Source: Nibribacter ruber
Lineage (GTDB): Bacteria; Bacteroidota; Bacteroidia; Cytophagales; Hymenobacteraceae
Length of the DNA stretch: 64,000 nucleotides
Direction of reading: 5' to 3'
Assembly (NCBI RefSeq): GCF_009913235.1
Contig: NZ_CP047897.1
Span: 2,541,001-2,605,000, forward strand
In this document: in pieces, positions 1 through 64,000 of the stretch
Position numbering within the stretch: the stretch's first letter is position 1
Layout of the letters: each line of letters opens with the position of its first letter
The notes under the pieces: generated by a model
The model's input: the letters and a program-made list of their open reading frames with translations, nothing else
The model's database searches: none
What the model was told of the DNA's origin: nothing
Program-made: the position numbers and the translations under genes

Positions 1-869
<869 letters not shown>

Positions 870-871
870 GA

Positions 872-1429
872 TTATAGTTTAGTAATGTATGGATTTTCTT
901 TAAACTTATTTTTCAACTTCTGCACCTTGGCGCGGACTGTGTTATCAATCTGCTCGTCACCAATGCGCAATACGTACCCACCTACTACGGCAGGGTTCAC
1001 CACTTCTTTCAAATCTACTGTCTTGCCAGAGCGCTCTCTTACCATGTTCTGGAAAGTGGCGCGCAGCTCATCAGTCAATGGCACGGCAGTGGTCACCGTA
1101 GCTTTTTGAATGCCTTTGATTTCATTGTACTGGGTCACAAACTCTGTGGCCACAGTCTCTAAGATAGTCTCCCGGTTTTTCTGGGTTAAGATCTTGAAGA
1201 AGGCAAGGGTCAACTCGGTTACTTTACCTGAGAAAATAGAGGTAAGGATGGCAAGTTTCTTATCGTGTTTTACTATTGGGTTTTGCAACACCAGGTGCAA
1301 GTCGCGGGTTTCAGTGACGGCTTTTGTAAATAAAAGCATGTCTGCGTACACCTGCTCAAGCTGGCCTCTTTCATTGGCTAGCTCCAACAGTGACTTGGCG
1401 TATCTGGAGGCAACTCTAACGTCTGACAT
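872..1429 (-). CDS. atpH: ATP synthase F1 subunit delta
   Basis: Delta (OSCP-type) subunit, 185 residues, linking the top of F1 to the peripheral stalk formed by subunit b. The N-terminal helical domain ([14 protein letters not shown] near residues 7-20) and the C-terminal segment with [13 protein letters not shown] around residues 149-161 are the usual family signatures, and the length is normal. It lies between atpF (68 bp upstream) and atpA (2 bp downstream), the standard order b-delta-alpha. The ATG at 1429 gives the expected N-terminus. Confidence 0.96.
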
Positions 1430-1497
1430 CTCTCTAGCGTGGTTTAAGGTTCAGGCTTCCTGTTCAATGGGCGGGAAGCGGCTCGCCTTTACCGGTC

Positions 1498-1995
1498 TTA
1501 GCTTAAGTTGGCGTCCTGCAGGTAGCTTTGCACCAGAGCACGTTGCGCCTGCTCGTCTTGTAACTCGCGGTTCAACAGTTTCTCAGCAATGTTGATAGAC
1601 AAGGTAGCCGCCAGGTTTTTCACCTCGGTCAAAGCCGCCTGTTTCTCATGACCAATGGCCTCACGGGCGTTTTCAATCATGCGCTGTCCTTCTTCGTTTG
1701 CCTTGGCACGGGCTCCTTCAACTAATGAGTTAGCCGTTTCAGTAGCTTCTTTCAAGATGCGCTCACGCTCAACACGGGCCTCATTCAAAAGACGCTCGTT
1801 GTCAGCTTTCAAAGACTGCATCTCTAGCTTGGCTTTTTCAGCCATCTGCAAGGCGCTGTCAATAGACTGCTCACGTTCGCGCAGGGCGGCCATGATCGGC
1901 TTCCAGGCAAACTTAGACAACAAGAACAACACAATCAGGAAGGTGATTGCTTGCCAGATAAGTAGCCCTAGATTTGGAGTTACTAATGGATTCAT
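1498..1995 (-). CDS. atpF: ATP synthase Fo subunit b
   Basis: Peripheral stalk subunit b, 165 residues. A single N-terminal membrane segment (about residues 8-27) ends in the typical FAWKPI motif, followed by a long charged helix rich in Ala, Glu, Lys and Arg that forms the dimeric stalk and contacts delta. Length and layout are ordinary for the family. It is flanked by atpE upstream (122 bp gap) and atpH downstream in the ATP synthase operon. Confidence 0.96.
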   Translation of the reverse strand: MNPLVTPNLGLLIWQAITFLIVLFLLSKFAWKPIMAALREREQSIDSALQMAEKAKLEMQSLKADNERLLNEARVERERILKEATETANSLVEGARAKANEEGQRMIENAREAIGHEKQAALTEVKNLAATLSINIAEKLLNRELQDEQAQRALVQSYLQDANLS

Positions 1996-2117
1996 TTCTT
2001 TCTATTTAAAGTCTTGGAGGGCAATAACCTCTAATAACGTATATACTCTACTAACGCTCTTTTATCACTTCACCCGTCAAGACCAATCGTCAGGACGGGT
2101 GAAGGATAGAAATCATC

Positions 2118-2393
<276 letters not shown>

Positions 2394-2411
2394 TTAAAAA
2401 AGAAATTCAGA

Positions 2412-3494
2412 TTAATGATGTGCGTCTACTGTATAAGGAGCATCGCCGTGGCCCATGTCATCATGACCGTCATGCTCTTCTACCGCACCGCCAAAGTACA
2501 TGGCAGACAGCAACGTGAAAATGTACGCTTGCAGTAAAGCCACAAACAACTCCAAAAAGTTCATGAAGGTAGCAAAAGCTACACTCACCGGGCCAATGGC
2601 CACTGATTGGAAGATAAAGATCAAGCTAAACAAAGAGAGGATGATGATGTGACCAGCCGTGATGTTGGCAAAAAGTCGAACCATCAAAGAGAAAGGTTTG
2701 GTAAAGATACCAATCACCTCTACCAATGGCATGATGGGAATACCCCACTTCAACCACCACGGAACGCCCGGAGTGTTGAAGATGTGACCCCAGTATGATT
2801 TGTTACCGCTGAACACCGTGATCAACAAAGTAAACACCGCTAGGATCAACGTAACCGTAATGTTACCCGTCAAGTTGGCACCACCCGGCAACAAGCCCAA
2901 CATGTTGTTGAACCAGATAAAGAAAAACACCGTCAGCAAATATGGCATGTAGCGCTCATATTTAGGACCAATGTTAGTCTTGGCAATCTCATCTCTTACA
3001 AAGATGATGATGGGCTCAAAGAAAGACTGAATGCCTCTTGGCGCTCTGCCTCTGTTCTTTTTGTAAGCACCGGCAATGGACATGAATACCAAGAACAACA
3101 AGAACACACTCAGCAACATAGAAGCCACGTTCTTGGTAATGGAAAGATCAAAAGGGCCTACATGCTTTTCTTCGCCGTTTACCAATTCTGTTCTTGGGTG
3201 ACCGTTGGCGTCTGCATAATAAATATGCCCATGCTCCATCACGTAGCCGTTGTAAGGCTGCAACTCATGGTTGGCATTGTAGAAGTTAGACGAAGAGAAC
3301 ACATCCCAGCCGTTTTCACCGTTTACAATGACCGGCAATGGAAGCACCAGACCGTCAGCGAAGTGCCATGTGTAGTCATCACCAATGTGGTGCATGATCA
3401 TGTCGCCGGGCTTGAATTCCCCACCTTCAGTAGATTCTGCCGCCTGGGCTGAAAAAGTAAGAATAGAAAGCAGAAAAACGAATATCTTCTTCAT
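2412..3494 (-). CDS. atpB: ATP synthase Fo subunit a, with exported N-terminal extension
   Basis: Subunit a, the stator channel that passes protons to the c ring. I start it at the ATG at 3494 (360 residues) because this gives a clean signal peptide, MKKIFVFLLSILTFSAQA; an in-frame upstream ATG at 3533 would bury it. After the signal comes a ~95-residue exported region, characteristic of Bacteroidetes AtpB, then the membrane domain. The essential arginine is Arg273 in LMVRLFANITAGH. The C-terminus is His/Asp rich. It is 43 bp downstream of the small membrane gene at 3538-3921 and 36 bp upstream of atpE. Confidence 0.95.
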   Translation of the reverse strand: MKKIFVFLLSILTFSAQAAESTEGGEFKPGDMIMHHIGDDYTWHFADGLVLPLPVIVNGENGWDVFSSSNFYNANHELQPYNGYVMEHGHIYYADANGHPRTELVNGEEKHVGPFDLSITKNVASMLLSVFLLFLVFMSIAGAYKKNRGRAPRGIQSFFEPIIIFVRDEIAKTNIGPKYERYMPYLLTVFFFIWFNNMLGLLPGGANLTGNITVTLILAVFTLLITVFSGNKSYWGHIFNTPGVPWWLKWGIPIMPLVEVIGIFTKPFSLMVRLFANITAGHIIILSLFSLIFIFQSVAIGPVSVAFATFMNFLELFVALLQAYIFTLLSAMYFGGAVEEHDGHDDMGHGDAPYTVDAHH

Positions 3495-3537
3495 TAAGAG
3501 CGGTTTAAAAGTAACGTGCCTTAGTTGACACATTCCC

Positions 3538-3921
3538 CTAGAATTGCTTTTTTGAATTTTGGCGCAAGTTACTCAACAATGAGTAGATTTCAAATCCGGT
3601 ATAGATAAAATAAAGCACGAAAAAGTTGAACACGAATTGGATTACCCGCTCCTCGTTGAAATATCTATATATAAAAATTGCTATAATCACGAACACCATA
3701 CGGACGCCCATGGACGCGTAATAGTAGGCGTGCAAATGTTCCTGATCGTGCTTTAAGCCCATATGCGCCACATAATGCGCAAAGCCAGTCACAAAGACAA
3801 AGAAGCCCACCATCCACCAGATGAGGGGATGCACGTACTCGTTTCCGGCAAAAGCGATGAAACCGCTGGCCACCATAACCACCAAACCGGTAATCAAAAC
3901 CAGTCCTCTAATAAAATTCAC
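3538..3921 (-). CDS. Uncharacterised four-helix membrane protein in the ATP synthase operon
   Basis: A 127-residue protein with about four predicted membrane helices (near residues 5-27, 33-52, 71-88 and 94-114) and a short His-rich loop between helices 2 and 3 (HYVAHMGLKHDQEHLHAYY). I do not recognise a named family with certainty. Its place between the atpZ/I-like gene (1 bp gap) and atpB is where other bacteria carry AtpI, so a role in assembling the c ring or stator, or supplying metal ions to it, is plausible. That is inference from position only. Confidence 0.85.
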   Translation of the reverse strand: MNFIRGLVLITGLVVMVASGFIAFAGNEYVHPLIWWMVGFFVFVTGFAHYVAHMGLKHDQEHLHAYYYASMGVRMVFVIIAIFIYRYFNEERVIQFVFNFFVLYFIYTGFEIYSLLSNLRQNSKKQF

Positions 3922-3922
3922 G

Positions 3923-4165
3923 CTAATCTTTTTTAGTCAGTGACACGATGACCAGATACATAGAAGCGGCAATAGCCACCAAAAGCAGACCCAACGTCCA
4001 CCATGGAGTAGCGTTCCCAAAATGGGCATCTAACTTGCGTCCGCCCAAGGCTGCCAGCACCATGATGCCAATCATCTGAAATGCCAGCCCAGAATACTTA
4101 AGGTAGGGCTTGGCCGCCTGTGACTCTTGACGCGATTTCTCTGTAGGTTTATTTTCTGGCTCCAT
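3923..4165 (-). CDS. atpZ: AtpZ/AtpI family protein
   Basis: An 80-residue protein with a polar N-terminus and two membrane helices (about residues 27-44 and 54-74). The segment SGLAFQMIGIMVLAALGGRKLD resembles the AtpZ/AtpI family, small first-gene products of many ATP synthase operons thought to assist Fo assembly or carry Mg2+/Ca2+. It is the first gene of the minus-strand ATP synthase operon and is preceded at 4180-4187 by a Bacteroidetes-type -7 element. The symbol is given on family and position; AtpI would be an equally fair label. Confidence 0.8.
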   Translation of the reverse strand: MEPENKPTEKSRQESQAAKPYLKYSGLAFQMIGIMVLAALGGRKLDAHFGNATPWWTLGLLLVAIAASMYLVIVSLTKKD

Positions 4166-4179
4166 AGTGTTTGCTTGGA

Positions 4180-4187
4180 CAAAGGTA
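4180..4187 (-). promoter_or_regulatory. Putative -7 promoter element of the ATP synthase operon
   Basis: On the minus strand this reads TACCTTTG, a match to the Bacteroidetes -7 consensus TAnnTTTG, 15 bp before the first ATG of the operon. I see no clear -33 TTTG at the usual distance, so the call rests on one short motif. Confidence 0.4.
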
Positions 4188-4224
4188 CAAAAGCATCTTA
4201 AATGGTAAGGTCTTGTAAATCTTC

Positions 4225-4262
4225 CGTTTTTGGGCTATTTTCTGGAAATCAGGCCAAAAACG
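4225..4262. repeat. 38-bp intergenic palindrome, copy 1
   Basis: Two 18-nt arms around a TG centre, three mismatched pairs. It lies between the divergent ATP synthase and sprE-like operons, 60 bp from the first ATG of the former. Confidence 0.9.
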
Positions 4263-4479
4263 ACAATGGCATACCTATCTCTGGCGTCTGCGCGTTATCT
4301 ATCTGCAGGGCATTTGCGTACTAGGGTAGCATGAGCGCAAAAAAGCGTAAGTTTGTTTATGAACAAGTGGCCTGGGCTCTTGGCTTCTGCTTACGTTCTT
4401 CTGCCTTTAGAAAGACAGATTGCCGGTAAAATATATCTAACCCTGCACAGTTCTACTGTTGTTCCAATTCTCCTATACG

Positions 4480-7056
4480 TTGAAGCTGACACGTTTCTTT
4501 GTCTATTCCCTTCTGTTTGCCCTGCTGGCTGGTTGCTCCGCTGAGAAGAACGGCCCCGTGAGCCGCGCCTTCCATAACCTGAACGCCCGCTTCAATGGCT
4601 ACTTTCTGGCCCGGGAAAAGATGCTGGAGGTGGAAACCAAACTGGCCGCCGCCACGGTCAATGACTACAACCGCATTCTGGACGTGCTGCCGCCCCTGGA
4701 CACGACCGTGCTCAAGACCCTTCAGCCAGATTTAGACGAGGTCATCAAGCGCGCTTCTTTCCCCATTGCCCGTCACCCCAAGTCCAGGTGGGTAGATGAC
4801 TGCTACGTACTCATTGGCAAAGCCCGTTATTACCAGGGAGAGGAGGCTGAAGCCATCAAGACCTTCCGGTATGTGCAGACCACCAGCAAAGACCGCCACG
4901 CCAAACACGCCGCCCTGGTGTGGCTCATGCGCACCTATCTCAGAGCCAAGGACTATGACAATGCCACCTCGGTGTCAGAATTATTCCGGAAGGAGCGCAT
5001 GAACGAAGACAACGGCCGCGAGTTGTTGCTCACCCGCGCCCAGCTGGCCAGTGAACAGAACAACCTGCCCATCATGATAGAAAACCTGGAGCGCGCCCTG
5101 CCATTTGTTGAAGCGCGCGACGAGGAATCCCGCGTGCGGTTTATTCTGGGTCAGGCGTACCAGGCCACCAACCAGGATGCCAAAGCTTATGAACAATTCG
5201 CGAAGGTGCTCAAGAAGAACCCGCCGTATGAACTGGGTTTCTATTCTAAACTAAGCCAGGCACAGGTCACTGAATTGAAGGACGTAACAGAGCAGGATAA
5301 GGTAGAAAGCTTTCTAAACAACCTAGCCAAGGATGAAAAGAACAAAGAGTACTTGGACAAAATCTATTATGATTTAGCAAAGCTGGAACTACGGCAGCAA
5401 CAGTATCCGGCCGCTTTGGAATACCTGGCCAAATCTACCAAAGCCTCCACCAGAAACCGCACCCAGAAGGCCTACTCTTATTTATTGGCAGGGCAGATTC
5501 ATTATGAGCACTTGCAGGAGTACAAACTGGCCCAGGCCTACTATGACAGCACGCTCCAACTATTACCGCCCACTACGCTGGGATATGACGAGCTAGCCGA
5601 CAGACGCACCGTACTCACTGCCTTTACCCAACAGCTGGAGATTATAAGAACCGAGGACAGTCTGCAGGCCCTGGCGCAGTTACCGGCCGCAGAACGCACC
5701 CAGCGCATTGCCCAGCAGATTGAACAAGAGCAACAAGCCAAGGCAGAGGCGACCACTGCCGCTACTAACAGACCAAGCTTCACTTCCGCGGGCCCTGCCC
5801 CCGCAGGTGGGTCGGGTGGCACCTGGTACTTTGACAACCCGGTAGCCATGGCCAGTGCCAGAAATGACTTCTTACGTGTATGGGGGGAGCGCCCGCTGCA
5901 GGACAACTGGCGCCGGGCCACCGCGCTTTCCATGGCAGGCGGTCAGCTCCCTGATGCCACCGCGGGCGCGGGCGTAGACAGCACCGCCCTGGCAGCCGCC
6001 AATGCCCAGAAGCAGGAAGCGTATGCTCAGGCCATTCCTCTTACGCTAGAACAGAAACAAGCCTCAGACAAAAAGATTGAAGAAGCCTTGTTCACCCTAG
6101 GCAACATCTACCAGCAGCGGTTACGTGAACCGGAACAGGCCGCCAAAACATTCCAGCAACTGTTACAGCGCTTCCCTGCTTCTGCCCACGCCTCTGAGGC
6201 CTATTATAGTTTGTACGTGCTAGCTCAGTCACAGAAACAGGCTACTCAGGCTGCCCAATACGCCCAGGCCTTGAAAGAACGCTTCCCCAACTCCAAATAC
6301 AGCCGCCTCATTGATCAACCCGATTTCCTGACCCAGTTCACCGCAGAAAATGCCGCGGCCCATGCTCTATATGACTCCGCTTACCAGATGTACGACCGTG
6401 AGGAATATGCGCTGGCTTCTGCCGTTTTAGGCGAGATTTCTCAAAAATACCCCGGAAACGACATTCCAGACCAAGTCGCTTTCCTGGCTGCACTCATTAC
6501 CAGCCGCACCCATTCTCCTTCAGACTTCAAGGCTGCGCTGGAAGGCTTCCAAAAACAATTCCAGGACAGTCCTCTCCAGGCCAGAGCTGCAGAGCTGCTG
6601 GCAGTGCAACAACGCCTAGAGAATGAACAGGTGGCCAAACCAGAACTACCTGCCGCCGCACCACCCGTTGCACCAGCGGCCGAGGCTCCCGCTTATAAAG
6701 TTGATTTGGCTGCCCCACACGCGTTTGTGCTTGCCTATCCCAATGACAGTCTGGCAGCGAAGACCATGGTCACTGCCCTGCAGGCCTACGCCACCCGCTA
6801 TCATGCCAAAAAGAACCTGACGGTGCAAGTAGTGGCCCTTACAGACAGCGCCCGCCTTATTGTAGTACAGCCATTCTCAGACTATAAAGCCTCAGACCAA
6901 TTCTCCCGGTTGCAGAAAGCGCGCAACTCACCACTGGTTACCGTAAAAGGCCCGAAATTTGCTACCTTTGTTATCTCCGCAGAAAACCTACTGTTACTGC
7001 AACAGCTCAAGGATTTACCTGCGTACCTAGCCTTCTTTGAAAAAAATTACCAATAG
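4480..7056 (+). CDS. sprE: SprE/PorW-like type IX secretion and gliding lipoprotein
   Basis: Large TPR lipoprotein resembling SprE (PorW), an outer-membrane-associated component needed for type IX secretion and gliding. I start at the TTG at 4480 because it gives the lipoprotein signal LKLTRFFVYSLLFALLAGC with the lipid-bearing cysteine at residue 19; a TTG at 4459 adds seven residues. After the cysteine come SAEKNGPVSRAFHNLNARFNGY, typical of this family, then several TPR-like helical pairs, a low-complexity Ala/Gln/Pro stretch mid-protein, more TPR units and a conserved C-terminal domain. The stop is 1 bp before the penicillin-binding protein gene. The gldKLMN cluster lies 4.5 kb away, in keeping with a shared role. 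Confidence 0.85.
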   Translation: MKLTRFFVYSLLFALLAGCSAEKNGPVSRAFHNLNARFNGYFLAREKMLEVETKLAAATVNDYNRILDVLPPLDTTVLKTLQPDLDEVIKRASFPIARHPKSRWVDDCYVLIGKARYYQGEEAEAIKTFRYVQTTSKDRHAKHAALVWLMRTYLRAKDYDNATSVSELFRKERMNEDNGRELLLTRAQLASEQNNLPIMIENLERALPFVEARDEESRVRFILGQAYQATNQDAKAYEQFAKVLKKNPPYELGFYSKLSQAQVTELKDVTEQDKVESFLNNLAKDEKNKEYLDKIYYDLAKLELRQQQYPAALEYLAKSTKASTRNRTQKAYSYLLAGQIHYEHLQEYKLAQAYYDSTLQLLPPTTLGYDELADRRTVLTAFTQQLEIIRTEDSLQALAQLPAAERTQRIAQQIEQEQQAKAEATTAATNRPSFTSAGPAPAGGSGGTWYFDNPVAMASARNDFLRVWGERPLQDNWRRATALSMAGGQLPDATAGAGVDSTALAAANAQKQEAYAQAIPLTLEQKQASDKKIEEALFTLGNIYQQRLREPEQAAKTFQQLLQRFPASAHASEAYYSLYVLAQSQKQATQAAQYAQALKERFPNSKYSRLIDQPDFLTQFTAENAAAHALYDSAYQMYDREEYALASAVLGEISQKYPGNDIPDQVAFLAALITSRTHSPSDFKAALEGFQKQFQDSPLQARAAELLAVQQRLENEQVAKPELPAAAPPVAPAAEAPAYKVDLAAPHAFVLAYPNDSLAAKTMVTALQAYATRYHAKKNLTVQVVALTDSARLIVVQPFSDYKASDQFSRLQKARNSPLVTVKGPKFATFVISAENLLLLQQLKDLPAYLAFFEKNYQ

Positions 7057-7057
7057 T

Positions 7058-9355
7058 ATGTTCTCGTCGCCTAATAGCACGTACCGGAAAATCATTTCGG
7101 GGCTGTGGCTTTGCTTTGCTGGAGGATTCATCTTCTTCGTCCTGTACGTTTTTGCCGTAAGCATCAACTTCCTCAACCTGTTTGGTGACCTGCCCGACTT
7201 GAAGGCTCTGGAAAATCCCAAGAGTGAACTGGCTTCTGAGGTGTATTCAGAGGACGGAGTCCTGCTGGGGAAATACTTCAGAGAGAATAGAAGCCCGGTC
7301 ACGTATGAGCAGCTGCCTCAGCACTTGGTAGACGCCCTGGTCGCTACCGAAGACATTCGGTTTGAGGAGCATTCAGGTATTGACTTCAAGGGAACCTTGG
7401 CCGTGCCTTACTATCAGTTGACTGGCAAGCAAGACCGTGGTTCCAGTACGCTCACCCAGCAGCTGGCCCGTAACCTCTTCAGGACCCGTAGTGATCTAAA
7501 CGATGGTTTGCTGAGCAGTGTGCCCGGTCTGCGCATGCTTATCATCAAGACCAAGGAGTGGATCATGGCCATTAAACTGGAGCGCTCTTACACCAAGAAA
7601 GAGATTCTGTTAATGTACCTGAACACCGTAGACTTTGGCTCTAATGCCTACGGCGTGAAAGTGGCCGCCAAAACCTTCTTCAACAAAGAGCCAGAGCAAT
7701 TGACCGTAGAAGAGTCCGCCACTTTGGTAGGTGTCTTGAAAGGACCTTCGTTTTACAGCCCGGTGGGCAATCCTGAGCGCTCTGTGAGCAGACGCAATAC
7801 GGTGTTAGACCAGATGCTCAAGTACAATTACATTGATGAGCCCACGTATCAAGCCAGTATCGCCAAGCCTCTGAAGCTTGATTTCAACGTGGAGAACCAG
7901 AACAAAGGCCTGGCCCCGTACTTCCGGACGGAGATGGGCAAGTTCCTGACCAAGTGGGCCAAGGAGAACGGGTATGATCTGTATTCAGATGGTCTGCGTA
8001 TCTACACCACCATCAACTCGCGCATGCAGAAACACGCCGAGGATGCCGTGGAAGACCACATGAAGACCATGCAGAAGATCTTCTTCCAGCAATGGAAAGG
8101 CAAGAACCCCTGGATAGATGAGAATGGCAAAGAGATTAAAAACTTCTTGTCTACTCAGATTAAACGCACCGCCCGTTATCAAAGCCTGAAGGAGCAGTAT
8201 GATGACAATGAAGATTCCATCAAGTACCACTTGAATAAGAAAGTGCCCATGCGCGTCTTCTCCTGGAAAGGCGAGATTGACACACTCATGAGTCCCATGG
8301 ACTCTTTGCGGTACTACAAGCACTTCCTGCATGTTGGTTTCATGGCCATGAACCCATTGAACGGACACGTGAAGGCGTGGGTAGGCGGTGCCAACTACAA
8401 ATACTTCAAATATGACCACGTGCAGCAGGGCGCGCGCCAGCCGGGCTCTACGTTTAAACCGTTTGTGTACACAACGGCCATTGAGGCTGGGTATTCACCT
8501 TGCTATGAAGTGGTAGACGCCCCTGTGACCATCATCAACGAAGATGGCGTTCCCTGGACGCCTAAGAACAGTGATGGCGTCTTTACCGGCCGCAAGTTCA
8601 CGCTACGCCAGGCCCTGGCACTTTCCGTCAACTCCATCACCACGTTCCTGATGAAGAAGCTGGGTCCCGAAGCCGTGGTGAACACTGCCCGCAGATTGGG
8701 TATTACTACTCCGCTGGAAGCGGTTCCTTCTTTGGGCCTGGGCTCTAGTGACGTTACCTTGTTTGACATGGTGGGCGCCTATGGTACGTTTGTCAACAAA
8801 GGCGTCTGGACGCAGCCGCAGTACATTCTGCGCATTGAAGACAAGGCCGGCACCGTGGTGCAGGAGTTTGCCCCTAAGACCGTAGAGGCCTTGAGTGAAG
8901 AAACGGCGTACCTGATGGTGCACATGTTGCAGGGCTCAGCAGATACCCGCGGCGGTACAGCTTATTATGGTCTCCGGTTCAGGAACAACCTTAAGAATGA
9001 GATTGGTGCTAAAACCGGTACCACCTCTAATTACTCAGACGCATGGTTCATGGGCATTACCCCTGATCTGGCGGCGGGTGTATGGGTAGGCGGTGAAGAC
9101 AGAAGCATCCACTTTAGAAGTGCCGCTTATGGTCAGGGAAACAAGCTGGCCATGCCTATTTACGGAGCCTTCATGCAAAAAGTATACGCAGACAAATCAT
9201 TGAACGTGTCTAAGGCTCCTTTCCCTAAACCAGAAACCCCGCTTTCTACAAATATCAATTGTGGTGCCGTGAATGCTGCACCCGTTCTTCCTGATTCCGT
9301 ACAACAAGACCAGGTTTTGACTATACCTAAAGAAGTAGGAGAAGAAGAGATTTAA
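7058..9355 (+). CDS. Penicillin-binding protein 1A-type bifunctional peptidoglycan synthase
   Basis: Class A PBP, 765 residues, polymerising glycan strands and cross-linking peptides outside the cytoplasmic membrane. An N-terminal membrane anchor (about residues 13-36) precedes a GT51 glycosyltransferase domain with the catalytic Glu98 in ATEDIRFEEHSGID and RGSSTLTQQLARNLF at 127-141. The transpeptidase domain has STFK with the active serine at 464, SVN at 523-525 and KTGT at 652-655. All catalytic motifs are intact. I use the ATG at 7058, 1 bp after the sprE-like stop; a TTG at 7037 would overlap that gene. uvrC follows after 12 bp. Confidence 0.95.
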   Translation: MFSSPNSTYRKIISGLWLCFAGGFIFFVLYVFAVSINFLNLFGDLPDLKALENPKSELASEVYSEDGVLLGKYFRENRSPVTYEQLPQHLVDALVATEDIRFEEHSGIDFKGTLAVPYYQLTGKQDRGSSTLTQQLARNLFRTRSDLNDGLLSSVPGLRMLIIKTKEWIMAIKLERSYTKKEILLMYLNTVDFGSNAYGVKVAAKTFFNKEPEQLTVEESATLVGVLKGPSFYSPVGNPERSVSRRNTVLDQMLKYNYIDEPTYQASIAKPLKLDFNVENQNKGLAPYFRTEMGKFLTKWAKENGYDLYSDGLRIYTTINSRMQKHAEDAVEDHMKTMQKIFFQQWKGKNPWIDENGKEIKNFLSTQIKRTARYQSLKEQYDDNEDSIKYHLNKKVPMRVFSWKGEIDTLMSPMDSLRYYKHFLHVGFMAMNPLNGHVKAWVGGANYKYFKYDHVQQGARQPGSTFKPFVYTTAIEAGYSPCYEVVDAPVTIINEDGVPWTPKNSDGVFTGRKFTLRQALALSVNSITTFLMKKLGPEAVVNTARRLGITTPLEAVPSLGLGSSDVTLFDMVGAYGTFVNKGVWTQPQYILRIEDKAGTVVQEFAPKTVEALSEETAYLMVHMLQGSADTRGGTAYYGLRFRNNLKNEIGAKTGTTSNYSDAWFMGITPDLAAGVWVGGEDRSIHFRSAAYGQGNKLAMPIYGAFMQKVYADKSLNVSKAPFPKPETPLSTNINCGAVNAAPVLPDSVQQDQVLTIPKEVGEEEI

Positions 9356-9367
9356 GGGAGAACGCGA

Positions 9368-11167
9368 ATGACTGTTGAGGAACAAATTAGAGAGCAGATC
9401 AAACACCTGCCACACAGGCCTGGTATCTATAAGTTCTATGATGATAAGGGCATTATCTACGTAGGCAAGGCCATAGACATCAGGAAGCGGGTGAGTAGCT
9501 ACTTTAACCGCTCCACGCAGCACAACAAGAAAACCAAGAAGCTCATTTCGCAGATTCAGCGTATTGAGTTTACCATTGTAGACAATGAGGCTGATGCTTT
9601 CTTGCTGGAGAACAACCTCATCAAGCAGCATCAGCCTAAGTACAACATTCTGCTCAAAGACGGGAAAACCTACCCGTACCTGGTGATCACCAATGAGCGG
9701 TTCCCGCGCATCTTCAGTACCCGCAACAAGATCAATGACGGTTCGCGCTACTTCGGGCCATACCCCACCGGCACCAGTATGTATGTGCTGCTGGAACTGA
9801 TCAGGTCCTTGTACCCGCTCAGAACGTGCAGCTACAATCTTTCACAAGCCAACATAGACGCGGGCAAATTCAAGGTTTGCCTGGAATACCACATAGGAAA
9901 CTGCAAAGGGCCCTGTGAGAACCTGTACTCAGAAGAAGAATACAACCAGCACATTCAGCAGATCAGGAACATTCTGTCTGGCAACCTGAGCATTGCCAAG
10001 ACCTATTTTAAAGAACGAATGTCTGAGGCTGCCGCAGACTATCAATATGAACTGGCCCACCAATACAAGCAGAAGCTAGACCGATTAGAGGATTTCCAGG
10101 CCAAGTCTACCGTGGTCAGCCATACGCTCACCAATATTGACGTCTTCACCATTACGTCTAATGAGAAGTGCGCCTTCGTCAACTACCTGAAGGTCATGAA
10201 CGGCTCCATCATAGCCACCCAGTCCCTGGAACTGCAGAAAAAGCTGGAAGAAACCGATCAAGACATTCTGGCCTCCATCATTATGCAGTTGCGGCAGGAG
10301 TTTGAGAGCCTTTCCAGGGAGATTATCGTCAATGTGCCAGACATAGAACTGCCCTTGGAGAACGTGTCCATCACGGTTCCGCAGATAGGGGATAAGAAGA
10401 AGCTGCTCAATTTGTCTTTGAAGAATGCACTGTACCTGCGCAAGGAGAAGGAGAGCATGCAAGACAAGTCAAAGGACAGCAACGAGGTACGCATCATGGA
10501 AACCATGAAAAAAGACCTTCGGCTCACAGAGCTGCCCAAGCACATTGAGTGCTTTGACAACTCCAACTTTCAGGGAGATAATCCGGTGGCGTCCATGGTC
10601 TGCTTCAAGAATGCGCGGCCTTCCAAGAAAGATTACCGCCATTTCCATATCAAAACCGTGGTAGGCCCAGATGACTTTGCCTCTATGTATGAGGTGGTCA
10701 CGCGCCGGTACAGAAGGCTGCTGGATGAAGGCACGCCTTTGCCGCAGTTGATTATTGTGGACGGCGGCAAAGGCCAGTTGGGCATGGGCGTGAAGGCGCT
10801 CAAAGACTTGGGAATTTACAGCCAAGTAGCCATTGTGGGCATTGCCAAACGGTTGGAGGAAATCTTCTATCCCGGTGACACCCTGCCGCTGTACATTGAC
10901 AAGAAGTCTGAGTCGCTGCGCTTGATTCAACGCATCCGGAACGAGGCACACCGGTTTGCCATTACCTTCCACCGGTCTCTCCGGGATGCAGGCACGCTAC
11001 AAACCGAACTCACGCAAATCAAAGGACTTGGCCCGGCCACGGCAGAAAAACTTCTTACCAAGTTTAAGTCTGTGAAGAAGATAGCCGAACTTTCCCAGCA
11101 GGAATTAGAGGCCGAGGTAGGCAAGAGCAAAGCCAAGCTGCTTTTAAATCATTTCGGGAAGGCGTAG
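9368..11167 (+). CDS. uvrC: Excinuclease ABC subunit C
   Basis: UvrC makes both incisions in nucleotide excision repair in complex with UvrB and damaged DNA. The 599-residue product has the N-terminal GIY-YIG nuclease domain (GIY at 19-21, IYVG at 30-33), a UVR/UvrB-contact segment near residues 205-240, the RNase H-like 5'-incision domain (ECFDNSNFQGDNPV and IIVDGGKGQLGMG) and a C-terminal helix-hairpin-helix pair. Length is normal. It is the last gene of the sprE-pbp-uvrC run. A 38-bp palindrome begins 5 bp after the stop. Confidence 0.97.
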   Translation: MTVEEQIREQIKHLPHRPGIYKFYDDKGIIYVGKAIDIRKRVSSYFNRSTQHNKKTKKLISQIQRIEFTIVDNEADAFLLENNLIKQHQPKYNILLKDGKTYPYLVITNERFPRIFSTRNKINDGSRYFGPYPTGTSMYVLLELIRSLYPLRTCSYNLSQANIDAGKFKVCLEYHIGNCKGPCENLYSEEEYNQHIQQIRNILSGNLSIAKTYFKERMSEAAADYQYELAHQYKQKLDRLEDFQAKSTVVSHTLTNIDVFTITSNEKCAFVNYLKVMNGSIIATQSLELQKKLEETDQDILASIIMQLRQEFESLSREIIVNVPDIELPLENVSITVPQIGDKKKLLNLSLKNALYLRKEKESMQDKSKDSNEVRIMETMKKDLRLTELPKHIECFDNSNFQGDNPVASMVCFKNARPSKKDYRHFHIKTVVGPDDFASMYEVVTRRYRRLLDEGTPLPQLIIVDGGKGQLGMGVKALKDLGIYSQVAIVGIAKRLEEIFYPGDTLPLYIDKKSESLRLIQRIRNEAHRFAITFHRSLRDAGTLQTELTQIKGLGPATAEKLLTKFKSVKKIAELSQQELEAEVGKSKAKLLLNHFGKA

Positions 11168-11172
11168 ACAAT

Positions 11173-11210
11173 CGTTTTTGGGCTGTTTTCTGGGAAATAA
11201 GCCAAAAACA
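11173..11210. repeat. 38-bp intergenic palindrome, copy 2
   Basis: Begins 5 bp after the uvrC stop. Five mismatched pairs, centre TG; the last base pair of the stem is altered, the right arm ending CA instead of CG. Confidence 0.88.
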
Positions 11211-11349
11211 ACCTTCCCGCGTTTCCCTACCGGCGAGTGACCTCAAATTTGGTTGTTATCATCTAGTCTGTAAGAACAAGATCCTTGTTGAAGTTTAGTC
11301 TCTAGGCTTTCTGCCTCTGTACATTCTAGTGCCTTCGCCTTACTCTAGT

Positions 11350-11387
11350 CGTTTTTAGGCTAATTCCTGGAAAATAGGCCAAAAACG
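11350..11387. repeat. 38-bp intergenic palindrome, copy 3
   Basis: Second copy in the uvrC-gldN gap, four mismatched pairs, centre TG. Confidence 0.88.
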
Positions 11388-11464
11388 ATTGTTCACGCCA
11401 AGGCTAGAAAGACGCTTTCCTAATCACAGTAAGATTGTTGAATAAGACTTTAAGAATCTAGAAA

Positions 11465-11512
11465 CAGTACATAAAAAAAGGAGACCAAATGGTCTCCTTT
11501 TTTTATGTACTG
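11465..11512. terminator. Bidirectional terminator between uvrC and gldN
   Basis: A near-perfect 48-bp palindrome with 23-bp arms. The core GGAGACC/GGTCTCC stem is followed by a seven-T run on both strands, exactly what convergent operons need for intrinsic termination. It ends 10 bp from the gldN stop. Confidence 0.9.
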
Positions 11513-11522
11513 TATGTGATGC

Positions 11523-12545
11523 TTAGTAGCTCCAAAGGCTGTATTCAAACTCAATAAGTTCTTCCATAGCTTGCTGAGCGGCTAATAAACCTTTCTTGCC
11601 ACCACCGTAGACTTCATCCAAACGCTCATTGTTCACGTTGGATACTTTGGTGATGTAAGAGCTGAACAACCACAGGTCAAAGGCATCTGCCAGGTTCTTA
11701 TGCTGGGCATCGTTCTGCTGGTTAAACCAGATGGCTTCGTCTGGATGCGCCTTGAACACTTTTGCCAATTCACTGAACTTGAAAGAAGCAGCTGTTTTCT
11801 CAATTCCCAGTGGATCAAACTTTGAAGGAACGGTGATAGTGAGTGATTGGATGTCATGATACAGGCGTGAACGCTTTTTATCAAACACTACATCTTCTTT
11901 CAGTTCCAATTGGTACAGTTGGTTCGCGAAAAGCTCATTTGAAGCCGTCATAGGAGCGGCAGCGGCAGTTTTACCACCTTTTGCAGGCGCAGCGGGAGCA
12001 CCCCATCCATCATCTGCAGCAGCGGCATCAGCCGTACCAAATCCCGCTTTCTTCTCTTCTTCCGTTAAAACTGTTGCGCCTCCCTGTGCAGGAGAAATAG
12101 CAGTCAAGAACTCTTGAGGAGTGATAGGTCTGTTTAAGCTATCAGTGGCATATGGCTGCAATTCGCCACGCTTCACAGCATCAACAATCAATTTAGTGAT
12201 TTCTTTCCCTGGAGAGAACATTGGCTTGTTCTGCTTTTCTCTAAGGTCTATCAAACGCCAAACCGTTTTCTTGAACATCACATCTGATGCCGGAATAGGA
12301 CGCACTGACGGATTAGCAGAGTCAGACTTAGCCAGTAATTGTTGTGATCTCTGAGATGCAGCCGCCTCTTGTTGTTGTCTTGCCAACTCCTCCTGACGAG
12401 CCTTCTCTTGAGCTGCAGAAGCTGCAGATGATTTAGCTGTGGTAGTGGTTGCCTTCTTTTTAGTGGTAGTGGTTCTCTTTTGAGCCACAGATACCACTGG
12501 TAAGCTCAACAAGCCCGCTAAACCCAAAACAATTAACTTTTTCAT
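11523..12545 (-). CDS. gldN: Gliding motility/type IX secretion protein GldN (PorN)
   Basis: Periplasmic component that forms a ring with GldK at the outer membrane in the type IX secretion system. 340 residues with a signal peptide (MKKLIVLGLAGLLSLPVVSVAQ), then a Lys/Thr/Ala/Gln-rich low-complexity segment (residues 22-75) and the GldN domain (VMFKKTVWRLIDLREKQNKP through KEDVVFDKKRSRLYHDIQSL). A second low-complexity Ala-rich insert lies near residues 170-200. Last gene of the gldK-L-M-N run, 22 bp after gldM. Closed by the bidirectional terminator. Confidence 0.95.
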   Translation of the reverse strand: MKKLIVLGLAGLLSLPVVSVAQKRTTTTKKKATTTTAKSSAASAAQEKARQEELARQQQEAAASQRSQQLLAKSDSANPSVRPIPASDVMFKKTVWRLIDLREKQNKPMFSPGKEITKLIVDAVKRGELQPYATDSLNRPITPQEFLTAISPAQGGATVLTEEEKKAGFGTADAAAADDGWGAPAAPAKGGKTAAAAPMTASNELFANQLYQLELKEDVVFDKKRSRLYHDIQSLTITVPSKFDPLGIEKTAASFKFSELAKVFKAHPDEAIWFNQQNDAQHKNLADAFDLWLFSSYITKVSNVNNERLDEVYGGGKKGLLAAQQAMEELIEFEYSLWSY

Positions 12546-12567
12546 GGTACTAGGGAAAATAACTTAA

Positions 12568-14163
12568 TTAATTAAGTGCAAACGTCATGCTCATTCCGTT
12601 TGACGGAACGGTCTCCTGCTGATCGCGGTAGTTCATTCTGCGAACTTCCTTCACCTCAATGGCAATACGGTCGCCCGGACGAGCCTTTGAAGCTAAGCTG
12701 GTAATGTTCACAGAAGGACCATTACCTGGCACTTGATCTACTGGACGGTTACCACGCACCAAATACACGGTGTAGTTGGTTACTCTGTAACGAGCTTCTT
12801 TAGGAAGCAAGTTCTTGAAGCTTTCGTCTGGAACCGCATTCACTTGCAGAATTCTTGGACCTGGCGCAGCCATACCTCTCACTGGGTCTACCTGACGGCC
12901 ATTGGCCAATACGGCAATCTGTGGTCTTGGAACCGTTTTCACGGTGAATTCCTGTGACCCAATCAGGTTACCACCGCTGCTCACGTTCAACTTCACGGTT
13001 CTTCCGTTAGGAATGATGGTCACAAAACCCTTCTTAGCACCTTTCACTACAGTAGCGCCAGAGGCTGAGAAAGAAGGATCGTATGTAGCACCTAACGCCG
13101 GAACCTGGATGTTTAGTTCGTTACCGCAGTTAAAATACAAAGAGTTGATTGCAGCAGACTGAATTTGCATAACAGGCTTGGCTACCACGTATTCTTGTTT
13201 TACAGTGAAGACAGTATCACGTCCGCTTGGCTGACGGAAACGCACTTGGCCAGTCCATTGTTTTTTGGCATTGCCTTCTGCGTCATAGTTACCCGCACTG
13301 GCAGTGAACTCAATTTGTCCTTTACCCGCCTGTACTTTGATTGGTCTACCGTCTACAGACATAGTGGGCGTTACCGCATCAGAGGAAGCAGCCAAGAACA
13401 TTTCTGCCTTGTATTTAGTACCGGCAGCTACTGTTTTAGACTCAGCGCTAGCCATGGCAAATATCTTCTCAAACTTGATGATATCTGCTCCTACTTTTTG
13501 AGCCAGCTTAGAAAGAGTCTCAGATTCATACTTCAACACTTCAGATTCCATGTGCGCAATGGTAGCCAAAGCGGCCACAATGGGAGTTTCTGCGAAGTTG
13601 ATTTCAGCAAAGTCTTTCTTCTTCTGCTCTTTGTTTCCTTGTACGCGTGGGTCTTCTTTTCCGCTCATGGCTAGTTTAGCAGGAGCGTTTTCATTGTACT
13701 GGCGCAAGAAGGCCGCGTATTCGTTAAGTTTTTTCTCTAACTCATAGGCTTTACCACCCTTGCCTGGTCCACCAATCATAAGCATGTTTACACGCTCATT
13801 GTTCTCTGGATTGTTGTACCCGCCTGTTTCTTCGTTCTTTCCGCCAGCTTCTTTCACAAGTTGCTCGCGTAAACCATCCATGTAAGCAATGATCTCACTG
13901 GTTTTGGTTCTTACAGCAGTGGCATTTTCCACTACTCTAACGTCAGCCGGCCTGTTGCCAGATTCGTCTACCGTTGATTTGATGCCACTTACAATACCTC
14001 CGTTATCACTTTTAGTTTTAGTGTTTACAGTTGTTAAACTGTCATCTATAAACTGAAATTTTAGAAGAATTGCAGAGCTTACGTTCAAGGCCAACATTGC
14101 AGTCAGAACGAGATACATCATCCCGATCATTTTCTGCCGTGGCGTTTCTTTTCCTCCAGCCAT
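12568..14163 (-). CDS. gldM: Gliding motility/type IX secretion protein GldM (PorM)
   Basis: GldM spans the periplasm and, with GldL, forms the proton-driven motor of type IX secretion and gliding. 531 residues: a short cytoplasmic tail with KETPRQKMIGMMYLVLTAMLALNVS, where the single membrane helix lies at about 13-33, then a long periplasmic part with the helical D1 domain and three Ig-like domains (conserved RRMNYRDQQ near the C-terminus). Start ATG at 14163 gives the family's MAGGKETPRQKM start. Between gldL (59 bp) and gldN (22 bp). Confidence 0.97.
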   Translation of the reverse strand: MAGGKETPRQKMIGMMYLVLTAMLALNVSSAILLKFQFIDDSLTTVNTKTKSDNGGIVSGIKSTVDESGNRPADVRVVENATAVRTKTSEIIAYMDGLREQLVKEAGGKNEETGGYNNPENNERVNMLMIGGPGKGGKAYELEKKLNEYAAFLRQYNENAPAKLAMSGKEDPRVQGNKEQKKKDFAEINFAETPIVAALATIAHMESEVLKYESETLSKLAQKVGADIIKFEKIFAMASAESKTVAAGTKYKAEMFLAASSDAVTPTMSVDGRPIKVQAGKGQIEFTASAGNYDAEGNAKKQWTGQVRFRQPSGRDTVFTVKQEYVVAKPVMQIQSAAINSLYFNCGNELNIQVPALGATYDPSFSASGATVVKGAKKGFVTIIPNGRTVKLNVSSGGNLIGSQEFTVKTVPRPQIAVLANGRQVDPVRGMAAPGPRILQVNAVPDESFKNLLPKEARYRVTNYTVYLVRGNRPVDQVPGNGPSVNITSLASKARPGDRIAIEVKEVRRMNYRDQQETVPSNGMSMTFALN

Positions 14164-14222
14164 ATAATCCTTGGTCTAGCTTTTTTGTTAAACTATTGGT
14201 TTAAAAATAGGATTGGCAGAGA

Positions 14223-15017
14223 TTAACCTCTCATTGCATTAAGCATGTTACCATACACATTGTTCAAAGAGTGAAGGTTCTTGGTCAAGTTAGTAACCTC
14301 CGTCTTGAACTGCTCAGTATCACGGCTTGCCTCAGTCAAATTCTCCATAGCCATAGTCAGGCTACCGTAGAATTTGTTCATAGACTTCAAGTGATTGTTG
14401 GCGTCCTGCAACTCCATTTCATATACCGCATTCAGAGCACCCAGATTCTTAGTGATGTTCTGTACTTGCATATGATATTCCTGAGTATCTGCTGTAGACT
14501 TGGCCATGTGAGAAACGGCCTCTACAGTGGCACCATACGCTTCATTGATTTTATCCAAAGAAACAGCTGCTGTTCTTACACGCGAGGTGTATTCATTTGT
14601 AGCAACGGTAGCATCTGACATATCAGACATTTGAGCAGCAGTTTCGCTCAATCTGTTCAAGCCTTGGCCTAAAGTATTGATAGTGGCTGGTGTTACGTTG
14701 GCATCACGCAGCATTCTATCCAGGTCACCGGTCAAAGAACCTTCGTTAGATTTGGTAGCTACAGTAGGAAGAGGACCGTCATAGTCGTCACGTAATTGTG
14801 GGTACACACGATCCCATGCTGGTTCATGTGCGGCTGGCTGGAATGCACTCAGGAAGAAGATGACGGCTTCAGTACCAAGACCTACCATAAGCATGATATC
14901 AGCTGGACCAATGTGCAAGATTTTAAACAATGCACCCAGAATTACGATTGCCGCACCAATACCATAAATTTTGGGCATCATACCATCCCAGAACCAGTGA
15001 CCTTTTGATTTGCTCAT
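14223..15017 (-). CDS. gldL: Gliding motility/type IX secretion motor protein GldL (PorL)
   Basis: Inner-membrane motor subunit. 264 residues with two membrane helices near residues 17-35 and 40-59. The second contains Glu50 in MVGLGTEAVIFF, which corresponds by position to the membrane glutamate implicated in proton flow in Flavobacterium GldL. The cytoplasmic C-terminal region is helical, with repeated heptad-like motifs (TKNLGALNAVYEMEL, TKNLHSLNNVYGNML). Located between gldK and gldM. Confidence 0.97.
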   Translation of the reverse strand: MSKSKGHWFWDGMMPKIYGIGAAIVILGALFKILHIGPADIMLMVGLGTEAVIFFLSAFQPAAHEPAWDRVYPQLRDDYDGPLPTVATKSNEGSLTGDLDRMLRDANVTPATINTLGQGLNRLSETAAQMSDMSDATVATNEYTSRVRTAAVSLDKINEAYGATVEAVSHMAKSTADTQEYHMQVQNITKNLGALNAVYEMELQDANNHLKSMNKFYGSLTMAMENLTEASRDTEQFKTEVTNLTKNLHSLNNVYGNMLNAMRG

Positions 15018-15079
15018 TTTTTTGACAGATTTAAAATTATAAAGATTGTTTGTTACTTGATAAAAATGGAGGGTTTAGA

Positions 15080-16114
15080 TTAGTTTCCAAAGCCAAACTC
15101 ACGACCTGAAGAACGACCGATGTAGATCATGGCGCTGCGGAAACCGATAAAGGATCTGGTTGAATCTTCGTGTTCAAAATTACGAACGCCTGTTTCCAAG
15201 AAATAAGCGATGTCTTTCCAAGAACCACCACGCACTACCTTCTCCTTGATGGTGTCATTGCTGAAAGTAGGGTTCAAGTCCCATACCAACGGAACAGAAG
15301 CTACAGAATAAGCATCTTCACACCACTCAGATACGTTTCCGGCCATGTCATACAGACCAAAATCGTTTGGATAGTACTGGCCTACCGGAGCAGTGTAGGT
15401 AAAACCGTCGCTGTAGTAGTCCCCGCGACCTGGCTTGAAGTTAGCCAACATACAACCTTTGGAATTGCGCAGGTAAGGACCACCCCAAGGATAGGTTGCC
15501 AAATCACGACCGCCACGGGCGGCATACTCCCACTCTGCCTCAGACGGCAGGCGGAAATTAGGCATTGGCGCCTGACCGTTCTCTAAGTTATAATTGTTCT
15601 TGTGCTTGGTGCGCCATTCGTTGAAACGCTTGGCACCATGCCAGCTCACACCTACCACCGGATAATCATCAAAGGCAGGGTGAGTATAGTAGTATTCCAT
15701 CAAGGGGTCACCCATGTGGTTGCTAAAGTCTTTTACCCATACGGTTGTGTCTGGGTAAAGCTTGGTCATCACATACTCTTCGTCATACCCTGGCGCGCCG
15801 GCAGAGTCTGTCTTAATAGCGTCAACAAACTGACGGTACTCATTGTTGGTAATCTCAGTCTCATCCATATAGAATCCACCAATGGTCACCTGCTTGTTCA
15901 GGTTAGACATACTGGCGGCTATATCCTGATCTGTCTGCCCCATGTGGAATGTTCCACCTGGACACGCAATCATCCCATACGGCACCTCTTGCGGGTTGAA
16001 ATCTGGACGGTCCTCTGCACCAATCAGATCACCTTCTGAGCTTCGTCCCATACCGCAACCCACTGTCAAAACAGCGCTTAATGCAATGGCAGAAAACTGT
16101 AAAACCTTATTCAT
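15080..16114 (-). CDS. gldK: Gliding motility/type IX secretion lipoprotein GldK (PorK)
   Basis: Outer-membrane lipoprotein that forms large rings with GldN. 344 residues; signal peptide with lipobox LTVGC, lipid cysteine at residue 20, then a formylglycine-generating-enzyme/sulfatase-modifying fold (from GGTFHMGQTDQD to the C-terminal GFRSAMIYIGR). First gene of the gldKLMN run; a -7-like element lies at 16172-16179. It is 199 bp downstream of the PorP/SprF-like gene on the same strand. Confidence 0.96.
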   Translation of the reverse strand: MNKVLQFSAIALSAVLTVGCGMGRSSEGDLIGAEDRPDFNPQEVPYGMIACPGGTFHMGQTDQDIAASMSNLNKQVTIGGFYMDETEITNNEYRQFVDAIKTDSAGAPGYDEEYVMTKLYPDTTVWVKDFSNHMGDPLMEYYYTHPAFDDYPVVGVSWHGAKRFNEWRTKHKNNYNLENGQAPMPNFRLPSEAEWEYAARGGRDLATYPWGGPYLRNSKGCMLANFKPGRGDYYSDGFTYTAPVGQYYPNDFGLYDMAGNVSEWCEDAYSVASVPLVWDLNPTFSNDTIKEKVVRGGSWKDIAYFLETGVRNFEHEDSTRSFIGFRSAMIYIGRSSGREFGFGN

Positions 16115-16171
16115 ATACTTGAAAATTGAAAAGAAATGCGCTAATTATAGAGTATTCGGATTTTAAGAAAG

Positions 16172-16179
16172 CAAATATA
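16172..16179 (-). promoter_or_regulatory. Putative -7 promoter element for gldKLMN
   Basis: Minus-strand TATATTTG matches TAnnTTTG, 58 bp before the gldK start, in an AT-rich gap. No convincing -33 partner at the usual spacing, so it is a candidate only. Confidence 0.4.
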
Positions 16180-16313
16180 GATAAGTGGTTTCAAAAATAA
16201 AACTATTAATTTTTCTTGAACATATTTTTTTCAACGTTCCAACAAAAATTTTAGTATTAGAAACCAGTAATATAATAGAGTCAGGTATTTGGCTACCCTT
16301 CCACACCTAGTCC

Positions 16314-17285
16314 TTAAAAATTATATCTGGGGGTCTTGATAGGTGGTTTTGCAGTATTCTTAGATTTTGGCAATCTATAGCCCAGCATTATCTCATGAGA
16401 GGTGGCGCTTTTAGCGGCGGCGTCTACCAAGGTGTAATCAAAGGCATACCCAAAACTCAACGCGTTGTCTTTCAAAAAATAAACACCCAGCAAACCGGTG
16501 GCTGCTTCTCCTACTCTGTAGCCGGCACCTGCCCAAAACTTATCATAGAAGGTGGCTCGGGCCCCTGCTTCCAGGGAAGATACGCTGGCACTCAAGTCAT
16601 GTTTCAATATAGCCGTTGGCGTCAGGGAAATGGAACTGCTAAGTTCAGCGGTATAACCGCCCGTAAGCATGATGTGCTTCTCTCCTGTAACCGTGCTCAA
16701 GGCGCCGCTTCTGTCTTTGTTTTCAAATTCATAGGTAGAACCCAGCAAGTTTGTGATGCCCACGCCTACATACCAATCCTCGTGCTGGTACCATAAACCG
16801 GCACCCATGTCAAATTTTCGGTCTGAGCTCTGGAAAGGCACCCGCGGATCTGACTCCGTGTTGGGCCGGTAACTTCCTTTGCTCATGTTAGTTATATTCC
16901 CCTGAACGCCTATTCCCAAATTACCGTTCCCTAAACGGGCATGATATGCATAAGAAAGTTGCGCCTGAAAAACATCTACCGCTCCTATCTCATCTTTCAT
17001 CACCACCAGACCAATCCCACTCTTTAAAGAAGGCAGAGGCGTTGATAACGTGAACAAACCTGTTTTAGGAGAACCACCCCCGTCAAAGGACCCTTCATAG
17101 CCTAGCCACTGGTAACGGTACAAGACATTTAATTCTGTCTGTCCTTGAATACCAGCATATCCCGGACTAATAAACTGTCCGTTAAAGGCGTAGTGGCTGA
17201 ATTGGGGAAGTTGTTGAGCAGCCATTGGCAGAGAAGCCAACAGACCGGCACCAATAAGGAGGCAGCGTAAAGTTTTGAACATCAT
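16314..17285 (-). CDS. PorP/SprF family type IX secretion outer-membrane protein
   Basis: 323 residues with a signal peptide (to about residue 23) and the family hallmark QLPQFSHYAFNGQFISPGYAGIQG, followed by alternating beta strands of a predicted outer-membrane barrel. PorP/SprF proteins anchor or export T9SS substrates at the cell surface; many genomes carry several. Its position just upstream of gldKLMN suggests it belongs to the core secretion locus. A -7-like element lies 70 bp upstream. Confidence 0.92.
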   Translation of the reverse strand: MMFKTLRCLLIGAGLLASLPMAAQQLPQFSHYAFNGQFISPGYAGIQGQTELNVLYRYQWLGYEGSFDGGGSPKTGLFTLSTPLPSLKSGIGLVVMKDEIGAVDVFQAQLSYAYHARLGNGNLGIGVQGNITNMSKGSYRPNTESDPRVPFQSSDRKFDMGAGLWYQHEDWYVGVGITNLLGSTYEFENKDRSGALSTVTGEKHIMLTGGYTAELSSSISLTPTAILKHDLSASVSSLEAGARATFYDKFWAGAGYRVGEAATGLLGVYFLKDNALSFGYAFDYTLVDAAAKSATSHEIMLGYRLPKSKNTAKPPIKTPRYNF

Positions 17286-17354
17286 ACCAGAGGATAGAAA
17301 ACGTTAGGCATATAACACCTAGGAGCAAAAGCTAAGAAAATGATGGACAAAGAC

Positions 17355-17362
17355 CAAAAATA
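17355..17362 (-). promoter_or_regulatory. Putative -7 promoter element of the PorP/SprF-like gene
   Basis: Minus-strand TATTTTTG fits TAnnTTTG, 70 bp before the start codon. Only the -7 motif is visible. Confidence 0.35.
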
Positions 17363-17422
17363 ATATTCGTTTTCTAAGCTAATGCTTGCTACGTATAATC
17401 TACTCTAAGGTAGGAAAAACGT

Positions 17423-18214
17423 TTATTTTTTACCCGAGTTCTGCTGAATATACACCTCAATGGCACCTGTCATGGAAGGAGCATTGGGCATGGGAGCCAC
17501 AATATCCAACTCCAGGCCAGCATCACGCACGGCTTGAGCAGTGGTAGGACCAAAGGCTGCTATGCGGGTACCATCCTGCACAAAGTCAGGAAAGTTGGTG
17601 AACAGAGAATGGATACCTGACGGGCTAAAGAAGGCAATGCAGTCATACTTCACCTCTGCCAGGTCAGACAGGTCAGAAGCCACTGTTTTGTACATGGTGG
17701 CCTCAGAGAAGTCAAACCCGTTGGCTCGCATAAACTCAGGAATGTCTTCTTTTCTGATGTTAGAGCAAGGGTACAAGAATTTCTCCCCCTTGTGCTTTTT
17801 CAACACATCAAATAAGTCTGCGGCCACCTTGCCACCCACAAACAATTTGCGCTTGCGCAGCACAATGTATTTCTGGAGGTAATAAGCGGTCTGGTCAGAA
17901 ATACAGAAGTACTTCATCTCAGCGGGCACTTCCATCTTACCTTCGGCGCAGATTCTAAAGAAATGGTCTACCGCGTTGCGGCTGGTAAAGATAACCGCCG
18001 TGTGCTCCAGAATATTTACCTTGTCTTTTCTAAACTCTTTAAATGGAACCGGCTCAATATCAATAAAAGCCCTAAAGTCTACTTTAATCCCGTACTTCTC
18101 GGCAATGCCCAGATACGGCGAGTTATCATTTGCCGGCTTTGGTTGCGTGACCAGAATACTGGAGATTTTCTTCGAATGTCTGTCCGCACCCAACTTTTCT
18201 TTACCGTCAGCCAT
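17423..18214 (-). CDS. hemD: Uroporphyrinogen-III synthase
   Basis: Cyclises hydroxymethylbilane to uroporphyrinogen III in haem synthesis. 263 residues with a two-lobed layout: a first lobe with ILVTQPKPANDNSPY and VIFTSRNAVDHFF, a second with FLYPCSNIRKEDIP, CIAFFSPSGIHSLF and RIAAFGPTTAQAVRDAG, which are the usual substrate-binding loops. An N-terminal extension of about 18 residues is charged. It follows the DUF4271 gene (66 bp gap), a neighbourhood often seen in this phylum. Confidence 0.9.
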   Translation of the reverse strand: MADGKEKLGADRHSKKISSILVTQPKPANDNSPYLGIAEKYGIKVDFRAFIDIEPVPFKEFRKDKVNILEHTAVIFTSRNAVDHFFRICAEGKMEVPAEMKYFCISDQTAYYLQKYIVLRKRKLFVGGKVAADLFDVLKKHKGEKFLYPCSNIRKEDIPEFMRANGFDFSEATMYKTVASDLSDLAEVKYDCIAFFSPSGIHSLFTNFPDFVQDGTRIAAFGPTTAQAVRDAGLELDIVAPMPNAPSMTGAIEVYIQQNSGKK

Positions 18215-18280
18215 GTTGTAGAAAGTAGTTAAACGACTTTAGTTTGAGGATTCAAAGAACAAGGCGCTTTTACACCTGTC

Positions 18281-19408
18281 CTACACAAAAACAATCAATT
18301 TGAGCAAAATCATCAAAGGGATCACTTCCGTGGCGCAAATGTACGAAAACAAATGCAGATTTTGAAGTGAATACTTTTTACTGATTGTAAGAAAAGTCCT
18401 GATTACTGTAAAAATAAGCAAAACCGCCACACTCAGATTCGCTATCCAGTAAATGACCAAAGGCGCTGACTTAGAAAGACCTAAATGCAGCAGCAAAATA
18501 AGAGGCAAAAACACGCCCAGGGCCAGCAGCGTTCTCAAAAACTCACGGTATTGTGTAAGTACTACTTCTGTCACGCCAAAGATAAATCCCATCAGCTGCA
18601 GGAAAAGATACTTAGACACCACAAACGAGAAGACCAGCAGGGCATACAGGATGATCTTAGAAAGCAAGTCTGCCTGCGTGGCCGTGAACAGCTGGTTCAA
18701 CAGCGCCAACTCCTCAATGTCTCTGTGGATGGCCACAATCAGCAGGGAAAAGGACAAGGAAAACGCCACTACAAACAGTATGCTAGACCAGTTCCCGATT
18801 GGCTTTGCCAGCAAACCCTCTTCCAGCGTGTTCACCTTAGTAAAGTTTGAGAACTTGAAGATGCTGGTAAAGTCCGTAGGGAAGGTCATGCGCAGACTGC
18901 CGTACAGCAGGCCTACCACCACCATAAATAGAATAAGCACACTGCGCACAGAGCTAGAAGGACGTTGTTTCACCTGCACGGTAGTGGGCGCAGCGGCATT
19001 GCTTTGCACCGTTTGCACCTCTGGCACCCTAAAAGAAAGGTAATTGGGTTGTTGCTCTGGATGCCAGAGGGAGAACAGATACTTCTGCCCAGGCTTCATC
19101 CATTTACTCAGATTTAGGGTGTACCGGGCCGTAGAGTCGGCTACGAAGATGAGTTTGTTGTCCAGAAACACGCAGAGCTGCTTACGGGCGGCAAATTCTA
19201 CCACCGGGTTGGTAAAAGCGTCTAGCTTCACCCACTGGTGCAAGGCCTGGTGCTCTTCATGAAAGTCTGCCAAGTAGGGCACCAGCTGGTTTTTCTGGGG
19301 ATGGTAAATGAGCCAGTCAGAGGACAGGAGCGGCTTAAGCGGGGCAGGTTGGCCTTGCGCCACGCCCCACATCAGCCAACAGCCCAGCAGCAATGCCCAT
19401 ACGCGCAT
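18281..19408 (-). CDS. DUF4271 domain membrane protein
   Basis: 375 residues: a signal peptide (cleavage near VAQGQ, residue 20), an exported N-terminal region of about 135 residues, and about six membrane helices from residue 153 to the end. The C-terminal FSYICATEVIPLMILLKLIVF is typical of DUF4271, a Bacteroidetes family of unknown function. It sits between a WecA-like gene (3 bp upstream) and hemD; linkage to hemD is common in the phylum but its meaning is unknown. Confidence 0.88.
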   Translation of the reverse strand: MRVWALLLGCWLMWGVAQGQPAPLKPLLSSDWLIYHPQKNQLVPYLADFHEEHQALHQWVKLDAFTNPVVEFAARKQLCVFLDNKLIFVADSTARYTLNLSKWMKPGQKYLFSLWHPEQQPNYLSFRVPEVQTVQSNAAAPTTVQVKQRPSSSVRSVLILFMVVVGLLYGSLRMTFPTDFTSIFKFSNFTKVNTLEEGLLAKPIGNWSSILFVVAFSLSFSLLIVAIHRDIEELALLNQLFTATQADLLSKIILYALLVFSFVVSKYLFLQLMGFIFGVTEVVLTQYREFLRTLLALGVFLPLILLLHLGLSKSAPLVIYWIANLSVAVLLIFTVIRTFLTISKKYSLQNLHLFSYICATEVIPLMILLKLIVFV

Positions 19409-19411
19409 AAG

Positions 19412-20449
19412 TTAAACCGTAGGAGTGGTAGCTTTGGAGGTATTCTGCCCCAGTACAAAACTCAATACCAGAGAGAAACCCAACAAGCAAAGCAGCAGGT
19501 TCAGGTTACCCCAGTAAGAAAAATAGAACACGAAGGCAGTCACCAGAATATTCAACAGCGCCAGAATCAGCACCGTAGCCACCTGACTGAAGCCCATAGC
19601 CAGAATGCGGTGGTGAATGTGATTCTTGTCTGGTGAGAAAGGCGAAAGCCCCTTCAGCACGCGAATGATGGACACTCTAATGGTATCAAACAAAGGCACG
19701 AACAACACCCCCAAGGCCACCGCCGGTGAAGAAGGCACATAGCGCATTTCAATGAACTGAATGGCCATCACAGAAACTATGAACCCGCATACCAGCGAGC
19801 CGGTGTCTCCCATGAAAATCCGGGCTTTGTAGAAATTGTACCGCAAAAAACCCAGCAAACCGCCAATCAGGCAGACGGCCACCCCGGCATAGTTAGAGAA
19901 TCCTCCGTAATGCGAGGCCCAGAAGAAGAACCCAAACGTGGCCACGATGATAGTGACCATGGTACCCGCCAAACCGTCTAACCCATCAATGAGGTTAATG
20001 GCATTGGTGATGCCCACAATGGTAAAGAAGGTAAAGGCATAGCTCAAGCCAATGGGCAGTTCATGAATGCCAAAAATACCCTGAAAGCTGGAGATTCTGA
20101 TGTCTGCCATGAACATGACCACGCCCGTGGCCAGCACCTGCATAAAGAACTTCTTCACCGGCGAGATGGAGACCAGGTCATCCTTCAGGCCGCCAAAGAA
20201 CAAAATGATACAGCCCGCCAGCAGCTGCTGCACGCCATTGTCCAGGTCCCCGAAGATGGTGAGCGCCGACATGAACCCGGCAAATACCCCCAACCCTCCT
20301 AATCTAGGCGTGAGCGACACGTGCACCGTGCGCTGGTTGGGTTGGTCCAGGATGTTTTTCAAATGCGCCACATACACAATGGAGGGAATGGCAAACAAGG
20401 CAATGAAAAACGACCAACTAAAGGAAAGCAGGTAGGTAATAAATTTCAT
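19412..20449 (-). CDS. MraY/WecA-family polyprenyl-phosphate sugar-1-phosphate transferase
   Basis: Multi-spanning enzyme (345 residues, about 10 helices) that transfers a UDP-sugar phosphate, usually GlcNAc-1-P, to undecaprenyl phosphate to start a surface polysaccharide. Family motifs are present: KDD at 89-91, NAINLIDGLDGLAG, FMGDTGSLVCGF and HIHHRIL. These favour the WecA/TagO branch over MraY. 3 bp separate it from the DUF4271 gene. No other polysaccharide genes are nearby, so the end product cannot be told. Confidence 0.92.
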   Translation of the reverse strand: MKFITYLLSFSWSFFIALFAIPSIVYVAHLKNILDQPNQRTVHVSLTPRLGGLGVFAGFMSALTIFGDLDNGVQQLLAGCIILFFGGLKDDLVSISPVKKFFMQVLATGVVMFMADIRISSFQGIFGIHELPIGLSYAFTFFTIVGITNAINLIDGLDGLAGTMVTIIVATFGFFFWASHYGGFSNYAGVAVCLIGGLLGFLRYNFYKARIFMGDTGSLVCGFIVSVMAIQFIEMRYVPSSPAVALGVLFVPLFDTIRVSIIRVLKGLSPFSPDKNHIHHRILAMGFSQVATVLILALLNILVTAFVFYFSYWGNLNLLLCLLGFSLVLSFVLGQNTSKATTPTV

Positions 20450-20523
20450 GGGGTGTCACAAAGGTATAAAAAGCCGCGAAAAAGTATCATTACGCAAGCC
20501 AGTGCCTGCAGATGCCTCATCCC

Positions 20524-20928
20524 TTAGGAATGCAACACCCCACGCTTGTCCAATATAGAGATATCTATCAGGTTTTCCTCCACTACCGTACCCGGCACGA
20601 ACAAAAACTTCTTGTCATAAATGGTCTGCCCAATGTAATAGCTCACCCAGTACTCATTAGTGATGCCAAACAAAGCCGGGTCAATGGGCTCAATCTGCAC
20701 AAAGCTCTTAGGCGCCACCTGGTCAAACAAATGCCGAAGCACGGAGGTCTTCACTTCCTGGCCATCCTGCTCGCCATAGCCTTTGGAGGCGACCATCACA
20801 TTGTCCAGGTACACATCATTTTTGTTGATAAAGAAGACGTTCCATTCTTTCTCGCCCAGGTCATTCACCTCTTGGGCAATGGCCACGGAGACACCTTCTA
20901 CCGCAAGAAACTCAATATCTTTCTTCAT
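20524..20928 (-). CDS. Conserved hypothetical protein downstream of lipB
   Basis: 134 residues, soluble, mixed alpha/beta, no signal peptide and no motif I can name. The text EWNVFFINKNDVYLDNVMVASKGYG and YYIGQTIYDKKFLFVPGTV suggests a small cytosolic protein. Its start codon lies inside the lipB 3' end (17-bp overlap), so the two are probably translationally coupled. Function unknown. Confidence 0.85.
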   Translation of the reverse strand: MKKDIEFLAVEGVSVAIAQEVNDLGEKEWNVFFINKNDVYLDNVMVASKGYGEQDGQEVKTSVLRHLFDQVAPKSFVQIEPIDPALFGITNEYWVSYYIGQTIYDKKFLFVPGTVVEENLIDISILDKRGVLHS

Positions 20929-21646
20929 GTGCTTTCTCTACTATACTTGCTCCAAATAACTCCTGAAAATGCACCAGCAGCTTTTCTTCCACTTCCTGCA
21001 TCTGCACCTCTCTGCCTAACTCCAGTTGCATGGAAGTAACGGCCTTGTCTGTAATGCCGCAGGGCACAATATTCCCGAAATAGGCCAAATCTGTGTTCAC
21101 GTTCAAGGCCAGCCCGTGCATGGTCACCCAGCGGCTGCATTTCACGCCCATGGCACAGATCTTACGCGGGTTCTTCTGCTCTTCAAAATCCAGCCACACG
21201 CCGGTCAGGCCCGCAATTCTACCCGCCTTCAGCCCAAAGTCTGCGAGGGTAAGAATCACGGCTTCCTCTAAGAAGCGCAGGTACTTGTGTATGTCTGTGA
21301 AGAAATGGTCTAGGTCTAGCAAGGGGTAGGCCACCAGTTGCCCGGGACCGTGGTAGGTGATGTCGCCGCCGCGGTTGATCTTGTAGAACGTGGCTTCTTT
21401 CTCGGCTAAGCCCTGTTCATCTAACAACAGATGATCCAGGTGGCCGCTCTTGCCCAGCGTGTATACGTGCGGGTGCTGGCAGAACAGCAGGTAGTTGGGT
21501 GTGGTTTGCTGCTCATCTTCGGGCAGACTGCGGTTCTGAGCCTTTAGGTCCAGAATCTCCTTAAACAACTTTTCCTGATAGTCCCAGGCCTGCTGGTAGT
21601 CCATCAATCCAAGTCTTTGGAGAAGCACCTCTTTATTTTGAATCAC
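20912..21646 (-). CDS. lipB: Octanoyl-[acyl-carrier-protein]:protein octanoyltransferase
   Basis: Transfers octanoyl from ACP to lipoyl domains, the first step of lipoate attachment. 244 residues with the family signature RGGDITYHGPGQLVAYPLLDL, the lysine motif MGVKCSRWVTMHGLALNV and the catalytic cysteine in IVPCGITDKAVTS, all intact. It overlaps the small downstream gene by 17 bp. Start ATG at 21646. Confidence 0.96.
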   Translation of the reverse strand: MIQNKEVLLQRLGLMDYQQAWDYQEKLFKEILDLKAQNRSLPEDEQQTTPNYLLFCQHPHVYTLGKSGHLDHLLLDEQGLAEKEATFYKINRGGDITYHGPGQLVAYPLLDLDHFFTDIHKYLRFLEEAVILTLADFGLKAGRIAGLTGVWLDFEEQKNPRKICAMGVKCSRWVTMHGLALNVNTDLAYFGNIVPCGITDKAVTSMQLELGREVQMQEVEEKLLVHFQELFGASIVEKAHEERY

Positions 21647-21773
21647 AGCGTTTGCTTGAAATAGGTAAAATCAATTGCGTCTTTGACCGCATAGGCCATT
21701 TACCGGTGGGCGCGTATACACCATTGCCTTGTAAACCGATGCAAATTACTCATTTAACCAGGAGCAACCAAAA

Positions 21774-22127
21774 ATGAGCACCAACGCCTCTTTGGGCCAG
21801 TTAGGCGAAAAAGCCGCTGAGGCCTATTTAGTTACCCACGGCTACCAGGTCTTGCAACGAAACTACCGCTACAAACGCGCCGAGGTGGATTTGGTGGTGC
21901 TGAAAGAACGTTTTTTGGTGTTGGTGGAGGTGAAGACCAGAAGCAGCCGGCAGTATGGGTTTCCGGAGGAGGCCGTCTCTCCCAGAAAGCAGGAGATGCT
22001 CTTTCTGGCCGCCGAAGAACTGGTGCAGCAACTGGACTGGCAGCACGAGGTGCGCTTTGACATCGTCTCCATCTTCTGGCATCCTACCTCTCCAGACATT
22101 CTGCACATAGAAGACGCCTTCCATTAA
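21774..22127 (+). CDS. YraN family (UPF0102) putative endonuclease-like protein
   Basis: 117 residues with the restriction-nuclease-like core EVDLVVLKERFLVLVEVKTR, that is D-(X)n-EVK, and the following PEEAVSPRKQ segment of UPF0102. Members resemble Holliday-junction resolvases in fold, but no activity is established for most. A 38-bp palindrome starts 1 bp after the stop codon. Confidence 0.93.
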   Translation: MSTNASLGQLGEKAAEAYLVTHGYQVLQRNYRYKRAEVDLVVLKERFLVLVEVKTRSSRQYGFPEEAVSPRKQEMLFLAAEELVQQLDWQHEVRFDIVSIFWHPTSPDILHIEDAFH

Positions 22128-22128
22128 C

Positions 22129-22166
22129 CGTTTTTGGCCTATTTTCTGGAAAACAGGCCAAAAACG
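22129..22166. repeat. 38-bp intergenic palindrome, copy 4
   Basis: One mismatched pair, centre TG. Starts 1 bp after the yraN stop and ends 10 bp from the stop of the convergent MORN-type gene, so it fills the gap almost exactly. Confidence 0.95.
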
Positions 22167-22176
22167 CCGTTAGGCT

Positions 22177-23085
22177 CTACTCTTTCTTTTCATACACCAG
22201 CACCCCGTAGGCATCATAATGCTTGGTGAGCACGGGTTCGGCAGGGGCGTCAAAGGCAGATTCTGGGTACAGGAACTCATGCTGCAGGCGGCCTCTATAG
22301 TCATAGAAGTGAGACCAGGTGCCTACTTTGCGGCCTTTGTCATAGGTGCCGCGCCATTCCAGCTGCCCGTTTTCATAGAACTTGAGGTACTGGCCCTGCA
22401 CTTCGCCGTACTGGTACGGAATCACTTCTTTGATCTTGGTCTTGCCGGCGTCATAGTAAGAAATAACGGCGTCTCTGGGAAAACCCTTCTCATAGTGCAG
22501 CTTGCTGGCCAGGGTACTGTCCGTTTTAAAGGTCTCCCAGCGCAGGTGCTTGGTACCTACATAGAAATACCCCTGTTCAATGACCACGTCACCGCGCATG
22601 CGCGTGTAAGGACCATGCAGAATACGAGCCTGGTTGGGTTTTAAGGTGAAGTTGTAGGTGCGCAGCACGTCACGCTTCTTCACATCATAGTAGTATTTCT
22701 CTGGGGCATAGGGGTTGGGCTGTTGGAACTCGCGCAGGTAATGAAAGGTCTCCACAATCTGGTTTTTGCCTTTCCCCTGCCGCGCAAAGCCTTTCTTGAC
22801 GCGGTAGCCAAAGTACGCCTTCTTCTTTTTAGACTTCTTGCCGTCCTTTTCATCCTCGGCAAGGCTGTCCTTGCCCGCGGTGACCAGAGAAGGCATGGCC
22901 AGAGAATCCACCACCGTCAGCGTGTCTGCCGGCGAAAGGACCACCGGCTCCTTCTTGCGCTGCCAGAAGAAGATCTTTTTTTTCTCCTTGCCTATAATCT
23001 GTGCCTGAGCGGGGTCTGGCGCTGTCGCCCAAAAGGCCATGGCCACCACCAGCGCTTTTCCCCAGAATGAAATCCTTGTGTTCAT
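22177..23085 (-). CDS. Exported MORN-variant/YwqK-like repeat protein
   Basis: 302 residues with a signal peptide (cleavage near PAQA-Q, residue 29), a highly charged Lys-rich segment (residues 33-95), and a C-terminal set of repeats of the type YYDAGKTKIKEV, YGEVQGQYLKFYENGQLEWRGTY and GRKVGTWSHFYDYRG. These are MORN-variant/YwqK-like repeats, which form beta hairpins. Function unknown; periplasmic or cell-surface location inferred from the signal. Confidence 0.8.
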   Translation of the reverse strand: MNTRISFWGKALVVAMAFWATAPDPAQAQIIGKEKKKIFFWQRKKEPVVLSPADTLTVVDSLAMPSLVTAGKDSLAEDEKDGKKSKKKKAYFGYRVKKGFARQGKGKNQIVETFHYLREFQQPNPYAPEKYYYDVKKRDVLRTYNFTLKPNQARILHGPYTRMRGDVVIEQGYFYVGTKHLRWETFKTDSTLASKLHYEKGFPRDAVISYYDAGKTKIKEVIPYQYGEVQGQYLKFYENGQLEWRGTYDKGRKVGTWSHFYDYRGRLQHEFLYPESAFDAPAEPVLTKHYDAYGVLVYEKKE

Positions 23086-23228
23086 GCCGTGTTCTTCAAT
23101 CTAACGTCTTTGTTGTAACGCGCCTGTGTGCGTCTTGGTATCAGATGCCCCTTGTACGCACGTTGCCGGCGCAGGTGGCCTATCTTGTTGTAAAGAACAA
23201 AAATTTACAGATATAATTCAGAACCCGT

Positions 23229-23266
23229 CGTTTTTGGCCTGTTTCCCAGGAAATAGCCCAAAAACG
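23229..23266. repeat. 38-bp intergenic palindrome, copy 5
   Basis: Two mismatched pairs; centre is CA, that is, the inverted orientation. 66 bp beyond the rlpA stop. Confidence 0.92.
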
Positions 23267-23332
23267 ACCAGGCACAAAAAAGCCAAGCCTGCAGGCGCAA
23301 ACTTGGCGGTACTCGTAAACACAAATGGACTC

Positions 23333-24076
23333 TTAGATAGCGCTCACCACTTGGGCGGGCTCTTTCATTTCTTTTACCAGGCCCTGGAAGCCTTTCTTCA
23401 CCAGATCCTGGCGGGCTTGCTCTGCGGTGGCTTTGTCCTGGAACTTGCCGGCTACAATGCGGTGCACGGTCTTGCCGTTCACGGTCTCCTCCATGAGAGA
23501 GACTGGCAGCTGCTGGTAAATGCGCTTCAGCTTCTCTAGCTGCGCCTGCGCGTTGGCCAGGCTCCCGAAGGCACCTGCCTGAATCACGAAGGAAGACACC
23601 GTGTTGGCCGTTAAGACGGTTTCTGCAGATACCTGCTTCACCTCAGTGGCGGGCGCGGCAGCCGGGGCAGAGCGCTTGGCTAGGTAAGACTGCGGTAATT
23701 CTACCACCTCCACAGACACTTCTGCAAGGCCGGCGTTGCGGTACTTGATTTGCTTGGCGGCAGCCTCAGAAAGGTCAATGATGCGGCGGCCTTTGAACGG
23801 ACCTCTGTCATTGATCTTCACTACCACGCTTTCTCCGTTGGAGAGGTTGGTCACCTTTACAATGGTGCCCAGCGGAAGCCCGTTGTGGGCGGCAGTGAGT
23901 TTGTGGCGGTTGTAGACTTCGCCGCTGCTGGTCTTGCGGCCGTGGTATTTAGCGCCATACCAAGAGGCCAGACCTTTTTGCGTTTCGCCTACTTCCTGCG
24001 CGGAGGCAGTTGGGGCAAAGGCAATGAATGATATGAAAAGAACGACAATTGCATGGTAAATTTTCTGTATCCCCAT
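23333..24076 (-). CDS. rlpA: RlpA-like septal lytic transglycosylase with SPOR domain
   Basis: 247 residues: signal peptide (to about residue 26), a double-psi beta-barrel RlpA domain with GLASWYGAKYHGRKTSSGEVYN, the active-site AAHNGLPLG histidine region and INDRGPFKGRRIIDLS with the catalytic aspartate, then a linker and a C-terminal SPOR domain (about 160-240) that binds denuded septal glycan. Likely acts in cell separation. A -7-like element is 38 bp upstream. Confidence 0.93.
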   Translation of the reverse strand: MGIQKIYHAIVVLFISFIAFAPTASAQEVGETQKGLASWYGAKYHGRKTSSGEVYNRHKLTAAHNGLPLGTIVKVTNLSNGESVVVKINDRGPFKGRRIIDLSEAAAKQIKYRNAGLAEVSVEVVELPQSYLAKRSAPAAAPATEVKQVSAETVLTANTVSSFVIQAGAFGSLANAQAQLEKLKRIYQQLPVSLMEETVNGKTVHRIVAGKFQDKATAEQARQDLVKKGFQGLVKEMKEPAQVVSAI

Positions 24077-24487
24077 TTTAGGTTTTGTTGGTGGAACATC
24101 AATTCTAAGGCGACAAAATTAGGAATTATTTTTTTCAAAGCTATTCTCAGCCCGAAAGCAACCTCCTTTGCCACCTCTAACAACTAGCTAAATTTATATG
24201 ATTTTATTATAATGTTCAAAATAAAATTTTGTAAATATAACTTTATTCATAAAACGTGGTATGCCAGAATTTTCCCCTCTTGGCAGGCTAGAAAGTAGGC
24301 ATACAGACCGTATGGCTAAATTTAGGGCGGCTTTTTGGTTGGGTCTGGCGGGCCGCACTTCCTTAGAAAAATAGAAAGTGAGAAAAAAAAGTGGACTTTC
24401 GCTAAAAAAAATAGTCAAACCCAGAAAATAGGGCTTTAAAACGCCTCCTTTTTTAGCCGAATATCGTTTAAGGCATATATTTATCGC
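24077..24487. other. AT-rich divergent intergenic region
   Basis: 411 bp between rlpA and the DUF72 gene, clearly more AT-rich than its surroundings. Apart from a -7-like element at 24114-24121 I see no gene, palindrome copy or RNA. A 74-codon open frame on the minus strand (24194-24418) looks like chance. Confidence 0.55.
24114..24121 (-). promoter_or_regulatory. Putative -7 promoter element of rlpA
   Basis: Minus-strand TAATTTTG fits TAnnTTTG, 38 bp before the ATG. A TTTG lies 14 bp further upstream, closer than the usual -33 spacing. Confidence 0.4.
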
Positions 24488-25396
24488 ATGGATTTCGGAC
24501 GCTTACCAGACATCAGCAAGGTCAATTTTAGCTTGCCAGAGGACCACGCCGCCACGGCCCAGGTGCTGGCGCGGGCGCAGCGCCCTACCAAGCCGTCTTT
24601 GTACCTGGGCTGCCCTACCTGGGTGAACAAGAACTGGCTGGGTTCTTACTATCCCTCGGGGGCGCCAGACAACCAGTTGCTGTACTGGTACAGCCGCCAG
24701 TTCAACACCCTGGAGATGAACACCACGCACTACCGCATTCCAGACCTGGCCACCGTGCACAAATGGAAACAGGCCGTCCCTTCGGGCTTTACCTTTTGCC
24801 CCAAGCTGCCCCAGATCATTAGCCATGACCAACTGTTGCAGAACGCTGGCGAACCCACCCAACGCTTCTGTGAGGCCATATTAGAACTAGGCGAGGCGCT
24901 GGGGATGGCCTTTCTACAGCTGCCGCCCTTCTTCGGGCCAGAGGACTTTGACATTCTCCAACGCTTCCTGGAGCAGTTTCCGGCAGAGGTGCCGCTGGCC
25001 GTAGAGTTCAGGCACCCAGACTGGTTTAAAGCGGGCCCCAGGCAAGAAGAAGCCTTTCAGTTGCTGGAAGAACGCCAGATGGCCACCGTGCTCACAGACG
25101 TAGCCGGAAGAAGGGACGCCCTGCACATGCGCCTGACGGCCCCGGTGGCTATGATCAGGTTCAACGGCCACGGCCTGCACCCCACCGACTACACCAGATT
25201 AACCGATTGGGCAGAGAGGCTGCATCAATGGCTAGAACAGGGCCTGCATACGGTCTACTTTTTCATGCACCAGCAGGAGATTCTGCACGCGCCGCCGGCA
25301 CTGGAGTTTCTGATGGACCAACTGCAACAGCGTACCAGCCTTGCGCTACCTAGGCCGCAGAAACTGCAGCAATACATACAAGGCCAGCTCTTTTAG
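24488..25396 (+). CDS. DUF72 domain protein
   Basis: 302 residues with the family's TIM-barrel-like pattern: LYLGCPTWVNKNWLGSYYP near the start, FNTLEMNTTHYRIP, FCPKLPQIISHD, VPLAVEFRHPDWF and MIRFNGHG. DUF72 (YecE-like) proteins are widespread and of unproven function. Length is normal. Start ATG at 24488. A weakly conserved 38-bp palindrome begins 32 bp after the stop. Confidence 0.9.
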   Translation: MDFGRLPDISKVNFSLPEDHAATAQVLARAQRPTKPSLYLGCPTWVNKNWLGSYYPSGAPDNQLLYWYSRQFNTLEMNTTHYRIPDLATVHKWKQAVPSGFTFCPKLPQIISHDQLLQNAGEPTQRFCEAILELGEALGMAFLQLPPFFGPEDFDILQRFLEQFPAEVPLAVEFRHPDWFKAGPRQEEAFQLLEERQMATVLTDVAGRRDALHMRLTAPVAMIRFNGHGLHPTDYTRLTDWAERLHQWLEQGLHTVYFFMHQQEILHAPPALEFLMDQLQQRTSLALPRPQKLQQYIQGQLF

Positions 25397-25428
25397 CACG
25401 GTTTACCACTCTATATATAAGGAGCAAC

Positions 25429-25465
25429 CGTTTTGGGGTATTTTCTGGAAATCAGGCTAAAAACG
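25429..25465. repeat. 38-bp intergenic palindrome, copy 6 (degraded)
   Basis: 37 bp, with a one-base deletion in the left T run and several mismatches; centre TG. Located between the DUF72 gene and the next plus-strand gene. Confidence 0.8.
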
Positions 25466-25565
25466 ATTGCTAAACAAGGCTGAGAGCAGCCTTCAGGAAA
25501 ATAAGCTGCCGGAAGCAACCATCTCCTGTGTCTGCGCATCTATGTTGAAAAAGAGATGTACAGCC

Positions 25566-27125
25566 ATGAGATTTTCTACTTCGCTCAAAACCTTTCTTAG
25601 CAGAAGCGCCCTGGCCGCCGTGGCCCTTCTGCCGCTACAGGCCTTTGCCCAGTCGGCGACAGCCTTCCTGTCCGCTCCTCAGGACAGCGTCACCTTGCGC
25701 ATGGCAGAAACCAGGTACAAGCACTCCTTTAAGGTAAGCGAGGCCGGCCAGGAGAAACTGGTGCGCATTTCCCCCACCTCCAGAGGCAATACCATGTGGC
25801 TCAATCTGGGGAAAGACAGCCTGGCCATCACCTACAAAGGCAGGGACAAGGAACGCTACACCCTCTCCAACGGCAAAGACACGGTGCAACTGGTTTTCTC
25901 CTTCTTCAGCCCGCCCGCGCATGAGCCCTTGGTCAAGAAAGGTACCGAGGAGTACGGTAAGCAGCAATACGCCCTGGCGGCAGACTTTTACCAGCAAGCC
26001 CTCAAGGCCACTCCCACAGGAGCCCATACCCGCACCACCTATTACAACCTGGCCTGCTGCTACGCCTTGTTAGGTCAGAAAGAACCAGCCCTCAAAGCGT
26101 TGGAGCAGGCCGTGAAAGCCGGCTATAAGAATGTGGCCCACCTGAAGAGAGACTCAGACCTGGACATCCTCAGAAAAGAGAAAGGGTACCTGCAGTTGGT
26201 GAACAAACTAGAGAAAACCCAGGCCCAGCTAGGCGATCCTTTCAAGGCGCAACTGGTGACCACAGACGTGCACAACTTCTGGAAAGCCTATGACGCCGCA
26301 GCTAAACATCCCGCCCAGAAACAGGAAATCTTTGAGAAACAGTACTTCGGGAAGGCCTCTGCGGGGTTACAGGATTACTTTGAGAACAAGATTGGCTCCG
26401 TGGAGCTGTTCATGAACAACCTGGTCAACAAGCCTGCCTTCTTCCCGGCCATCAGAAAGAACACCCTGCAGGTTGACGCCATGAAACCGGCCATTTACCA
26501 GAGCTTCCAGAAGATGAAGGAGTTATACCCGGCGGCCACTTTCCCCAACGTGTACTTTGTGATCGGGCGCTACAACTCGGCGGGTACGGTCTCTGATAAT
26601 GGCTTGTTGATTGGCATTGACCAGTTCTCGCGCTCAGCAGACGTGCCCCTGCAGGAACTCAACCTCTGGGAGCGCAACAACTACAACTACGTACACAACG
26701 TGCCACCGCTCATTGCCCATGAACTCATTCACTTCATCCAGTCTGACCGAAACGACACAACGCTCCTGTCTAACGCCTTAACCGAGGGCATGGCCGACTT
26801 CATTGGCGAGCTCATCTCTGGCGTGAACACCAACCAACGCATCCATGACTTCGCCAACCCCCGGGAGAAGCAAATCTGGGAAGAGTTCCAGAAGGAGATG
26901 TACCTCAAGCGCGCCTACAACTGGATTGCCAACGGCAACCAGGAGCGCCCAGATCGGCCCGCAGATCTTGGCTATTACATGGGCTACAAAATCTGCGAAG
27001 CCTATTACACCAAAGCCACAGACAAGAAGCAGGCCGTGAAGGATATTCTAGAGATGAAAGACGCCAAGGCCTTTTTTGAGCAAAGCGGCTACGCCGATAA
27101 ATTCCTGCAAGCCAACAACCGGTAA
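25566..27125 (+). CDS. Exported TPR protein with HExxH putative zinc protease domain
   Basis: 519 residues from the ATG at 25566, which gives a proper signal peptide (MRFSTSLKTFLSRSALAAVA..., cleavage after QAFA-Q); an open frame extends upstream to 25467 but has no signal. A beta-rich N-terminal region is followed by TPR-like helices (about 120-190). In the C-terminal half, HELIH at 385-389 with Glu407 in LTEGMADF 18 residues further on fits a gluzincin-type zinc site, most like DUF2268 predicted proteases. Periplasmic or surface role inferred; substrate unknown. Confidence 0.82.
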   Translation: MRFSTSLKTFLSRSALAAVALLPLQAFAQSATAFLSAPQDSVTLRMAETRYKHSFKVSEAGQEKLVRISPTSRGNTMWLNLGKDSLAITYKGRDKERYTLSNGKDTVQLVFSFFSPPAHEPLVKKGTEEYGKQQYALAADFYQQALKATPTGAHTRTTYYNLACCYALLGQKEPALKALEQAVKAGYKNVAHLKRDSDLDILRKEKGYLQLVNKLEKTQAQLGDPFKAQLVTTDVHNFWKAYDAAAKHPAQKQEIFEKQYFGKASAGLQDYFENKIGSVELFMNNLVNKPAFFPAIRKNTLQVDAMKPAIYQSFQKMKELYPAATFPNVYFVIGRYNSAGTVSDNGLLIGIDQFSRSADVPLQELNLWERNNYNYVHNVPPLIAHELIHFIQSDRNDTTLLSNALTEGMADFIGELISGVNTNQRIHDFANPREKQIWEEFQKEMYLKRAYNWIANGNQERPDRPADLGYYMGYKICEAYYTKATDKKQAVKDILEMKDAKAFFEQSGYADKFLQANNR

Positions 27126-27137
27126 ATAAGCCAAACC

Positions 27138-27175
27138 CCTTTTTAGGCTATTTTCTGGAAAAGAGGCCAAAAACG
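27138..27175. repeat. 38-bp intergenic palindrome, copy 7
   Basis: Four mismatched pairs, centre TG, first arm begins CC instead of CG. 12 bp after the stop of the HExxH protein gene and just before a separate terminator hairpin. Confidence 0.86.
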
Positions 27176-27180
27176 ACAAA

Positions 27181-27219
27181 GACCTCACTGGCTTGAAAAC
27201 CGGTGAGGTCTTATTTTAT
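27181..27219 (+). terminator. Intrinsic terminator after the HExxH protein gene
   Basis: An 11-bp stem, GACCTCACTGG against CCGGTGAGGTC with one G-T pair, 8-nt loop, followed by the T-rich TTATTTTA. It follows palindrome copy 7 by 5 bp, which argues that the palindrome itself is not the terminator here. Confidence 0.75.
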
Positions 27220-27307
27220 AGATAATTGTTCTGTTCTGAAGAAAAGCTTAATCCTACAAGAGCCTTAGCTTTACATAATAAACACATGACCCTAAGCACC
27301 TGAACAT

Positions 27308-27345
27308 CGTTTTTGGCCTATTTCCTAGGAAACACGCCAAAAACG
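27308..27345. repeat. 38-bp intergenic palindrome, copy 8
   Basis: Two mismatched pairs, centre TA. Ends 9 bp from the stop of the minus-strand histidine kinase gene. Confidence 0.92.
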
Positions 27346-27354
27346 GTTCTTGCT

Positions 27355-28662
27355 TTAAGCTTCGGTGAGGTCAATGGCAAACGCGGTGATGCCGTCCTGC
27401 CCGGTCTGCAAGGAGAATTTGAACCCGTGCTGCAGCAATATTTCCCGAACCATGGTCAAGCCAATGCCCTGCCCGTTCACTTTGGTACTGAAGAAGGGTG
27501 AGAAGAGCTTTTCCTGCACCTCAGGGGAAATGGGTTTACCGTTGTCCTTAATAAGCAGCCGCGCCGGCGAGGCACTGGTCTGCACCTTCACCCAGCCACC
27601 GGGCTCAGTGGCTTCCAGTGCATTTTTGACTACGTTGATTAGGACCTGTTCCAGTTGTTGCACGTCTACGGCTACCATAGGAGATTCCTGGTCCAGATTC
27701 CATTGCCAAGTCACCTGTTTCTGCTCAAAGCTAGGCGCCATCAATCTATGAATGCCCTGCAACAATTCATGCAAATGAACCGGCCGTTTGACCGGCACGG
27801 GTATGCGTACCACGTTGGCAAAATTGGCCATGAAGCCCGCCAGGTTCTGGTTGCGGGTAATGCACACTTGCAAAGCCTCGTCAAAGTCTGGCTTGGTGTC
27901 TGCGTCCAGCTGAGGTGCGAAGTACTTGAATGAATTAAGAATGGAATTGACGGCGCCGATGGAATTGTTGATCTCATGACTCATCATTCTAATGAGTTTC
28001 TCATAAGCGTTGCGCTCCTTCTCCAGCAACTCCTGCGTAAGTTCTTCTATTAAGAGAAAGTACCTATGGTAGCCTCTATCCAAGAACCTGATTTTACGGC
28101 ACCGGTAGGTCTGGATGCCATTGGGCCTGATGACGCGTTGCTCGTCCTTAGGAATACTCTCCAAGGAATTTCCCCAATGGCCGGGCAGCTCGCCTAGCGC
28201 TTTGCCCACCACGTCTCTGCTGGAGGCCTGCAACAGTTGTGCGGCGGCGGGGTTCAAACCCGCCACGCGGTCATAAGTGTCTAATAGAATAATGCCAGAG
28301 GGCGAGGCTTCAATAAGGCGTTCCAGTAGAAAATGCTTCTCGGTTTGGGTCACGCGCTGCTGCCGCAACTCGTCCATCATCTGGTTATACACAGAAATGA
28401 GTTGGTCCACCTCTTGCTGGCCCGTCTCCATGAACTTGATGGAAAAATCGCGGTCTTTGATGGATTCCACGCCGGCGGCAATCAGGTGCATGGGCCGCAC
28501 GAAGGACAGGTACAACCGGTAGGTGAACACCAGACTGATGACAATCAAGGCCTCGGCCATCACAAAAAGCACCTTGTCATAGCGCAACAACTGCCAGGCC
28601 AGCACGCCCATGGCCAGGTACAGAACCGCTACCGTGAGGATGAACTTATTCCGCAGCGTCAT
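27355..28662 (-). CDS. NtrY-like membrane sensor histidine kinase
   Basis: 435 residues: two membrane helices (about 7-26 and 33-54), a HAMP-like linker (55-105), a PAS domain (about 112-210), a HisKA dimerisation helix with the phospho-accepting His229 in MMSHEINNS, and an HATPase domain with N box VVKNALEA, G boxes IKDNGKP and GQGIGLTMVREIL. The sequence resembles the NtrY group that pairs with sigma-54 activators. Its start overlaps the response-regulator gene by 17 bp, so the two form a coupled pair placed after an efflux operon. Confidence 0.93.
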   Translation of the reverse strand: MTLRNKFILTVAVLYLAMGVLAWQLLRYDKVLFVMAEALIVISLVFTYRLYLSFVRPMHLIAAGVESIKDRDFSIKFMETGQQEVDQLISVYNQMMDELRQQRVTQTEKHFLLERLIEASPSGIILLDTYDRVAGLNPAAAQLLQASSRDVVGKALGELPGHWGNSLESIPKDEQRVIRPNGIQTYRCRKIRFLDRGYHRYFLLIEELTQELLEKERNAYEKLIRMMSHEINNSIGAVNSILNSFKYFAPQLDADTKPDFDEALQVCITRNQNLAGFMANFANVVRIPVPVKRPVHLHELLQGIHRLMAPSFEQKQVTWQWNLDQESPMVAVDVQQLEQVLINVVKNALEATEPGGWVKVQTSASPARLLIKDNGKPISPEVQEKLFSPFFSTKVNGQGIGLTMVREILLQHGFKFSLQTGQDGITAFAIDLTEA

Positions 28663-30028
28663 ACGGAATGTTGAATTTCTCCAGCCTTCTATACAAAGAA
28701 CCTCGGCTCACGCCCAAGGCCTTAGCCACTTTGCTCACGTTGTTATTATAATGCGCCATGGACTTTTTGATCATGCTGGCTTCCAGCTCATCTAAGGTCA
28801 TAGCGCCCACAGACGGTAAGGCTTTATCCTCCTGCTTGCGCAGGCCGCCCTGTAGCTGGTTCATGAAATCATCTTCGGTGAGCAGGCTCTTGCCAGACAC
28901 TAGCACGGTCCGTTCCACCAGATTCTTGAGCTCCCGTATGTTGCCGGGCAAAGGCTGTTCCTTGAGCCAGGTCAAGGCTTTGGCGCTTACTTCTAGTTCT
29001 TGCTTATGGTAGGTCTTCTTGAGGTTATTGACAAAGTGCTGCACTAGCAAGGGAATGTCCTGTGGACGTTCGCGAAGAGCGGGTAGGCGTACCGTGATTA
29101 AGTTAATTCTGTAATAAAGGTCCTCTCTGAACTTACCTTCCAAGACCATCTCGCGCAGGTCGCGGTTGGTGGCGCAGATGACGCGTATGTCCAGATTGCG
29201 GGAGCGGCTATCGCCTAAGACTTCATAGGTACGGTCCTGGAGCACGCGCAAGAGTTTCACTTGGCTGCTCATGTCCAGTTCGCCAATCTCATCCAGGAAA
29301 ATGGTGCCTTTGTTGGCCATCTCAAAACGGCCCACGCGATCGGCTTTGGCGTCTGTGAACGCGCCGCGGCGGTGCCCGAACATCTCACTCTCAAACAAAC
29401 TCGCTGAAATACCGCCTAAGTTAACCTTCACGAAAGGGGCTTTAGCACGATGGCTGTTTTTATGAATGGCCTCGGCAATGAGCTCTTTCCCCGTGCCGCT
29501 TTCGCCCTCAATTAAGATAGACGCGTCTGTGGCACTGATCTGGCCAACGTTGCGCAGCACTTGTAACAAACCCGCATCTTCGCCCACAATCATGGAGAAG
29601 TCATAGAGCTCGTCCAGTTTTTTTCGGGTGAGTTTATCGGTGGCGGCTTCGCGGGCGGGTAGGGACAAATCAATCGCCGTCTGGACAGCCTGCAGCAGGT
29701 AGTCGTTGTTCCAGGGTTTGGTAATGAAATCGGCGGCGCCGGCTTTAATGCCCTCTACGGCCAGGTTGATGGATCCCCAACCGGTAATCAAAATCACCGG
29801 AATGGCGGGGTAGAGTTCTTTCAGTTGCCCTAAGAGTTGCAAGCCGTCCTCCCCGGTGGTTTCCATGGAGAAGTTCATGTCCATGAGCACCAACTGAGGA
29901 CGGTGCTTGACTGCGGCCTCTAAGGCCTCAGGCTGATTGGTGGCTTGTACGGTCGTGTAACCGGCCTGCTTGAGGAGCAGACTTAGAGAGGCCCGAACGG
30001 CAACGTCATCGTCTATAATAAGGATCAT
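28646..30028 (-). CDS. NtrC-type sigma-54-dependent response regulator
   Basis: 460 residues from the ATG at 30028; an upstream open frame to 30133 runs through a palindrome copy and is discarded. Receiver domain with IDDD at 5-8 and phospho-acceptor Asp50 in LVLMDMNF; AAA+ domain with Walker A GESGTGKE at 175-182 and Walker B GTIFLDEIGEL; Fis-type helix-turn-helix at the C-terminus (NNVSKVAKALGVSRGSLYRRL). The sigma-54 contact loop reads GAFTDA (222-227) instead of GAFTGA. It probably activates the efflux operon from the site at 36305-36322. Confidence 0.94.
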   Translation of the reverse strand: MILIIDDDVAVRASLSLLLKQAGYTTVQATNQPEALEAAVKHRPQLVLMDMNFSMETTGEDGLQLLGQLKELYPAIPVILITGWGSINLAVEGIKAGAADFITKPWNNDYLLQAVQTAIDLSLPAREAATDKLTRKKLDELYDFSMIVGEDAGLLQVLRNVGQISATDASILIEGESGTGKELIAEAIHKNSHRAKAPFVKVNLGGISASLFESEMFGHRRGAFTDAKADRVGRFEMANKGTIFLDEIGELDMSSQVKLLRVLQDRTYEVLGDSRSRNLDIRVICATNRDLREMVLEGKFREDLYYRINLITVRLPALRERPQDIPLLVQHFVNNLKKTYHKQELEVSAKALTWLKEQPLPGNIRELKNLVERTVLVSGKSLLTEDDFMNQLQGGLRKQEDKALPSVGAMTLDELEASMIKKSMAHYNNNVSKVAKALGVSRGSLYRRLEKFNIPYDAAE

Positions 30029-30057
30029 GGTTCTTTGGAGCGGGTAAGTGAAGGTAG

Positions 30058-30095
30058 CGTTTTTAAGCCGTTTTCTGAAAAACAGGCCAAAAACG
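30058..30095. repeat. 38-bp intergenic palindrome, copy 9
   Basis: Five mismatched pairs, centre TG. 29 bp upstream of the response-regulator ATG. Confidence 0.85.
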
Positions 30096-30110
30096 GAATC
30101 TATATTTAAA

Positions 30111-30138
30111 CTGGCGCGAGTCTGAAGACTCACGCCAG
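30111..30138. repeat. 28-bp hairpin, CTGGCGCGAGTCT family
   Basis: Arms CTGGCGCGAGTCT and AGACTCACGCCAG around GA, one mismatch. It lies between palindrome copies 9 and 10. A related imperfect hairpin is at 41237-41265. Confidence 0.8.
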
Positions 30139-30147
30139 TTGGTTTTT

Positions 30148-30185
30148 CGTTTTTGGCCTGTTTTCTGGAAAACAGGCCAAAAACG
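30148..30185. repeat. 38-bp intergenic palindrome, copy 10 (perfect)
   Basis: Fully symmetric: left arm CGTTTTTGGCCTGTTTTC, centre TG, exact reverse complement on the right. I use it as the reference form. 41 bp beyond the stop of the permease gene. Confidence 0.98.
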
Positions 30186-30226
30186 CAGGAGCGTAGTTCC
30201 CCCTCTCAACTGGAGAGGGGCTGGCC

Positions 30227-31408
30227 CTACTCTTCATGCAAGGCCACGGCCGGCTGTATGCCAGAGGCCTGGCGGCTAGGGTACAGGGCGCACAAGGCGG
30301 TGAGCAGGAAGATGAAGAGGCCCGCCAAGACAATGCCTTGCCAGTAAATCTCACTAGACACCTGAAACACATCCAACAACGGAAACTGCACGGCCAGCAA
30401 CAAGCCCAGCACTACGCCAAAGAAAGCCAGCACTATTACTTCGCCTACAAACTGGGTTCTGATCTGGCGGGTAGTAGCACCCATGGCGCGGCGCAATCCA
30501 ATCTCGCCGGTGCGCTTGTTGATGTTGTACCACAGCACGCCAAACAGTCCCAAGGCCACGTTGAACACCAGAAACCCGCACACCACGGCCAGAGCAATCA
30601 AAGGCACCAACGTGAAATTGGCCTTGTTCTGGCGCATCTTCTCCAGGGTAGAAACATCCATGGTCCAGCCTTTGGCAATCTGCCCCAGCTCGCGCATCAT
30701 CTTTTCTTCAAATTCTACGCCCGTACCCGGCTTCACTTTTATCAAGAGACTGTTCCAGCGCCATTCGTTGTTCTTCTGACGGTCAATGCGGGTAAAGAAC
30801 GCTCCGTCTTCGGCGCTATATTCACTGGAGGCCCTGAAATAATCCGTCACGCCAATCACTTGGTACTGCACAGAGTCATTCATAGGAATCACTTTCCCAA
30901 TAGGGTCCACGTCATGGAACAAGTCTTGCTGCAGCTTGCGGTTAATCACAATGGGCTGGCGCAGAGAGGTCCCGTCCTGCGGCCCGAACCAGCGGCCCTG
31001 CACCACTTTTAGTCCCATCACGTCTTTATACTCATCTTCTACGTCATACTGGTTAGCGTCATAATCTTTGACGTTGCCATAGGCAAGCCGGTTGTTCATA
31101 GAAGAGAAAGAAAACGGGGCGTTGCTGCTTGAGAAGGCCGCATGTTCCACCTCGGGGAAGCTGCGCACCCGTTGCATGATCTGCTCCTGGGTCTGGGCGT
31201 TCTGGGCCGCAGAATCTGACCGGGTCTCCAGAGAAAGTAACCAGACGTTGTCATAGGCAAAGCCCAGCGGCTTCTGGTAATTGTGGTAATTGTAGAGCCC
31301 GAAGCTGATCACCCCAAACAGCACCAGAAAGGAGAAGAATATTTCAGAAATCAGAAGGAAGTTACTTTTCTTCCGGTTCCAGATTAGTTTAAACAGATGG
31401 CGTATCAT
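30227..31408 (-). CDS. FtsX/MacB-type ABC transporter permease (second)
   Basis: 393 residues with the MacB-like layout: N-terminal membrane helix (about 18-40), a large periplasmic domain (about 45-275), and three C-terminal helices (about 278-304, 330-353, 360-380). The motif GEIGLRRAMGATTRQIRTQF on the cytoplasmic loop is typical of FtsX-type permeases. It overlaps the upstream permease gene by 4 bp. With the ATPase at 32657-33349, the adaptor and the TolC-like channel it would build a tripartite efflux pump; substrate unknown. Confidence 0.9.
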   Translation of the reverse strand: MIRHLFKLIWNRKKSNFLLISEIFFSFLVLFGVISFGLYNYHNYQKPLGFAYDNVWLLSLETRSDSAAQNAQTQEQIMQRVRSFPEVEHAAFSSSNAPFSFSSMNNRLAYGNVKDYDANQYDVEDEYKDVMGLKVVQGRWFGPQDGTSLRQPIVINRKLQQDLFHDVDPIGKVIPMNDSVQYQVIGVTDYFRASSEYSAEDGAFFTRIDRQKNNEWRWNSLLIKVKPGTGVEFEEKMMRELGQIAKGWTMDVSTLEKMRQNKANFTLVPLIALAVVCGFLVFNVALGLFGVLWYNINKRTGEIGLRRAMGATTRQIRTQFVGEVIVLAFFGVVLGLLLAVQFPLLDVFQVSSEIYWQGIVLAGLFIFLLTALCALYPSRQASGIQPAVALHEE

Positions 31409-32646
31409 TTTGTACCTCCTCTTAGTGCCTCAACGGCGTTTAAGCGTGACATTTTATAAGCAGGGTAAACCCCAGAAATCAGCCCGAACACCAGGCACAG
31501 CAGAATACCCCAGGCAAACACTCTTATGTTCAACCCCAGGTCTGCATAGACAATAATGCCGCTGTTATTAATAAGGTGCATAACACCCAAAGAAAGCACC
31601 AGCCCCAGTAAACCGCCAATCAAGGTCAGGAACACGTTCTCCACCACAAACTGGCCAATAATCACCTTAGACGATGCACCAAAGGCTTTTCTCACGCCAA
31701 TTTCTGAGGACCGCTCCATGATGCGACTGATATTGATGTTGACCAGGTTGATGGTAGGCAACAGCATGAACAAAAAGGCCGCCAAAGCCAGCAAGGTGTA
31801 GAACAAGCCAATCTTAGAGTCCTGGCCTCTGCCCAGGGCACTGCGGGCGAAGAACTCCAGAATAGTGTCCGGGAAAGAAAACAGTTGAGACACTTCCTTG
31901 GGGTTTTTAATCTCTACCTGGGTCATCATGTGGGCATATTCGTCCTTGATTTTAGGCAGGTCACCCGCGGTTTTGGCCTGGATGATGCCCATGAATGTAC
32001 CGCGCAGCCCATCGTTCTTAAACTCATTCTGCCGCAACGTGATAGGCACCCACACATCTGCGTAAGAGTTAAGTCTCAACACCGGCACGTCTTTCACCAC
32101 GCCCACTACCTTGTAGGTGACTTGGTTGACCACAATGTCCTGGCCAATGGCGGCGGCATCCCCGAAGTACTTTTTGCGGGTATTCTGGTTGATGACCGCC
32201 ACATGGCTGGCATTGGCTACTTCCTGCTCATTGAAGGCGCGGCCTTCCAGGAACTCAAAGTCCAGAATCTCCCAGAAGGCCCGGTCTGTGTGTTTCAGGT
32301 CCAGGGCCAGCTTCTGGTTGTTCACATAGCTGTTCACCATGTTGAACACAGAGCTGATGGAGACTTTTTCCGGGGTCGGGAGGCTTTTCACGTAATGGTC
32401 CAGGAAATAATAACTGGGGGGACCGCTGGTGTTGTAGCCTTCTTCGCCCTGTTCCCGCATCATGTTCACAAACAGCAAACGATCTGTATCACGCTCTGGC
32501 ATTTGCGGACCGAAGGCATGGTCAAACAATGAAGTCACCACCATCAACACCATCAAGGTAAAGCTGATGCCAAAAAGGCTGATGAAGGTGAAGAACTTGC
32601 GCCGTTGCAAGACCTTCCAGGCAATTTTTATGTAGTTCTTTAACAT
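31405..32646 (-). CDS. FtsX/MacB-type ABC transporter permease (first)
   Basis: 413 residues from the ATG at 32646 (MLKNYIKIAWKVLQRRKFF, the usual start of this family); an in-frame ATG at 32751 would overlap the ATPase gene and is rejected. One N-terminal helix, a large periplasmic domain, and three C-terminal helices, with SSEIGVRKAFGASSKVIIGQF as the FtsX-type loop. 10 bp downstream of the ATPase gene and overlapping the next permease by 4 bp. Two different permeases suggest a heterodimeric pump. Confidence 0.9.
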   Translation of the reverse strand: MLKNYIKIAWKVLQRRKFFTFISLFGISFTLMVLMVVTSLFDHAFGPQMPERDTDRLLFVNMMREQGEEGYNTSGPPSYYFLDHYVKSLPTPEKVSISSVFNMVNSYVNNQKLALDLKHTDRAFWEILDFEFLEGRAFNEQEVANASHVAVINQNTRKKYFGDAAAIGQDIVVNQVTYKVVGVVKDVPVLRLNSYADVWVPITLRQNEFKNDGLRGTFMGIIQAKTAGDLPKIKDEYAHMMTQVEIKNPKEVSQLFSFPDTILEFFARSALGRGQDSKIGLFYTLLALAAFLFMLLPTINLVNINISRIMERSSEIGVRKAFGASSKVIIGQFVVENVFLTLIGGLLGLVLSLGVMHLINNSGIIVYADLGLNIRVFAWGILLCLVFGLISGVYPAYKMSRLNAVEALRGGTK

Positions 32647-32656
32647 GGCCGTGGTC

Positions 32657-33349
32657 TTAAATCTGGGCTTCCAATACCAATGAATCTGCCACCTGCTGGC
32701 CGTCAAAGAACCTGATGAGACGGCTGGTCTTGTGGGCCATGTGCTCATCATGCGTCACCATAACAATAGTGGTGCCTTCTTCTTTGTTGAGTCTTAGCAG
32801 GATGTCCATAATCTCCTCGCCCATCACGCTGTCCAGGTTACCAGTAGGCTCATCTGCCAGGATAATCTCGGGGTTACCAGCTAGCGCTCTTGCAATGGCC
32901 ACACGCTGGCGCTGACCACCTGACAGTTGGCTAGGAAAGTGACGAGTACGAGTGCTCAATCCAACTTTCTCCAAGGCTTCCAACGCACGTTTGCGGCGCT
33001 CTGAGCCAGAAATATTGCGGTACAGCAGAGGCAACTCCACGTTGTCCACCACAGATAGGTCATGAATGAGATGGTAACTCTGAAAGACGAAGCCTATTTT
33101 CTCATTCCGGAGCTTGGCCAGTTGCTTGTCTGAATGCGTTTTCACGGGAAGGCCGTCAATGCTTACCTGGCCGGCAGAAGGCTCATCCAGCAGGCCCATG
33201 ATGTTGAGCAGGGTGGACTTTCCGCAACCCGAGGGGCCCATGATGGATACAAACTCGCCGCGTTCCACGTGCATGTTCACGCAGTTGAGGGCTACCGTCT
33301 CTATGGTCTTGGTGCGGTAGACTTTTTCAATGTTAGATAACTGGATCAT
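32657..33349 (-). CDS. MacB/LolD-type ABC transporter ATP-binding protein
   Basis: 230 residues with all ABC motifs: Walker A GPSGCGKST at 38-46, signature LSGGQRQRVAIARAL, Walker B IILADEPTGNLDS and the switch histidine in VMVTHDEHMA. Most like the MacB/LolD/FtsE group that powers mechanotransmission pumps. It precedes the two permease genes and follows the TolC-like gene by 124 bp; that gap contains palindrome copy 11. Confidence 0.93.
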   Translation of the reverse strand: MIQLSNIEKVYRTKTIETVALNCVNMHVERGEFVSIMGPSGCGKSTLLNIMGLLDEPSAGQVSIDGLPVKTHSDKQLAKLRNEKIGFVFQSYHLIHDLSVVDNVELPLLYRNISGSERRKRALEALEKVGLSTRTRHFPSQLSGGQRQRVAIARALAGNPEIILADEPTGNLDSVMGEEIMDILLRLNKEEGTTIVMVTHDEHMAHKTSRLIRFFDGQQVADSLVLEAQI

Positions 33350-33433
33350 AGTCTTTAATGTGCTAAAGTGCTAATTTCTAATTGTACTATTTTCTTCTTC
33401 ATCGCCTGTTGAACAAGGCGCAATAGGTACTGT

Positions 33434-33472
33434 CGTTTTTGGCCTGATTTCCGGAAAAGAGGCAAAAAAACG
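33434..33472. repeat. 38-bp intergenic palindrome, copy 11 (39 bp)
   Basis: One extra A in the right-hand A run, centre CG. It ends 1 bp before the TolC-like gene's stop codon on the minus strand, inside a single transcription unit. Confidence 0.9.
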
Positions 33473-33473
33473 A

Positions 33474-34949
33474 TTACTCATTGGCCAGCAAGGGCTGACC
33501 GCGTTCAAAGTCATATAAAGTAAGCGCCCGCAGGCGGTAATAAGCTACCCAGAAATCCTGCAGGGCCGAGATAAAAGCCCGGCGGGCCTGGTCTTTTTCC
33601 TGCAAAGCAATGTTCAAATCTGTAATGCTGATGCGGCCCACCAGAAACGTGGCCTTGGTGATGTCGTAGCGTTCCTGGCCAATAGAGTCTGCGGCGGCGG
33701 TGATTTTGAGGCGCTCCTGAAGTAGTTCTATCTGGTTTACCTGCGTCAGGACGCTCTGTTCAAAGGCCGTCTGTTCCTGCTCTACCGTGTATTGGGTAAG
33801 TTGCAGTTTGGCCTGCGCCGTTTTCACTCTCCCTTTCTGCTGACCCCAATCTACAATAGGAAGACTGAACCCTACTGTTACCTGCTGTTGGTTTTCTGGG
33901 CTGCTGAAGCTTTCTGTAATGTTGCGCGCGCTTTTAGAAAGGCCATAGGTAGCGTATAGATTGGCATTGAAGCCACCGTTGCCCCTAGCAGCCGCCACGT
34001 CCTGCTGGGCCTGCAACACCTTCCGCTGGAACTGGAAGTGCTCCTTGCGGTTCTGGCGCGCCTGGTCCAGCGCCGCTTGTTCTTCTACCTGCAGTTCGGG
34101 TACTTCCTGCGGCGCCATTACGGTAACTTTCTCTCCCTGAGGCAAACCCACATAAGCGGCAAACTGCATGGTGGCGGTCTTCAGCTCAGTGGCGGCCTGG
34201 GCCTGGGCCATTTGGGCGTTCATGAGGCTCAGCTTCAGTTGCAGCAACTCATTGCGGGACAGTCTGCCTAATCTGTATTTCTCTTCGGCCACTTTGAACA
34301 GCGCCTGGTTGTTGGTCACGTTCTTGGAGGCAATCTCATGGTTCACCTGTTGCAACAACACCTCAAAGAAGCGTTGGGTGGCGGTAGTGGCCAGTGTCTC
34401 GCGGTCTTCCACATACTGGCGCTCGGCCTCCTGGTAGCGCAGTGGCTCAATCTTTTTATCCCAGGCCAGGCCATTGTAGCCAAACAGCGGCTGGTTGATG
34501 CCAAAGATGGCCGGGAACGAATTATAGTTTCTGATGCCGCGGTTAAAGTCATCGAAGCGCTGGGTAAGGGAGGTCACAAACACTTCGCCCCCGGTCAACC
34601 CAATAGACTGACTCACCGACAACGCCATGTCTGAGTTACTGATGGACACCGCCCGGTATTCTGTGGTCCCGTCTGGTTGTTCTACCGCCTTATTGGTTCT
34701 ACTGAAGTCTGGCAACGTACCTTTTAAGATAAGCTGCGGACGGTAGTTGGACTTGAACGTGCGGTACTGCCAGTAGCTGCTGGTTTTGTTGGTCACGGCC
34801 TGTTTGGCCGCAATAGAAGAGGACAAAGCCAGATCAATGGTTTCTTGCAGCGTGAGTTGGCGGCCCACCGACGAAACCGTCTGCTGAGCGTAGGCTCCAG
34901 GCGCCAGGGTCACTAAGCCCAACACTATATAATATAGAGTCTTTTTCAT
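33474..34949 (-). CDS. TolC-family outer-membrane efflux channel protein
   Basis: 491 residues with a signal peptide (cleavage near YA-Q, residue 21) and two tandem TolC/OEP halves, rich in Gln/Ala/Leu coiled-coil helices (for example RLSRNELLQLKLSLMNAQMA and RISITDLNIALQEKDQARR at corresponding places in the two halves). Forms the outer-membrane exit duct for the efflux pump. 8 bp downstream of the adaptor gene. Confidence 0.93.
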   Translation of the reverse strand: MKKTLYYIVLGLVTLAPGAYAQQTVSSVGRQLTLQETIDLALSSSIAAKQAVTNKTSSYWQYRTFKSNYRPQLILKGTLPDFSRTNKAVEQPDGTTEYRAVSISNSDMALSVSQSIGLTGGEVFVTSLTQRFDDFNRGIRNYNSFPAIFGINQPLFGYNGLAWDKKIEPLRYQEAERQYVEDRETLATTATQRFFEVLLQQVNHEIASKNVTNNQALFKVAEEKYRLGRLSRNELLQLKLSLMNAQMAQAQAATELKTATMQFAAYVGLPQGEKVTVMAPQEVPELQVEEQAALDQARQNRKEHFQFQRKVLQAQQDVAAARGNGGFNANLYATYGLSKSARNITESFSSPENQQQVTVGFSLPIVDWGQQKGRVKTAQAKLQLTQYTVEQEQTAFEQSVLTQVNQIELLQERLKITAAADSIGQERYDITKATFLVGRISITDLNIALQEKDQARRAFISALQDFWVAYYRLRALTLYDFERGQPLLANE

Positions 34950-34957
34950 GGCGCAGC

Positions 34958-36208
34958 CTAATTATTGGTGAGGTGAAGTTCCTCTAAGTGCGCGTACTCC
35001 TTGGTGTTAGAGAGAATGATCTGCTCACCGGCGGCAATGTCTCCTTGCAGTTCCACGAAGTCAAAGTTGCTAGCCCCGGTTTTGAGCGTGCGCCTAATGG
35101 CTTTATCTCCCTGCACTACAAACACGGCCTGCTCTTTGGCGCCTGTATAGAAAGGGCCGTTCTTCACCCGCAGCACATTGGGCCTAAAATCTGTGAGCAC
35201 AAACACTTCTACCCGCAGGTTAGAGCGCAAGGCCTGGTGGTTTTTCTCTTGCAGGCGCACATAAAAGGTGATGATGCCGTTCTCTACCTTGGGCTGAATG
35301 TTGGCAATCTCGCCGCGCAAATCTGTGTTGTTGATGCGCACGGTTACAGGTCCGTCCACTTTCAACTGCTCAGCATAGGTATCTGAGATGGTGGCTTTTA
35401 TTTTAAAGCTGCTGAGGTCGGCTACGCGGGCAAGTGGTTCGCCGGCGTTTATGGTGGCGCCAATCTCTTCATTCACCCAGGTCACCACGCCTTTGCGGGA
35501 AGCCTTCACATCTGCTTGGTCTAGCTGGCGCTGTAGTTGGCCAATGTCTCGACGTTTCATCTCCAGCTCAAAACCCACGTCTTTCATGCCGATGCGGGCG
35601 GCCTCCTGCTCATCTTTGATTTGGCGTTGCAGTTGGGTCAGTTCCAATGAGGCTACTTTCAAATCAAGCTCGGCTTTTTTGACGTTCTCCTTGGTACCGC
35701 CGCCAATAGAAAGTAGATATTGTTCATCTGCAAGCGCGGCCTGCAGGCTTTTCACGCGCACTTCCTGCACAGCATAGCGCGAACGGAGCTGGTTCACGTT
35801 TTTGCGGAGGTCATTTTCTACCTGGGCGGTTTTGTTTTGCTTAAGCTGCTGCTCGTCTCTGAGTTTTTCAAAGGAAGTTTGGGCCAGTTGCTTGTCTAAT
35901 TGTAACAGGGACTCGCCAGCGGTAACCTGGTCGCCGGGGGTATGCAAGACGCGCTCAATCTTGGCTTGGATGGGGCTGGTGATGACTTCTTCGTTCTCAG
36001 GCACCACAGTACCGGTTGCAGTCAATGATGCTTCCACGGCGCCCACCTCCACCGTGGCAAACCGAAGGTCAGACTTGGCCACTCTGGTCTCCAACAGCAT
36101 CCGGAAACCCACCACGGCCAGTAGCACAATGACCATCACTCCACCAATGAGCCAGATTTGGCGGCGCCTGGCTTGCTGAACAACGGTTTGGGGTAATTCT
36201 CTATCCAT
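34958..36208 (-). CDS. HlyD/RND-type periplasmic adaptor (membrane fusion) protein
   Basis: 416 residues from the ATG at 36208. This start is chosen because the frame's upstream ATG at 36292 lies above the likely sigma-54 promoter (36238-36253). One membrane anchor (about residues 20-41), a barrel-sandwich/lipoyl-like domain (VVPENEEVITSPIQAKIERVLHTPG is the first half), a long coiled-coil hairpin (about 115-230), and beta-barrel domains. First gene of the efflux operon adaptor-channel-ATPase-permease-permease. Confidence 0.92.
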   Translation of the reverse strand: MDRELPQTVVQQARRRQIWLIGGVMVIVLLAVVGFRMLLETRVAKSDLRFATVEVGAVEASLTATGTVVPENEEVITSPIQAKIERVLHTPGDQVTAGESLLQLDKQLAQTSFEKLRDEQQLKQNKTAQVENDLRKNVNQLRSRYAVQEVRVKSLQAALADEQYLLSIGGGTKENVKKAELDLKVASLELTQLQRQIKDEQEAARIGMKDVGFELEMKRRDIGQLQRQLDQADVKASRKGVVTWVNEEIGATINAGEPLARVADLSSFKIKATISDTYAEQLKVDGPVTVRINNTDLRGEIANIQPKVENGIITFYVRLQEKNHQALRSNLRVEVFVLTDFRPNVLRVKNGPFYTGAKEQAVFVVQGDKAIRRTLKTGASNFDFVELQGDIAAGEQIILSNTKEYAHLEELHLTNN

Positions 36209-36237
36209 TTTCTTGAAGGTTTCTTGCCTTCCCCTAT

Positions 36238-36253
36238 CCAAGCCGCGTGCCAA
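36238..36253 (-). promoter_or_regulatory. Sigma-54 (-24/-12) promoter of the efflux operon
   Basis: On the minus strand: TTGGCACG, four bases, TTGG. This matches the -24/-12 consensus (TGGCACG-N4-TTGC) except that the -12 base is G instead of C. Predicted transcription would begin near 36226, 18 bp before the adaptor ATG. The operon contains its own NtrC-type activator gene, which strengthens the call. Confidence 0.7.
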
Positions 36254-36304
36254 ATTATATATTATTGATTCACAACTATTTACAGCGGTCATAAAGTAGA
36301 CCCA

Positions 36305-36322
36305 CTGTCCAGTATTGGACAG
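36305..36322. promoter_or_regulatory. Inverted-repeat activator site for the NtrC-type regulator
   Basis: CTGTCCA-GTAT-TGGACAG, a perfect 7-bp inverted repeat centred about 87 bp upstream of the predicted sigma-54 start, the usual place for an enhancer-binding protein. A second small palindrome, CTGGTCCAG, is at 36324-36332. Confidence 0.6.
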
Positions 36323-36390
36323 TCTGGTCCAGTTGTGGTCAAGTATGCAGAGTTATTTAGGTAAACTTTCAAGCGGAGAATATTCCTTTT

Positions 36391-36428
36391 CGTTTTTGGC
36401 TTCTTTTTGAGAAATCAGGCTAAAAACG
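36391..36428. repeat. 38-bp intergenic palindrome, copy 12
   Basis: Five mismatched pairs, centre GA; 182 bp upstream of the adaptor ATG, beyond the presumed activator site. Confidence 0.83.
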
Positions 36429-36529
36429 ATGAGAGGTTTGCTGGTAAAACTCCTGAAGACTAAAGGAAAGAAAGGTTGGTCAGGCGGTGAACAAGAAGTG
36501 GGAAGTTCACATTATCTATAAATCAGTGC

Positions 36530-36690
36530 CTCCCTATTTTGTCATCCTGAAAGGATCTTAGTGGCGAACTGTTGCAGCGTTCACCAAGAGGAATATTTTG
36601 GTTTGTAAAAGAGAGGAATAGAGGATTAGTGTTTTATAGCTACTGACTGTCTATTTCGCCACCAAGATCCTTTCAGGATGACAAAGGGAG
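36530..36690. mobile_element. MITE-like element with ~35-bp terminal inverted repeats
   Basis: Left end 36530-36566 and right end 36656-36690 are inverted copies of one another; both contain TGTCATCCTGAAAGGATCTT followed by RGTGGCGA. The ~90-bp middle has no coding sense. Ends differ by a 3-bp insertion and one substitution. This fits a short non-autonomous element; no transposase is present. Confidence 0.7.
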
Positions 36691-36886
36691 GAGAGGATAA
36701 TTAGAGAGGGAGAAGAAAGAGGTAAAAAAGGATGATAAGAAGAAGAGAGAAACTAAGAACGACTCTTTCGGCTTCCTTTGGTTTCCTTGTAGAGGTTCCC
36801 GTTGGGATTGGATTACGAACTGCTTGATCTGAGAAGCACCTTGGGAGGATACTTCTACTGTTGGGTAGGCACAAAAAAACCGCCTC

Positions 36887-36924
36887 CGTTTTTGGCCTGT
36901 TTTCTTGAAAACATGCCAAAAACG
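36887..36924. repeat. 38-bp intergenic palindrome, copy 13
   Basis: One mismatched pair, centre TT. 28 bp beyond the stop of the M16 gene on the minus strand. Confidence 0.94.
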
Positions 36925-36952
36925 GAAGCGGTTGCTGCAATTTAGAGAACCC

Positions 36953-39025
36953 TTACTTCACTTTGAACAAATCGTCTTTCAGGTTTTTGTTGATTTCAAT
37001 GCTGGTGACGGTAGAAGACAATACCTGACCGCCAATGTGCAGGTCAATCTGGTGCGGGTACTTGATGCCGTTTACTTCGCGATAGTCTTTGAGGTCGGTG
37101 GTTTGGTTGGCGGTGCCTACCGAGGTTTGCTCTGTGGCTACTTCGCGTACTTTCAAGCCGGTCTCTTTATCAAAGTAGTGGAAAGATTTTTTGCCGCTGG
37201 GCAGGATCAGTTCCAACTTGTAGGCATCGCGGCCTTCTACTTTCTCCATGGTGTTCAAAGCCAGTTGTACGCCCAGGTTGTTGTAATTGAGTACGCTGAA
37301 GAGAATGCCTTCCAATTTTTGGTCCTGCACTTCTATGGCGCTCAGCTCTTTCACCTGGCCCTGTGAGCTGATGGCTCCCTGATTACCATTAATGGTGACG
37401 CGGTTGAGTTCGTCTGGCCCGTATTTGGTAGTCAGGAGCATTTTATCAAAACCTTTCTGCTGCTGGATTACGGCCAGTTCACCGCCCGGCACTTTCATGG
37501 TGCGCTTGAGGGTAAGGTCTTTCACCTTGGCCACGTTGGCTTGCCCGCCAATGGCGTTGATGTAAGAAGCCAGCACGCTCTCCACGGTCACGCCCGCCGG
37601 AAGTGAGTTGATGGGCGCCTCGGTCTTCTCGCCGTAGGCGTTGTAATAGGCAATGGGCTGGCTGGTGTTGAAGCGCTTGAGAGAACCGGCTACTTCACGA
37701 GCGTTGCCCACTACGGCCAGGTACGCATTCTCTGGTTGCAGGTACTTTTGAGCCACCCGCTGAATGTCTGCCGGAGTAACGGATGCCACATTCTTGAGGT
37801 AGTTGGCATAGTAGTCGTTGGGCAGGCCGTGACGGGCGGTGTTGATCGCGAACATGGCCACCGTCAAAGGATTCTCCAGTGAACGCGCAAACGAGCCGGT
37901 CATCATGCTCTGCACTTTCTGCAGCTCTTGGGCGCTTACTGGTTCTTTGCGCAAACGGTCCATCTCCCACAGAATCTGCGTGAATGCACTGTCTGTCACG
38001 GCGTTTCTTACGCTGGCATAGGCTGTAAAATAACCAGCCAACTTATCAGCAGACAACGACGAGTTAGAGCCATAAGTATAGGCGTGCTTCTCGCGTAGGT
38101 TGGCATCCAGGCGGGCAAAAGAGCCGCCCAAGATGTTGTTCAGCAAAGAAGCCGCTATCACATCCGGGTTGCTGGGCTTCAGGTCTACGGCATAGGTGAC
38201 AGAAATCTGCGACTGTACTGCGTTAGGACGGTCAATGAACGCCACCCTGGTACCCGTCAAGGCAGCTGGTGCTGGGTACGCCGTGGCAGGAACCGTTCCT
38301 TTCTGCCACTTCCCGAAGTACTGTTTAGCCAGCGTCTTGGCCTGTTTCACGGTCACGTCGCCTACAATGGCCAGGTAGCCAATGTTGGGCCGGAAATACG
38401 TGGCATGGTACTTCTGCACATCGGCTAGGGTGATGTTCTCCACGGTCTTCTCGGTCATGACGCCGCCGTACGGATGGTTTTTCCCGAACAGCAATGACTG
38501 CTGCAGGTTCTGCTCCAGGGTAGCCGGGTCGTTTTTACCGGCGGCCAGGTTAGAGAGCATCTGCTTTTTGAACTTGTCCAGCTCCTCTTGCTTGAACTGC
38601 GGATTCTGGGTCACGTCTGCGGCCAGCTCCATCAATTTAGGCAAGTGTTTTTTCAAGCCACTCGCAGAAAAGCCAGACGCATTGGTGCTGAGAGTAGCAC
38701 CTATGAAATCCACTTCTTCGTCCAGTTTGTCTTTGGGGCGAGAGACGGTCCCGCTGCGCATCAAGTAGCCCGCCGCCGAAGTCAGGCCTACTTTATCGCC
38801 TTCCAGCAAAGGGTCACGGTCCAAGACCAAGCTCATGGCCACTTTAGGCAGTTGGTGGTTTTCTACCACGTATACTTTCAAGCCATTGGACAAGACAAAC
38901 GACTCATACGCGCCCAGCTGAATGGTAGGCGCGGGGCCTGCCACGGGAGGTTTTTGTTGTGCCTGCGCTACGTCTACCACCGCGGCAGAAAGCGCTAAAC
39001 AGAAAATAGAAATATATTTTTTCAT
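36953..39025 (-). CDS. M16-family peptidase-like subunit lacking the zinc motif, with LolA-like C-terminal domain
   Basis: 690 residues with a signal peptide (to about residue 22). Residues 35-470 form two M16 halves, but the position of the HxxEH zinc motif reads AGYLMRSGT, so this subunit is not expected to bind catalytic zinc. Residues about 485-690 form an extra beta-rich domain (VLASYINAIGGQANVAKVKDL onward, with LTLKRTMKVPGG) resembling lipoprotein-carrier (LolA-like) folds. It follows the catalytic M16 gene by 89 bp; in known M16B systems such pairs work as a catalytic/non-catalytic heterodimer. Confidence 0.88.
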   Translation of the reverse strand: MKKYISIFCLALSAAVVDVAQAQQKPPVAGPAPTIQLGAYESFVLSNGLKVYVVENHQLPKVAMSLVLDRDPLLEGDKVGLTSAAGYLMRSGTVSRPKDKLDEEVDFIGATLSTNASGFSASGLKKHLPKLMELAADVTQNPQFKQEELDKFKKQMLSNLAAGKNDPATLEQNLQQSLLFGKNHPYGGVMTEKTVENITLADVQKYHATYFRPNIGYLAIVGDVTVKQAKTLAKQYFGKWQKGTVPATAYPAPAALTGTRVAFIDRPNAVQSQISVTYAVDLKPSNPDVIAASLLNNILGGSFARLDANLREKHAYTYGSNSSLSADKLAGYFTAYASVRNAVTDSAFTQILWEMDRLRKEPVSAQELQKVQSMMTGSFARSLENPLTVAMFAINTARHGLPNDYYANYLKNVASVTPADIQRVAQKYLQPENAYLAVVGNAREVAGSLKRFNTSQPIAYYNAYGEKTEAPINSLPAGVTVESVLASYINAIGGQANVAKVKDLTLKRTMKVPGGELAVIQQQKGFDKMLLTTKYGPDELNRVTINGNQGAISSQGQVKELSAIEVQDQKLEGILFSVLNYNNLGVQLALNTMEKVEGRDAYKLELILPSGKKSFHYFDKETGLKVREVATEQTSVGTANQTTDLKDYREVNGIKYPHQIDLHIGGQVLSSTVTSIEINKNLKDDLFKVK

Positions 39026-39114
39026 CGAAATCTAAACTAAAAAGGAATACTGCTGAAGCCTTGAAAGCGGCGTTAAGGCCCTTCTCCCAATCTTCAAATC
39101 TCTACATCTTCAAA

Positions 39115-40431
39115 TTATCTTTCCTTAGGAAGATAGTGCAACACCACGCGGTTCTCTTTGGTGAGGTACTGGTTGGCCACCCGCTGAATGTCCTCTTTGG
39201 TCACGGCCAGTAACTTGTCCAGCTCTGTGTTGATGAGGTTGGTGTCTTTGTAGAGCATGTGGTATGAAGCCAGTTTCTCCGTGCGGCCTTCCAGCGTAGA
39301 AATACCGTTGATGAAATCTGTCTCAATCTTGTTGCGCAGCTTTTGGAATTCCTGATCGGTGATGGCTTCGGTTTTCACGCGCTCAATCTCCACGTCCAAA
39401 GCCCGCTCCAGGTCCTGGGCATCTACGCCCATGTTGGCAATGGCCAGGTTGATGAACAAGCCCGGGTGCTCCAGGGGCATAGGGATAGAAGCCACCTGCA
39501 CCGCTTTCTGCTGGTTGTCTACCAAGGCTTTGTTCAACCGCGAGCTCTGCCCTCCTGACAACAGCGTGGTCAACAGGTTGATGGCGTATGAATCTGGCGT
39601 ACCCTGCGCCGGAATGTGATAAGCCTGAATAACCGCTGGCAACTGAATATTGTCAAAAATCACGCGACGGCCTTCTTCCATCTGGGCTGGCTCCGTGACG
39701 CTAGGTCTGATGATGGGAATGTTGCTTTTAGGAATGCTCCCGAAGTACTGCTCCACCCACGCCTTAGTCTGGTTCACGTCTAAATCGCCGGCAATGGTCA
39801 ACGTAGCGTTGTTGGGCACATAGTAGGTCTTGTAGAAGTTCATGAACTCCGGAAGAGACGCCTGGTCTATGTACTGTGCGGAGCCAATGGGCGTCCAGCG
39901 GTACGGAAACACTTCATAAGCGGTGGCAAAAGTGTTTTCCAGCAAAGAGCCGTACGGCTGGTTGTCTATGCGCTGTTTCTTTTCTTCTTTCACTACCTGG
40001 CGCTGGGTCTCAACACCCTGCTGGTCAATTTTGGCAGATTTGAGGCGGTCGGCTTCCATCCAGAGGCCCAGGGCCAGTTGGTTGGACGGCAGAATCTGGT
40101 AGTAGTAGGTGCGGTCAAAGGAGGTGTTGGCATTTACGGTTCCGCCCGCGCTCTGAATCATGTTAATGTACTTGCCCCGCTCCACGTTTTCAGAGCCTTC
40201 AAACATCAAATGCTCAAAGAAATGCGCAAAGCCAGTACGGCGCGGATCTTCGTTCTTGGAGCCCACGTGGTACATCATGGTCACGGCCACGGTGGGCGTG
40301 GTTTTGTCCTGGTGCAGAATCACGTGCAGGCCGTTGGGCAGGTCATATTCTGTGAAGGCAATCTTGTTACTCTGCGCGGCGGCGGCGAGGCCGGCACCCA
40401 GCAACAGGGCACTTAGTACTAAGCGTTTCAT
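39115..40431 (-). CDS. M16-family zinc peptidase (catalytic subunit)
   Basis: 438 residues with a signal peptide (cleavage near residue 19). The inverted zinc motif HFFEH is at 70-74 and the third ligand is likely Glu150 in VVKEEKKQR, the usual 76-residue distance. Two M16 halves follow. It is upstream of the non-catalytic partner on the same strand. Exported, probably periplasmic; it would degrade peptides in a clam-shell chamber with its partner. Confidence 0.93.
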   Translation of the reverse strand: MKRLVLSALLLGAGLAAAAQSNKIAFTEYDLPNGLHVILHQDKTTPTVAVTMMYHVGSKNEDPRRTGFAHFFEHLMFEGSENVERGKYINMIQSAGGTVNANTSFDRTYYYQILPSNQLALGLWMEADRLKSAKIDQQGVETQRQVVKEEKKQRIDNQPYGSLLENTFATAYEVFPYRWTPIGSAQYIDQASLPEFMNFYKTYYVPNNATLTIAGDLDVNQTKAWVEQYFGSIPKSNIPIIRPSVTEPAQMEEGRRVIFDNIQLPAVIQAYHIPAQGTPDSYAINLLTTLLSGGQSSRLNKALVDNQQKAVQVASIPMPLEHPGLFINLAIANMGVDAQDLERALDVEIERVKTEAITDQEFQKLRNKIETDFINGISTLEGRTEKLASYHMLYKDTNLINTELDKLLAVTKEDIQRVANQYLTKENRVVLHYLPKER

Positions 40432-40635
40432 TCAAAAAGCGTTAAAAGAAAGTAAGGGTAGTCAGGTCAGTTTGGCGCAAGTTTTAGGTAAGCGTCCTTA
40501 AAAATAAGGCAAAAAAATGGAAAACACCTCTATTCGCCTGACTGCCTTACTACTAGAAATAAATTTTTGCGTGTATATTAACCTTTGGCCTGTTTCGCGT
40601 TCTAAGACATAAACCCTTTAATCCCCTTGTATAGT

Positions 40636-41067
40636 ATGAAGACATTGAAGAAAGTAACCCGGTTGGCATTTGTGTTCGCACTTTTCTTACTAGGCACCAC
40701 GGCCTTTGCCCAGCAGGCCAATTCCAGCAACCCCAGAGCCAGCCTCACCGCCGAGCAACGCGCCCAGGCCCAAGTGCAGCGCTACCAGAAGCAACTGAAC
40801 CTTACCCCAGAGCAAACGGTTAAAATCACCGCCATTGTGACGGCCTCCGTACAAGAGATGGACAAACTGCGCACGCCCGGCACCCGTCCAGACCGCCAAG
40901 CCATGCAGGCCGAAGCCCAGAAACGCGCCCAGGAGATCAACGCCATCCTCACCCCAGCCCAGCAAGAGAAGTTTGCCGCCATGTTAGCCAAGCAGATGGA
41001 ACAGGGACAAGGCAGAGGAGGACGCCAACCCATCAAAGGCACCAACAAAACCAAAGGAGACATTTAA
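40636..41067 (+). CDS. Small exported Spy/CpxP-like helical protein
   Basis: 143 residues from ATG 40636 (a TTG at 40627 adds three residues). Signal peptide ends near TTAFA-QQ. The mature protein is helical with two motifs of the LTxxQ type: LTAEQRAQ and LTPEQTVKITAIV, plus LTPAQQEKFAAML near the end, as in Spy/CpxP periplasmic chaperone relatives. The C-terminus is Gly/Arg/Lys rich. Followed by an intrinsic terminator. Confidence 0.8.
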   Translation: MKTLKKVTRLAFVFALFLLGTTAFAQQANSSNPRASLTAEQRAQAQVQRYQKQLNLTPEQTVKITAIVTASVQEMDKLRTPGTRPDRQAMQAEAQKRAQEINAILTPAQQEKFAAMLAKQMEQGQGRGGRQPIKGTNKTKGDI

Positions 41068-41088
41068 TCCATCCTCTTCAATAAGAAC

Positions 41089-41119
41089 AAAAAGCCGAAG
41101 CCCACCGCTTCGGCTTTTT
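41089..41119 (+). terminator. Intrinsic terminator after the Spy-like gene
   Basis: AAAAAGCCGAAGC and GCTTCGGCTTTTT around a CCACC loop: a 13-bp stem ending in five Ts. Works in principle in both directions. Palindrome copy 14 follows 10 bp later as a separate structure. Confidence 0.9.
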
Positions 41120-41129
41120 CTTTGCGTGC

Positions 41130-41167
41130 CGTTTTTGGCCTGTTTTCCGGAAAGCAGGCCAAAAACG
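41130..41167. repeat. 38-bp intergenic palindrome, copy 14
   Basis: One mismatched pair, centre CG. Lies directly after a conventional terminator. Confidence 0.94.
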
Positions 41168-41180
41168 CGATAGCGCAATT

Positions 41181-41232
41181 GCTTCTTCCTCAGGGAGAGG
41201 GGCTTCTTCCTCAGGGAGAGGGGCTTCTTCCT
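41181..41232. repeat. 21-bp tandem repeat, 2.5 copies
   Basis: Unit GCTTCTTCCTCAGGGAGAGG plus G; two identical full units (41181-41201, 41202-41222) and a 10-bp partial third. Confidence 0.9.
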
Positions 41233-41236
41233 GTAT

Positions 41237-41265
41237 CTGGCGCGAGTCTCCAGACTCGTGACTGG
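41237..41265. repeat. Hairpin, CTGGCGCGAGTCT family
   Basis: Left arm identical to the hairpin at 30111; right arm AGACTCGTGACTGG pairs imperfectly. It shares the 11-mer GACTCGTGACT with the right heptad array at 62846-62878. Confidence 0.6.
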
Positions 41266-41272
41266 GGATGCC

Positions 41273-41292
41273 GGGCAGTCACCTGACTGCCC
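41273..41292. repeat. 20-bp perfect hairpin
   Basis: GGGCAGTCA-CC-TGACTGCCC, perfect 9-bp arms, within the repeat island. Confidence 0.7.
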
Positions 41293-41355
41293 TCGCGGGC
41301 ACCGCGAAACCGGTACGCATTGCTTTCTCCTGCTGAAGTTTATCTGCAAGAGTAA

Positions 41356-41672
41356 GTCATCCCCTACCCCCTTCAAAGGGGGACGGCATACGTGTTGATC
41401 GGAGAGACCAGGCACTGCCTTGTCTCCTGCGCATTGCTTTCTTTGACGATAAAAGATCTGCTGGTGTAAACACCCCCCTTCGCCACCCTCAAAGGGGAGA
41501 ATCTGTAATATGGACGGTCTTTAACACAGACGCTCGCAAGTACTGGCGCACGCTACGAGGTCTTATGAGCAGGCGGCATTGCCGTTTTTGACCTACTTTC
41601 TGGAAAACAGTCTAAAAACGAAAACGCAACACGCCACCTTATTTCTAATTCGTAATTTCTACTATTTAATTG
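41356..41672 (+). repeat. Composite dispersed repeat, copy A (~315 bp)
   Basis: Matches the reverse complement of 51836-52150 along its whole length, with matching spacing of internal landmarks: a CCCCCTT/AAGGGGG-type hairpin at the left, GAGACCAGGCACTGCCTTGT, ATCTGCTGGTGTAAACA, ACAGACGCTCGCAAGT, TACGAGGTCTT, an 18-bp spacer, a 38-bp palindrome, a 20-bp spacer and ATTTCTAATTCGTAATTTCT. No open frame is shared. Confidence 0.8.
41583..41620. repeat. 38-bp intergenic palindrome, copy 15
   Basis: Five mismatched pairs, centre TG. It is an internal part of composite repeat copy A. Confidence 0.85.
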
Positions 41673-41727
41673 TCCGCTGAAGGCGGAACATCTATATTTC
41701 AGGACGCATCTTTTTGCACCTCCCTCT

Positions 41728-44157
41728 ATGAAATGGTTGAAAGCGGCTCTGGCCACCTTCCTTGCAGTATTGGTTGTCTACGGACTGAACAGAAACTATG
41801 GAACTGAGGTACCCGCATTGGGGCCGTTTCTGAGCCCCTATGAAGGTTTTTGGCTGAACAGTGAACGGAATGGAGATTTCACCTCTGAAGAACTGACCAT
41901 TGAAGGACTGCGCCAGCCGGTCCAGATTCGGTTTGACTCCTTGCGGGTGCCGCACATCTTCGCGCAGAACGACCATGACCTGTACCTGGCCCAAGGGTAC
42001 GTCACGGCTAAAGACCGGCTCTGGCAGATGGAGTTCATGACGCACGCCGCGGCGGGTAGGCTTTCTGAGATTATTGGTGACCAGACCTTGGCCCTGGACC
42101 AGTACCAACGCCGCATGGGCATGATGAAATCTGCCAAGGAGTCGCTGCAGAAATTCTCTTCTGACCCTGCCTCCAAAGCCTTATTAGACGCTTACGCCGC
42201 GGGGGTCAACGCCTACATTAAACAACTTTCGCCGCGGGAGTATCCATTGGAATACAAGCTTCTGAAATACGCGCCAGAGGCCTGGACACCTTTGAAAACG
42301 GCGCTATTGCTGAAGAGGCTGGCCTATGACATGACCGGTTTCTCTGATGATTTGCGCATGACCAACAACCTGCGCAAATATGGAAACTCGGTCATGCAAG
42401 ACCTTTTCCCAGACTATCCTTTCAGGGAAGAACCCATTATTCCGGTAGGCACGCCGCAGAGTTTTAAACCGCTTCCCATTCCCGCTACTCCGGCAGAATT
42501 TGTGGCCGGTTTGGCCTCTCATACATTAGAACGGCAGAAGCCCGAAAACCTGGGCAGTAACAACTGGGCCGTGACGGGTACTCGTACGGCCAACGGCTAT
42601 CCTTTGCTAGCCTCAGACCCGCATCTGAACTTAACCTTGCCGTCTATCTGGCACGCGGTGCAGTTGCATGCGCCGGGCGTGAATGTGTATGGCGTGATTA
42701 TTCCGGGAGCGCCGGGCGTGGGCATTGGCTTTAATGAGCACATTGCCTGGGGCATGACCAACGTGGGCTCAGATGTGCTGGACTGGTACGAAGTCAAATT
42801 CAAAGACGCCAGCCGCCGGGAGTACTGGCACGACAACCAATGGAAGCCCATCAAACGCGTGTTAGAGGAAATCAAAATCAAAGGCAAGGCTTCTAAAATA
42901 GACACGGTTCTGTACACGCACCACGGCCCAGTGGCCTATCTGCCTAATGAAGAACCTTACCGAAAAGCTACCACGCCCATCGGTCACGCCTTGCGATGGA
43001 CGGCCCATGACACCCAGAACGAACTCATGGCTTTGCACAGCGTGAACCGCGCTACCAATTACCACGCTTTCAAAAAAGCCCTGACCACCTGGGCGGCCCC
43101 GGCCTTCAACTTTGTCTACGCCGACAGCCAGAACATTGCCATTATCTCCAACGGACTCTTCCCCAACAAATGGAAAGGCCAAGGCCAGTACCTGCTGGAC
43201 GGCTCTAACCCCACCCACGACTGGCAGGGCTGGATTCCCATGGACCACGTACCGCAGGTAATGAATCCGGCTAGAGGCTTTGTGAGTTCTGCCAACCAAT
43301 CACCGGTGTCGCCCAAGGATTATCCATATTATTTAGGTTCTTCTTTTGCAGGGTATGAGCGCGGTGCCCGCATCAACCAACGCCTGTCCGCTATGACCAA
43401 GGCCGTACCCGACAGTTTTAAGCTGTTGCAGATGGATAACTTCAATGTGCATGCGCAGAATGTCCTGCCCACCTTGCTGGCGCAACTAGACACCAAAGCC
43501 TTTACATCTGCCCAGCGTCAAGCCTATCAAGCGCTCAGCACCTGGAAGTACCAGTATGTGGCAGAAGCGGTCGCGCCGTCGGTGTTTGAGGAATGGTGGC
43601 AGGCGCTTAGCCGCAACACTTGGCGAGACGAATTCCCCGTGGAGAACTTCAAAGTCCCGGCCCGTGACAGGACCGTACAGATGCTGTTACAGGAACCCAA
43701 CGCCCAATGGTTTGACAACATAGAAACTCCGCAGAAGGAAACCATGCAAGACGTGATTCAGGTGTCCTTTACACAAGCAGTGGACAGCCTGACCAAAGAC
43801 TACGGCACGGTGAATGACCAATGGCAGTGGGGACATCACAAGAACTCCAGCATCGGGCACATGGCGCGGTTGCCCGGTTTTGGCACCAAGCTGTTTGCTG
43901 GCGGGAGCGCCAATTCCATCAACGCCCTCAACGGCAGTCACGGTCCCTCCTGGCGCATGGTGGTAGAAATGGGCCCAGAAGTAAAAGCATACGGCGTGTA
44001 CCCCGGCGGCCAAAGCGGCAATCCCGGAAGCAAGTTCTATGACAACCTGGTAGAAGACTGGCGTCTGGGCAAATTGCATGAACTGTTATTCTTGACGTTT
44101 GCTGAGGATAGAAAAGAACAGACCAACGTGGTTTGGGTGATGAAGGGCAAGAAGTAA
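41728..44157 (+). CDS. Penicillin acylase family (Ntn-hydrolase) protein
   Basis: 809 residues. An N-terminal hydrophobic segment (residues 5-20) serves as signal or anchor. The alpha-chain region is followed by the autocleavage site: Ser277 in ENLGSNNWAV would become the N-terminal nucleophile of the beta chain. SDPHLNLTLPSIWHAVQLHAPG and GFNEHIAWGMTNV are standard family motifs. Members hydrolyse amides such as beta-lactam side chains or acyl-homoserine lactones; the substrate cannot be told from sequence. It shows no truncation. Confidence 0.93.
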   Translation: MKWLKAALATFLAVLVVYGLNRNYGTEVPALGPFLSPYEGFWLNSERNGDFTSEELTIEGLRQPVQIRFDSLRVPHIFAQNDHDLYLAQGYVTAKDRLWQMEFMTHAAAGRLSEIIGDQTLALDQYQRRMGMMKSAKESLQKFSSDPASKALLDAYAAGVNAYIKQLSPREYPLEYKLLKYAPEAWTPLKTALLLKRLAYDMTGFSDDLRMTNNLRKYGNSVMQDLFPDYPFREEPIIPVGTPQSFKPLPIPATPAEFVAGLASHTLERQKPENLGSNNWAVTGTRTANGYPLLASDPHLNLTLPSIWHAVQLHAPGVNVYGVIIPGAPGVGIGFNEHIAWGMTNVGSDVLDWYEVKFKDASRREYWHDNQWKPIKRVLEEIKIKGKASKIDTVLYTHHGPVAYLPNEEPYRKATTPIGHALRWTAHDTQNELMALHSVNRATNYHAFKKALTTWAAPAFNFVYADSQNIAIISNGLFPNKWKGQGQYLLDGSNPTHDWQGWIPMDHVPQVMNPARGFVSSANQSPVSPKDYPYYLGSSFAGYERGARINQRLSAMTKAVPDSFKLLQMDNFNVHAQNVLPTLLAQLDTKAFTSAQRQAYQALSTWKYQYVAEAVAPSVFEEWWQALSRNTWRDEFPVENFKVPARDRTVQMLLQEPNAQWFDNIETPQKETMQDVIQVSFTQAVDSLTKDYGTVNDQWQWGHHKNSSIGHMARLPGFGTKLFAGGSANSINALNGSHGPSWRMVVEMGPEVKAYGVYPGGQSGNPGSKFYDNLVEDWRLGKLHELLFLTFAEDRKEQTNVVWVMKGKK

Positions 44158-44164
44158 AAGTTAG

Positions 44165-44938
44165 ATGATGTATAGACTACCCTTTATTCTCCTATTTTGC
44201 ATTGCAATGGTTTCATGCCAGCCATCAGAGAAAGCGCCCATTCCAAAAGAGGAATCTACCATTGTTTCAGATTCAATTTCTCATAAGTCAGAGGCTCCAT
44301 CTAAAGAGGTAGTGCAAGCAGCCACCCAGGAATGCAGTTATGATAATGAATCCAGCTCCCTAGGCATTGGCCTTGTTCTGGCACCAGATACGTTTGAGCT
44401 TTTCAATGATAGTCTTTTAACAGACCGTTATTTGGAATGGGATGTGTACTCCAGCGATGCTCCTCCTAAACCCACTTGCTCTAAATATTATATGCCAGAA
44501 TACGCCATCATGCATTTTGTCTGCCTACAACAGACCAAGGCTTTTTACAAAGTGTTGGTGAATAACAACCAGATAAAATACTTCCCTAAAAAGAAGGAAT
44601 ATGAATTTAAGACCTGGGAAAACTACATATTAAATGGAGTTGGCATCAGGAGGGCGACAAACGAAAACGGCAGTCCGGCAAATGAAAGACCGCTCCAAAA
44701 GAATCCGTCAGAGACATCAGAATCCATAAAAATACCTGAAGGCCATGAACACTTCTGTCCGCTAGAAGTGAATGGAGATTGGGTGAAAGTCACGTACAAT
44801 TGTTTCTATAACTTAGAGCGAGACCCGTATGAGGGCGAGCCTTGTCAGTTTATAGACAAATGCGCTAACCCAACCACCGGCTGGCTCAAATGGCGAGAAG
44901 AAAATAAAATTCTCATTGATATTTTCCTGATGCCCTAA
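44165..44938 (+). CDS. Putative lipoprotein of unknown function
   Basis: 257 residues (a second ATG at 44168 is equally possible). Signal with lipobox MVSC, cysteine at residue 18, then a Ser/Glu/Pro-rich linker. The C-terminal half (EHFCPLEVNGDWVKVTYNC..., CQFIDKCANPTTGWLKWREENKIL) looks like an SH3-like fold with several cysteines. Base composition is visibly more AT-rich than the genes on either side, which hints at later acquisition. No family recognised. Confidence 0.75.
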   Translation: MMYRLPFILLFCIAMVSCQPSEKAPIPKEESTIVSDSISHKSEAPSKEVVQAATQECSYDNESSSLGIGLVLAPDTFELFNDSLLTDRYLEWDVYSSDAPPKPTCSKYYMPEYAIMHFVCLQQTKAFYKVLVNNNQIKYFPKKKEYEFKTWENYILNGVGIRRATNENGSPANERPLQKNPSETSESIKIPEGHEHFCPLEVNGDWVKVTYNCFYNLERDPYEGEPCQFIDKCANPTTGWLKWREENKILIDIFLMP

Positions 44939-44947
44939 TCGGCTTTC

Positions 44948-44985
44948 CGTTTTCAGCCGCTTTTCACCAAAACAGCCCAAAAACG
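44948..44985. repeat. 38-bp intergenic palindrome, copy 16
   Basis: Six mismatched pairs, centre AC; 9 bp after the lipoprotein stop. Confidence 0.78.
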
Positions 44986-45007
44986 ACCACCTCAAACTCT
45001 CACGCGT

Positions 45008-45340
45008 ATGCTCTTCGTCCTCATTCTTATTCTCAGCCTGATTGCCCAGTTGTTTCTTCCGTGGTGGAGCGTGGCCGTGGTGTGTTTTGCGTTGGCCTTC
45101 TGGAAAGCGCATAGAGGTGGGCAGGCGTTTACGGCGGGCTTCTTGGGAGTGGGGCTCACGTGGCTGGGCGCGGCTCTCTTCTGGCAGGTAGTGAGTGATG
45201 GCATCTTGAGTGCACGGGTGGCAGAGATGTTCACGGTAGAGTCGCCGTGGGTGTTGCTGGCGGTGACCGTGATGCTGGGTGGCTTGGTAGGTGGCGTGAG
45301 CGCCGTGTCAGGGTTCTTTGTGCGGCGGGCCTTGGTGTAG
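45008..45340 (+). CDS. Small hypothetical membrane protein
   Basis: 110 residues with three or four membrane helices (about 2-17, 20-33, 42-62, 78-103) and few charged residues. No family recognised; possibly a small inner-membrane protein. Start ATG at 45008 follows palindrome copy 16 by 22 bp, and copy 17 begins on the base after its stop codon, so the gene is framed by two copies. Confidence 0.7.
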   Translation: MLFVLILILSLIAQLFLPWWSVAVVCFALAFWKAHRGGQAFTAGFLGVGLTWLGAALFWQVVSDGILSARVAEMFTVESPWVLLAVTVMLGGLVGGVSAVSGFFVRRALV

Positions 45341-45378
45341 CGTTTCTGGCCTATTTTCTGGAAAATAGCCCGAAAACG
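45341..45378. repeat. 38-bp intergenic palindrome, copy 17
   Basis: Three mismatched pairs, centre TG. Starts on the very next base after the TAG of the small membrane protein gene. Confidence 0.9.
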
Positions 45379-45406
45379 GCTGATTCAGATTTTCTATTTT
45401 TAACCC

Positions 45407-46276
45407 ATGGAAATACAGCCTCGCCCGTTTACGCCCCGGCACCCGCTGTTGCAGAAGCACCTGCAATACTTCTATTTCCTGAAAACCGATTCCAGCCAGT
45501 TTGAGACACAGTACTACGCCTTTCCCAGCACCAACACCGTTTTAAACATCCACCAGAAGGCCAATTGCCAGATACAGGAGTACCATACCCACGTCTTTGA
45601 AGACCCCAGCCAACCGCACCTCGCCATTGTGCAGGGCATGCGCGAACTGGCCTTGCGCGCGCACTTGCAAGGCTAGTTAGACAAAGTAACCCTTATCTTC
45701 CATCCCTTGGGGCTCAACCATTTTCTGCCGGTGCCTTTTCTGAAGGTAGCGCCCAAAGATTCACAAGTGTTCACGGCTTGGGATGCTTTACCTGAATATC
45801 ATCAGTTTTTACATGCCTTCTACGCCACCCAAGACAATACCCAGAGCGCAAAGCTCCTTGAGGACTTTCTACTGAGCGTGTACCGGCCGTTCCCGGAATA
45901 TGAGGTCTTGCAGGAAGCACTCACTTTGCTCACGCAGTTTGACGAGGAACTGCCCGTGGAGGAAATAGCCCAGCGACTAAAACTAAACCCTAGAACCTTT
46001 CACAGGCTGTTCAAGAAGCACATGGGCATCTCACCGGTGGGTTACCGGAAGGTGGCACGGTTCAGGCATTCGCTCAACAACAAGCTGGTAGACGCGCAGT
46101 TCAAGAAACTCACCGAACTGGGTTACGCCAGCAACTTCTATGACCAGGCTTACTTTAACAAGGTCTACAAGCAGTTCACCGGCTCCAACCCCAGCACCTT
46201 TTTCAACTCCATTGACACCATGGCCGAGGATAAGCTCATTTTCCAGTTCCTGAAGGAAAAAGATAACACTGTCTGA
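45407..46276 (+). pseudogene. AraC-family regulator interrupted by an in-frame TAG
   Basis: Two open stretches in the same frame (45407-45676 and from about 45677 to 46276) are separated only by a TAG at 45674-45676, codon 90. The reading continues at once as LDKVTLIFHPLGLNHFLPVPF, natural AraC-type N-terminal domain text, so the stop is a point nonsense change and not a frameshift. The C-terminal HTH domain is complete (PVEEIAQRLKLNPRTFHRLFKKHMGISP and LGYASNFYDQAYFNKVYKQFTG). A downstream TTG at 45707 could start a shortened protein that keeps the DNA-binding domain. Sequencing error is the main alternative. Confidence 0.8.
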
Positions 46277-46335
46277 AAAATACAAGCGCTGGTTGAGTAG
46301 ACGGCATTTCTTTGTGCTTTCCTTACCCAAATTCC

Positions 46336-47517
46336 ATGAAAGCAAAACTCCTACTTCCGTTGTTTTTATTATTGGGCGCACTTTCTGCCACCGCCCAGAC
46401 CAAGCCCGCAACCTACCGCCTGTCCAGTCAGATTGAGACGCAGATTAAAACTGACACCGTACCTTGGAAGCACCAGAAAGGTGCCTGGGAATATTCGTTT
46501 GGGGGACATTATTTGCAGGCCTTGCAGGCGTGGGATGCGCAATACCCCACCATGCGGCGCCAAGTCACGGCCCAGGACAGCACTTTGTTTAAAACGCACG
46601 CGCCCAGCCCCGCCAAGGCATATTTGGTGGAGAAAGCAAAAAAACACCAGTTGTTCGTCATCAATGAGGCGCACCACACCGCTGAGCACAGAGCCTTCAC
46701 CCAAAGCCTGCTGGCAGATTTATACAAACAGGGTTACCGGTATCTGGGCTTAGAGGCCTTGGACCAAACAGACAGCCTCATCAATCAACGCCAATACCCA
46801 GTGCAGGAAAGCGGCTACTACACCAAAGAACCGCAGATGGGCAGTCTGGTGCGTGAGGCCTTACGCCTGGGCTATACCGTGTTTGGCTATGACGCTGAAG
46901 GTAACGGAAAAGAGCGGGAGATCAACCAGGCCCGAAACATCCAGAAAATGCTCCAGAAAGACCCTAAAGCCAAAATGGTCATCCATTGCGGCTTCGACCA
47001 TGTGAACGAGGGGCCATCACAGGCATGGGAGAAAGCCATGGCCGGCCGCCTGAAAGAATTTACCGGTTTGGACCCGTTCACCGTAGATCAGGAAAGCCTT
47101 ACGCCCACCAGCGCCCCGCGCTTTGACGAGCCTTTCCTACAGCTTTCCAACGCACCTTATCCAGCAGTCTATCTCCAAAAAGATACCAAACAGCCCTTCA
47201 CAGGTTCAGGTTCTCAGCGTACGGTAGATGTGGTAGTGGTGCATCCAAAGACCAAACTGGTCAAGGGACGGCCTGGTTGGGTGTGGTTGAAGGACCGGAA
47301 ACCGTACAAACTGTCTGCCAGGAAAATCACCATTGGGTATCCGGCACTGGTCTTGGCCTACAAACAAAGCGAGGCTGGTAAAGCGGTGCCCATGGATATT
47401 ATAGAAATCAGAAAGGCTCAGAATATGCCAGCCTTGGCCTTACCGAAGGGCGAGTACCGGCTTGTCCTTCAGAACGGAGCCGGACAGCAGCAGACGCTGC
47501 CCATCCAAGTGAAGTAA
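46336..47517 (+). CDS. Exported EreA/ChaN-like protein of unknown function
   Basis: 393 residues from the ATG at 46336, which gives the signal peptide MKAKLLLPLFLLLGALSATA-Q. The segment LFVINEAHHTAEHRAF...GYRYLGLEAL and later MVIHCGFDHVNEGP resemble the EreA/ChaN-like fold, where a Glu/His pair near the N-terminal strand and a His after strand four line the active or haem site. The C-terminal region (about 290-393) is beta-rich. Activity unknown; resemblance is by motif only. Confidence 0.75.
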   Translation: MKAKLLLPLFLLLGALSATAQTKPATYRLSSQIETQIKTDTVPWKHQKGAWEYSFGGHYLQALQAWDAQYPTMRRQVTAQDSTLFKTHAPSPAKAYLVEKAKKHQLFVINEAHHTAEHRAFTQSLLADLYKQGYRYLGLEALDQTDSLINQRQYPVQESGYYTKEPQMGSLVREALRLGYTVFGYDAEGNGKEREINQARNIQKMLQKDPKAKMVIHCGFDHVNEGPSQAWEKAMAGRLKEFTGLDPFTVDQESLTPTSAPRFDEPFLQLSNAPYPAVYLQKDTKQPFTGSGSQRTVDVVVVHPKTKLVKGRPGWVWLKDRKPYKLSARKITIGYPALVLAYKQSEAGKAVPMDIIEIRKAQNMPALALPKGEYRLVLQNGAGQQQTLPIQVK

Positions 47518-47535
47518 GCCACATAAAAGAGGACC

Positions 47536-47573
47536 CGTTTTTGCCCTGATTTCTGGAAATCAGGGCAAAAACG
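47536..47573. repeat. 38-bp intergenic palindrome, copy 18 (perfect, covariant)
   Basis: Perfectly symmetric but with different sequence: left arm CGTTTTTGCCCTGATTTC, centre TG, exact reverse complement right. Both arms carry the matching changes relative to copy 10. 18 bp after a stop codon. Confidence 0.97.
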
Positions 47574-47625
47574 GGTTCTTTCTAAAACGAATGCTTAGAC
47601 AAGCCCTAGGCAAACCAAGCTTTCT

Positions 47626-48426
47626 TTACCAGGTAATGGGGTCATCCTCCTCCCAGCCGTCATCATAGGAGCTGGCCATATCTTGAAAGGCGCCTCTCTT
47701 GTCTTTCAGGGCGGCACGCACATGGCTTCGGTAGAGATAGGCCACGGCCAGGTCCTCGTTGATGTCCAGGGCCTCGTCCAGGTCTTCCAGGGCTTGGGTG
47801 TATTCCTCAAGTTTCAGGTGCACGTACCCGCGGTAGGCAAAGGCAAACTCCAGATTAGCGTTCATGGCAATGGCTTTCTCCAGATCTTTAAGAGCGCCGT
47901 CAAAATCTTGCAGATAGGCCTTGGTATGGCCGCGCTGGGCCAGGGCGTCATAGTAGTCTGGTTCCAGGGCCAGGGCCTGGTCTAAATCTGCAATGGCAGC
48001 CGTGTACAGGCCCAGTTCATGGTTGGCCATGCCGCGCATGTAGTAAAAATTGGCGTTGCTGCCCTTGTAGAGAATGGCCTGGTCAAACTTCTCCTTGGCT
48101 GGCAGGTAAAACCCACCCCTGAACGCAATCTGACCCAGGTTAAAATACGCAGACCCAATGTTAGGATTCAGGCGAAGGGCTTTTCTGTAATCTTCCTTGG
48201 CGGCGTTGAAGGCGTGCTTGTCAAACTTGGCGTTGCCGCGGTGATAATACGCCAGTGCGTTGACAGAGTCCAGGGCAATGGCCTTGTCCAGCTCTACAAT
48301 GGCATCGTCAAAAAGACCCTGGCTCACTTTGGCCGCCCCCTTGGCCAGAAAATCCTGCGCCGTCTGGCCGTAACCAGAAAAGTAGGTGCAAAGCAGAAGA
48401 AGAGAAAGTAAAATGCGGGGACTCAT
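47626..48426 (-). CDS. Exported TPR-repeat protein
   Basis: 266 residues: signal peptide (cleavage near GYG-Q, residue 21) and about six tetratricopeptide repeats (for example ALAYYHRGNAKFDKHAFNAAKEDYRKAL, given here as overlapping TPR helices across residues 57-85). Likely a periplasmic scaffold. It is similar in length, signal and repeat pattern to the TPR protein at 55026-55844. Ends in an acidic tail (DDGWEEDDPITW). Confidence 0.87.
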   Translation of the reverse strand: MSPRILLSLLLLCTYFSGYGQTAQDFLAKGAAKVSQGLFDDAIVELDKAIALDSVNALAYYHRGNAKFDKHAFNAAKEDYRKALRLNPNIGSAYFNLGQIAFRGGFYLPAKEKFDQAILYKGSNANFYYMRGMANHELGLYTAAIADLDQALALEPDYYDALAQRGHTKAYLQDFDGALKDLEKAIAMNANLEFAFAYRGYVHLKLEEYTQALEDLDEALDINEDLAVAYLYRSHVRAALKDKRGAFQDMASSYDDGWEEDDPITW

Positions 48427-48519
48427 AGGGGGTACTCTAAAAGTAAGCCCATAAAGATAAGAGTTTTACAAAGTGTTTTGCATGGTCTTGCCGTTAAGTT
48501 GTCTCAGAACCGTCACAAT

Positions 48520-48557
48520 CGTTTTTGGGCGGTTTTCCAGAAAACAGGCCAAAAACG
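48520..48557. repeat. 38-bp intergenic palindrome, copy 19
   Basis: Two mismatched pairs, centre CA (inverted orientation). Lies in the divergent gap between the TPR gene and the sigma-factor gene. Confidence 0.92.
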
Positions 48558-48698
48558 GCGGCTTTCATGTTTCCCATCTTTTCGGCAAATTACCTCTTGC
48601 TTGCGTCTGCGGTGGTGTGGCCGCCGTTTTTCCCCTCCCAGAAAATATTTTTCAAAAAGCCTGTAATGACTTCTCACCTGCGTCGTCTTTGTTATTGA

Positions 48699-49208
48699 AT
48701 GGACTTACAAGAGTTTAAAACCAAGGTACTCCCGGCCAAACAAAAGCTCTACCGGCTGGCGCTCTTCTTGTTGCAGAACAAGGAGGAGGCTGAGGACATC
48801 TTGCAGGACGTGTTCCTGAAACTCTGGACCAATAAACACAAGCTCCACGCCTACGCCAGCATTGAGGCGTTTGCCATGACCGTCACCAAGAACCTATGCC
48901 TGGACAAACTAAAAGCGCGCAAGCACAAAAACATGGTAGTCATAGAAGACTTGGAACTAGGCGCCCATGATGCCAACCCACACCAGCGCTATGAGTTGGC
49001 AGACCAAGTGAACAAGGTGCAGGAACTGGTGCAGCTTCTGCCGGAGCAACAGCGCCTGATCCTACATCTGCGCGATGTGGAAGGCTACGAGTACCAGGAG
49101 ATTGAGCAGGTGACCGGCATACAGGTGAACGCCATACGGGTGGCCTTGAGCAGAGCCCGCAAAAGCGTACGCGACGGACTTTTAAAACTAGAAAGCTATG
49201 CAGTTTAA
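48699..49208 (+). CDS. ECF-family RNA polymerase sigma factor
   Basis: 169 residues with region 2 (AEDILQDVFLKLWTNKHKL... for core binding and -10 recognition) and region 4 (LPEQQRLILHLRDVEGYEYQ followed by a helix-turn-helix NAIRVALSRARKSVRDGL). The stop overlaps the next gene by 11 bp, so it is translationally coupled to a membrane protein that probably acts as its anti-sigma factor. Confidence 0.93.
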   Translation: MDLQEFKTKVLPAKQKLYRLALFLLQNKEEAEDILQDVFLKLWTNKHKLHAYASIEAFAMTVTKNLCLDKLKARKHKNMVVIEDLELGAHDANPHQRYELADQVNKVQELVQLLPEQQRLILHLRDVEGYEYQEIEQVTGIQVNAIRVALSRARKSVRDGLLKLESYAV

Positions 49209-50133
49209 CCAGATAGAAGCTTTGCTGGAGAAATACTACAACGGCCAAACCTCTTTACCGGAAGAGGCCCAGCTGCGGGAGTTCTTCCTGAAGACCAAAC
49301 TGCTGCCAGACCACCTCAAGGCCCATGCCGCCGCGTTCCAGTTTTACGCCCATGAGCAGACCGTTGAGATGGACAAGTTTCTGGCCGACGACTGGCTGTT
49401 TGCCAAGATAGAACAACCCTCCATGGCTGCGGAGCCTGCTACTCCCACAACCAGAAACGTCTTTACCGCCTACTCCTGGCAGATTGCCGCCAGCATCACG
49501 TTGCTGCTAGTGGCGTTCTGGGCCGGAAGCTATTTTAAACCCGCCAGCCAGCTTACTTCAGGAACTGCTCCTTTGGCAACACAGCAAGAGAAAGCAGAAA
49601 CGCCTGCTCCGCCAGCAGAAGAAGTTGCGCCTGTCATAGAAGAACCAGCCCTAGCCAGCGCCAAATCAGCACCAATAGAACCAGAACCGGCAGCAGAAAC
49701 CCAAGCTAGAGCATCCAAAGCCAGACCCAGAAAAGGAATAGTTTTGGCCAGTAACGTCACCCAGGTGGCCTCAGCGAGTGACCGTTTGCAGCTAATCAGC
49801 CAGGAAATGCCTGCACAGGGCCTCACCCCGCAAGAAAACCAAAAGGTAATGCGCCTGCTCATCAAAACCATGCAGCAAGATGACAACGTGAACGTGCGCC
49901 TGGCCGCCTGCGAGGCCCTTTACCAGTTCAAAGACCAGAAAGAGGCGCGGCAGGCGTTTATTCAGGCCTTGGGCACGCAGACAGACCCCATGATGCAGCT
50001 TACGCTCATTGACATTGTCATCAGCCTGAAGGAAAAACGAGCCCTGCCGCAACTACAGCAGCTAGCCAACCAGGAGAACGTCTTACCCATCATTAAACAC
50101 AAAGCACAAGAGGGACTGGGCACTCTTATCTAA
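49198..50133 (+). CDS. Membrane-anchored HEAT-repeat protein, likely anti-sigma factor
   Basis: 311 residues: a ~90-residue cytoplasmic N-terminal part starting QFNQIEALLEKYYNGQTSLPEE, which is the usual zinc-free anti-sigma-like start in Bacteroidetes, one membrane helix at about 93-113, a Pro/Glu/Ala-rich linker (about 120-175), and a periplasmic domain with HEAT-type repeats (NVNVRLAACEALYQF, DPMMQLTLIDIVISLK). Overlap with the sigma gene and topology suggest it holds the sigma factor at the membrane. Role inferred. Confidence 0.83.
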   Translation: MQFNQIEALLEKYYNGQTSLPEEAQLREFFLKTKLLPDHLKAHAAAFQFYAHEQTVEMDKFLADDWLFAKIEQPSMAAEPATPTTRNVFTAYSWQIAASITLLLVAFWAGSYFKPASQLTSGTAPLATQQEKAETPAPPAEEVAPVIEEPALASAKSAPIEPEPAAETQARASKARPRKGIVLASNVTQVASASDRLQLISQEMPAQGLTPQENQKVMRLLIKTMQQDDNVNVRLAACEALYQFKDQKEARQAFIQALGTQTDPMMQLTLIDIVISLKEKRALPQLQQLANQENVLPIIKHKAQEGLGTLI

Positions 50134-50204
50134 AGCCCGGTAAGCAGGCATCCATGGTACACGCCCGCTTTCACATTTACATTCATCTAATGACCAATAC
50201 AGAC

Positions 50205-51044
50205 ATGAAAAAAGTATGCATGATAGCATGGGCCAGCCTAATGCTCACCACAGGCGCCTTCGCCCAGACCAAAGCGGGCCAGCCCACAACCAACGCCCCT
50301 CAGAACAACGCCCGTGACGTGAAGACCCACAAAGTGAAGTTGGGCAGTGGCAAGGACAAACAAGTACAACTAACTGTGTATAGCAGCGAGGTAGAGATCA
50401 TAGGATACAACGGCGATGACGTCATCATTGAGACCTCAGACTACCTTCCTGCCTCCTCGGAACGCGCTAAGGGCCTCAAACCCTTGTATAACCAGATAGA
50501 GGACAACACGGGTCTGGGGTTAGCTGTGGAGAAGAAGAACGACGTCGTTTCCATCACCAAAGCTTCGCGCACCGCTGCCAGCTATACCATCAAAGTACCA
50601 AAAAATGCTTCCATTCTATTCAAAGAGGCAGACTGGACTGGCGGCGATCTTAAAATTACTGATGTAGACGGCGAGATTGAAGCTAGGCTCAACAACTCAG
50701 ACGCCACCCTAACCAACGTATCTGGACCGGTGGTGGCCAACACCACGGCCGGTACCATCAAAGTCATTTTCTCTGCCCTGGATCAGAGCAAGCCCTTCGC
50801 GCTGACCGCCGTGGCCGGCGACATTGACCTTACGTTCCCTGCTAACTCAAAAGCCAATTTCAAGCTGGAGTCCATGCAAGGCGAGATTTACACTGACTTT
50901 GACATGGACGTGAAGCATGAAGGCAAAAGCGAACTGCCCCTGATTGGCGGGGGTGGCATCATTGACGGCAAAACCAACGGCGGCGGCGTGCAAATCACGG
51001 TCAAGAGCATCACCAGCGACATCTACATCCGGAAGAAAAAATAG
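50205..51044 (+). CDS. Exported DUF4097-like beta-helix protein (first of pair)
   Basis: 279 residues from ATG 50205 (signal peptide MKKVCMIAWASLMLTTGAFA-Q; an upstream ATG at 50154 adds a non-signal tail). The mature part is a run of short beta strands (VQLTVYSSEVEIIGYNGDDV, GGDLKITDVDGEIEARLNNSD, GEIYTDFDMDVKHEGKSEL) like DUF4097/adhesin head repeats, ending SITSDIYIRKKK. Related to the next gene. Placed after the sigma/HEAT gene pair, so probably part of that envelope regulon. Confidence 0.82.
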   Translation: MKKVCMIAWASLMLTTGAFAQTKAGQPTTNAPQNNARDVKTHKVKLGSGKDKQVQLTVYSSEVEIIGYNGDDVIIETSDYLPASSERAKGLKPLYNQIEDNTGLGLAVEKKNDVVSITKASRTAASYTIKVPKNASILFKEADWTGGDLKITDVDGEIEARLNNSDATLTNVSGPVVANTTAGTIKVIFSALDQSKPFALTAVAGDIDLTFPANSKANFKLESMQGEIYTDFDMDVKHEGKSELPLIGGGGIIDGKTNGGGVQITVKSITSDIYIRKKK

Positions 51045-51076
51045 TCTCTCAGAGCCACTAAAAACCTAATTCTCTT

Positions 51077-51790
51077 ATGAAAAAGTTATTGCTTGCAGCC
51101 CTGCTCTTGTGGGGTATAGGGAACCTCCATGCCCAGAAAAAAACAGTGGAGAAGACGCTTACCGTGCCCGCCAGCCAGAAGGTGAACCTCAACCTCAAGT
51201 TTGCCAATGATATCAAAATCACCGCCTGGGACAAGAAGGAAGCCTACATCAAGGTGACCTATGAGATCAACGGCGGCAAGGGCAACGAGGCCATGAAAAT
51301 CACGTTCACGCCCAGCGCAGACCAACTTTCCATCCTCACAGACCTGGACCATGAGTACCTGAAAACCCAGGCATCAACTGAGAACGATTGCCCGGACGGT
51401 TATTCTCAAACCTCGGGCACGTACATCAAAGGCAAGGCGGCCAGGTTCACCTGCACCCGCATTGACTATGAAATCTTCCTACCCAGACAAGCAAACGTGA
51501 CTCTGGAAACTATCAACGGTGACATTGAGCTCAGAGGCTTCACCGGTCCGGTCAAGGCCAAGTCCATTAGTGGGTTTGTAGACATGGACTGGCCCACCCA
51601 GAAAGGCGCCAGTGTAGCCCTCAAAACTATTACCGGCGAAGTGTTCACCGACCTGGCCCTCCAGTTCCCGGCTGGCAAAAAGGAGATGTCCATGATTGGT
51701 CACCAATTAAACGGCAGCCTCAACAAAGGCGGCGCCGCCATCCAACTGGAATCCATCAGCAACAACATTTACCTGCGAAAGAAAAAGTAG
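51077..51790 (+). CDS. Exported DUF4097-like beta-helix protein (second of pair)
   Basis: 237 residues with signal peptide (to about LHA-Q, residue 19). Same pattern as the upstream gene: KITAWDKKEAYIKVTYEINGG, VTLETINGDIELRGFTGPV, KTITGEVFTDLALQFPAGKKE, ending SISNNIYLRKKK. The paired C-terminal endings and shared strand repeats make the two genes likely products of duplication. Palindrome copy 20 begins 5 bp after the stop. Confidence 0.82.
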   Translation: MKKLLLAALLLWGIGNLHAQKKTVEKTLTVPASQKVNLNLKFANDIKITAWDKKEAYIKVTYEINGGKGNEAMKITFTPSADQLSILTDLDHEYLKTQASTENDCPDGYSQTSGTYIKGKAARFTCTRIDYEIFLPRQANVTLETINGDIELRGFTGPVKAKSISGFVDMDWPTQKGASVALKTITGEVFTDLALQFPAGKKEMSMIGHQLNGSLNKGGAAIQLESISNNIYLRKKK

Positions 51791-51795
51791 CCCCT

Positions 51796-51833
51796 CGTTT
51801 TTGGGCTGTTTTAGTCAAAACAGCCCAAAAACG
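51796..51833. repeat. 38-bp intergenic palindrome, copy 20 (covariant)
   Basis: One mismatch at the innermost pair; GGGCTG on the left is matched by CAGCCC on the right, a compensatory change relative to copy 10. 5 bp after a stop codon. Confidence 0.94.
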
Positions 51834-51835
51834 AG

Positions 51836-52150
51836 GAAATTAAAAATTAGAAATTATGAATTAGAAATTGGTTGAGATGTGGTGTCCCCGTTTTAGCCTG
51901 TTCTTCTGAAAATAAAGCCAAAAGCGGCAGTTGCCCTTGCTCCAAAGACCTCGTAGTGTCCAGAGGACCTGCGAGCGTCTCTGTGCCAAGGACGGTTACC
52001 AAACGTAGATTCCCCCTTAAGGGGCGAAGGGGTTGTTTATACCAGCAGATAAAACAGGCAAAAGTGGGCAATGCGTCAGAGACAAGGCGGTGCCTGGTCT
52101 CTACAAAAACCACGCATAACGTCCCCCTTTAAAGGGGGTAGGGGGATGAC
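51836..52150 (-). repeat. Composite dispersed repeat, copy B (~315 bp, inverted)
   Basis: Reverse complement of 41356-41672 by eye, at roughly 70-80% identity in the parts I aligned. The perfect hairpin CCCCCTTTAAAGGGGG is at 52122-52137, and palindrome copy 21 lies inside with the same 18-bp and 20-bp flanking spacers as in copy A. Confidence 0.8.
51889..51926. repeat. 38-bp intergenic palindrome, copy 21 (degraded)
   Basis: Many mismatches, shortened T run; recognisable by ends, size and its position within composite repeat copy B. Confidence 0.75.
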
Positions 52151-52160
52151 TGCACATGCT

Positions 52161-52285
52161 GTTCGGGATTTGCAATCCCGAACTTTTGAAAAGCGGATTT
52201 GCAATCCGCCTGCTGCAACCTAACCTAATGGCTATGGTGCGGGGATTACAAATCTCCCCTCGGTACTTCCGAATTACAAATCCGG
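52161..52285. repeat. Cluster of four GGATT-type hairpins
   Basis: GTTCGGGATT-TGC-AATCCCGAAC (52161-52183), GCGGATT-TGC-AATCCGC (52193-52209), and two weaker forms with an ACA centre, GGGGATT-ACA-AATCTCCCC (52240-52258 region) and CCGAATT-ACA-AATCCGG (52269-52285). All share an ATT-N3-AAT core. Confidence 0.75.
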
Positions 52286-52476
52286 GAGAGCGCAGACAAA
52301 ACCTTGGTTGTATTTGCTCAAAAGGATTGATGGATACCCAGAAAAGCTTTGGTGAGAATGCGCGGAACCTGCACTTAGCAAAAAGCTCTCCTCCTGATTT
52401 GGGAGTGGCAGCAGCGGTAAAATCTTGGCTACTTTAACTCATAATTCTCAACTCTTACCACACCACTCTCCCCACT

Positions 52477-52514
52477 CGTTTTTAGGCTGATTTCCAGAAA
52501 ACAGCCTAAAAACG
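52477..52514. repeat. 38-bp intergenic palindrome, copy 22 (covariant)
   Basis: One mismatch; AGGCTG on the left pairs with CAGCCT on the right, another compensatory variant. Centre CA. 62 bp upstream of the TonB-dependent receptor start. Confidence 0.94.
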
Positions 52515-52576
52515 TCGCTTACTACTTTCAGGCGCAGGTAGCAGCCATACTTAAACCTCTTATTCTTATCATACCT

Positions 52577-55018
52577 ATGAAAAAAAGCATTCACTTTTTG
52601 CTGGGAGGGCTATGCCTTTTCCTCAGCGCTTTCAGCCCGGTTTGGGCACAAACGTCTGTTGCTTCCTCTACCTCCGTTCAAAATAGGGGCACCATCTCTG
52701 GCGTGGTCACAGACGCGGCCACGGGAAAGCCCATTGAGTTTGCCACGGTGGCGCTTACCAGACAAAATGCTACTCAATCTCTGGACGGCGTGCTGACCAA
52801 TGACAAGGGAGCGTTTACCCTCAACAGTGTGCCGGTGGGCACCTATGAGGTAAAAGTCAGTTTTGTGGGGTATGTATCGCAACAGGTAAGCCCGGTGATA
52901 GTGGCAGAGCAACAGTTGTCTGTACATGTGGCTCCTCTTCAGTTGAGTCCAGAAGCGCACAAGCTAAAAGAGGTAACCGTAGTGGGGCAAAAGCCGCTGA
53001 TAGAAGACAAGGTAGACCGCCTGGTTTACAACGCAGACCAGGACATTAGCAACAGCGGAGGCAATGCCGCCGATGTCCTGCGCAAAGTGCCTTCGCTTTC
53101 TGTGGATATGGACGGAAATGTGCAGTTGCGGGGCTCGGCCAATGTGCGGGTATTGGTCAACAACAAGACGTCTACGTTAATGGCCACCAGCCTGGCAGAC
53201 GCGCTGCGCCAGATTCCGGCAGACATGATCAAGAGCGTAGAGGTGATTACCAGCCCATCGGCTAAATATGACGCCGAAGGCTCTGCCGGCATCATCAACA
53301 TCATCACCAAGAAGAACACCTTGCAAGGCTTGACCGGCAACGCCGGAGGATTGGTAGGCACCCAGAGCCAGAGCTTTTACAGTTCGCTCAGCACGCGTCG
53401 GCAGAAATGGGGCGTGACCTTGGGGGCCAGCGCGTTCAGGTATGACGTACCCAAAGGATTTGGCATGTACAGAAGAGAGTTTGCCGAGGGCGAAGACATC
53501 ATCACGCGTCAGGAGGGCGAGGGAAAAGTCTACGGCGGCGGAAGCAGTGCCCAGCTGGGCCTGGACTATGACCTGGACTCTGCCAACCTGTTTTCATTGG
53601 GCATCAAGTTCAACCAGGGCCGGTACCAAGGCAAGAATGAGCAGATCACCACCACTACGTCTTCTGCCGGTTATCCGTACATCAGGAACACCAATCAATA
53701 CCAATACACGCCTTTGGGCCTGGACCTCAACCTGGACTATACGCACATCTTTCAACCGCAGCAGGAACTTACGGTGCTGGCCCAGTTCAGCCAGTCAGAC
53801 CATGGCAATTTTGTAGACCAGGACCATTTCACGCAGGCAGATGATTTGTTTTACCTGCAGCGCAACACCAACCAGAACAGCAACCAGGAGATTACTTTCC
53901 AGACAGACTATACCCACCCAGTTACCAACAACGCTACCCTGGAGGTGGGCCTCAAAGCCATTCTGCGCAATGCCCAGAGTGACGGCCGTTATGACATCAG
54001 GTTTCCGCTGGAAGGCCGGGCACTACCAGATCAGAACAGCCTGAACTACCAGCAAGACGTTGCGGCCGGGTACCTGTCCTATGGTTTTAAAATGGGCAAG
54101 CACTACGCTCTTAAAGTGGGCGGCCGGTATGAGCACACCTGGTTGTCCGGTGATTTCACCACCACCCAAACCAGCCTCAGCCAGCGCTACCACATCTTCA
54201 TTCCCAGCTTTTCGGTTTCCAGAACGTTTAAGGAAAACCATACGGTAAAAGTAAACTACACGCAGCGCATACAACGTCCGCACATCTTCCTCCTAAACCC
54301 CTACCGCGACAGCCGCGACCCTAAGAGCGTTTTCTATGGCAACCCGGCGCTAGAACCGGAACGCACGCACTTGTATGAACTAGGCTACAGCACTTTCTTT
54401 AACACCAGTTCACTCACCAGTTCTTTGTATGTGCGGCAGATTGACAATGCCATCCAGATGGTGACGCTGCAGATAGAAGACGGCGTTGCGCAGAACACTT
54501 ATGTAAACGCGGGCAACCTGCTAAGCTACGGCCTTACGGTGGCAGGATCTGTTAAACCCTTGGCGGCGCTCAGCGTCAACGGAGACATCAACTGGTATTA
54601 CAACCAACTGCAGGGAGCAGGTTTCCGGAATGCAGGCTGGCAATACAACCTTAACTTAACTACCGGGTATGAGTTTGGGAAAGGGTTTACCGGGCAGTTT
54701 TCGGGGCTGTTTGGCTCTTCCAGGGTAACATTGCAGGGACGCGCGCTGCCCTGGCAGCAGTACAGTCTGGCCGTGAAGAAGGAGTTCTGGAACAAGAAAG
54801 CCAGCCTCACCCTGGCCGTCAACAACCCGTTCACCAAATCCGTCAACTTCGGGCAGGAAACCGTGACAGACGCGTTTGTGCAGACCAATGAGAACCGAAA
54901 CTTCAACCGCGCTCTGCGCCTGAGCTTTGACTATAAATTTGGGCAGCAGAACGCCTCCAAAAACCCGGCGCGCAAGAAGAAAACCATTAGGAACGATGAC
55001 GTGAAACAGGGCGAGTAA
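52577..55018 (+). CDS. TonB-dependent outer-membrane receptor family protein
   Basis: 813 residues: signal peptide (cleavage near VWA-Q, residue 25), a carboxypeptidase-regulatory-like beta domain (GTISGVVTDAATGKPIEFATV... about 38-120), a plug domain (VTVVGQKPLIEDKVDRLVYN through SPSAKYDAEGSAGIINIITKK, about 133-260), and a C-terminal beta-barrel (outer-membrane protein beta-barrel family type). Takes up or senses a ligand at the outer membrane using TonB energy; ligand unknown. C-terminal tail is basic and may be poorly ordered. Confidence 0.92.
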   Translation: MKKSIHFLLGGLCLFLSAFSPVWAQTSVASSTSVQNRGTISGVVTDAATGKPIEFATVALTRQNATQSLDGVLTNDKGAFTLNSVPVGTYEVKVSFVGYVSQQVSPVIVAEQQLSVHVAPLQLSPEAHKLKEVTVVGQKPLIEDKVDRLVYNADQDISNSGGNAADVLRKVPSLSVDMDGNVQLRGSANVRVLVNNKTSTLMATSLADALRQIPADMIKSVEVITSPSAKYDAEGSAGIINIITKKNTLQGLTGNAGGLVGTQSQSFYSSLSTRRQKWGVTLGASAFRYDVPKGFGMYRREFAEGEDIITRQEGEGKVYGGGSSAQLGLDYDLDSANLFSLGIKFNQGRYQGKNEQITTTTSSAGYPYIRNTNQYQYTPLGLDLNLDYTHIFQPQQELTVLAQFSQSDHGNFVDQDHFTQADDLFYLQRNTNQNSNQEITFQTDYTHPVTNNATLEVGLKAILRNAQSDGRYDIRFPLEGRALPDQNSLNYQQDVAAGYLSYGFKMGKHYALKVGGRYEHTWLSGDFTTTQTSLSQRYHIFIPSFSVSRTFKENHTVKVNYTQRIQRPHIFLLNPYRDSRDPKSVFYGNPALEPERTHLYELGYSTFFNTSSLTSSLYVRQIDNAIQMVTLQIEDGVAQNTYVNAGNLLSYGLTVAGSVKPLAALSVNGDINWYYNQLQGAGFRNAGWQYNLNLTTGYEFGKGFTGQFSGLFGSSRVTLQGRALPWQQYSLAVKKEFWNKKASLTLAVNNPFTKSVNFGQETVTDAFVQTNENRNFNRALRLSFDYKFGQQNASKNPARKKKTIRNDDVKQGE

Positions 55019-55025
55019 AACTGAC

Positions 55026-55844
55026 CTAGGGCGTCTTGCCGTCTTCCTGACTGGACCAGCCTTCTGACTCCTCCATAAGCTCTAACAAAATTGCTTTGTC
55101 TTTTTCGGCTCCTTTCTTGTCACCCAGGGCTAGTTTGATTTTCCGGCGCAGGCGGTACCCGTTTTTAGAGTCAGGCAAGAGAGTTAAGAATGTATTGGCA
55201 CTGGCCAGGGCTTCCTTGTATTTCTCCCATTGCCAGTAGATGTCACCCACCTCGTAATGTGCCCAGACTTTTTCAGGGTCCAGCACCAGCGCCTGTTGTA
55301 GGTCGGCCACGGCCTCTGGGTACTTGTTCTGTGCTTTAAAAGTGAGGCCCCTGTGGTAATAGGCTTCTGCGTTTCTGGGGTTCAACTGAAGGGCTTTCTG
55401 CAGATCGGGGAGAGACTCATGGTGCAGGCCCAGGGCATGGTGCAGGAGGGCGCGCATCAGGTAGCCTTCGGCGTTGGCCGGGTCCAGCAGAATGAGCTTC
55501 TCAAAGTCCTTGCCGGCGTCATCAAACTGCTCAAAGGAAAGGTGCAGTTCACCACGGCGCTGGTACGCTTGCCAATGGTTGGGGTTTAGGGCAATGGCTT
55601 TGGCATAGTCCAGCATGGCATTGTCTATCATGCCTTCTTCCGCTTGGGCTAGGCCTCGGTAGAAATACCCGTTGGCGCTGGTTGGGTCTAGCTTAAGGTA
55701 CGCGTTGAAGTCGTCCAGGGCGGCGGCGTATTCTTTCTTTTCCAGGTTGGCTATGCCCCGCTGCCAAACTTCTCCTTTGTTCTGGCCTACGGCCGAAAAC
55801 AACGTACAAAGAAAAAGGAGCAGGAAGAGACCTTTGGTTTTCAT
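55026..55844 (-). CDS. Exported TPR-repeat protein
   Basis: 272 residues with a signal peptide (MKTKGLFLLLFLCTLFSAVG-Q) and about six tetratricopeptide repeats across residues 25-250. The gene is convergent with the TonB-dependent receptor gene with only 7 bp between the stops, so transcription from both sides meets there. Related in plan to the TPR protein at 47626-48426. Role unknown; probably a periplasmic scaffold. Confidence 0.87.
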   Translation of the reverse strand: MKTKGLFLLLFLCTLFSAVGQNKGEVWQRGIANLEKKEYAAALDDFNAYLKLDPTSANGYFYRGLAQAEEGMIDNAMLDYAKAIALNPNHWQAYQRRGELHLSFEQFDDAGKDFEKLILLDPANAEGYLMRALLHHALGLHHESLPDLQKALQLNPRNAEAYYHRGLTFKAQNKYPEAVADLQQALVLDPEKVWAHYEVGDIYWQWEKYKEALASANTFLTLLPDSKNGYRLRRKIKLALGDKKGAEKDKAILLELMEESEGWSSQEDGKTP

Positions 55845-55936
55845 GAGCTACGGAGTTTGAGGTTATAAAGATAGAGAACTTTGCCAGCTCTCTTCCATTA
55901 TAGCCCTGAACCCGAAACCTATGCAAACCAGATTGG

Positions 55937-55974
55937 CGTTTTTGGTCTGTTTTCATGAAATTAGCCCAAAAACG
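55937..55974. repeat. 38-bp intergenic palindrome, copy 23
   Basis: Three mismatched pairs, centre AT. In the divergent gap, 11 bp before the nagA start codon. Confidence 0.9.
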
Positions 55975-55985
55975 AGTTACCTGCC

Positions 55986-57134
55986 ATGCGCTTCGCCCTC
56001 ACCAACGGTACCATTTACACCGGTCATTCCATGTACCAAGACCACGCCCTGCTTTTTGAGGACGGCAAGGTGGTGGAGATACTCCCTCATACCCAGGTTC
56101 CCAAAGAGGCCACTCCCATAGACGCGCTGGGCGGTATCATTTGCCCGGGCTTTGTAGACCTGCAGGTAAACGGCGGAAACGGCATTTACTTCACCCAACA
56201 TCCTACGGTAGAAAGCCTGAACACCATTAGAGACGCGCACCTCCAGTTTGGCACCACCAGCTTTCTGCCCACGGTCATCTCAGCGTTTCAGGAAGTCATT
56301 CTGGAGACCATCACCGCCGTGCGGCAGGCCATGCAGGCAAACCCCAGCACGTTTCTGGGCATGCACCTGGAGGGGCCGTATTTCAGTCTGGAGAAGGCCG
56401 GCGCGCATGACGTGGCCTGCATCAGGACGGCCACGCATGAAGAACTGGATATTCTTTTAGCAGCCGGCCAGGACGTCATCAACTACCTCACCCTGGCCCC
56501 TGAATGCGTAGAAGAAAGCGTCTTGCAACGATTGGTGGACAGCGGGATTGTTCTGTCTGCCGGACACAGCATGGCCACCTATGACCAGGCCATGGACTTC
56601 TTTAAGAAAGGTGTAACGGCGGTCACCCACCTCTACAACGCCATGAGCGGCCTGGACACCAAAAACCCGGGACTGGCAGCCGCCACTTTAGATTATGGCC
56701 AAGCTTGGACGGGCATTATTGTAGACGGCGAGCATTGCCACCCCGCGGCCGTACGGTTAGCCAAAAAGGCGCTGAACGAGAAGCTGCTGTTGATTTCTGA
56801 CTGCGCGGCCTGCGTCAACTCAGACATTGAATACACGCAGTTCGGGAATTTCAGGTCATACTACCGCAACGGTCGTTGTGAAACCGAGGATGGGCGCCTG
56901 GCCGGCTCGGCGCTGACCATGCTCAAGGCCGTGCAAAACACCGTACAATTGGTGGGCCTGCCCCTAGACGAAGCCCTGCGCATGGCCACGCTGTATCCTG
57001 CGCAGGTCTTGAAGATGGAAGAAAAAGTGGGCCAGCTTGTTCCAGGAGCCTTTGCCAACATAGCAGTTCTCCACCAAGACTTGACTTTGCAGCAGGTTTG
57101 GGTAGACGGCCAGCCGGTTGCGCTGGAGGCATAG
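55986..57134 (+). CDS. nagA: N-acetylglucosamine-6-phosphate deacetylase
   Basis: 382 residues; removes acetate from GlcNAc-6-P, feeding amino-sugar breakdown or peptidoglycan recycling. Amidohydrolase-fold motifs are present: CPGFVDLQVNGGNG, the metal-binding HLEGPYF, LSAGHSMATYDQA, VTHLYNAMSG, VDGEHCHP and LISDCAAC with the catalytic Asp. Length is normal. No nagB or sugar transporter lies nearby. Confidence 0.95.
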   Translation: MRFALTNGTIYTGHSMYQDHALLFEDGKVVEILPHTQVPKEATPIDALGGIICPGFVDLQVNGGNGIYFTQHPTVESLNTIRDAHLQFGTTSFLPTVISAFQEVILETITAVRQAMQANPSTFLGMHLEGPYFSLEKAGAHDVACIRTATHEELDILLAAGQDVINYLTLAPECVEESVLQRLVDSGIVLSAGHSMATYDQAMDFFKKGVTAVTHLYNAMSGLDTKNPGLAAATLDYGQAWTGIIVDGEHCHPAAVRLAKKALNEKLLLISDCAACVNSDIEYTQFGNFRSYYRNGRCETEDGRLAGSALTMLKAVQNTVQLVGLPLDEALRMATLYPAQVLKMEEKVGQLVPGAFANIAVLHQDLTLQQVWVDGQPVALEA

Positions 57135-57135
57135 G

Positions 57136-57173
57136 CGTTTTTGGCTTCTTTTCTGGAAAACTGACCAAAAACG
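57136..57173. repeat. 38-bp intergenic palindrome, copy 24
   Basis: Four mismatched pairs, centre TG. Starts 1 bp after the nagA stop codon. Confidence 0.88.
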
Positions 57174-57379
57174 CCGTTCCATTATCTCGCTCAGGCTCAA
57201 TATGTCCTGTCTGGGGCCTATTACAAAACTTGGCTCACTTGCATCTCTTTGTTAATTTTTAGTAATACTTTGCCTTCTGTTCCGACTAATATAGAAGCCG
57301 CTGCCGTTATCGCTGCAGAAGCAGCCTACCCAACAAACCCTTCGGCGGCAGCCTTATACTTGTTCAACCAAACCAACCC

Positions 57380-59479
57380 ATGCTAAAACGAACCATCAAA
57401 ATCTCAGAAATTTTGCTTCTGGCATCAGGGGCGCTACTGACTGTGAGCTGTAGCAAGTCCATGACCACTGAGCAGAAACCCGCCACCGCCGAAGTAGCGG
57501 TAGCCACCGTTCCCCAGGAACAGTCAAACCTGCGGTCGGGCATCATCAAGGCCAACATGGACCCTAGCGTAAAACCCGGCGACAACTTTACCGCCTACGT
57601 GAACGGCACTTGGGTTAAGAACACCGAAATTCCGGCCGACAAGGCTGCGTATGGCGCGGGTTCCATCTTGAATGACAAAGCCCAGGAAGACGTGAAAGCC
57701 ATTATTGAGGCCTCTGCGGCGGGTACGTTTGCCAAAGGCTCAGATGAGCAAAAAATCGGCGACTTGTACGAGGCGTATCTCAACACCAAGGTGAGAGACT
57801 CCATCGGGCTGAAGCCGTTGCAGGAAGAGTTGCAGAAGATTGAGGCCATCAAAAACCACAAGGACCTGGCCCGCTACTTCGCCTACGCCAACAAATACGG
57901 CATCACCTCGCCATTCAGCATTGGCGTCACCGAAGACTTCAAGAAGCCAACCCAGTACATGCTGCTCACCTGGCAGGGTGGGCTGGGCTTACCAGAGCGT
58001 GAATACTACCTGAAGGAAGATGCCAAGTCCAAGGAAATCAGAGCCAAGTACGTAGACCACATCAGCAAGATGCTTACGTTGGCCGGCATTGCCAAAGGCA
58101 AGGAGAAAGCCAGCCAGATCATGGCCTTGGAGACCAAGATGGCGGCCAAGCACATGAAGAAAGAAGACACCCGCAACATTGCGGCGCTGTACAACAAATA
58201 TGCCATCAGCAAGGTGAGCACCCTCATGCCTGATTTTGACATGACCGGTTACTTGCAAGAGGCGGGCATTGCCGGACAGGACAGTGTGGTGGTGACGCAG
58301 GTAGACTACATGAAAGCGGCCAACGCCATCATCAAGAACACCCCCATCAGTACCTGGAAAACCTATTTGCAGTGGAGCCTGGTGAACAACTCTGCCACCG
58401 CGCTTACCTCTGCCCTGGACCAGCAGAACTTTGAGTTCTACAACAAGACCTTGTACGGCGTACAGCAGCAACAGCCGCAGTGGCGCCGTGCCGTGGGTGT
58501 GGTGAACGGGAGCTTAGGCGAGATTGTGGGCAAAGTGTACGTGAAGAAGCACTTCCCGCCACAGGCTAAAGAACGTATGGAAACCCTGGTAGCCAACCTC
58601 ATCAAAGCCTATGAGTCTAGCATCAAAGAACTGGACTGGATGGGCGAAGAAACCAAGGCCCAGGCTTTGGACAAACTGCACAAATTCACCCCGAAGATTG
58701 GCTACCCAGACAAATGGCGTGATTACTCTGCCCTGCAGATTGCCAAGCATGACTTGTTCGGCAACATGAAACGCGCCGCCGCCTTTGAGTACCAGCGCAG
58801 CGTCAACAAACTGGGCAAACCGGTAGACCGCTCTGAGTGGGGCATGACGCCGCAGACCGTGAACGCCTACTACAACCCACCTTTGAACGAGATTGTGTTC
58901 CCCGCTGCCATTCTGCAACCGCCTTATTTTGACCTGAACGCCGAGGATGCCGTGAACTACGGCGGCATTGGCGCCGTGATTGGTCATGAGATTGGCCACG
59001 GCTTTGATGACCAGGGCAGCACCTTTGACGGCAACGGCGTCATGCGCAACTGGTGGACCGAAAAAGACCAGCAGGAGTTCAAGAAACGCACCAATGCCCT
59101 GGTGGCCCAGTACAATGACTTCAAAGTGTTCCCAGACCTGAACGTGAACGGTGCCTTTACCTTAGGCGAGAACATTGGTGATTTGGGAGGCTTGAGCATC
59201 GCCTTGAAGGCCTACAACAACAGCCTGAACGGCAAGCCAGCCCCGGTACTGGATGGTTTTACCGGCACGCAGCGCGTGTTCCTGGGTTGGGGACAGGCCT
59301 GGCTGAGCAAAGCCCGCGAAGAAGCCTTGCGCAACCAGGTGTCTACAGACCCGCACTCACCTGCCATGTTTAGAGTGAACGGCGTGGTGCGCAACATCCC
59401 AGAATTCTATACCGCCTTCAACGTACAACCAACCGACTCTCTGTACCTGGCTCCGGAAAAGCGCGTGAAAATCTGGTAA
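57380..59479 (+). CDS. M13-family (neprilysin/PepO-type) zinc metallopeptidase lipoprotein
   Basis: 699 residues. N-terminal signal with lipobox TVSC (lipid cysteine near residue 24), then the M13 N-terminal helical domain and the C-terminal catalytic domain. NPPLNEIVFPAAILQPP precedes the zinc motif HEIGH at 536-540; the third ligand is in TLGENIGDLGG. All catalytic residues visible are intact. Probably acts on peptides in the envelope. Followed by a long-stem terminator. Confidence 0.95.
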   Translation: MLKRTIKISEILLLASGALLTVSCSKSMTTEQKPATAEVAVATVPQEQSNLRSGIIKANMDPSVKPGDNFTAYVNGTWVKNTEIPADKAAYGAGSILNDKAQEDVKAIIEASAAGTFAKGSDEQKIGDLYEAYLNTKVRDSIGLKPLQEELQKIEAIKNHKDLARYFAYANKYGITSPFSIGVTEDFKKPTQYMLLTWQGGLGLPEREYYLKEDAKSKEIRAKYVDHISKMLTLAGIAKGKEKASQIMALETKMAAKHMKKEDTRNIAALYNKYAISKVSTLMPDFDMTGYLQEAGIAGQDSVVVTQVDYMKAANAIIKNTPISTWKTYLQWSLVNNSATALTSALDQQNFEFYNKTLYGVQQQQPQWRRAVGVVNGSLGEIVGKVYVKKHFPPQAKERMETLVANLIKAYESSIKELDWMGEETKAQALDKLHKFTPKIGYPDKWRDYSALQIAKHDLFGNMKRAAAFEYQRSVNKLGKPVDRSEWGMTPQTVNAYYNPPLNEIVFPAAILQPPYFDLNAEDAVNYGGIGAVIGHEIGHGFDDQGSTFDGNGVMRNWWTEKDQQEFKKRTNALVAQYNDFKVFPDLNVNGAFTLGENIGDLGGLSIALKAYNNSLNGKPAPVLDGFTGTQRVFLGWGQAWLSKAREEALRNQVSTDPHSPAMFRVNGVVRNIPEFYTAFNVQPTDSLYLAPEKRVKIW

Positions 59480-59497
59480 ATCCTTTTTGAGTAACAC

Positions 59498-59540
59498 CTA
59501 TAAAAAAGCCTGTCTAGTTTTTAGACAGGCTTTTTTATAG
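59498..59540. terminator. Bidirectional intrinsic terminator after the M13 gene
   Basis: Perfect 19-bp arms around a 5-nt loop, with CAGGC followed by TTTTTT on the plus strand and the same on the minus strand. Palindrome copy 25 lies 4 bp beyond it as a second, separate structure. Confidence 0.92.
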
Positions 59541-59544
59541 CCAC

Positions 59545-59582
59545 CGTTTTTGTCCCCTTTTCCGGAAAACAGGTCAAAAACG
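59545..59582. repeat. 38-bp intergenic palindrome, copy 25
   Basis: Three mismatched pairs, centre CG; directly after the terminator and 61 bp before the pfkB start codon. Confidence 0.9.
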
Positions 59583-59643
59583 GTGACATGCACGTAAGAA
59601 CTAGCATCAAGCGAAGAAACCAACTTCCTACCCAACACCTGCC

Positions 59644-60576
59644 ATGAAAATCATCACCATCACGGTTAATCCCGCCCTAGACAAGAGCACCCGCCTGGAC
59701 AAAGTAGCCCCAGAGAAAAAACTGCGCTGCGAACAGCCTACCTATGAGCCCGGCGGGGGCGGCATCAACGTGTCCAGAGCCATCAAGAAACTGGGCGGCG
59801 AGTCGTGTGCCTGGTACCTGAGCGGCGGCGGTTCTGGCGAGTTGCTGGGACAACTGCTCAAAGAGGAAGGGGTGTCTTTTAGACAATTCAAATGCGAACA
59901 CTGGACCCGCGAGAACCTGATGGTCTATGAAACCGCCAGCGGCCAGCAGTTCAGGTTTGGGATGCCCGGCCCACCAGTTTCAGAGGCAGAATGGAAGCAG
60001 CTTCTGCAGGCTTTGGAAGAATTAGAGGAAACACCCGAGTTTGTGGTGGCCAGCGGCAGCCTTTCGCCGGGAGTACCCGATGATTTCTATGCGCAGATTG
60101 CCCAGATTGCCGTCAAAAAAGGATTTAAACTAGTGGTGGACACTTCAGGCGAGGCGCTCTTACAATCTGCCGGAAAAGGCATATACCTGCTCAAGCCTAA
60201 CCTAAGTGAACTGGCTGCCTTGGCTGGCAAGGAAAAAATCAACGCCAGAGAGCAGGAAGAATTAGCGCATAAGGTGATGGAGGAAGGCAAGAGCGAAGTA
60301 TTGGTGGTTTCCCTGGGTCCGCGCGGCGCCATGCTGGCCACCAAAGACGGCTTTGAGTACATCACCCCGCCCACCGTCCAGACAGAAAGTGCCGTAGGCG
60401 CCGGTGATAGCATGGTAGGCGGCATGGTTCTTAAACTATCGCAGGGGTGGCCTTGGTCAGACGTTATAAAATACGGCGTAGCCACCGGTACTGCCACGTC
60501 CATGACGCCTGGTTCAGAACTCTGCCGCCTACCAGATGTAGAAGAGATTTACGCCTGGCTAAAGGCAAGAAGCTGA
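59644..60576 (+). CDS. pfkB: PfkB-type 6-phosphofructokinase (ribokinase family)
   Basis: 310 residues of the ribokinase fold. The N-terminal text EKKLRCEQPTYEPGGGGINVSRAIKKLGG closely parallels E. coli PfkB (phosphofructokinase 2), and the anion-hole motif GAGDS places the catalytic base at Asp255. It phosphorylates fructose-6-P in glycolysis most likely; a 1-phosphofructokinase or tagatose kinase role is a lesser option. No sugar-PTS genes nearby. Start ATG at 59644. Confidence 0.88.
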   Translation: MKIITITVNPALDKSTRLDKVAPEKKLRCEQPTYEPGGGGINVSRAIKKLGGESCAWYLSGGGSGELLGQLLKEEGVSFRQFKCEHWTRENLMVYETASGQQFRFGMPGPPVSEAEWKQLLQALEELEETPEFVVASGSLSPGVPDDFYAQIAQIAVKKGFKLVVDTSGEALLQSAGKGIYLLKPNLSELAALAGKEKINAREQEELAHKVMEEGKSEVLVVSLGPRGAMLATKDGFEYITPPTVQTESAVGAGDSMVGGMVLKLSQGWPWSDVIKYGVATGTATSMTPGSELCRLPDVEEIYAWLKARS

Positions 60577-60616
60577 GCGCCCTGCGTTCTCAATTGCTTC
60601 AGTTATCAATCTTTTC

Positions 60617-60654
60617 CGTTTTTGGCTTCTTTTCCAGAAAACTGCCCAAAAACG
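60617..60654. repeat. 38-bp intergenic palindrome, copy 26
   Basis: Four mismatched pairs, centre CA; 40 bp after the pfkB stop. Confidence 0.88.
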
Positions 60655-60792
60655 TCCTACCCTGTCTTTTGCAAGTACCGGCTATTGTAATTCTAGGTAT
60701 GCTTTCTTGTTTTCCTGCCAAACAAGAGGTAAACTTAATGGGGCAAAAATAGCCGCCCTGTTAACCTACTCGCATACCTAACAAACAAACAC

Positions 60793-62436
60793 TTGAAAAG
60801 ACGTGATTTTATAGGACTGACCGCCATGGGCGTCGGAGGGCTTATGCTCGCTGGCATCCCAACGTTCGGTCATGAGATTGACCCGGCCAGGGCGCTGGAC
60901 ATCATAGATCCAGCCTTGAAGAAACGCCTTGCAGATGTGGCCTTGAACGCGGCCAAAGCTAAGGGCGCCACTTACACAGACGTACGCATTGGTCGTTACC
61001 TGGCGCAGAACCTGTTCACCCGCGAGAAGCAGGTGCAGGGCATTAGCACCACAGAAAGCTACGGGGTGGGCGTTCGCGTGATTGCCAACGGTACCTGGGG
61101 TTTTGCCGCCACCTCAGATGTAAGCGATAAAGGCATTGCCAAGGCCGCCGAGCAGGCCGTGGCCATCGCCAAGGCCAACTCCAAACTACAGAAAGAACCA
61201 GTCAAGCTGGCTCCACAGGAAGGCTACGGCGAGGTAAGCTGGAGAACGCCCATCAAGAAAAACGCTTTTGAAGTACCCGTTTCTGAAAAGGCAGATCTGC
61301 TCCTGGCCGCCAACGCCGCAGCTTTGGCCGCTGGTGCTAACTTCGTGAATTCTGCCTTGTTCCAGATCAATGAGCAGAAGTATTTTGCCTCTACAGACGG
61401 TTCTTACATTGACCAGGACATTCATAGAATCTGGCCGAACTTTACAGTAACCGCCGTAGACAAAGCCTCAGGCAAGTTCAAAACCCGTGACGCCTTGAGC
61501 GCGCCTATGGGTATGGGTTATGAGTACCTGACGGTAAAAGCGCCTACCATGAAAGGCCCCGAAGGCACCAGCCTCATCGGCTATGATAAATACTATGATA
61601 TTGTGGCAGACGCCGGTCTGGCCGCCAAACAAGCCCGCGAGAAACTGACGGCCAAGTCTGTTTTAGCTGGTAAATATGATATAGTCTTAGACCCGAATCA
61701 CCTGGGCTTGACCATCCACGAAAGTGTAGGTCACCCATTAGAACTAGACCGCGTGCTAGGCTACGAAGCCAACTACGCCGGTACCTCCTTCGCGACCTTA
61801 GACAAGTGGAAAACCAAGAACTTCCCATATGGCAGCAAGCTGGTGAACATCTTCGCAGACAAAGTACAGGAAGGCTCTCTGGGCGCCGTAGGCTTTGACG
61901 ATGAAGGCGTGAAAACCAAGCGTTGGGACCTCATCAAAGACGGCACGCTGGTGAACTACCAGGCCACCCGTGACCAAGCCCACATCATAGGCGAGAAGGA
62001 ATCCCATGGCTGTTCGTACGCTGACAACTGGAGCTCGGTGCAGTTCCAGCGCATGCCTAACGTGTCTCTAGCGCCTGGCAAAGAAAAGCTGAGCGTAGAC
62101 GAGATGATTAAGGACGTGAAACGCGGTATCTACATTGCCGGTCGCGGCTCTTACTCTATTGACCAACAGCGTTACAACTTCCAATTTGGTGGTCAGCTGT
62201 TCTATGAGATCAAAGACGGCAAGATTGTGGGGCCCTTAGAAGACGTGGCGTACCAGTCTAACACCCAGGAATTCTGGAACTCTTGCGCCGCCATCTGTGA
62301 CCAAAGCGACTACCGCATGTTCGGGTCGTTCTTTGATGGCAAAGGCCAGCCCAGCCAGGTAAGCGCCGTATCACACGGCTCTGCCCACACCCGTTTCAAC
62401 GGTGTCAATGTCATCAACACTGGTCGTAAGATTTAA
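60793..62436 (+). CDS. tldD: TldD-family metalloprotease with twin-arginine signal
   Basis: 547 residues from a TTG start (60793). It begins MKRRDFIGLTAMGVGGLMLA, a twin-arginine-type signal with RRDFI, so this TldD is probably exported folded; classic TldD is cytoplasmic. The zinc motif HESVGH is at 309-314 and the cysteine/His region SHGCSYADNW follows. TldD and PmbA (TldE) form a heterodimeric protease with TldD as the metal-bearing half; the partner gene starts at 62923. In between lies a four-helix-bundle gene unit. Confidence 0.92.
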   Translation: MKRRDFIGLTAMGVGGLMLAGIPTFGHEIDPARALDIIDPALKKRLADVALNAAKAKGATYTDVRIGRYLAQNLFTREKQVQGISTTESYGVGVRVIANGTWGFAATSDVSDKGIAKAAEQAVAIAKANSKLQKEPVKLAPQEGYGEVSWRTPIKKNAFEVPVSEKADLLLAANAAALAAGANFVNSALFQINEQKYFASTDGSYIDQDIHRIWPNFTVTAVDKASGKFKTRDALSAPMGMGYEYLTVKAPTMKGPEGTSLIGYDKYYDIVADAGLAAKQAREKLTAKSVLAGKYDIVLDPNHLGLTIHESVGHPLELDRVLGYEANYAGTSFATLDKWKTKNFPYGSKLVNIFADKVQEGSLGAVGFDDEGVKTKRWDLIKDGTLVNYQATRDQAHIIGEKESHGCSYADNWSSVQFQRMPNVSLAPGKEKLSVDEMIKDVKRGIYIAGRGSYSIDQQRYNFQFGGQLFYEIKDGKIVGPLEDVAYQSNTQEFWNSCAAICDQSDYRMFGSFFDGKGQPSQVSAVSHGSAHTRFNGVNVINTGRKI

Positions 62437-62439
62437 CAT

Positions 62440-62878
62440 TAGTCGCGAGTCGTGAGTCTAGAGTTGCGAGTCTTTAAAAGTGAGAAATGAGCGATAGCAT
62501 TGTTGCTAAGAAGTCTTATAGTTTCGCTCTGCTGGTAATTAAGCTTTATAAACATCTGCAGACAGATCAGCGTGAGTTTGTTTTGGCAAAGCAGGTGCTT
62601 AGAAGCGGGACTTCTATTGGAGCCAATGTAGAAGAAGCATTGGGTACTCAAACAAAGGCTGACTTTAGACATAAGCTGGCCATTGCTCTCAAAGAAGCGA
62701 ATGAAACCAGTTACTGGCTCAGGCTTTTGAAAGACTCAGATATGATTTCAGCAAGTTCTTTCTCTAGCATTCACAGTGAATGCGAAGAGTTGATAAAGAT
62801 TCTGAAGTCCATTATCATCACTTCGAAAAGCAAAGAAGAAAAACCAACTCGCGACTCGTGACTCTAGACTCGCGACTA
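62440..62878. mobile_element. Putative mobile unit: four-helix-bundle gene in inverted 7-bp repeat arrays
   Basis: The left array (62440-62472) reads TAGTC then four heptads GCGAGTC, GTGAGTC, TAGAGTT, GCGAGTC. The right array (62846-62878) on the minus strand reads TAGTC, GCGAGTC, TAGAGTC, ACGAGTC, GCGAGTT. Both therefore begin TAGTCGCGAGTC from outside. The unit starts 3 bp after the tldD stop and ends 44 bp before pmbA. No target-site duplication is obvious. Confidence 0.65.
62487..62861 (+). CDS. Four-helix-bundle protein (23S rRNA intervening-sequence/S23 family)
   Basis: 124 residues, all helical, with the family hallmarks SYSFALLVIKLYKHL, QVLRSGTSIGANVEEALGTQTKADF and ALKEANETSYWLRLL. 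Relatives are encoded by 23S rRNA intervening sequences or occur alone, and Avd of diversity-generating retroelements shares the fold. The last codons (KPTRDS and the TGA) lie inside the right-hand heptad array, so gene and array move as one. The gene is more AT-rich than tldD and pmbA on either side. Function of stand-alone copies is not established. Confidence 0.9.
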   Translation: MSDSIVAKKSYSFALLVIKLYKHLQTDQREFVLAKQVLRSGTSIGANVEEALGTQTKADFRHKLAIALKEANETSYWLRLLKDSDMISASSFSSIHSECEELIKILKSIIITSKSKEEKPTRDS

Positions 62879-62922
62879 GAAAAGTAAAACAGTTACCTAC
62901 AACTGATAGACGTTATTTAAAC

Positions 62923-64000
62923 ATGGCAATATTATCAAAAGACCAAGCCGAGGCGCTTCTCAAAAAAGCACTTAGCTATTCAAAAGCCGATGAGTGCGAG
63001 GTAAACCTCAGCGGTTATAAAGGCGGAAACATCCGTTATGCCCGCAGTACGGTGAGCACCAGCGGCGAGGAAGAAAACATGTCCCTGGCCGTAGAGGCAA
63101 GATTTGGCAAACGCTCTGGCGTGGCCACCATCAATGAGTTTGATGACGCCTCGCTGGAGAAAGTAGTGCGCCGCGCTGAGGAGGTGGCCCGCATTGCCCC
63201 GGAAAGCCCGGAGTACGTGCCTATGCTGGGACCGCAGACCTACCTGCCTAGTAACGCGTGGTTCAAATCTACCGCCGACATCAACCCAGAGTACCGCGCC
63301 GAAGCCGCCCGCAAGAGCATGGCCCTGGCAGATAGCAAGAAATTGACATCGGCTGGTTTCTGGGAAGACCGCAGTGGCTTCAATGCCAAGATGAACTCCA
63401 AAGGCCTGTTCGCCTACAACCAAAGCTCAGACGTAGATTTCTCGGTGACTATGCGCACCGAGGATGGTACTGGTACTGGCTCTGGTTATGTAACCCGTGA
63501 TGTGAGTGACGTAAGCAAACTGGATACTGCCGCCGCCTCTGAGATTGCCGCACAGAAAGCCCTTGGCTCTATGAACGCCAAAGCCATTGAGCCCGGCAAG
63601 TACACGGTTATTCTGGAGCCTACCGCCGCCGTAGATTTGTTGCAGAACATGTTTGGGAGCATGGACGCCCGCTCTGCCGAGGAAGGCCGTTCGTTCCTGA
63701 GCAAAACCGGCGGTGCTACCAAGTTAGGAGAGAAGATGTTTGACGCCCGCGTGACCATCACCTCAGACCCAACCAACCCAGAAATCCCTACCTCTACCTG
63801 GGCCGGCGATGGCCGCCCGCATGAGAAGGTGACCTGGATTGACAAAGGCGTTATTAAGCAGATGCCATACTCGCGCTTCTGGGCGCAGAAGAAAGGTGTG
63901 AAAGGCCTACCAATGCCAGGCGGTTTCATCATGCAGGGCGGTACCCAAAGCCTGGAAGACCTTATCAAAGGCACCCAGAAGGGCATCTTGGTAACGCGTC
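62923..64000 (+). CDS. pmbA: TldD/PmbA-family protease partner (3' end outside window)
   Basis: First 359 residues, open to the right edge. MAILSKDQAEALLKKAL starts at ATG 62923. The text has the TldE/PmbA pattern: VEARFGKRSGVATINEFD, GKYTVILEPTAAVDLLQNMF and FWAQKKGVKGLPMPGGFIMQGG. No HExxxH motif is seen in the visible part, which fits the non-metal half of the TldD-PmbA heterodimer. In most genomes the two genes are adjacent; here they are separated by a four-helix-bundle unit. Confidence 0.9.
   Translation, partial: MAILSKDQAEALLKKALSYSKADECEVNLSGYKGGNIRYARSTVSTSGEEENMSLAVEARFGKRSGVATINEFDDASLEKVVRRAEEVARIAPESPEYVPMLGPQTYLPSNAWFKSTADINPEYRAEAARKSMALADSKKLTSAGFWEDRSGFNAKMNSKGLFAYNQSSDVDFSVTMRTEDGTGTGSGYVTRDVSDVSKLDTAAASEIAAQKALGSMNAKAIEPGKYTVILEPTAAVDLLQNMFGSMDARSAEEGRSFLSKTGGATKLGEKMFDARVTITSDPTNPEIPTSTWAGDGRPHEKVTWIDKGVIKQMPYSRFWAQKKGVKGLPMPGGFIMQGGTQSLEDLIKGTQKGILVTR

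Follow-up and report, generated by a model that had tools for sequence, protein, structure and literature searches.

In the window, by which we mean the whole 64,000-nucleotide stretch of Nibribacter ruber DNA analysed here, a gene of the 23S rRNA intervening-sequence (IVS) protein family is set between genes of the tldD and pmbA types. We consider it probable that the 439-bp unit carrying it belongs to a large class of insertion elements that measure only about 470 bp and are the intergenic counterpart of the 23S rRNA IVS. The layout of the class is an S23/IVP four-helix-bundle gene inside two inverted arrays, with 4-5 copies of a unit of 7 nt or, in some clades, 8 nt.

Results

Architecture of the element in the window

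The two arms of the element, each 32 nt long, are 84% complementary, with 375 nt between them (Table 1). We scored arms by comparing the 200 bases before the gene core with the reverse complement of the 200 bases that follow it, and set the cut at 12.0, a value equal to the 99th percentile among 335 control places from the same loci as our first set of relatives. The element reaches 19.5, above the maxima of the first (13.5, n=335) and second (16.5, n=261) control sets, in agreement with the original prediction of a gene bounded by inverted 7-bp arrays; the stop and last codons do fall within the right arm, as had been noted.

Table 1 Features of the element and of its host genes (window positions).
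Feature	Position	Strand	Remark
Upstream host gene, tldD type	60793..62436	+	Left arm begins 3 nt past its stop
Whole element, predicted RNA fold pairs both arms around the gene	62440..62878	+	Fold computed over 62437-62885
Left arm, tandem copies of the 7-nt GAGTCNN unit (TAGTCGC GAGTCGT GAGTCTA GAGTTGC GAGT)	62440..62471	+	
Four-helix-bundle gene, 124 aa, PF05635/TIGR02436 (S23/IVP family)	62487..62861	+	Profile matches; solved relatives 2rld, 2gsc
Right arm, inverted array of the GAGTCNN unit	62847..62878	-	Overlaps the gene end
Downstream host gene, pmbA type	62923..64000	+	Runs beyond the window edge

The element holds no second gene, and PF05635 is the sole Pfam match of the one it has. 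The proposed membership in the 23S rRNA IVS protein family is confirmed by profile scores of 102 bits for PF05635 (cut-off 33.8) and 111.7 bits for TIGR02436 (cut-off 24). TldD/PmbA domains were found in both host genes, and the lower GC content ascribed to the family gene is real (41.1% versus 54.3% in the two hosts). Domain profile searches detected no Y1 (TnpA-REP) transposase gene between the arms; mobilisation of the unit in trans, as first suggested, is possible.

Folding of the whole unit, a check proposed beforehand, gave a predicted RNA structure of -151.6 kcal/mol in which the arms pair around the gene (z -6.58; none of 100 shuffles as low). An Rfam search of positions 60700-64000 returned no rRNA match and one weak hit, at 19.8 bits against a gathering score of 49.

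Filled and empty tldD-pmbA junctions in the genus

The tldD-pmbA pair is present in all 16 genomes of the genus. In seven of them the gap measures 486-538 bp and contains an orthologous family gene with arrays; in the other nine it is 64-76 bp long, with neither family gene nor arrays. Empty junctions, which the original prediction had proposed to look for in close relatives, thus exist, and the element splits a pair of genes that otherwise adjoin. Within the genus, the gene was never found at this place without its arrays: all seven orthologues have them on both sides, the arm score of one (L096) being equal to the cut of 12.0 and not above it.

On the tree of flanking host sequence, the filled and empty states need four changes, and the window genome, which has the element, is placed as sister (support 100/99) to G007, which does not. 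Among the seven orthologues, dN/dS is 0.01-0.13 (dS mostly >1), so that selection maintains the protein. Genomes with the filled site have more of the GAGTC pattern (Mann-Whitney p 0.034, 7 versus 9 genomes), a trend that is not strict and that we take as weak. G007 has 32 matches of the pattern yet no GAGTC-type gene, so that the link between array load and gene is loose.

Inverted arrays as a rule of the PF05635 family

All five PF05635 genes of this genome are enclosed by inverted short-period arrays. Their units differ, being GAGTCNN, AAGACNN, the TTCGTTA type, the CAGTTAN type and an 8-nt TTTGAAGA type.

For the first set of relatives, 39 genomes were searched and 34 had a match. From 125 matches we set aside nine that were short or fragmentary and merged two fragment pairs (L148, L149), which left 114 loci, and 113 after L146, in which no domain was found, was dropped. 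Arm scores exceed 12.0 at 99 of these 113 loci, with a median of 20 against 8.5 for the controls; pairing the left flank of one gene with the right flank of another also gives a median of 8.5.

The second set joins the best 80 of 585 confirmed loci from named genomes, ranked by likeness to the L009 protein, to 14 loci from cyanobacterial plasmids, and 79 of its 94 loci score above 12. Among the best 80 of 585, those above 12 are 51/60 in Bacteroidota, 5/7 in Pseudomonadota, 2/3 in Acidobacteriota, 3/3 each in Bacillota and Thermodesulfobacteriota, 1/1 each in Ignavibacteriota and Planctomycetota, and 0/1 each in Chloroflexota and Methanobacteriota; the cyanobacterial plasmids contribute 13/14. 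In a further set, 28 of 30 loci pass (8 of the 30 repeat earlier ones), adding one Spirochaetota and one Chloroflexota plasmid to those passing.

Duplicates (L257 = L071, L258 = L073 and the 8 of the further set) were removed from the pool, which covers about ten phyla and includes the best 80 of 585. It holds 227 distinct loci, of which 196 score above 12, 187 above 13 and 143 above 16.5, the latter two values being the 99th percentile and the maximum of the second control set (n=261), both above the cut of 12. The best period, or lag, is 7 or 8 at 217 of the same 227 loci, against 94 of 651 controls, and also at 27 of the 31 loci in this pool that fail the arm cut. In a later sample made of the top-scoring gene per genome (n=20; G612, with an internal stop, was skipped and G479 taken), arms pass in 11, and all 20 have 7 or 8 as their best period. 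An Rfam search of 20 family loci with arm scores of at most 12 gave no match, and thus no known rRNA in any of the 20. The comparisons show that the inverted-array arrangement is general in the PF05635 family across bacterial phyla. A family gene over cut-off occurs in 220 of 296 sampled genomes of the phylum.

Specificity was assessed on 330 genes of up to 500 aa, from the window and 400 kb of G007 and G012. Twenty of them score above 12, and these comprise 18 flanked by a self-palindromic repeat (CGTTTTTGGCCTG... and variants), one GIY-YIG gene in an inverted repeat of its own and the window family gene; inverted short-period arms flank the latter alone. A defence library searched with two proteins gave no match, exact peptide patterns confirmed no relatives of the window protein in viral contigs, and the L009 protein was not found in phage records.

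Period, unit count and unit sequence

Of 276 array sides, 222 score best at period 7, 44 at period 8 and 10 at other periods; 20 of 436 control windows pass the array-side cut, 11 of them with period 7. On the tree of 110 proteins, from which the frame-broken L081, L148 and L149 were excluded, 96 proteins carry a period label and period changes 7 times. When each place is represented once (37 places of period 7 and 13 of period 8), it changes 6 times, and 500 shuffles never gave fewer than 8. The median number of units per array is nearly the same for both periods (4.57 for 7 and 4.56 for 8, p 0.57), while array lengths differ (32 nt and 36.5 nt, p 0.029).

The unit itself behaves otherwise. 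Non-orthologous relatives seldom share it, not even those with protein identity above 50% (a score >15 in 6.8% of 511 pairs); therefore, units change fast. Altogether, the protein tree and these pairs show period going with the protein clade, and unit sequence private to each lineage.

A common end TAGTCGCGAGTC, which the original prediction had expected around other family genes, was not found: the other four family genes of the genome have quite different units, and what is common is the period and the unit number. Of the mobile-hairpin reading as first formulated, the self-contained hairpin with a four-helix-bundle gene, inserted between genes, is well supported; the single shared end sequence has to be given up.

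Both arms of one copy change together between species, as the flanks of orthologues show. Among 51 orthologues in 8 groups there are 25, with 8 expected, in which no other right flank matches the left flank as well as the gene's own does; taken by itself, the tldD-pmbA group shows a small effect (2 of 7). Across eleven species, the L009 site has at least four units, every one of them in both arms. An earlier version of the test (31/49) was biased because the arms had been excised by their own match; it was discarded, and the full-flank test used instead.

Empty, gene-less and gene-bearing sites

Empty sites were also found on sister plasmids. In Nostoc sp. ATCC 53789, two plasmids with homologous gene rows carry different elements, each site being empty in the other plasmid. 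One element (L343), absent in L344 and L395-L397, is bounded by two copies of ATG, a 3-nt direct repeat, and measures 506 bp between them; the other (L344), whose corresponding site in L343 is empty, measures 418 bp, with TTCTA on both sides. A site at a TraM-type gene exists in three states: empty (L392, L393), with a gene-less hairpin of the GGGAACN type (L394), and with a gene-bearing element (L341), the last two having a nearly identical left junction. The cas6-cas4 element of Anabaena sp. 90 is absent in a Dolichospermum plasmid with flanks 98-99% identical, which has other sequence there instead. Finally, where this genome (G000) has the L009 family gene, G007 carries a stand-alone GIY-YIG gene (PF01541, 47.9 bits) in its own inverted repeat (L238:6382-6685). 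Such comparisons show sites that are polymorphic for empty, gene-less hairpin and gene-bearing states; movement of the element is inferred.

On plasmids, several elements lie among defence genes (L338, L342, L380, L385, L386). Their neighbours are cas6-cas4 (two plasmids), cas2-cas1 (the element on the opposite strand), drmD-MmeI and restriction subunits S/R. The left array at L342:1110-1450 is very long, with about 300 bp of ACAGGGAACAGGTG-type units, and adjoins cas6.

Position within host operons

Orientation could be counted at 155 of 171 places, the others being without a neighbouring frame of at least 90 aa. Both neighbours are on the strand of the family gene at 122, both on the opposite strand at 15, and mixed at 18. 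Measured from the stop codon of the upstream gene, the outer end of the left arm lies a median of 2 nt further on (n=172; quartiles -3 and 11). Elements have a median length of 471 bp (quartiles 435 and 515). This arrangement points to sense-oriented elements that would be carried in operon messages; selection alone could be the source of the sense bias and of the position after stops.

There are 246 locus pairs with homologous flanks on both sides, meaning that many loci are inherited in place; therefore, recent movement is rare at those places. Within genomes, 24 pairs of at least 50% protein identity were observed against 28 expected, and therefore there is no sign of within-genome copying; a rule of one copy per protein clade per genome, which we had considered, is equally unsupported by these numbers. 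At certain intergenic places the protein clade differs by species (L012, L099, L106 and L107, L111, L114; the L013 group and L076), as if some places were reused by different clades.

Dispersed arrays and a case found through its repeats

Arrays are no chance feature of the window element, since they occur at other places and in other genomes too. In this genome, the GAGTCNN unit gives 45 overlapping matches of three units (GAGTCNNGAGTCNNGAGTC), and the reversed pattern gives 0. Only 5 of 28 GACTCGCGACTC sites have a facing partner within 900 bp, and three of these five are one place. Most dispersed arrays here are therefore single and not paired ends, and the element model explains them less well. 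Elsewhere in the genus, most array pairs inspected have the facing orientation of the arms, and some pairs enclose a palindrome. In the gene-free G012, 200 kb contain 3 arrays of period 7 or 8, one of which was judged a typical unit, against 6 in 200 kb of G007.

In the window, a period-7 array of the AATTAGA type stands alone at 51833-51873, with no family gene, next to a palindromic repeat; an AATTAGA-like unit borders a family clade in other species. Several intergenic places bear a self-palindromic repeat (CGTTTTTGGCCTGTTTTC / GAAAACAGGCCAAAAACG and variants), often adjoining solo GAGTC arrays; it is found at the flanks of window genes 22176-23085, 47625-48426, 55985-57134 and 59643-60576.

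For Xanthomonas, passages of PMC4692102 (Rehm et al.) describe GGGAATC arrays that mostly have four units, form 70 convergent pairs in one genome and 75 in another, and in general show no association with mobile elements. A three-unit GGGAATC search of 369 genomes of one class was positive in one (G413). Picked by these repeats alone, G413 has a single PF05635 match, and this, as predicted, sits between GGGAATC-type arrays, separating apparent accB and accC genes (names read from the translation). The match covers 64 of 106 family positions, and the gene may be broken. G413 also has a gene-less pair of GGGAATC arrays, whose 8 array-adjoining bases are those of the gene-bearing element, and a third site has them with one mismatch; the gene-less arrays look as internally deleted copies would.

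Discussion

Three other explanations were weighed. According to the one we find very improbable, the unit is an old operon member with a regulatory hairpin, an attenuator or stabiliser, and not mobile. Seven species do have it at tldD-pmbA and its protein is under purifying selection, but the reciprocal filled and empty sites disfavour such a history, 9 of the 16 genus genomes lack the unit, sister G007 included, and related elements lie between unrelated genes in many phyla, on plasmids too. A DNA transposon of the MITE type would account for the inverted ends, the size near 470 bp, the insertion polymorphism, the gene-less forms and the TTCTA on each side of one insertion. On this view, a transposase of the host or of an IS would act on the arms as terminal inverted repeats; the protein would be a passenger or bind DNA in an accessory role, and the RNA fold would be a by-product. 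Three things make this rather unlikely: the ends have no sequence in common, and we know of no transposase that fits such ends; the sense bias is strong (122 versus 15); and the direct repeat at the other clean insertion is just ATG, of 3 nt.

The heptamer arrays might also be an independent repeat, self-spreading or born of slippage, with PF05635 genes settling or surviving between two of them as one cargo of several. Gene-less arrays are common in the same genomes and mostly single in this one, some pairs enclose a palindrome instead of a gene, the GIY-YIG gene of G007 occupies the site of a family gene within its own inverted repeat, and G012 keeps its three arrays with no family gene at all (six in G007). 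Nevertheless, we judge the idea unlikely: periodic inverted arms surround the family gene alone among 330 genes tested, period tracks the protein clade, and just one of the three arrays of G012 looks typical.

REP/RAYT systems consist of a Y1 transposase gene flanked by inverted repeats, with many gene-less repeats per genome and fixed-palindrome ends. The element resembles them in having a gene between inverted repeats and many gene-less repeats in the genome, and differs in lacking a Y1 transposase gene and in ends set by period, not by a fixed palindrome. With IS and MITEs the window element shares terminal inverted repeats; no common end sequence was seen among the elements, and direct repeats of 5 and 3 nt were seen at two insertions. 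Avd, the accessory protein of diversity-generating retroelements (DGRs), is a distant relative of the family protein. The L009 protein weakly matches phrog_3206, 'Avd protein of DGR' (25.6 bits, E 1.5e-5), which the window protein does not match; DGRs, to our knowledge, are without arrays of the heptamer sort.

The heptamer repeats of cyanobacteria are known as STRR. Like the published repeats of cyanobacteria, Xanthomonas, Beggiatoaceae and Geobacter, the window element has degenerate tandem 7-nt units, of which there are many per genome. Passages of PMC4692102, PMC4679880 and PMC2700814 describe paired repeats as few in Nostoc, with 1 inverted among 169 TAACTGA sets, and 49 four-heptamer elements in Geobacter metallireducens, some within genes; in both respects the elements described here differ. 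The scarcity of pairs in those repeats does, however, parallel the mostly single dispersed arrays of this genome, and like them it speaks against arrays being paired ends. The words 'four helix' are absent from the main text of these three papers. In open-licence PMC, at the level of titles, abstract beginnings and selected texts, no link of heptamer arrays to PF05635 was found; where four-helix-bundle genes appear in passages of PMC8700078 and PMC5524665, they are merely listed, as strain-specific or in a predicted phage region.

The closest relatives are the 23S IVS of Coxiella and Leptospira. As described in passages of PMC4990558, the Coxiella IVS is a 428-nt stem-loop that holds the S23p gene and is cut by RNase III; the window element has the same protein family, a similar length (439 bp) and, in its predicted fold, the same stem of about 30 bp formed by inverted ends around the gene. 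Unlike the IVS, it lies between protein genes past a stop codon and not in a 23S rRNA helix; the arms of the intergenic elements, in which periodicity was assessed, are tandem 7- or 8-nt arrays. The protein and the hairpin are thus as in known IVS; the site, the periodic ends and the breadth are new.

If the window unit is an insertion element of the IVS kind, it would be read through from the operon promoter, and its RNA would fold into a stem of about 30 bp around the gene. RNase III or a similar enzyme could cut this stem, by analogy with what is reported for the 23S IVS, which would free the gene message, leave the messages of the neighbours intact and render the insertion nearly harmless. 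Processing at the arms is suggested by the fold predicted for the RNA, by the orientation in sense and by the precedent of the IVS. The Xanthomonas family protein is described as a toroidal homopentamer in passages of PMC4990558, and the solved relatives 2gsc and 2rld have five chains each. A protein ring might bind the array with one subunit per unit, which would fit 4-5 units at either period, and might help to copy, move or renew the arms; among the dispersed gene-less arrays, some may be internally deleted derivatives.

More tentatively, and with somewhat less than even confidence, we put forward a wider proposal. It describes a mobile class whose ends would be set by period (7 or 8 nt) and unit count (4-5) instead of sequence, with each subunit of a pentameric ring reading one unit, probably in RNA or in a single strand. 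Its arms would be renewed jointly and its insertion would be in sense, just past stops; it would have seeded the unexplained heptamer repeats of cyanobacteria, xanthomonads and Bacteroidota, and the 23S IVS would be its best-known, stranded members.

The label '23S rRNA IVP' appears in a figure legend on CRISPR adaptation modules in PMC10910872, and an element inside cas operons would be an ordinary reason for its presence among them. Ends defined by spacing rather than by sequence, if true, would be unusual for any mobile element. PF05635, a family of unknown function, would gain a matching nucleic-acid feature, and the IVS elements would be tied to the heptamer repeats of cyanobacteria, Xanthomonas and others.
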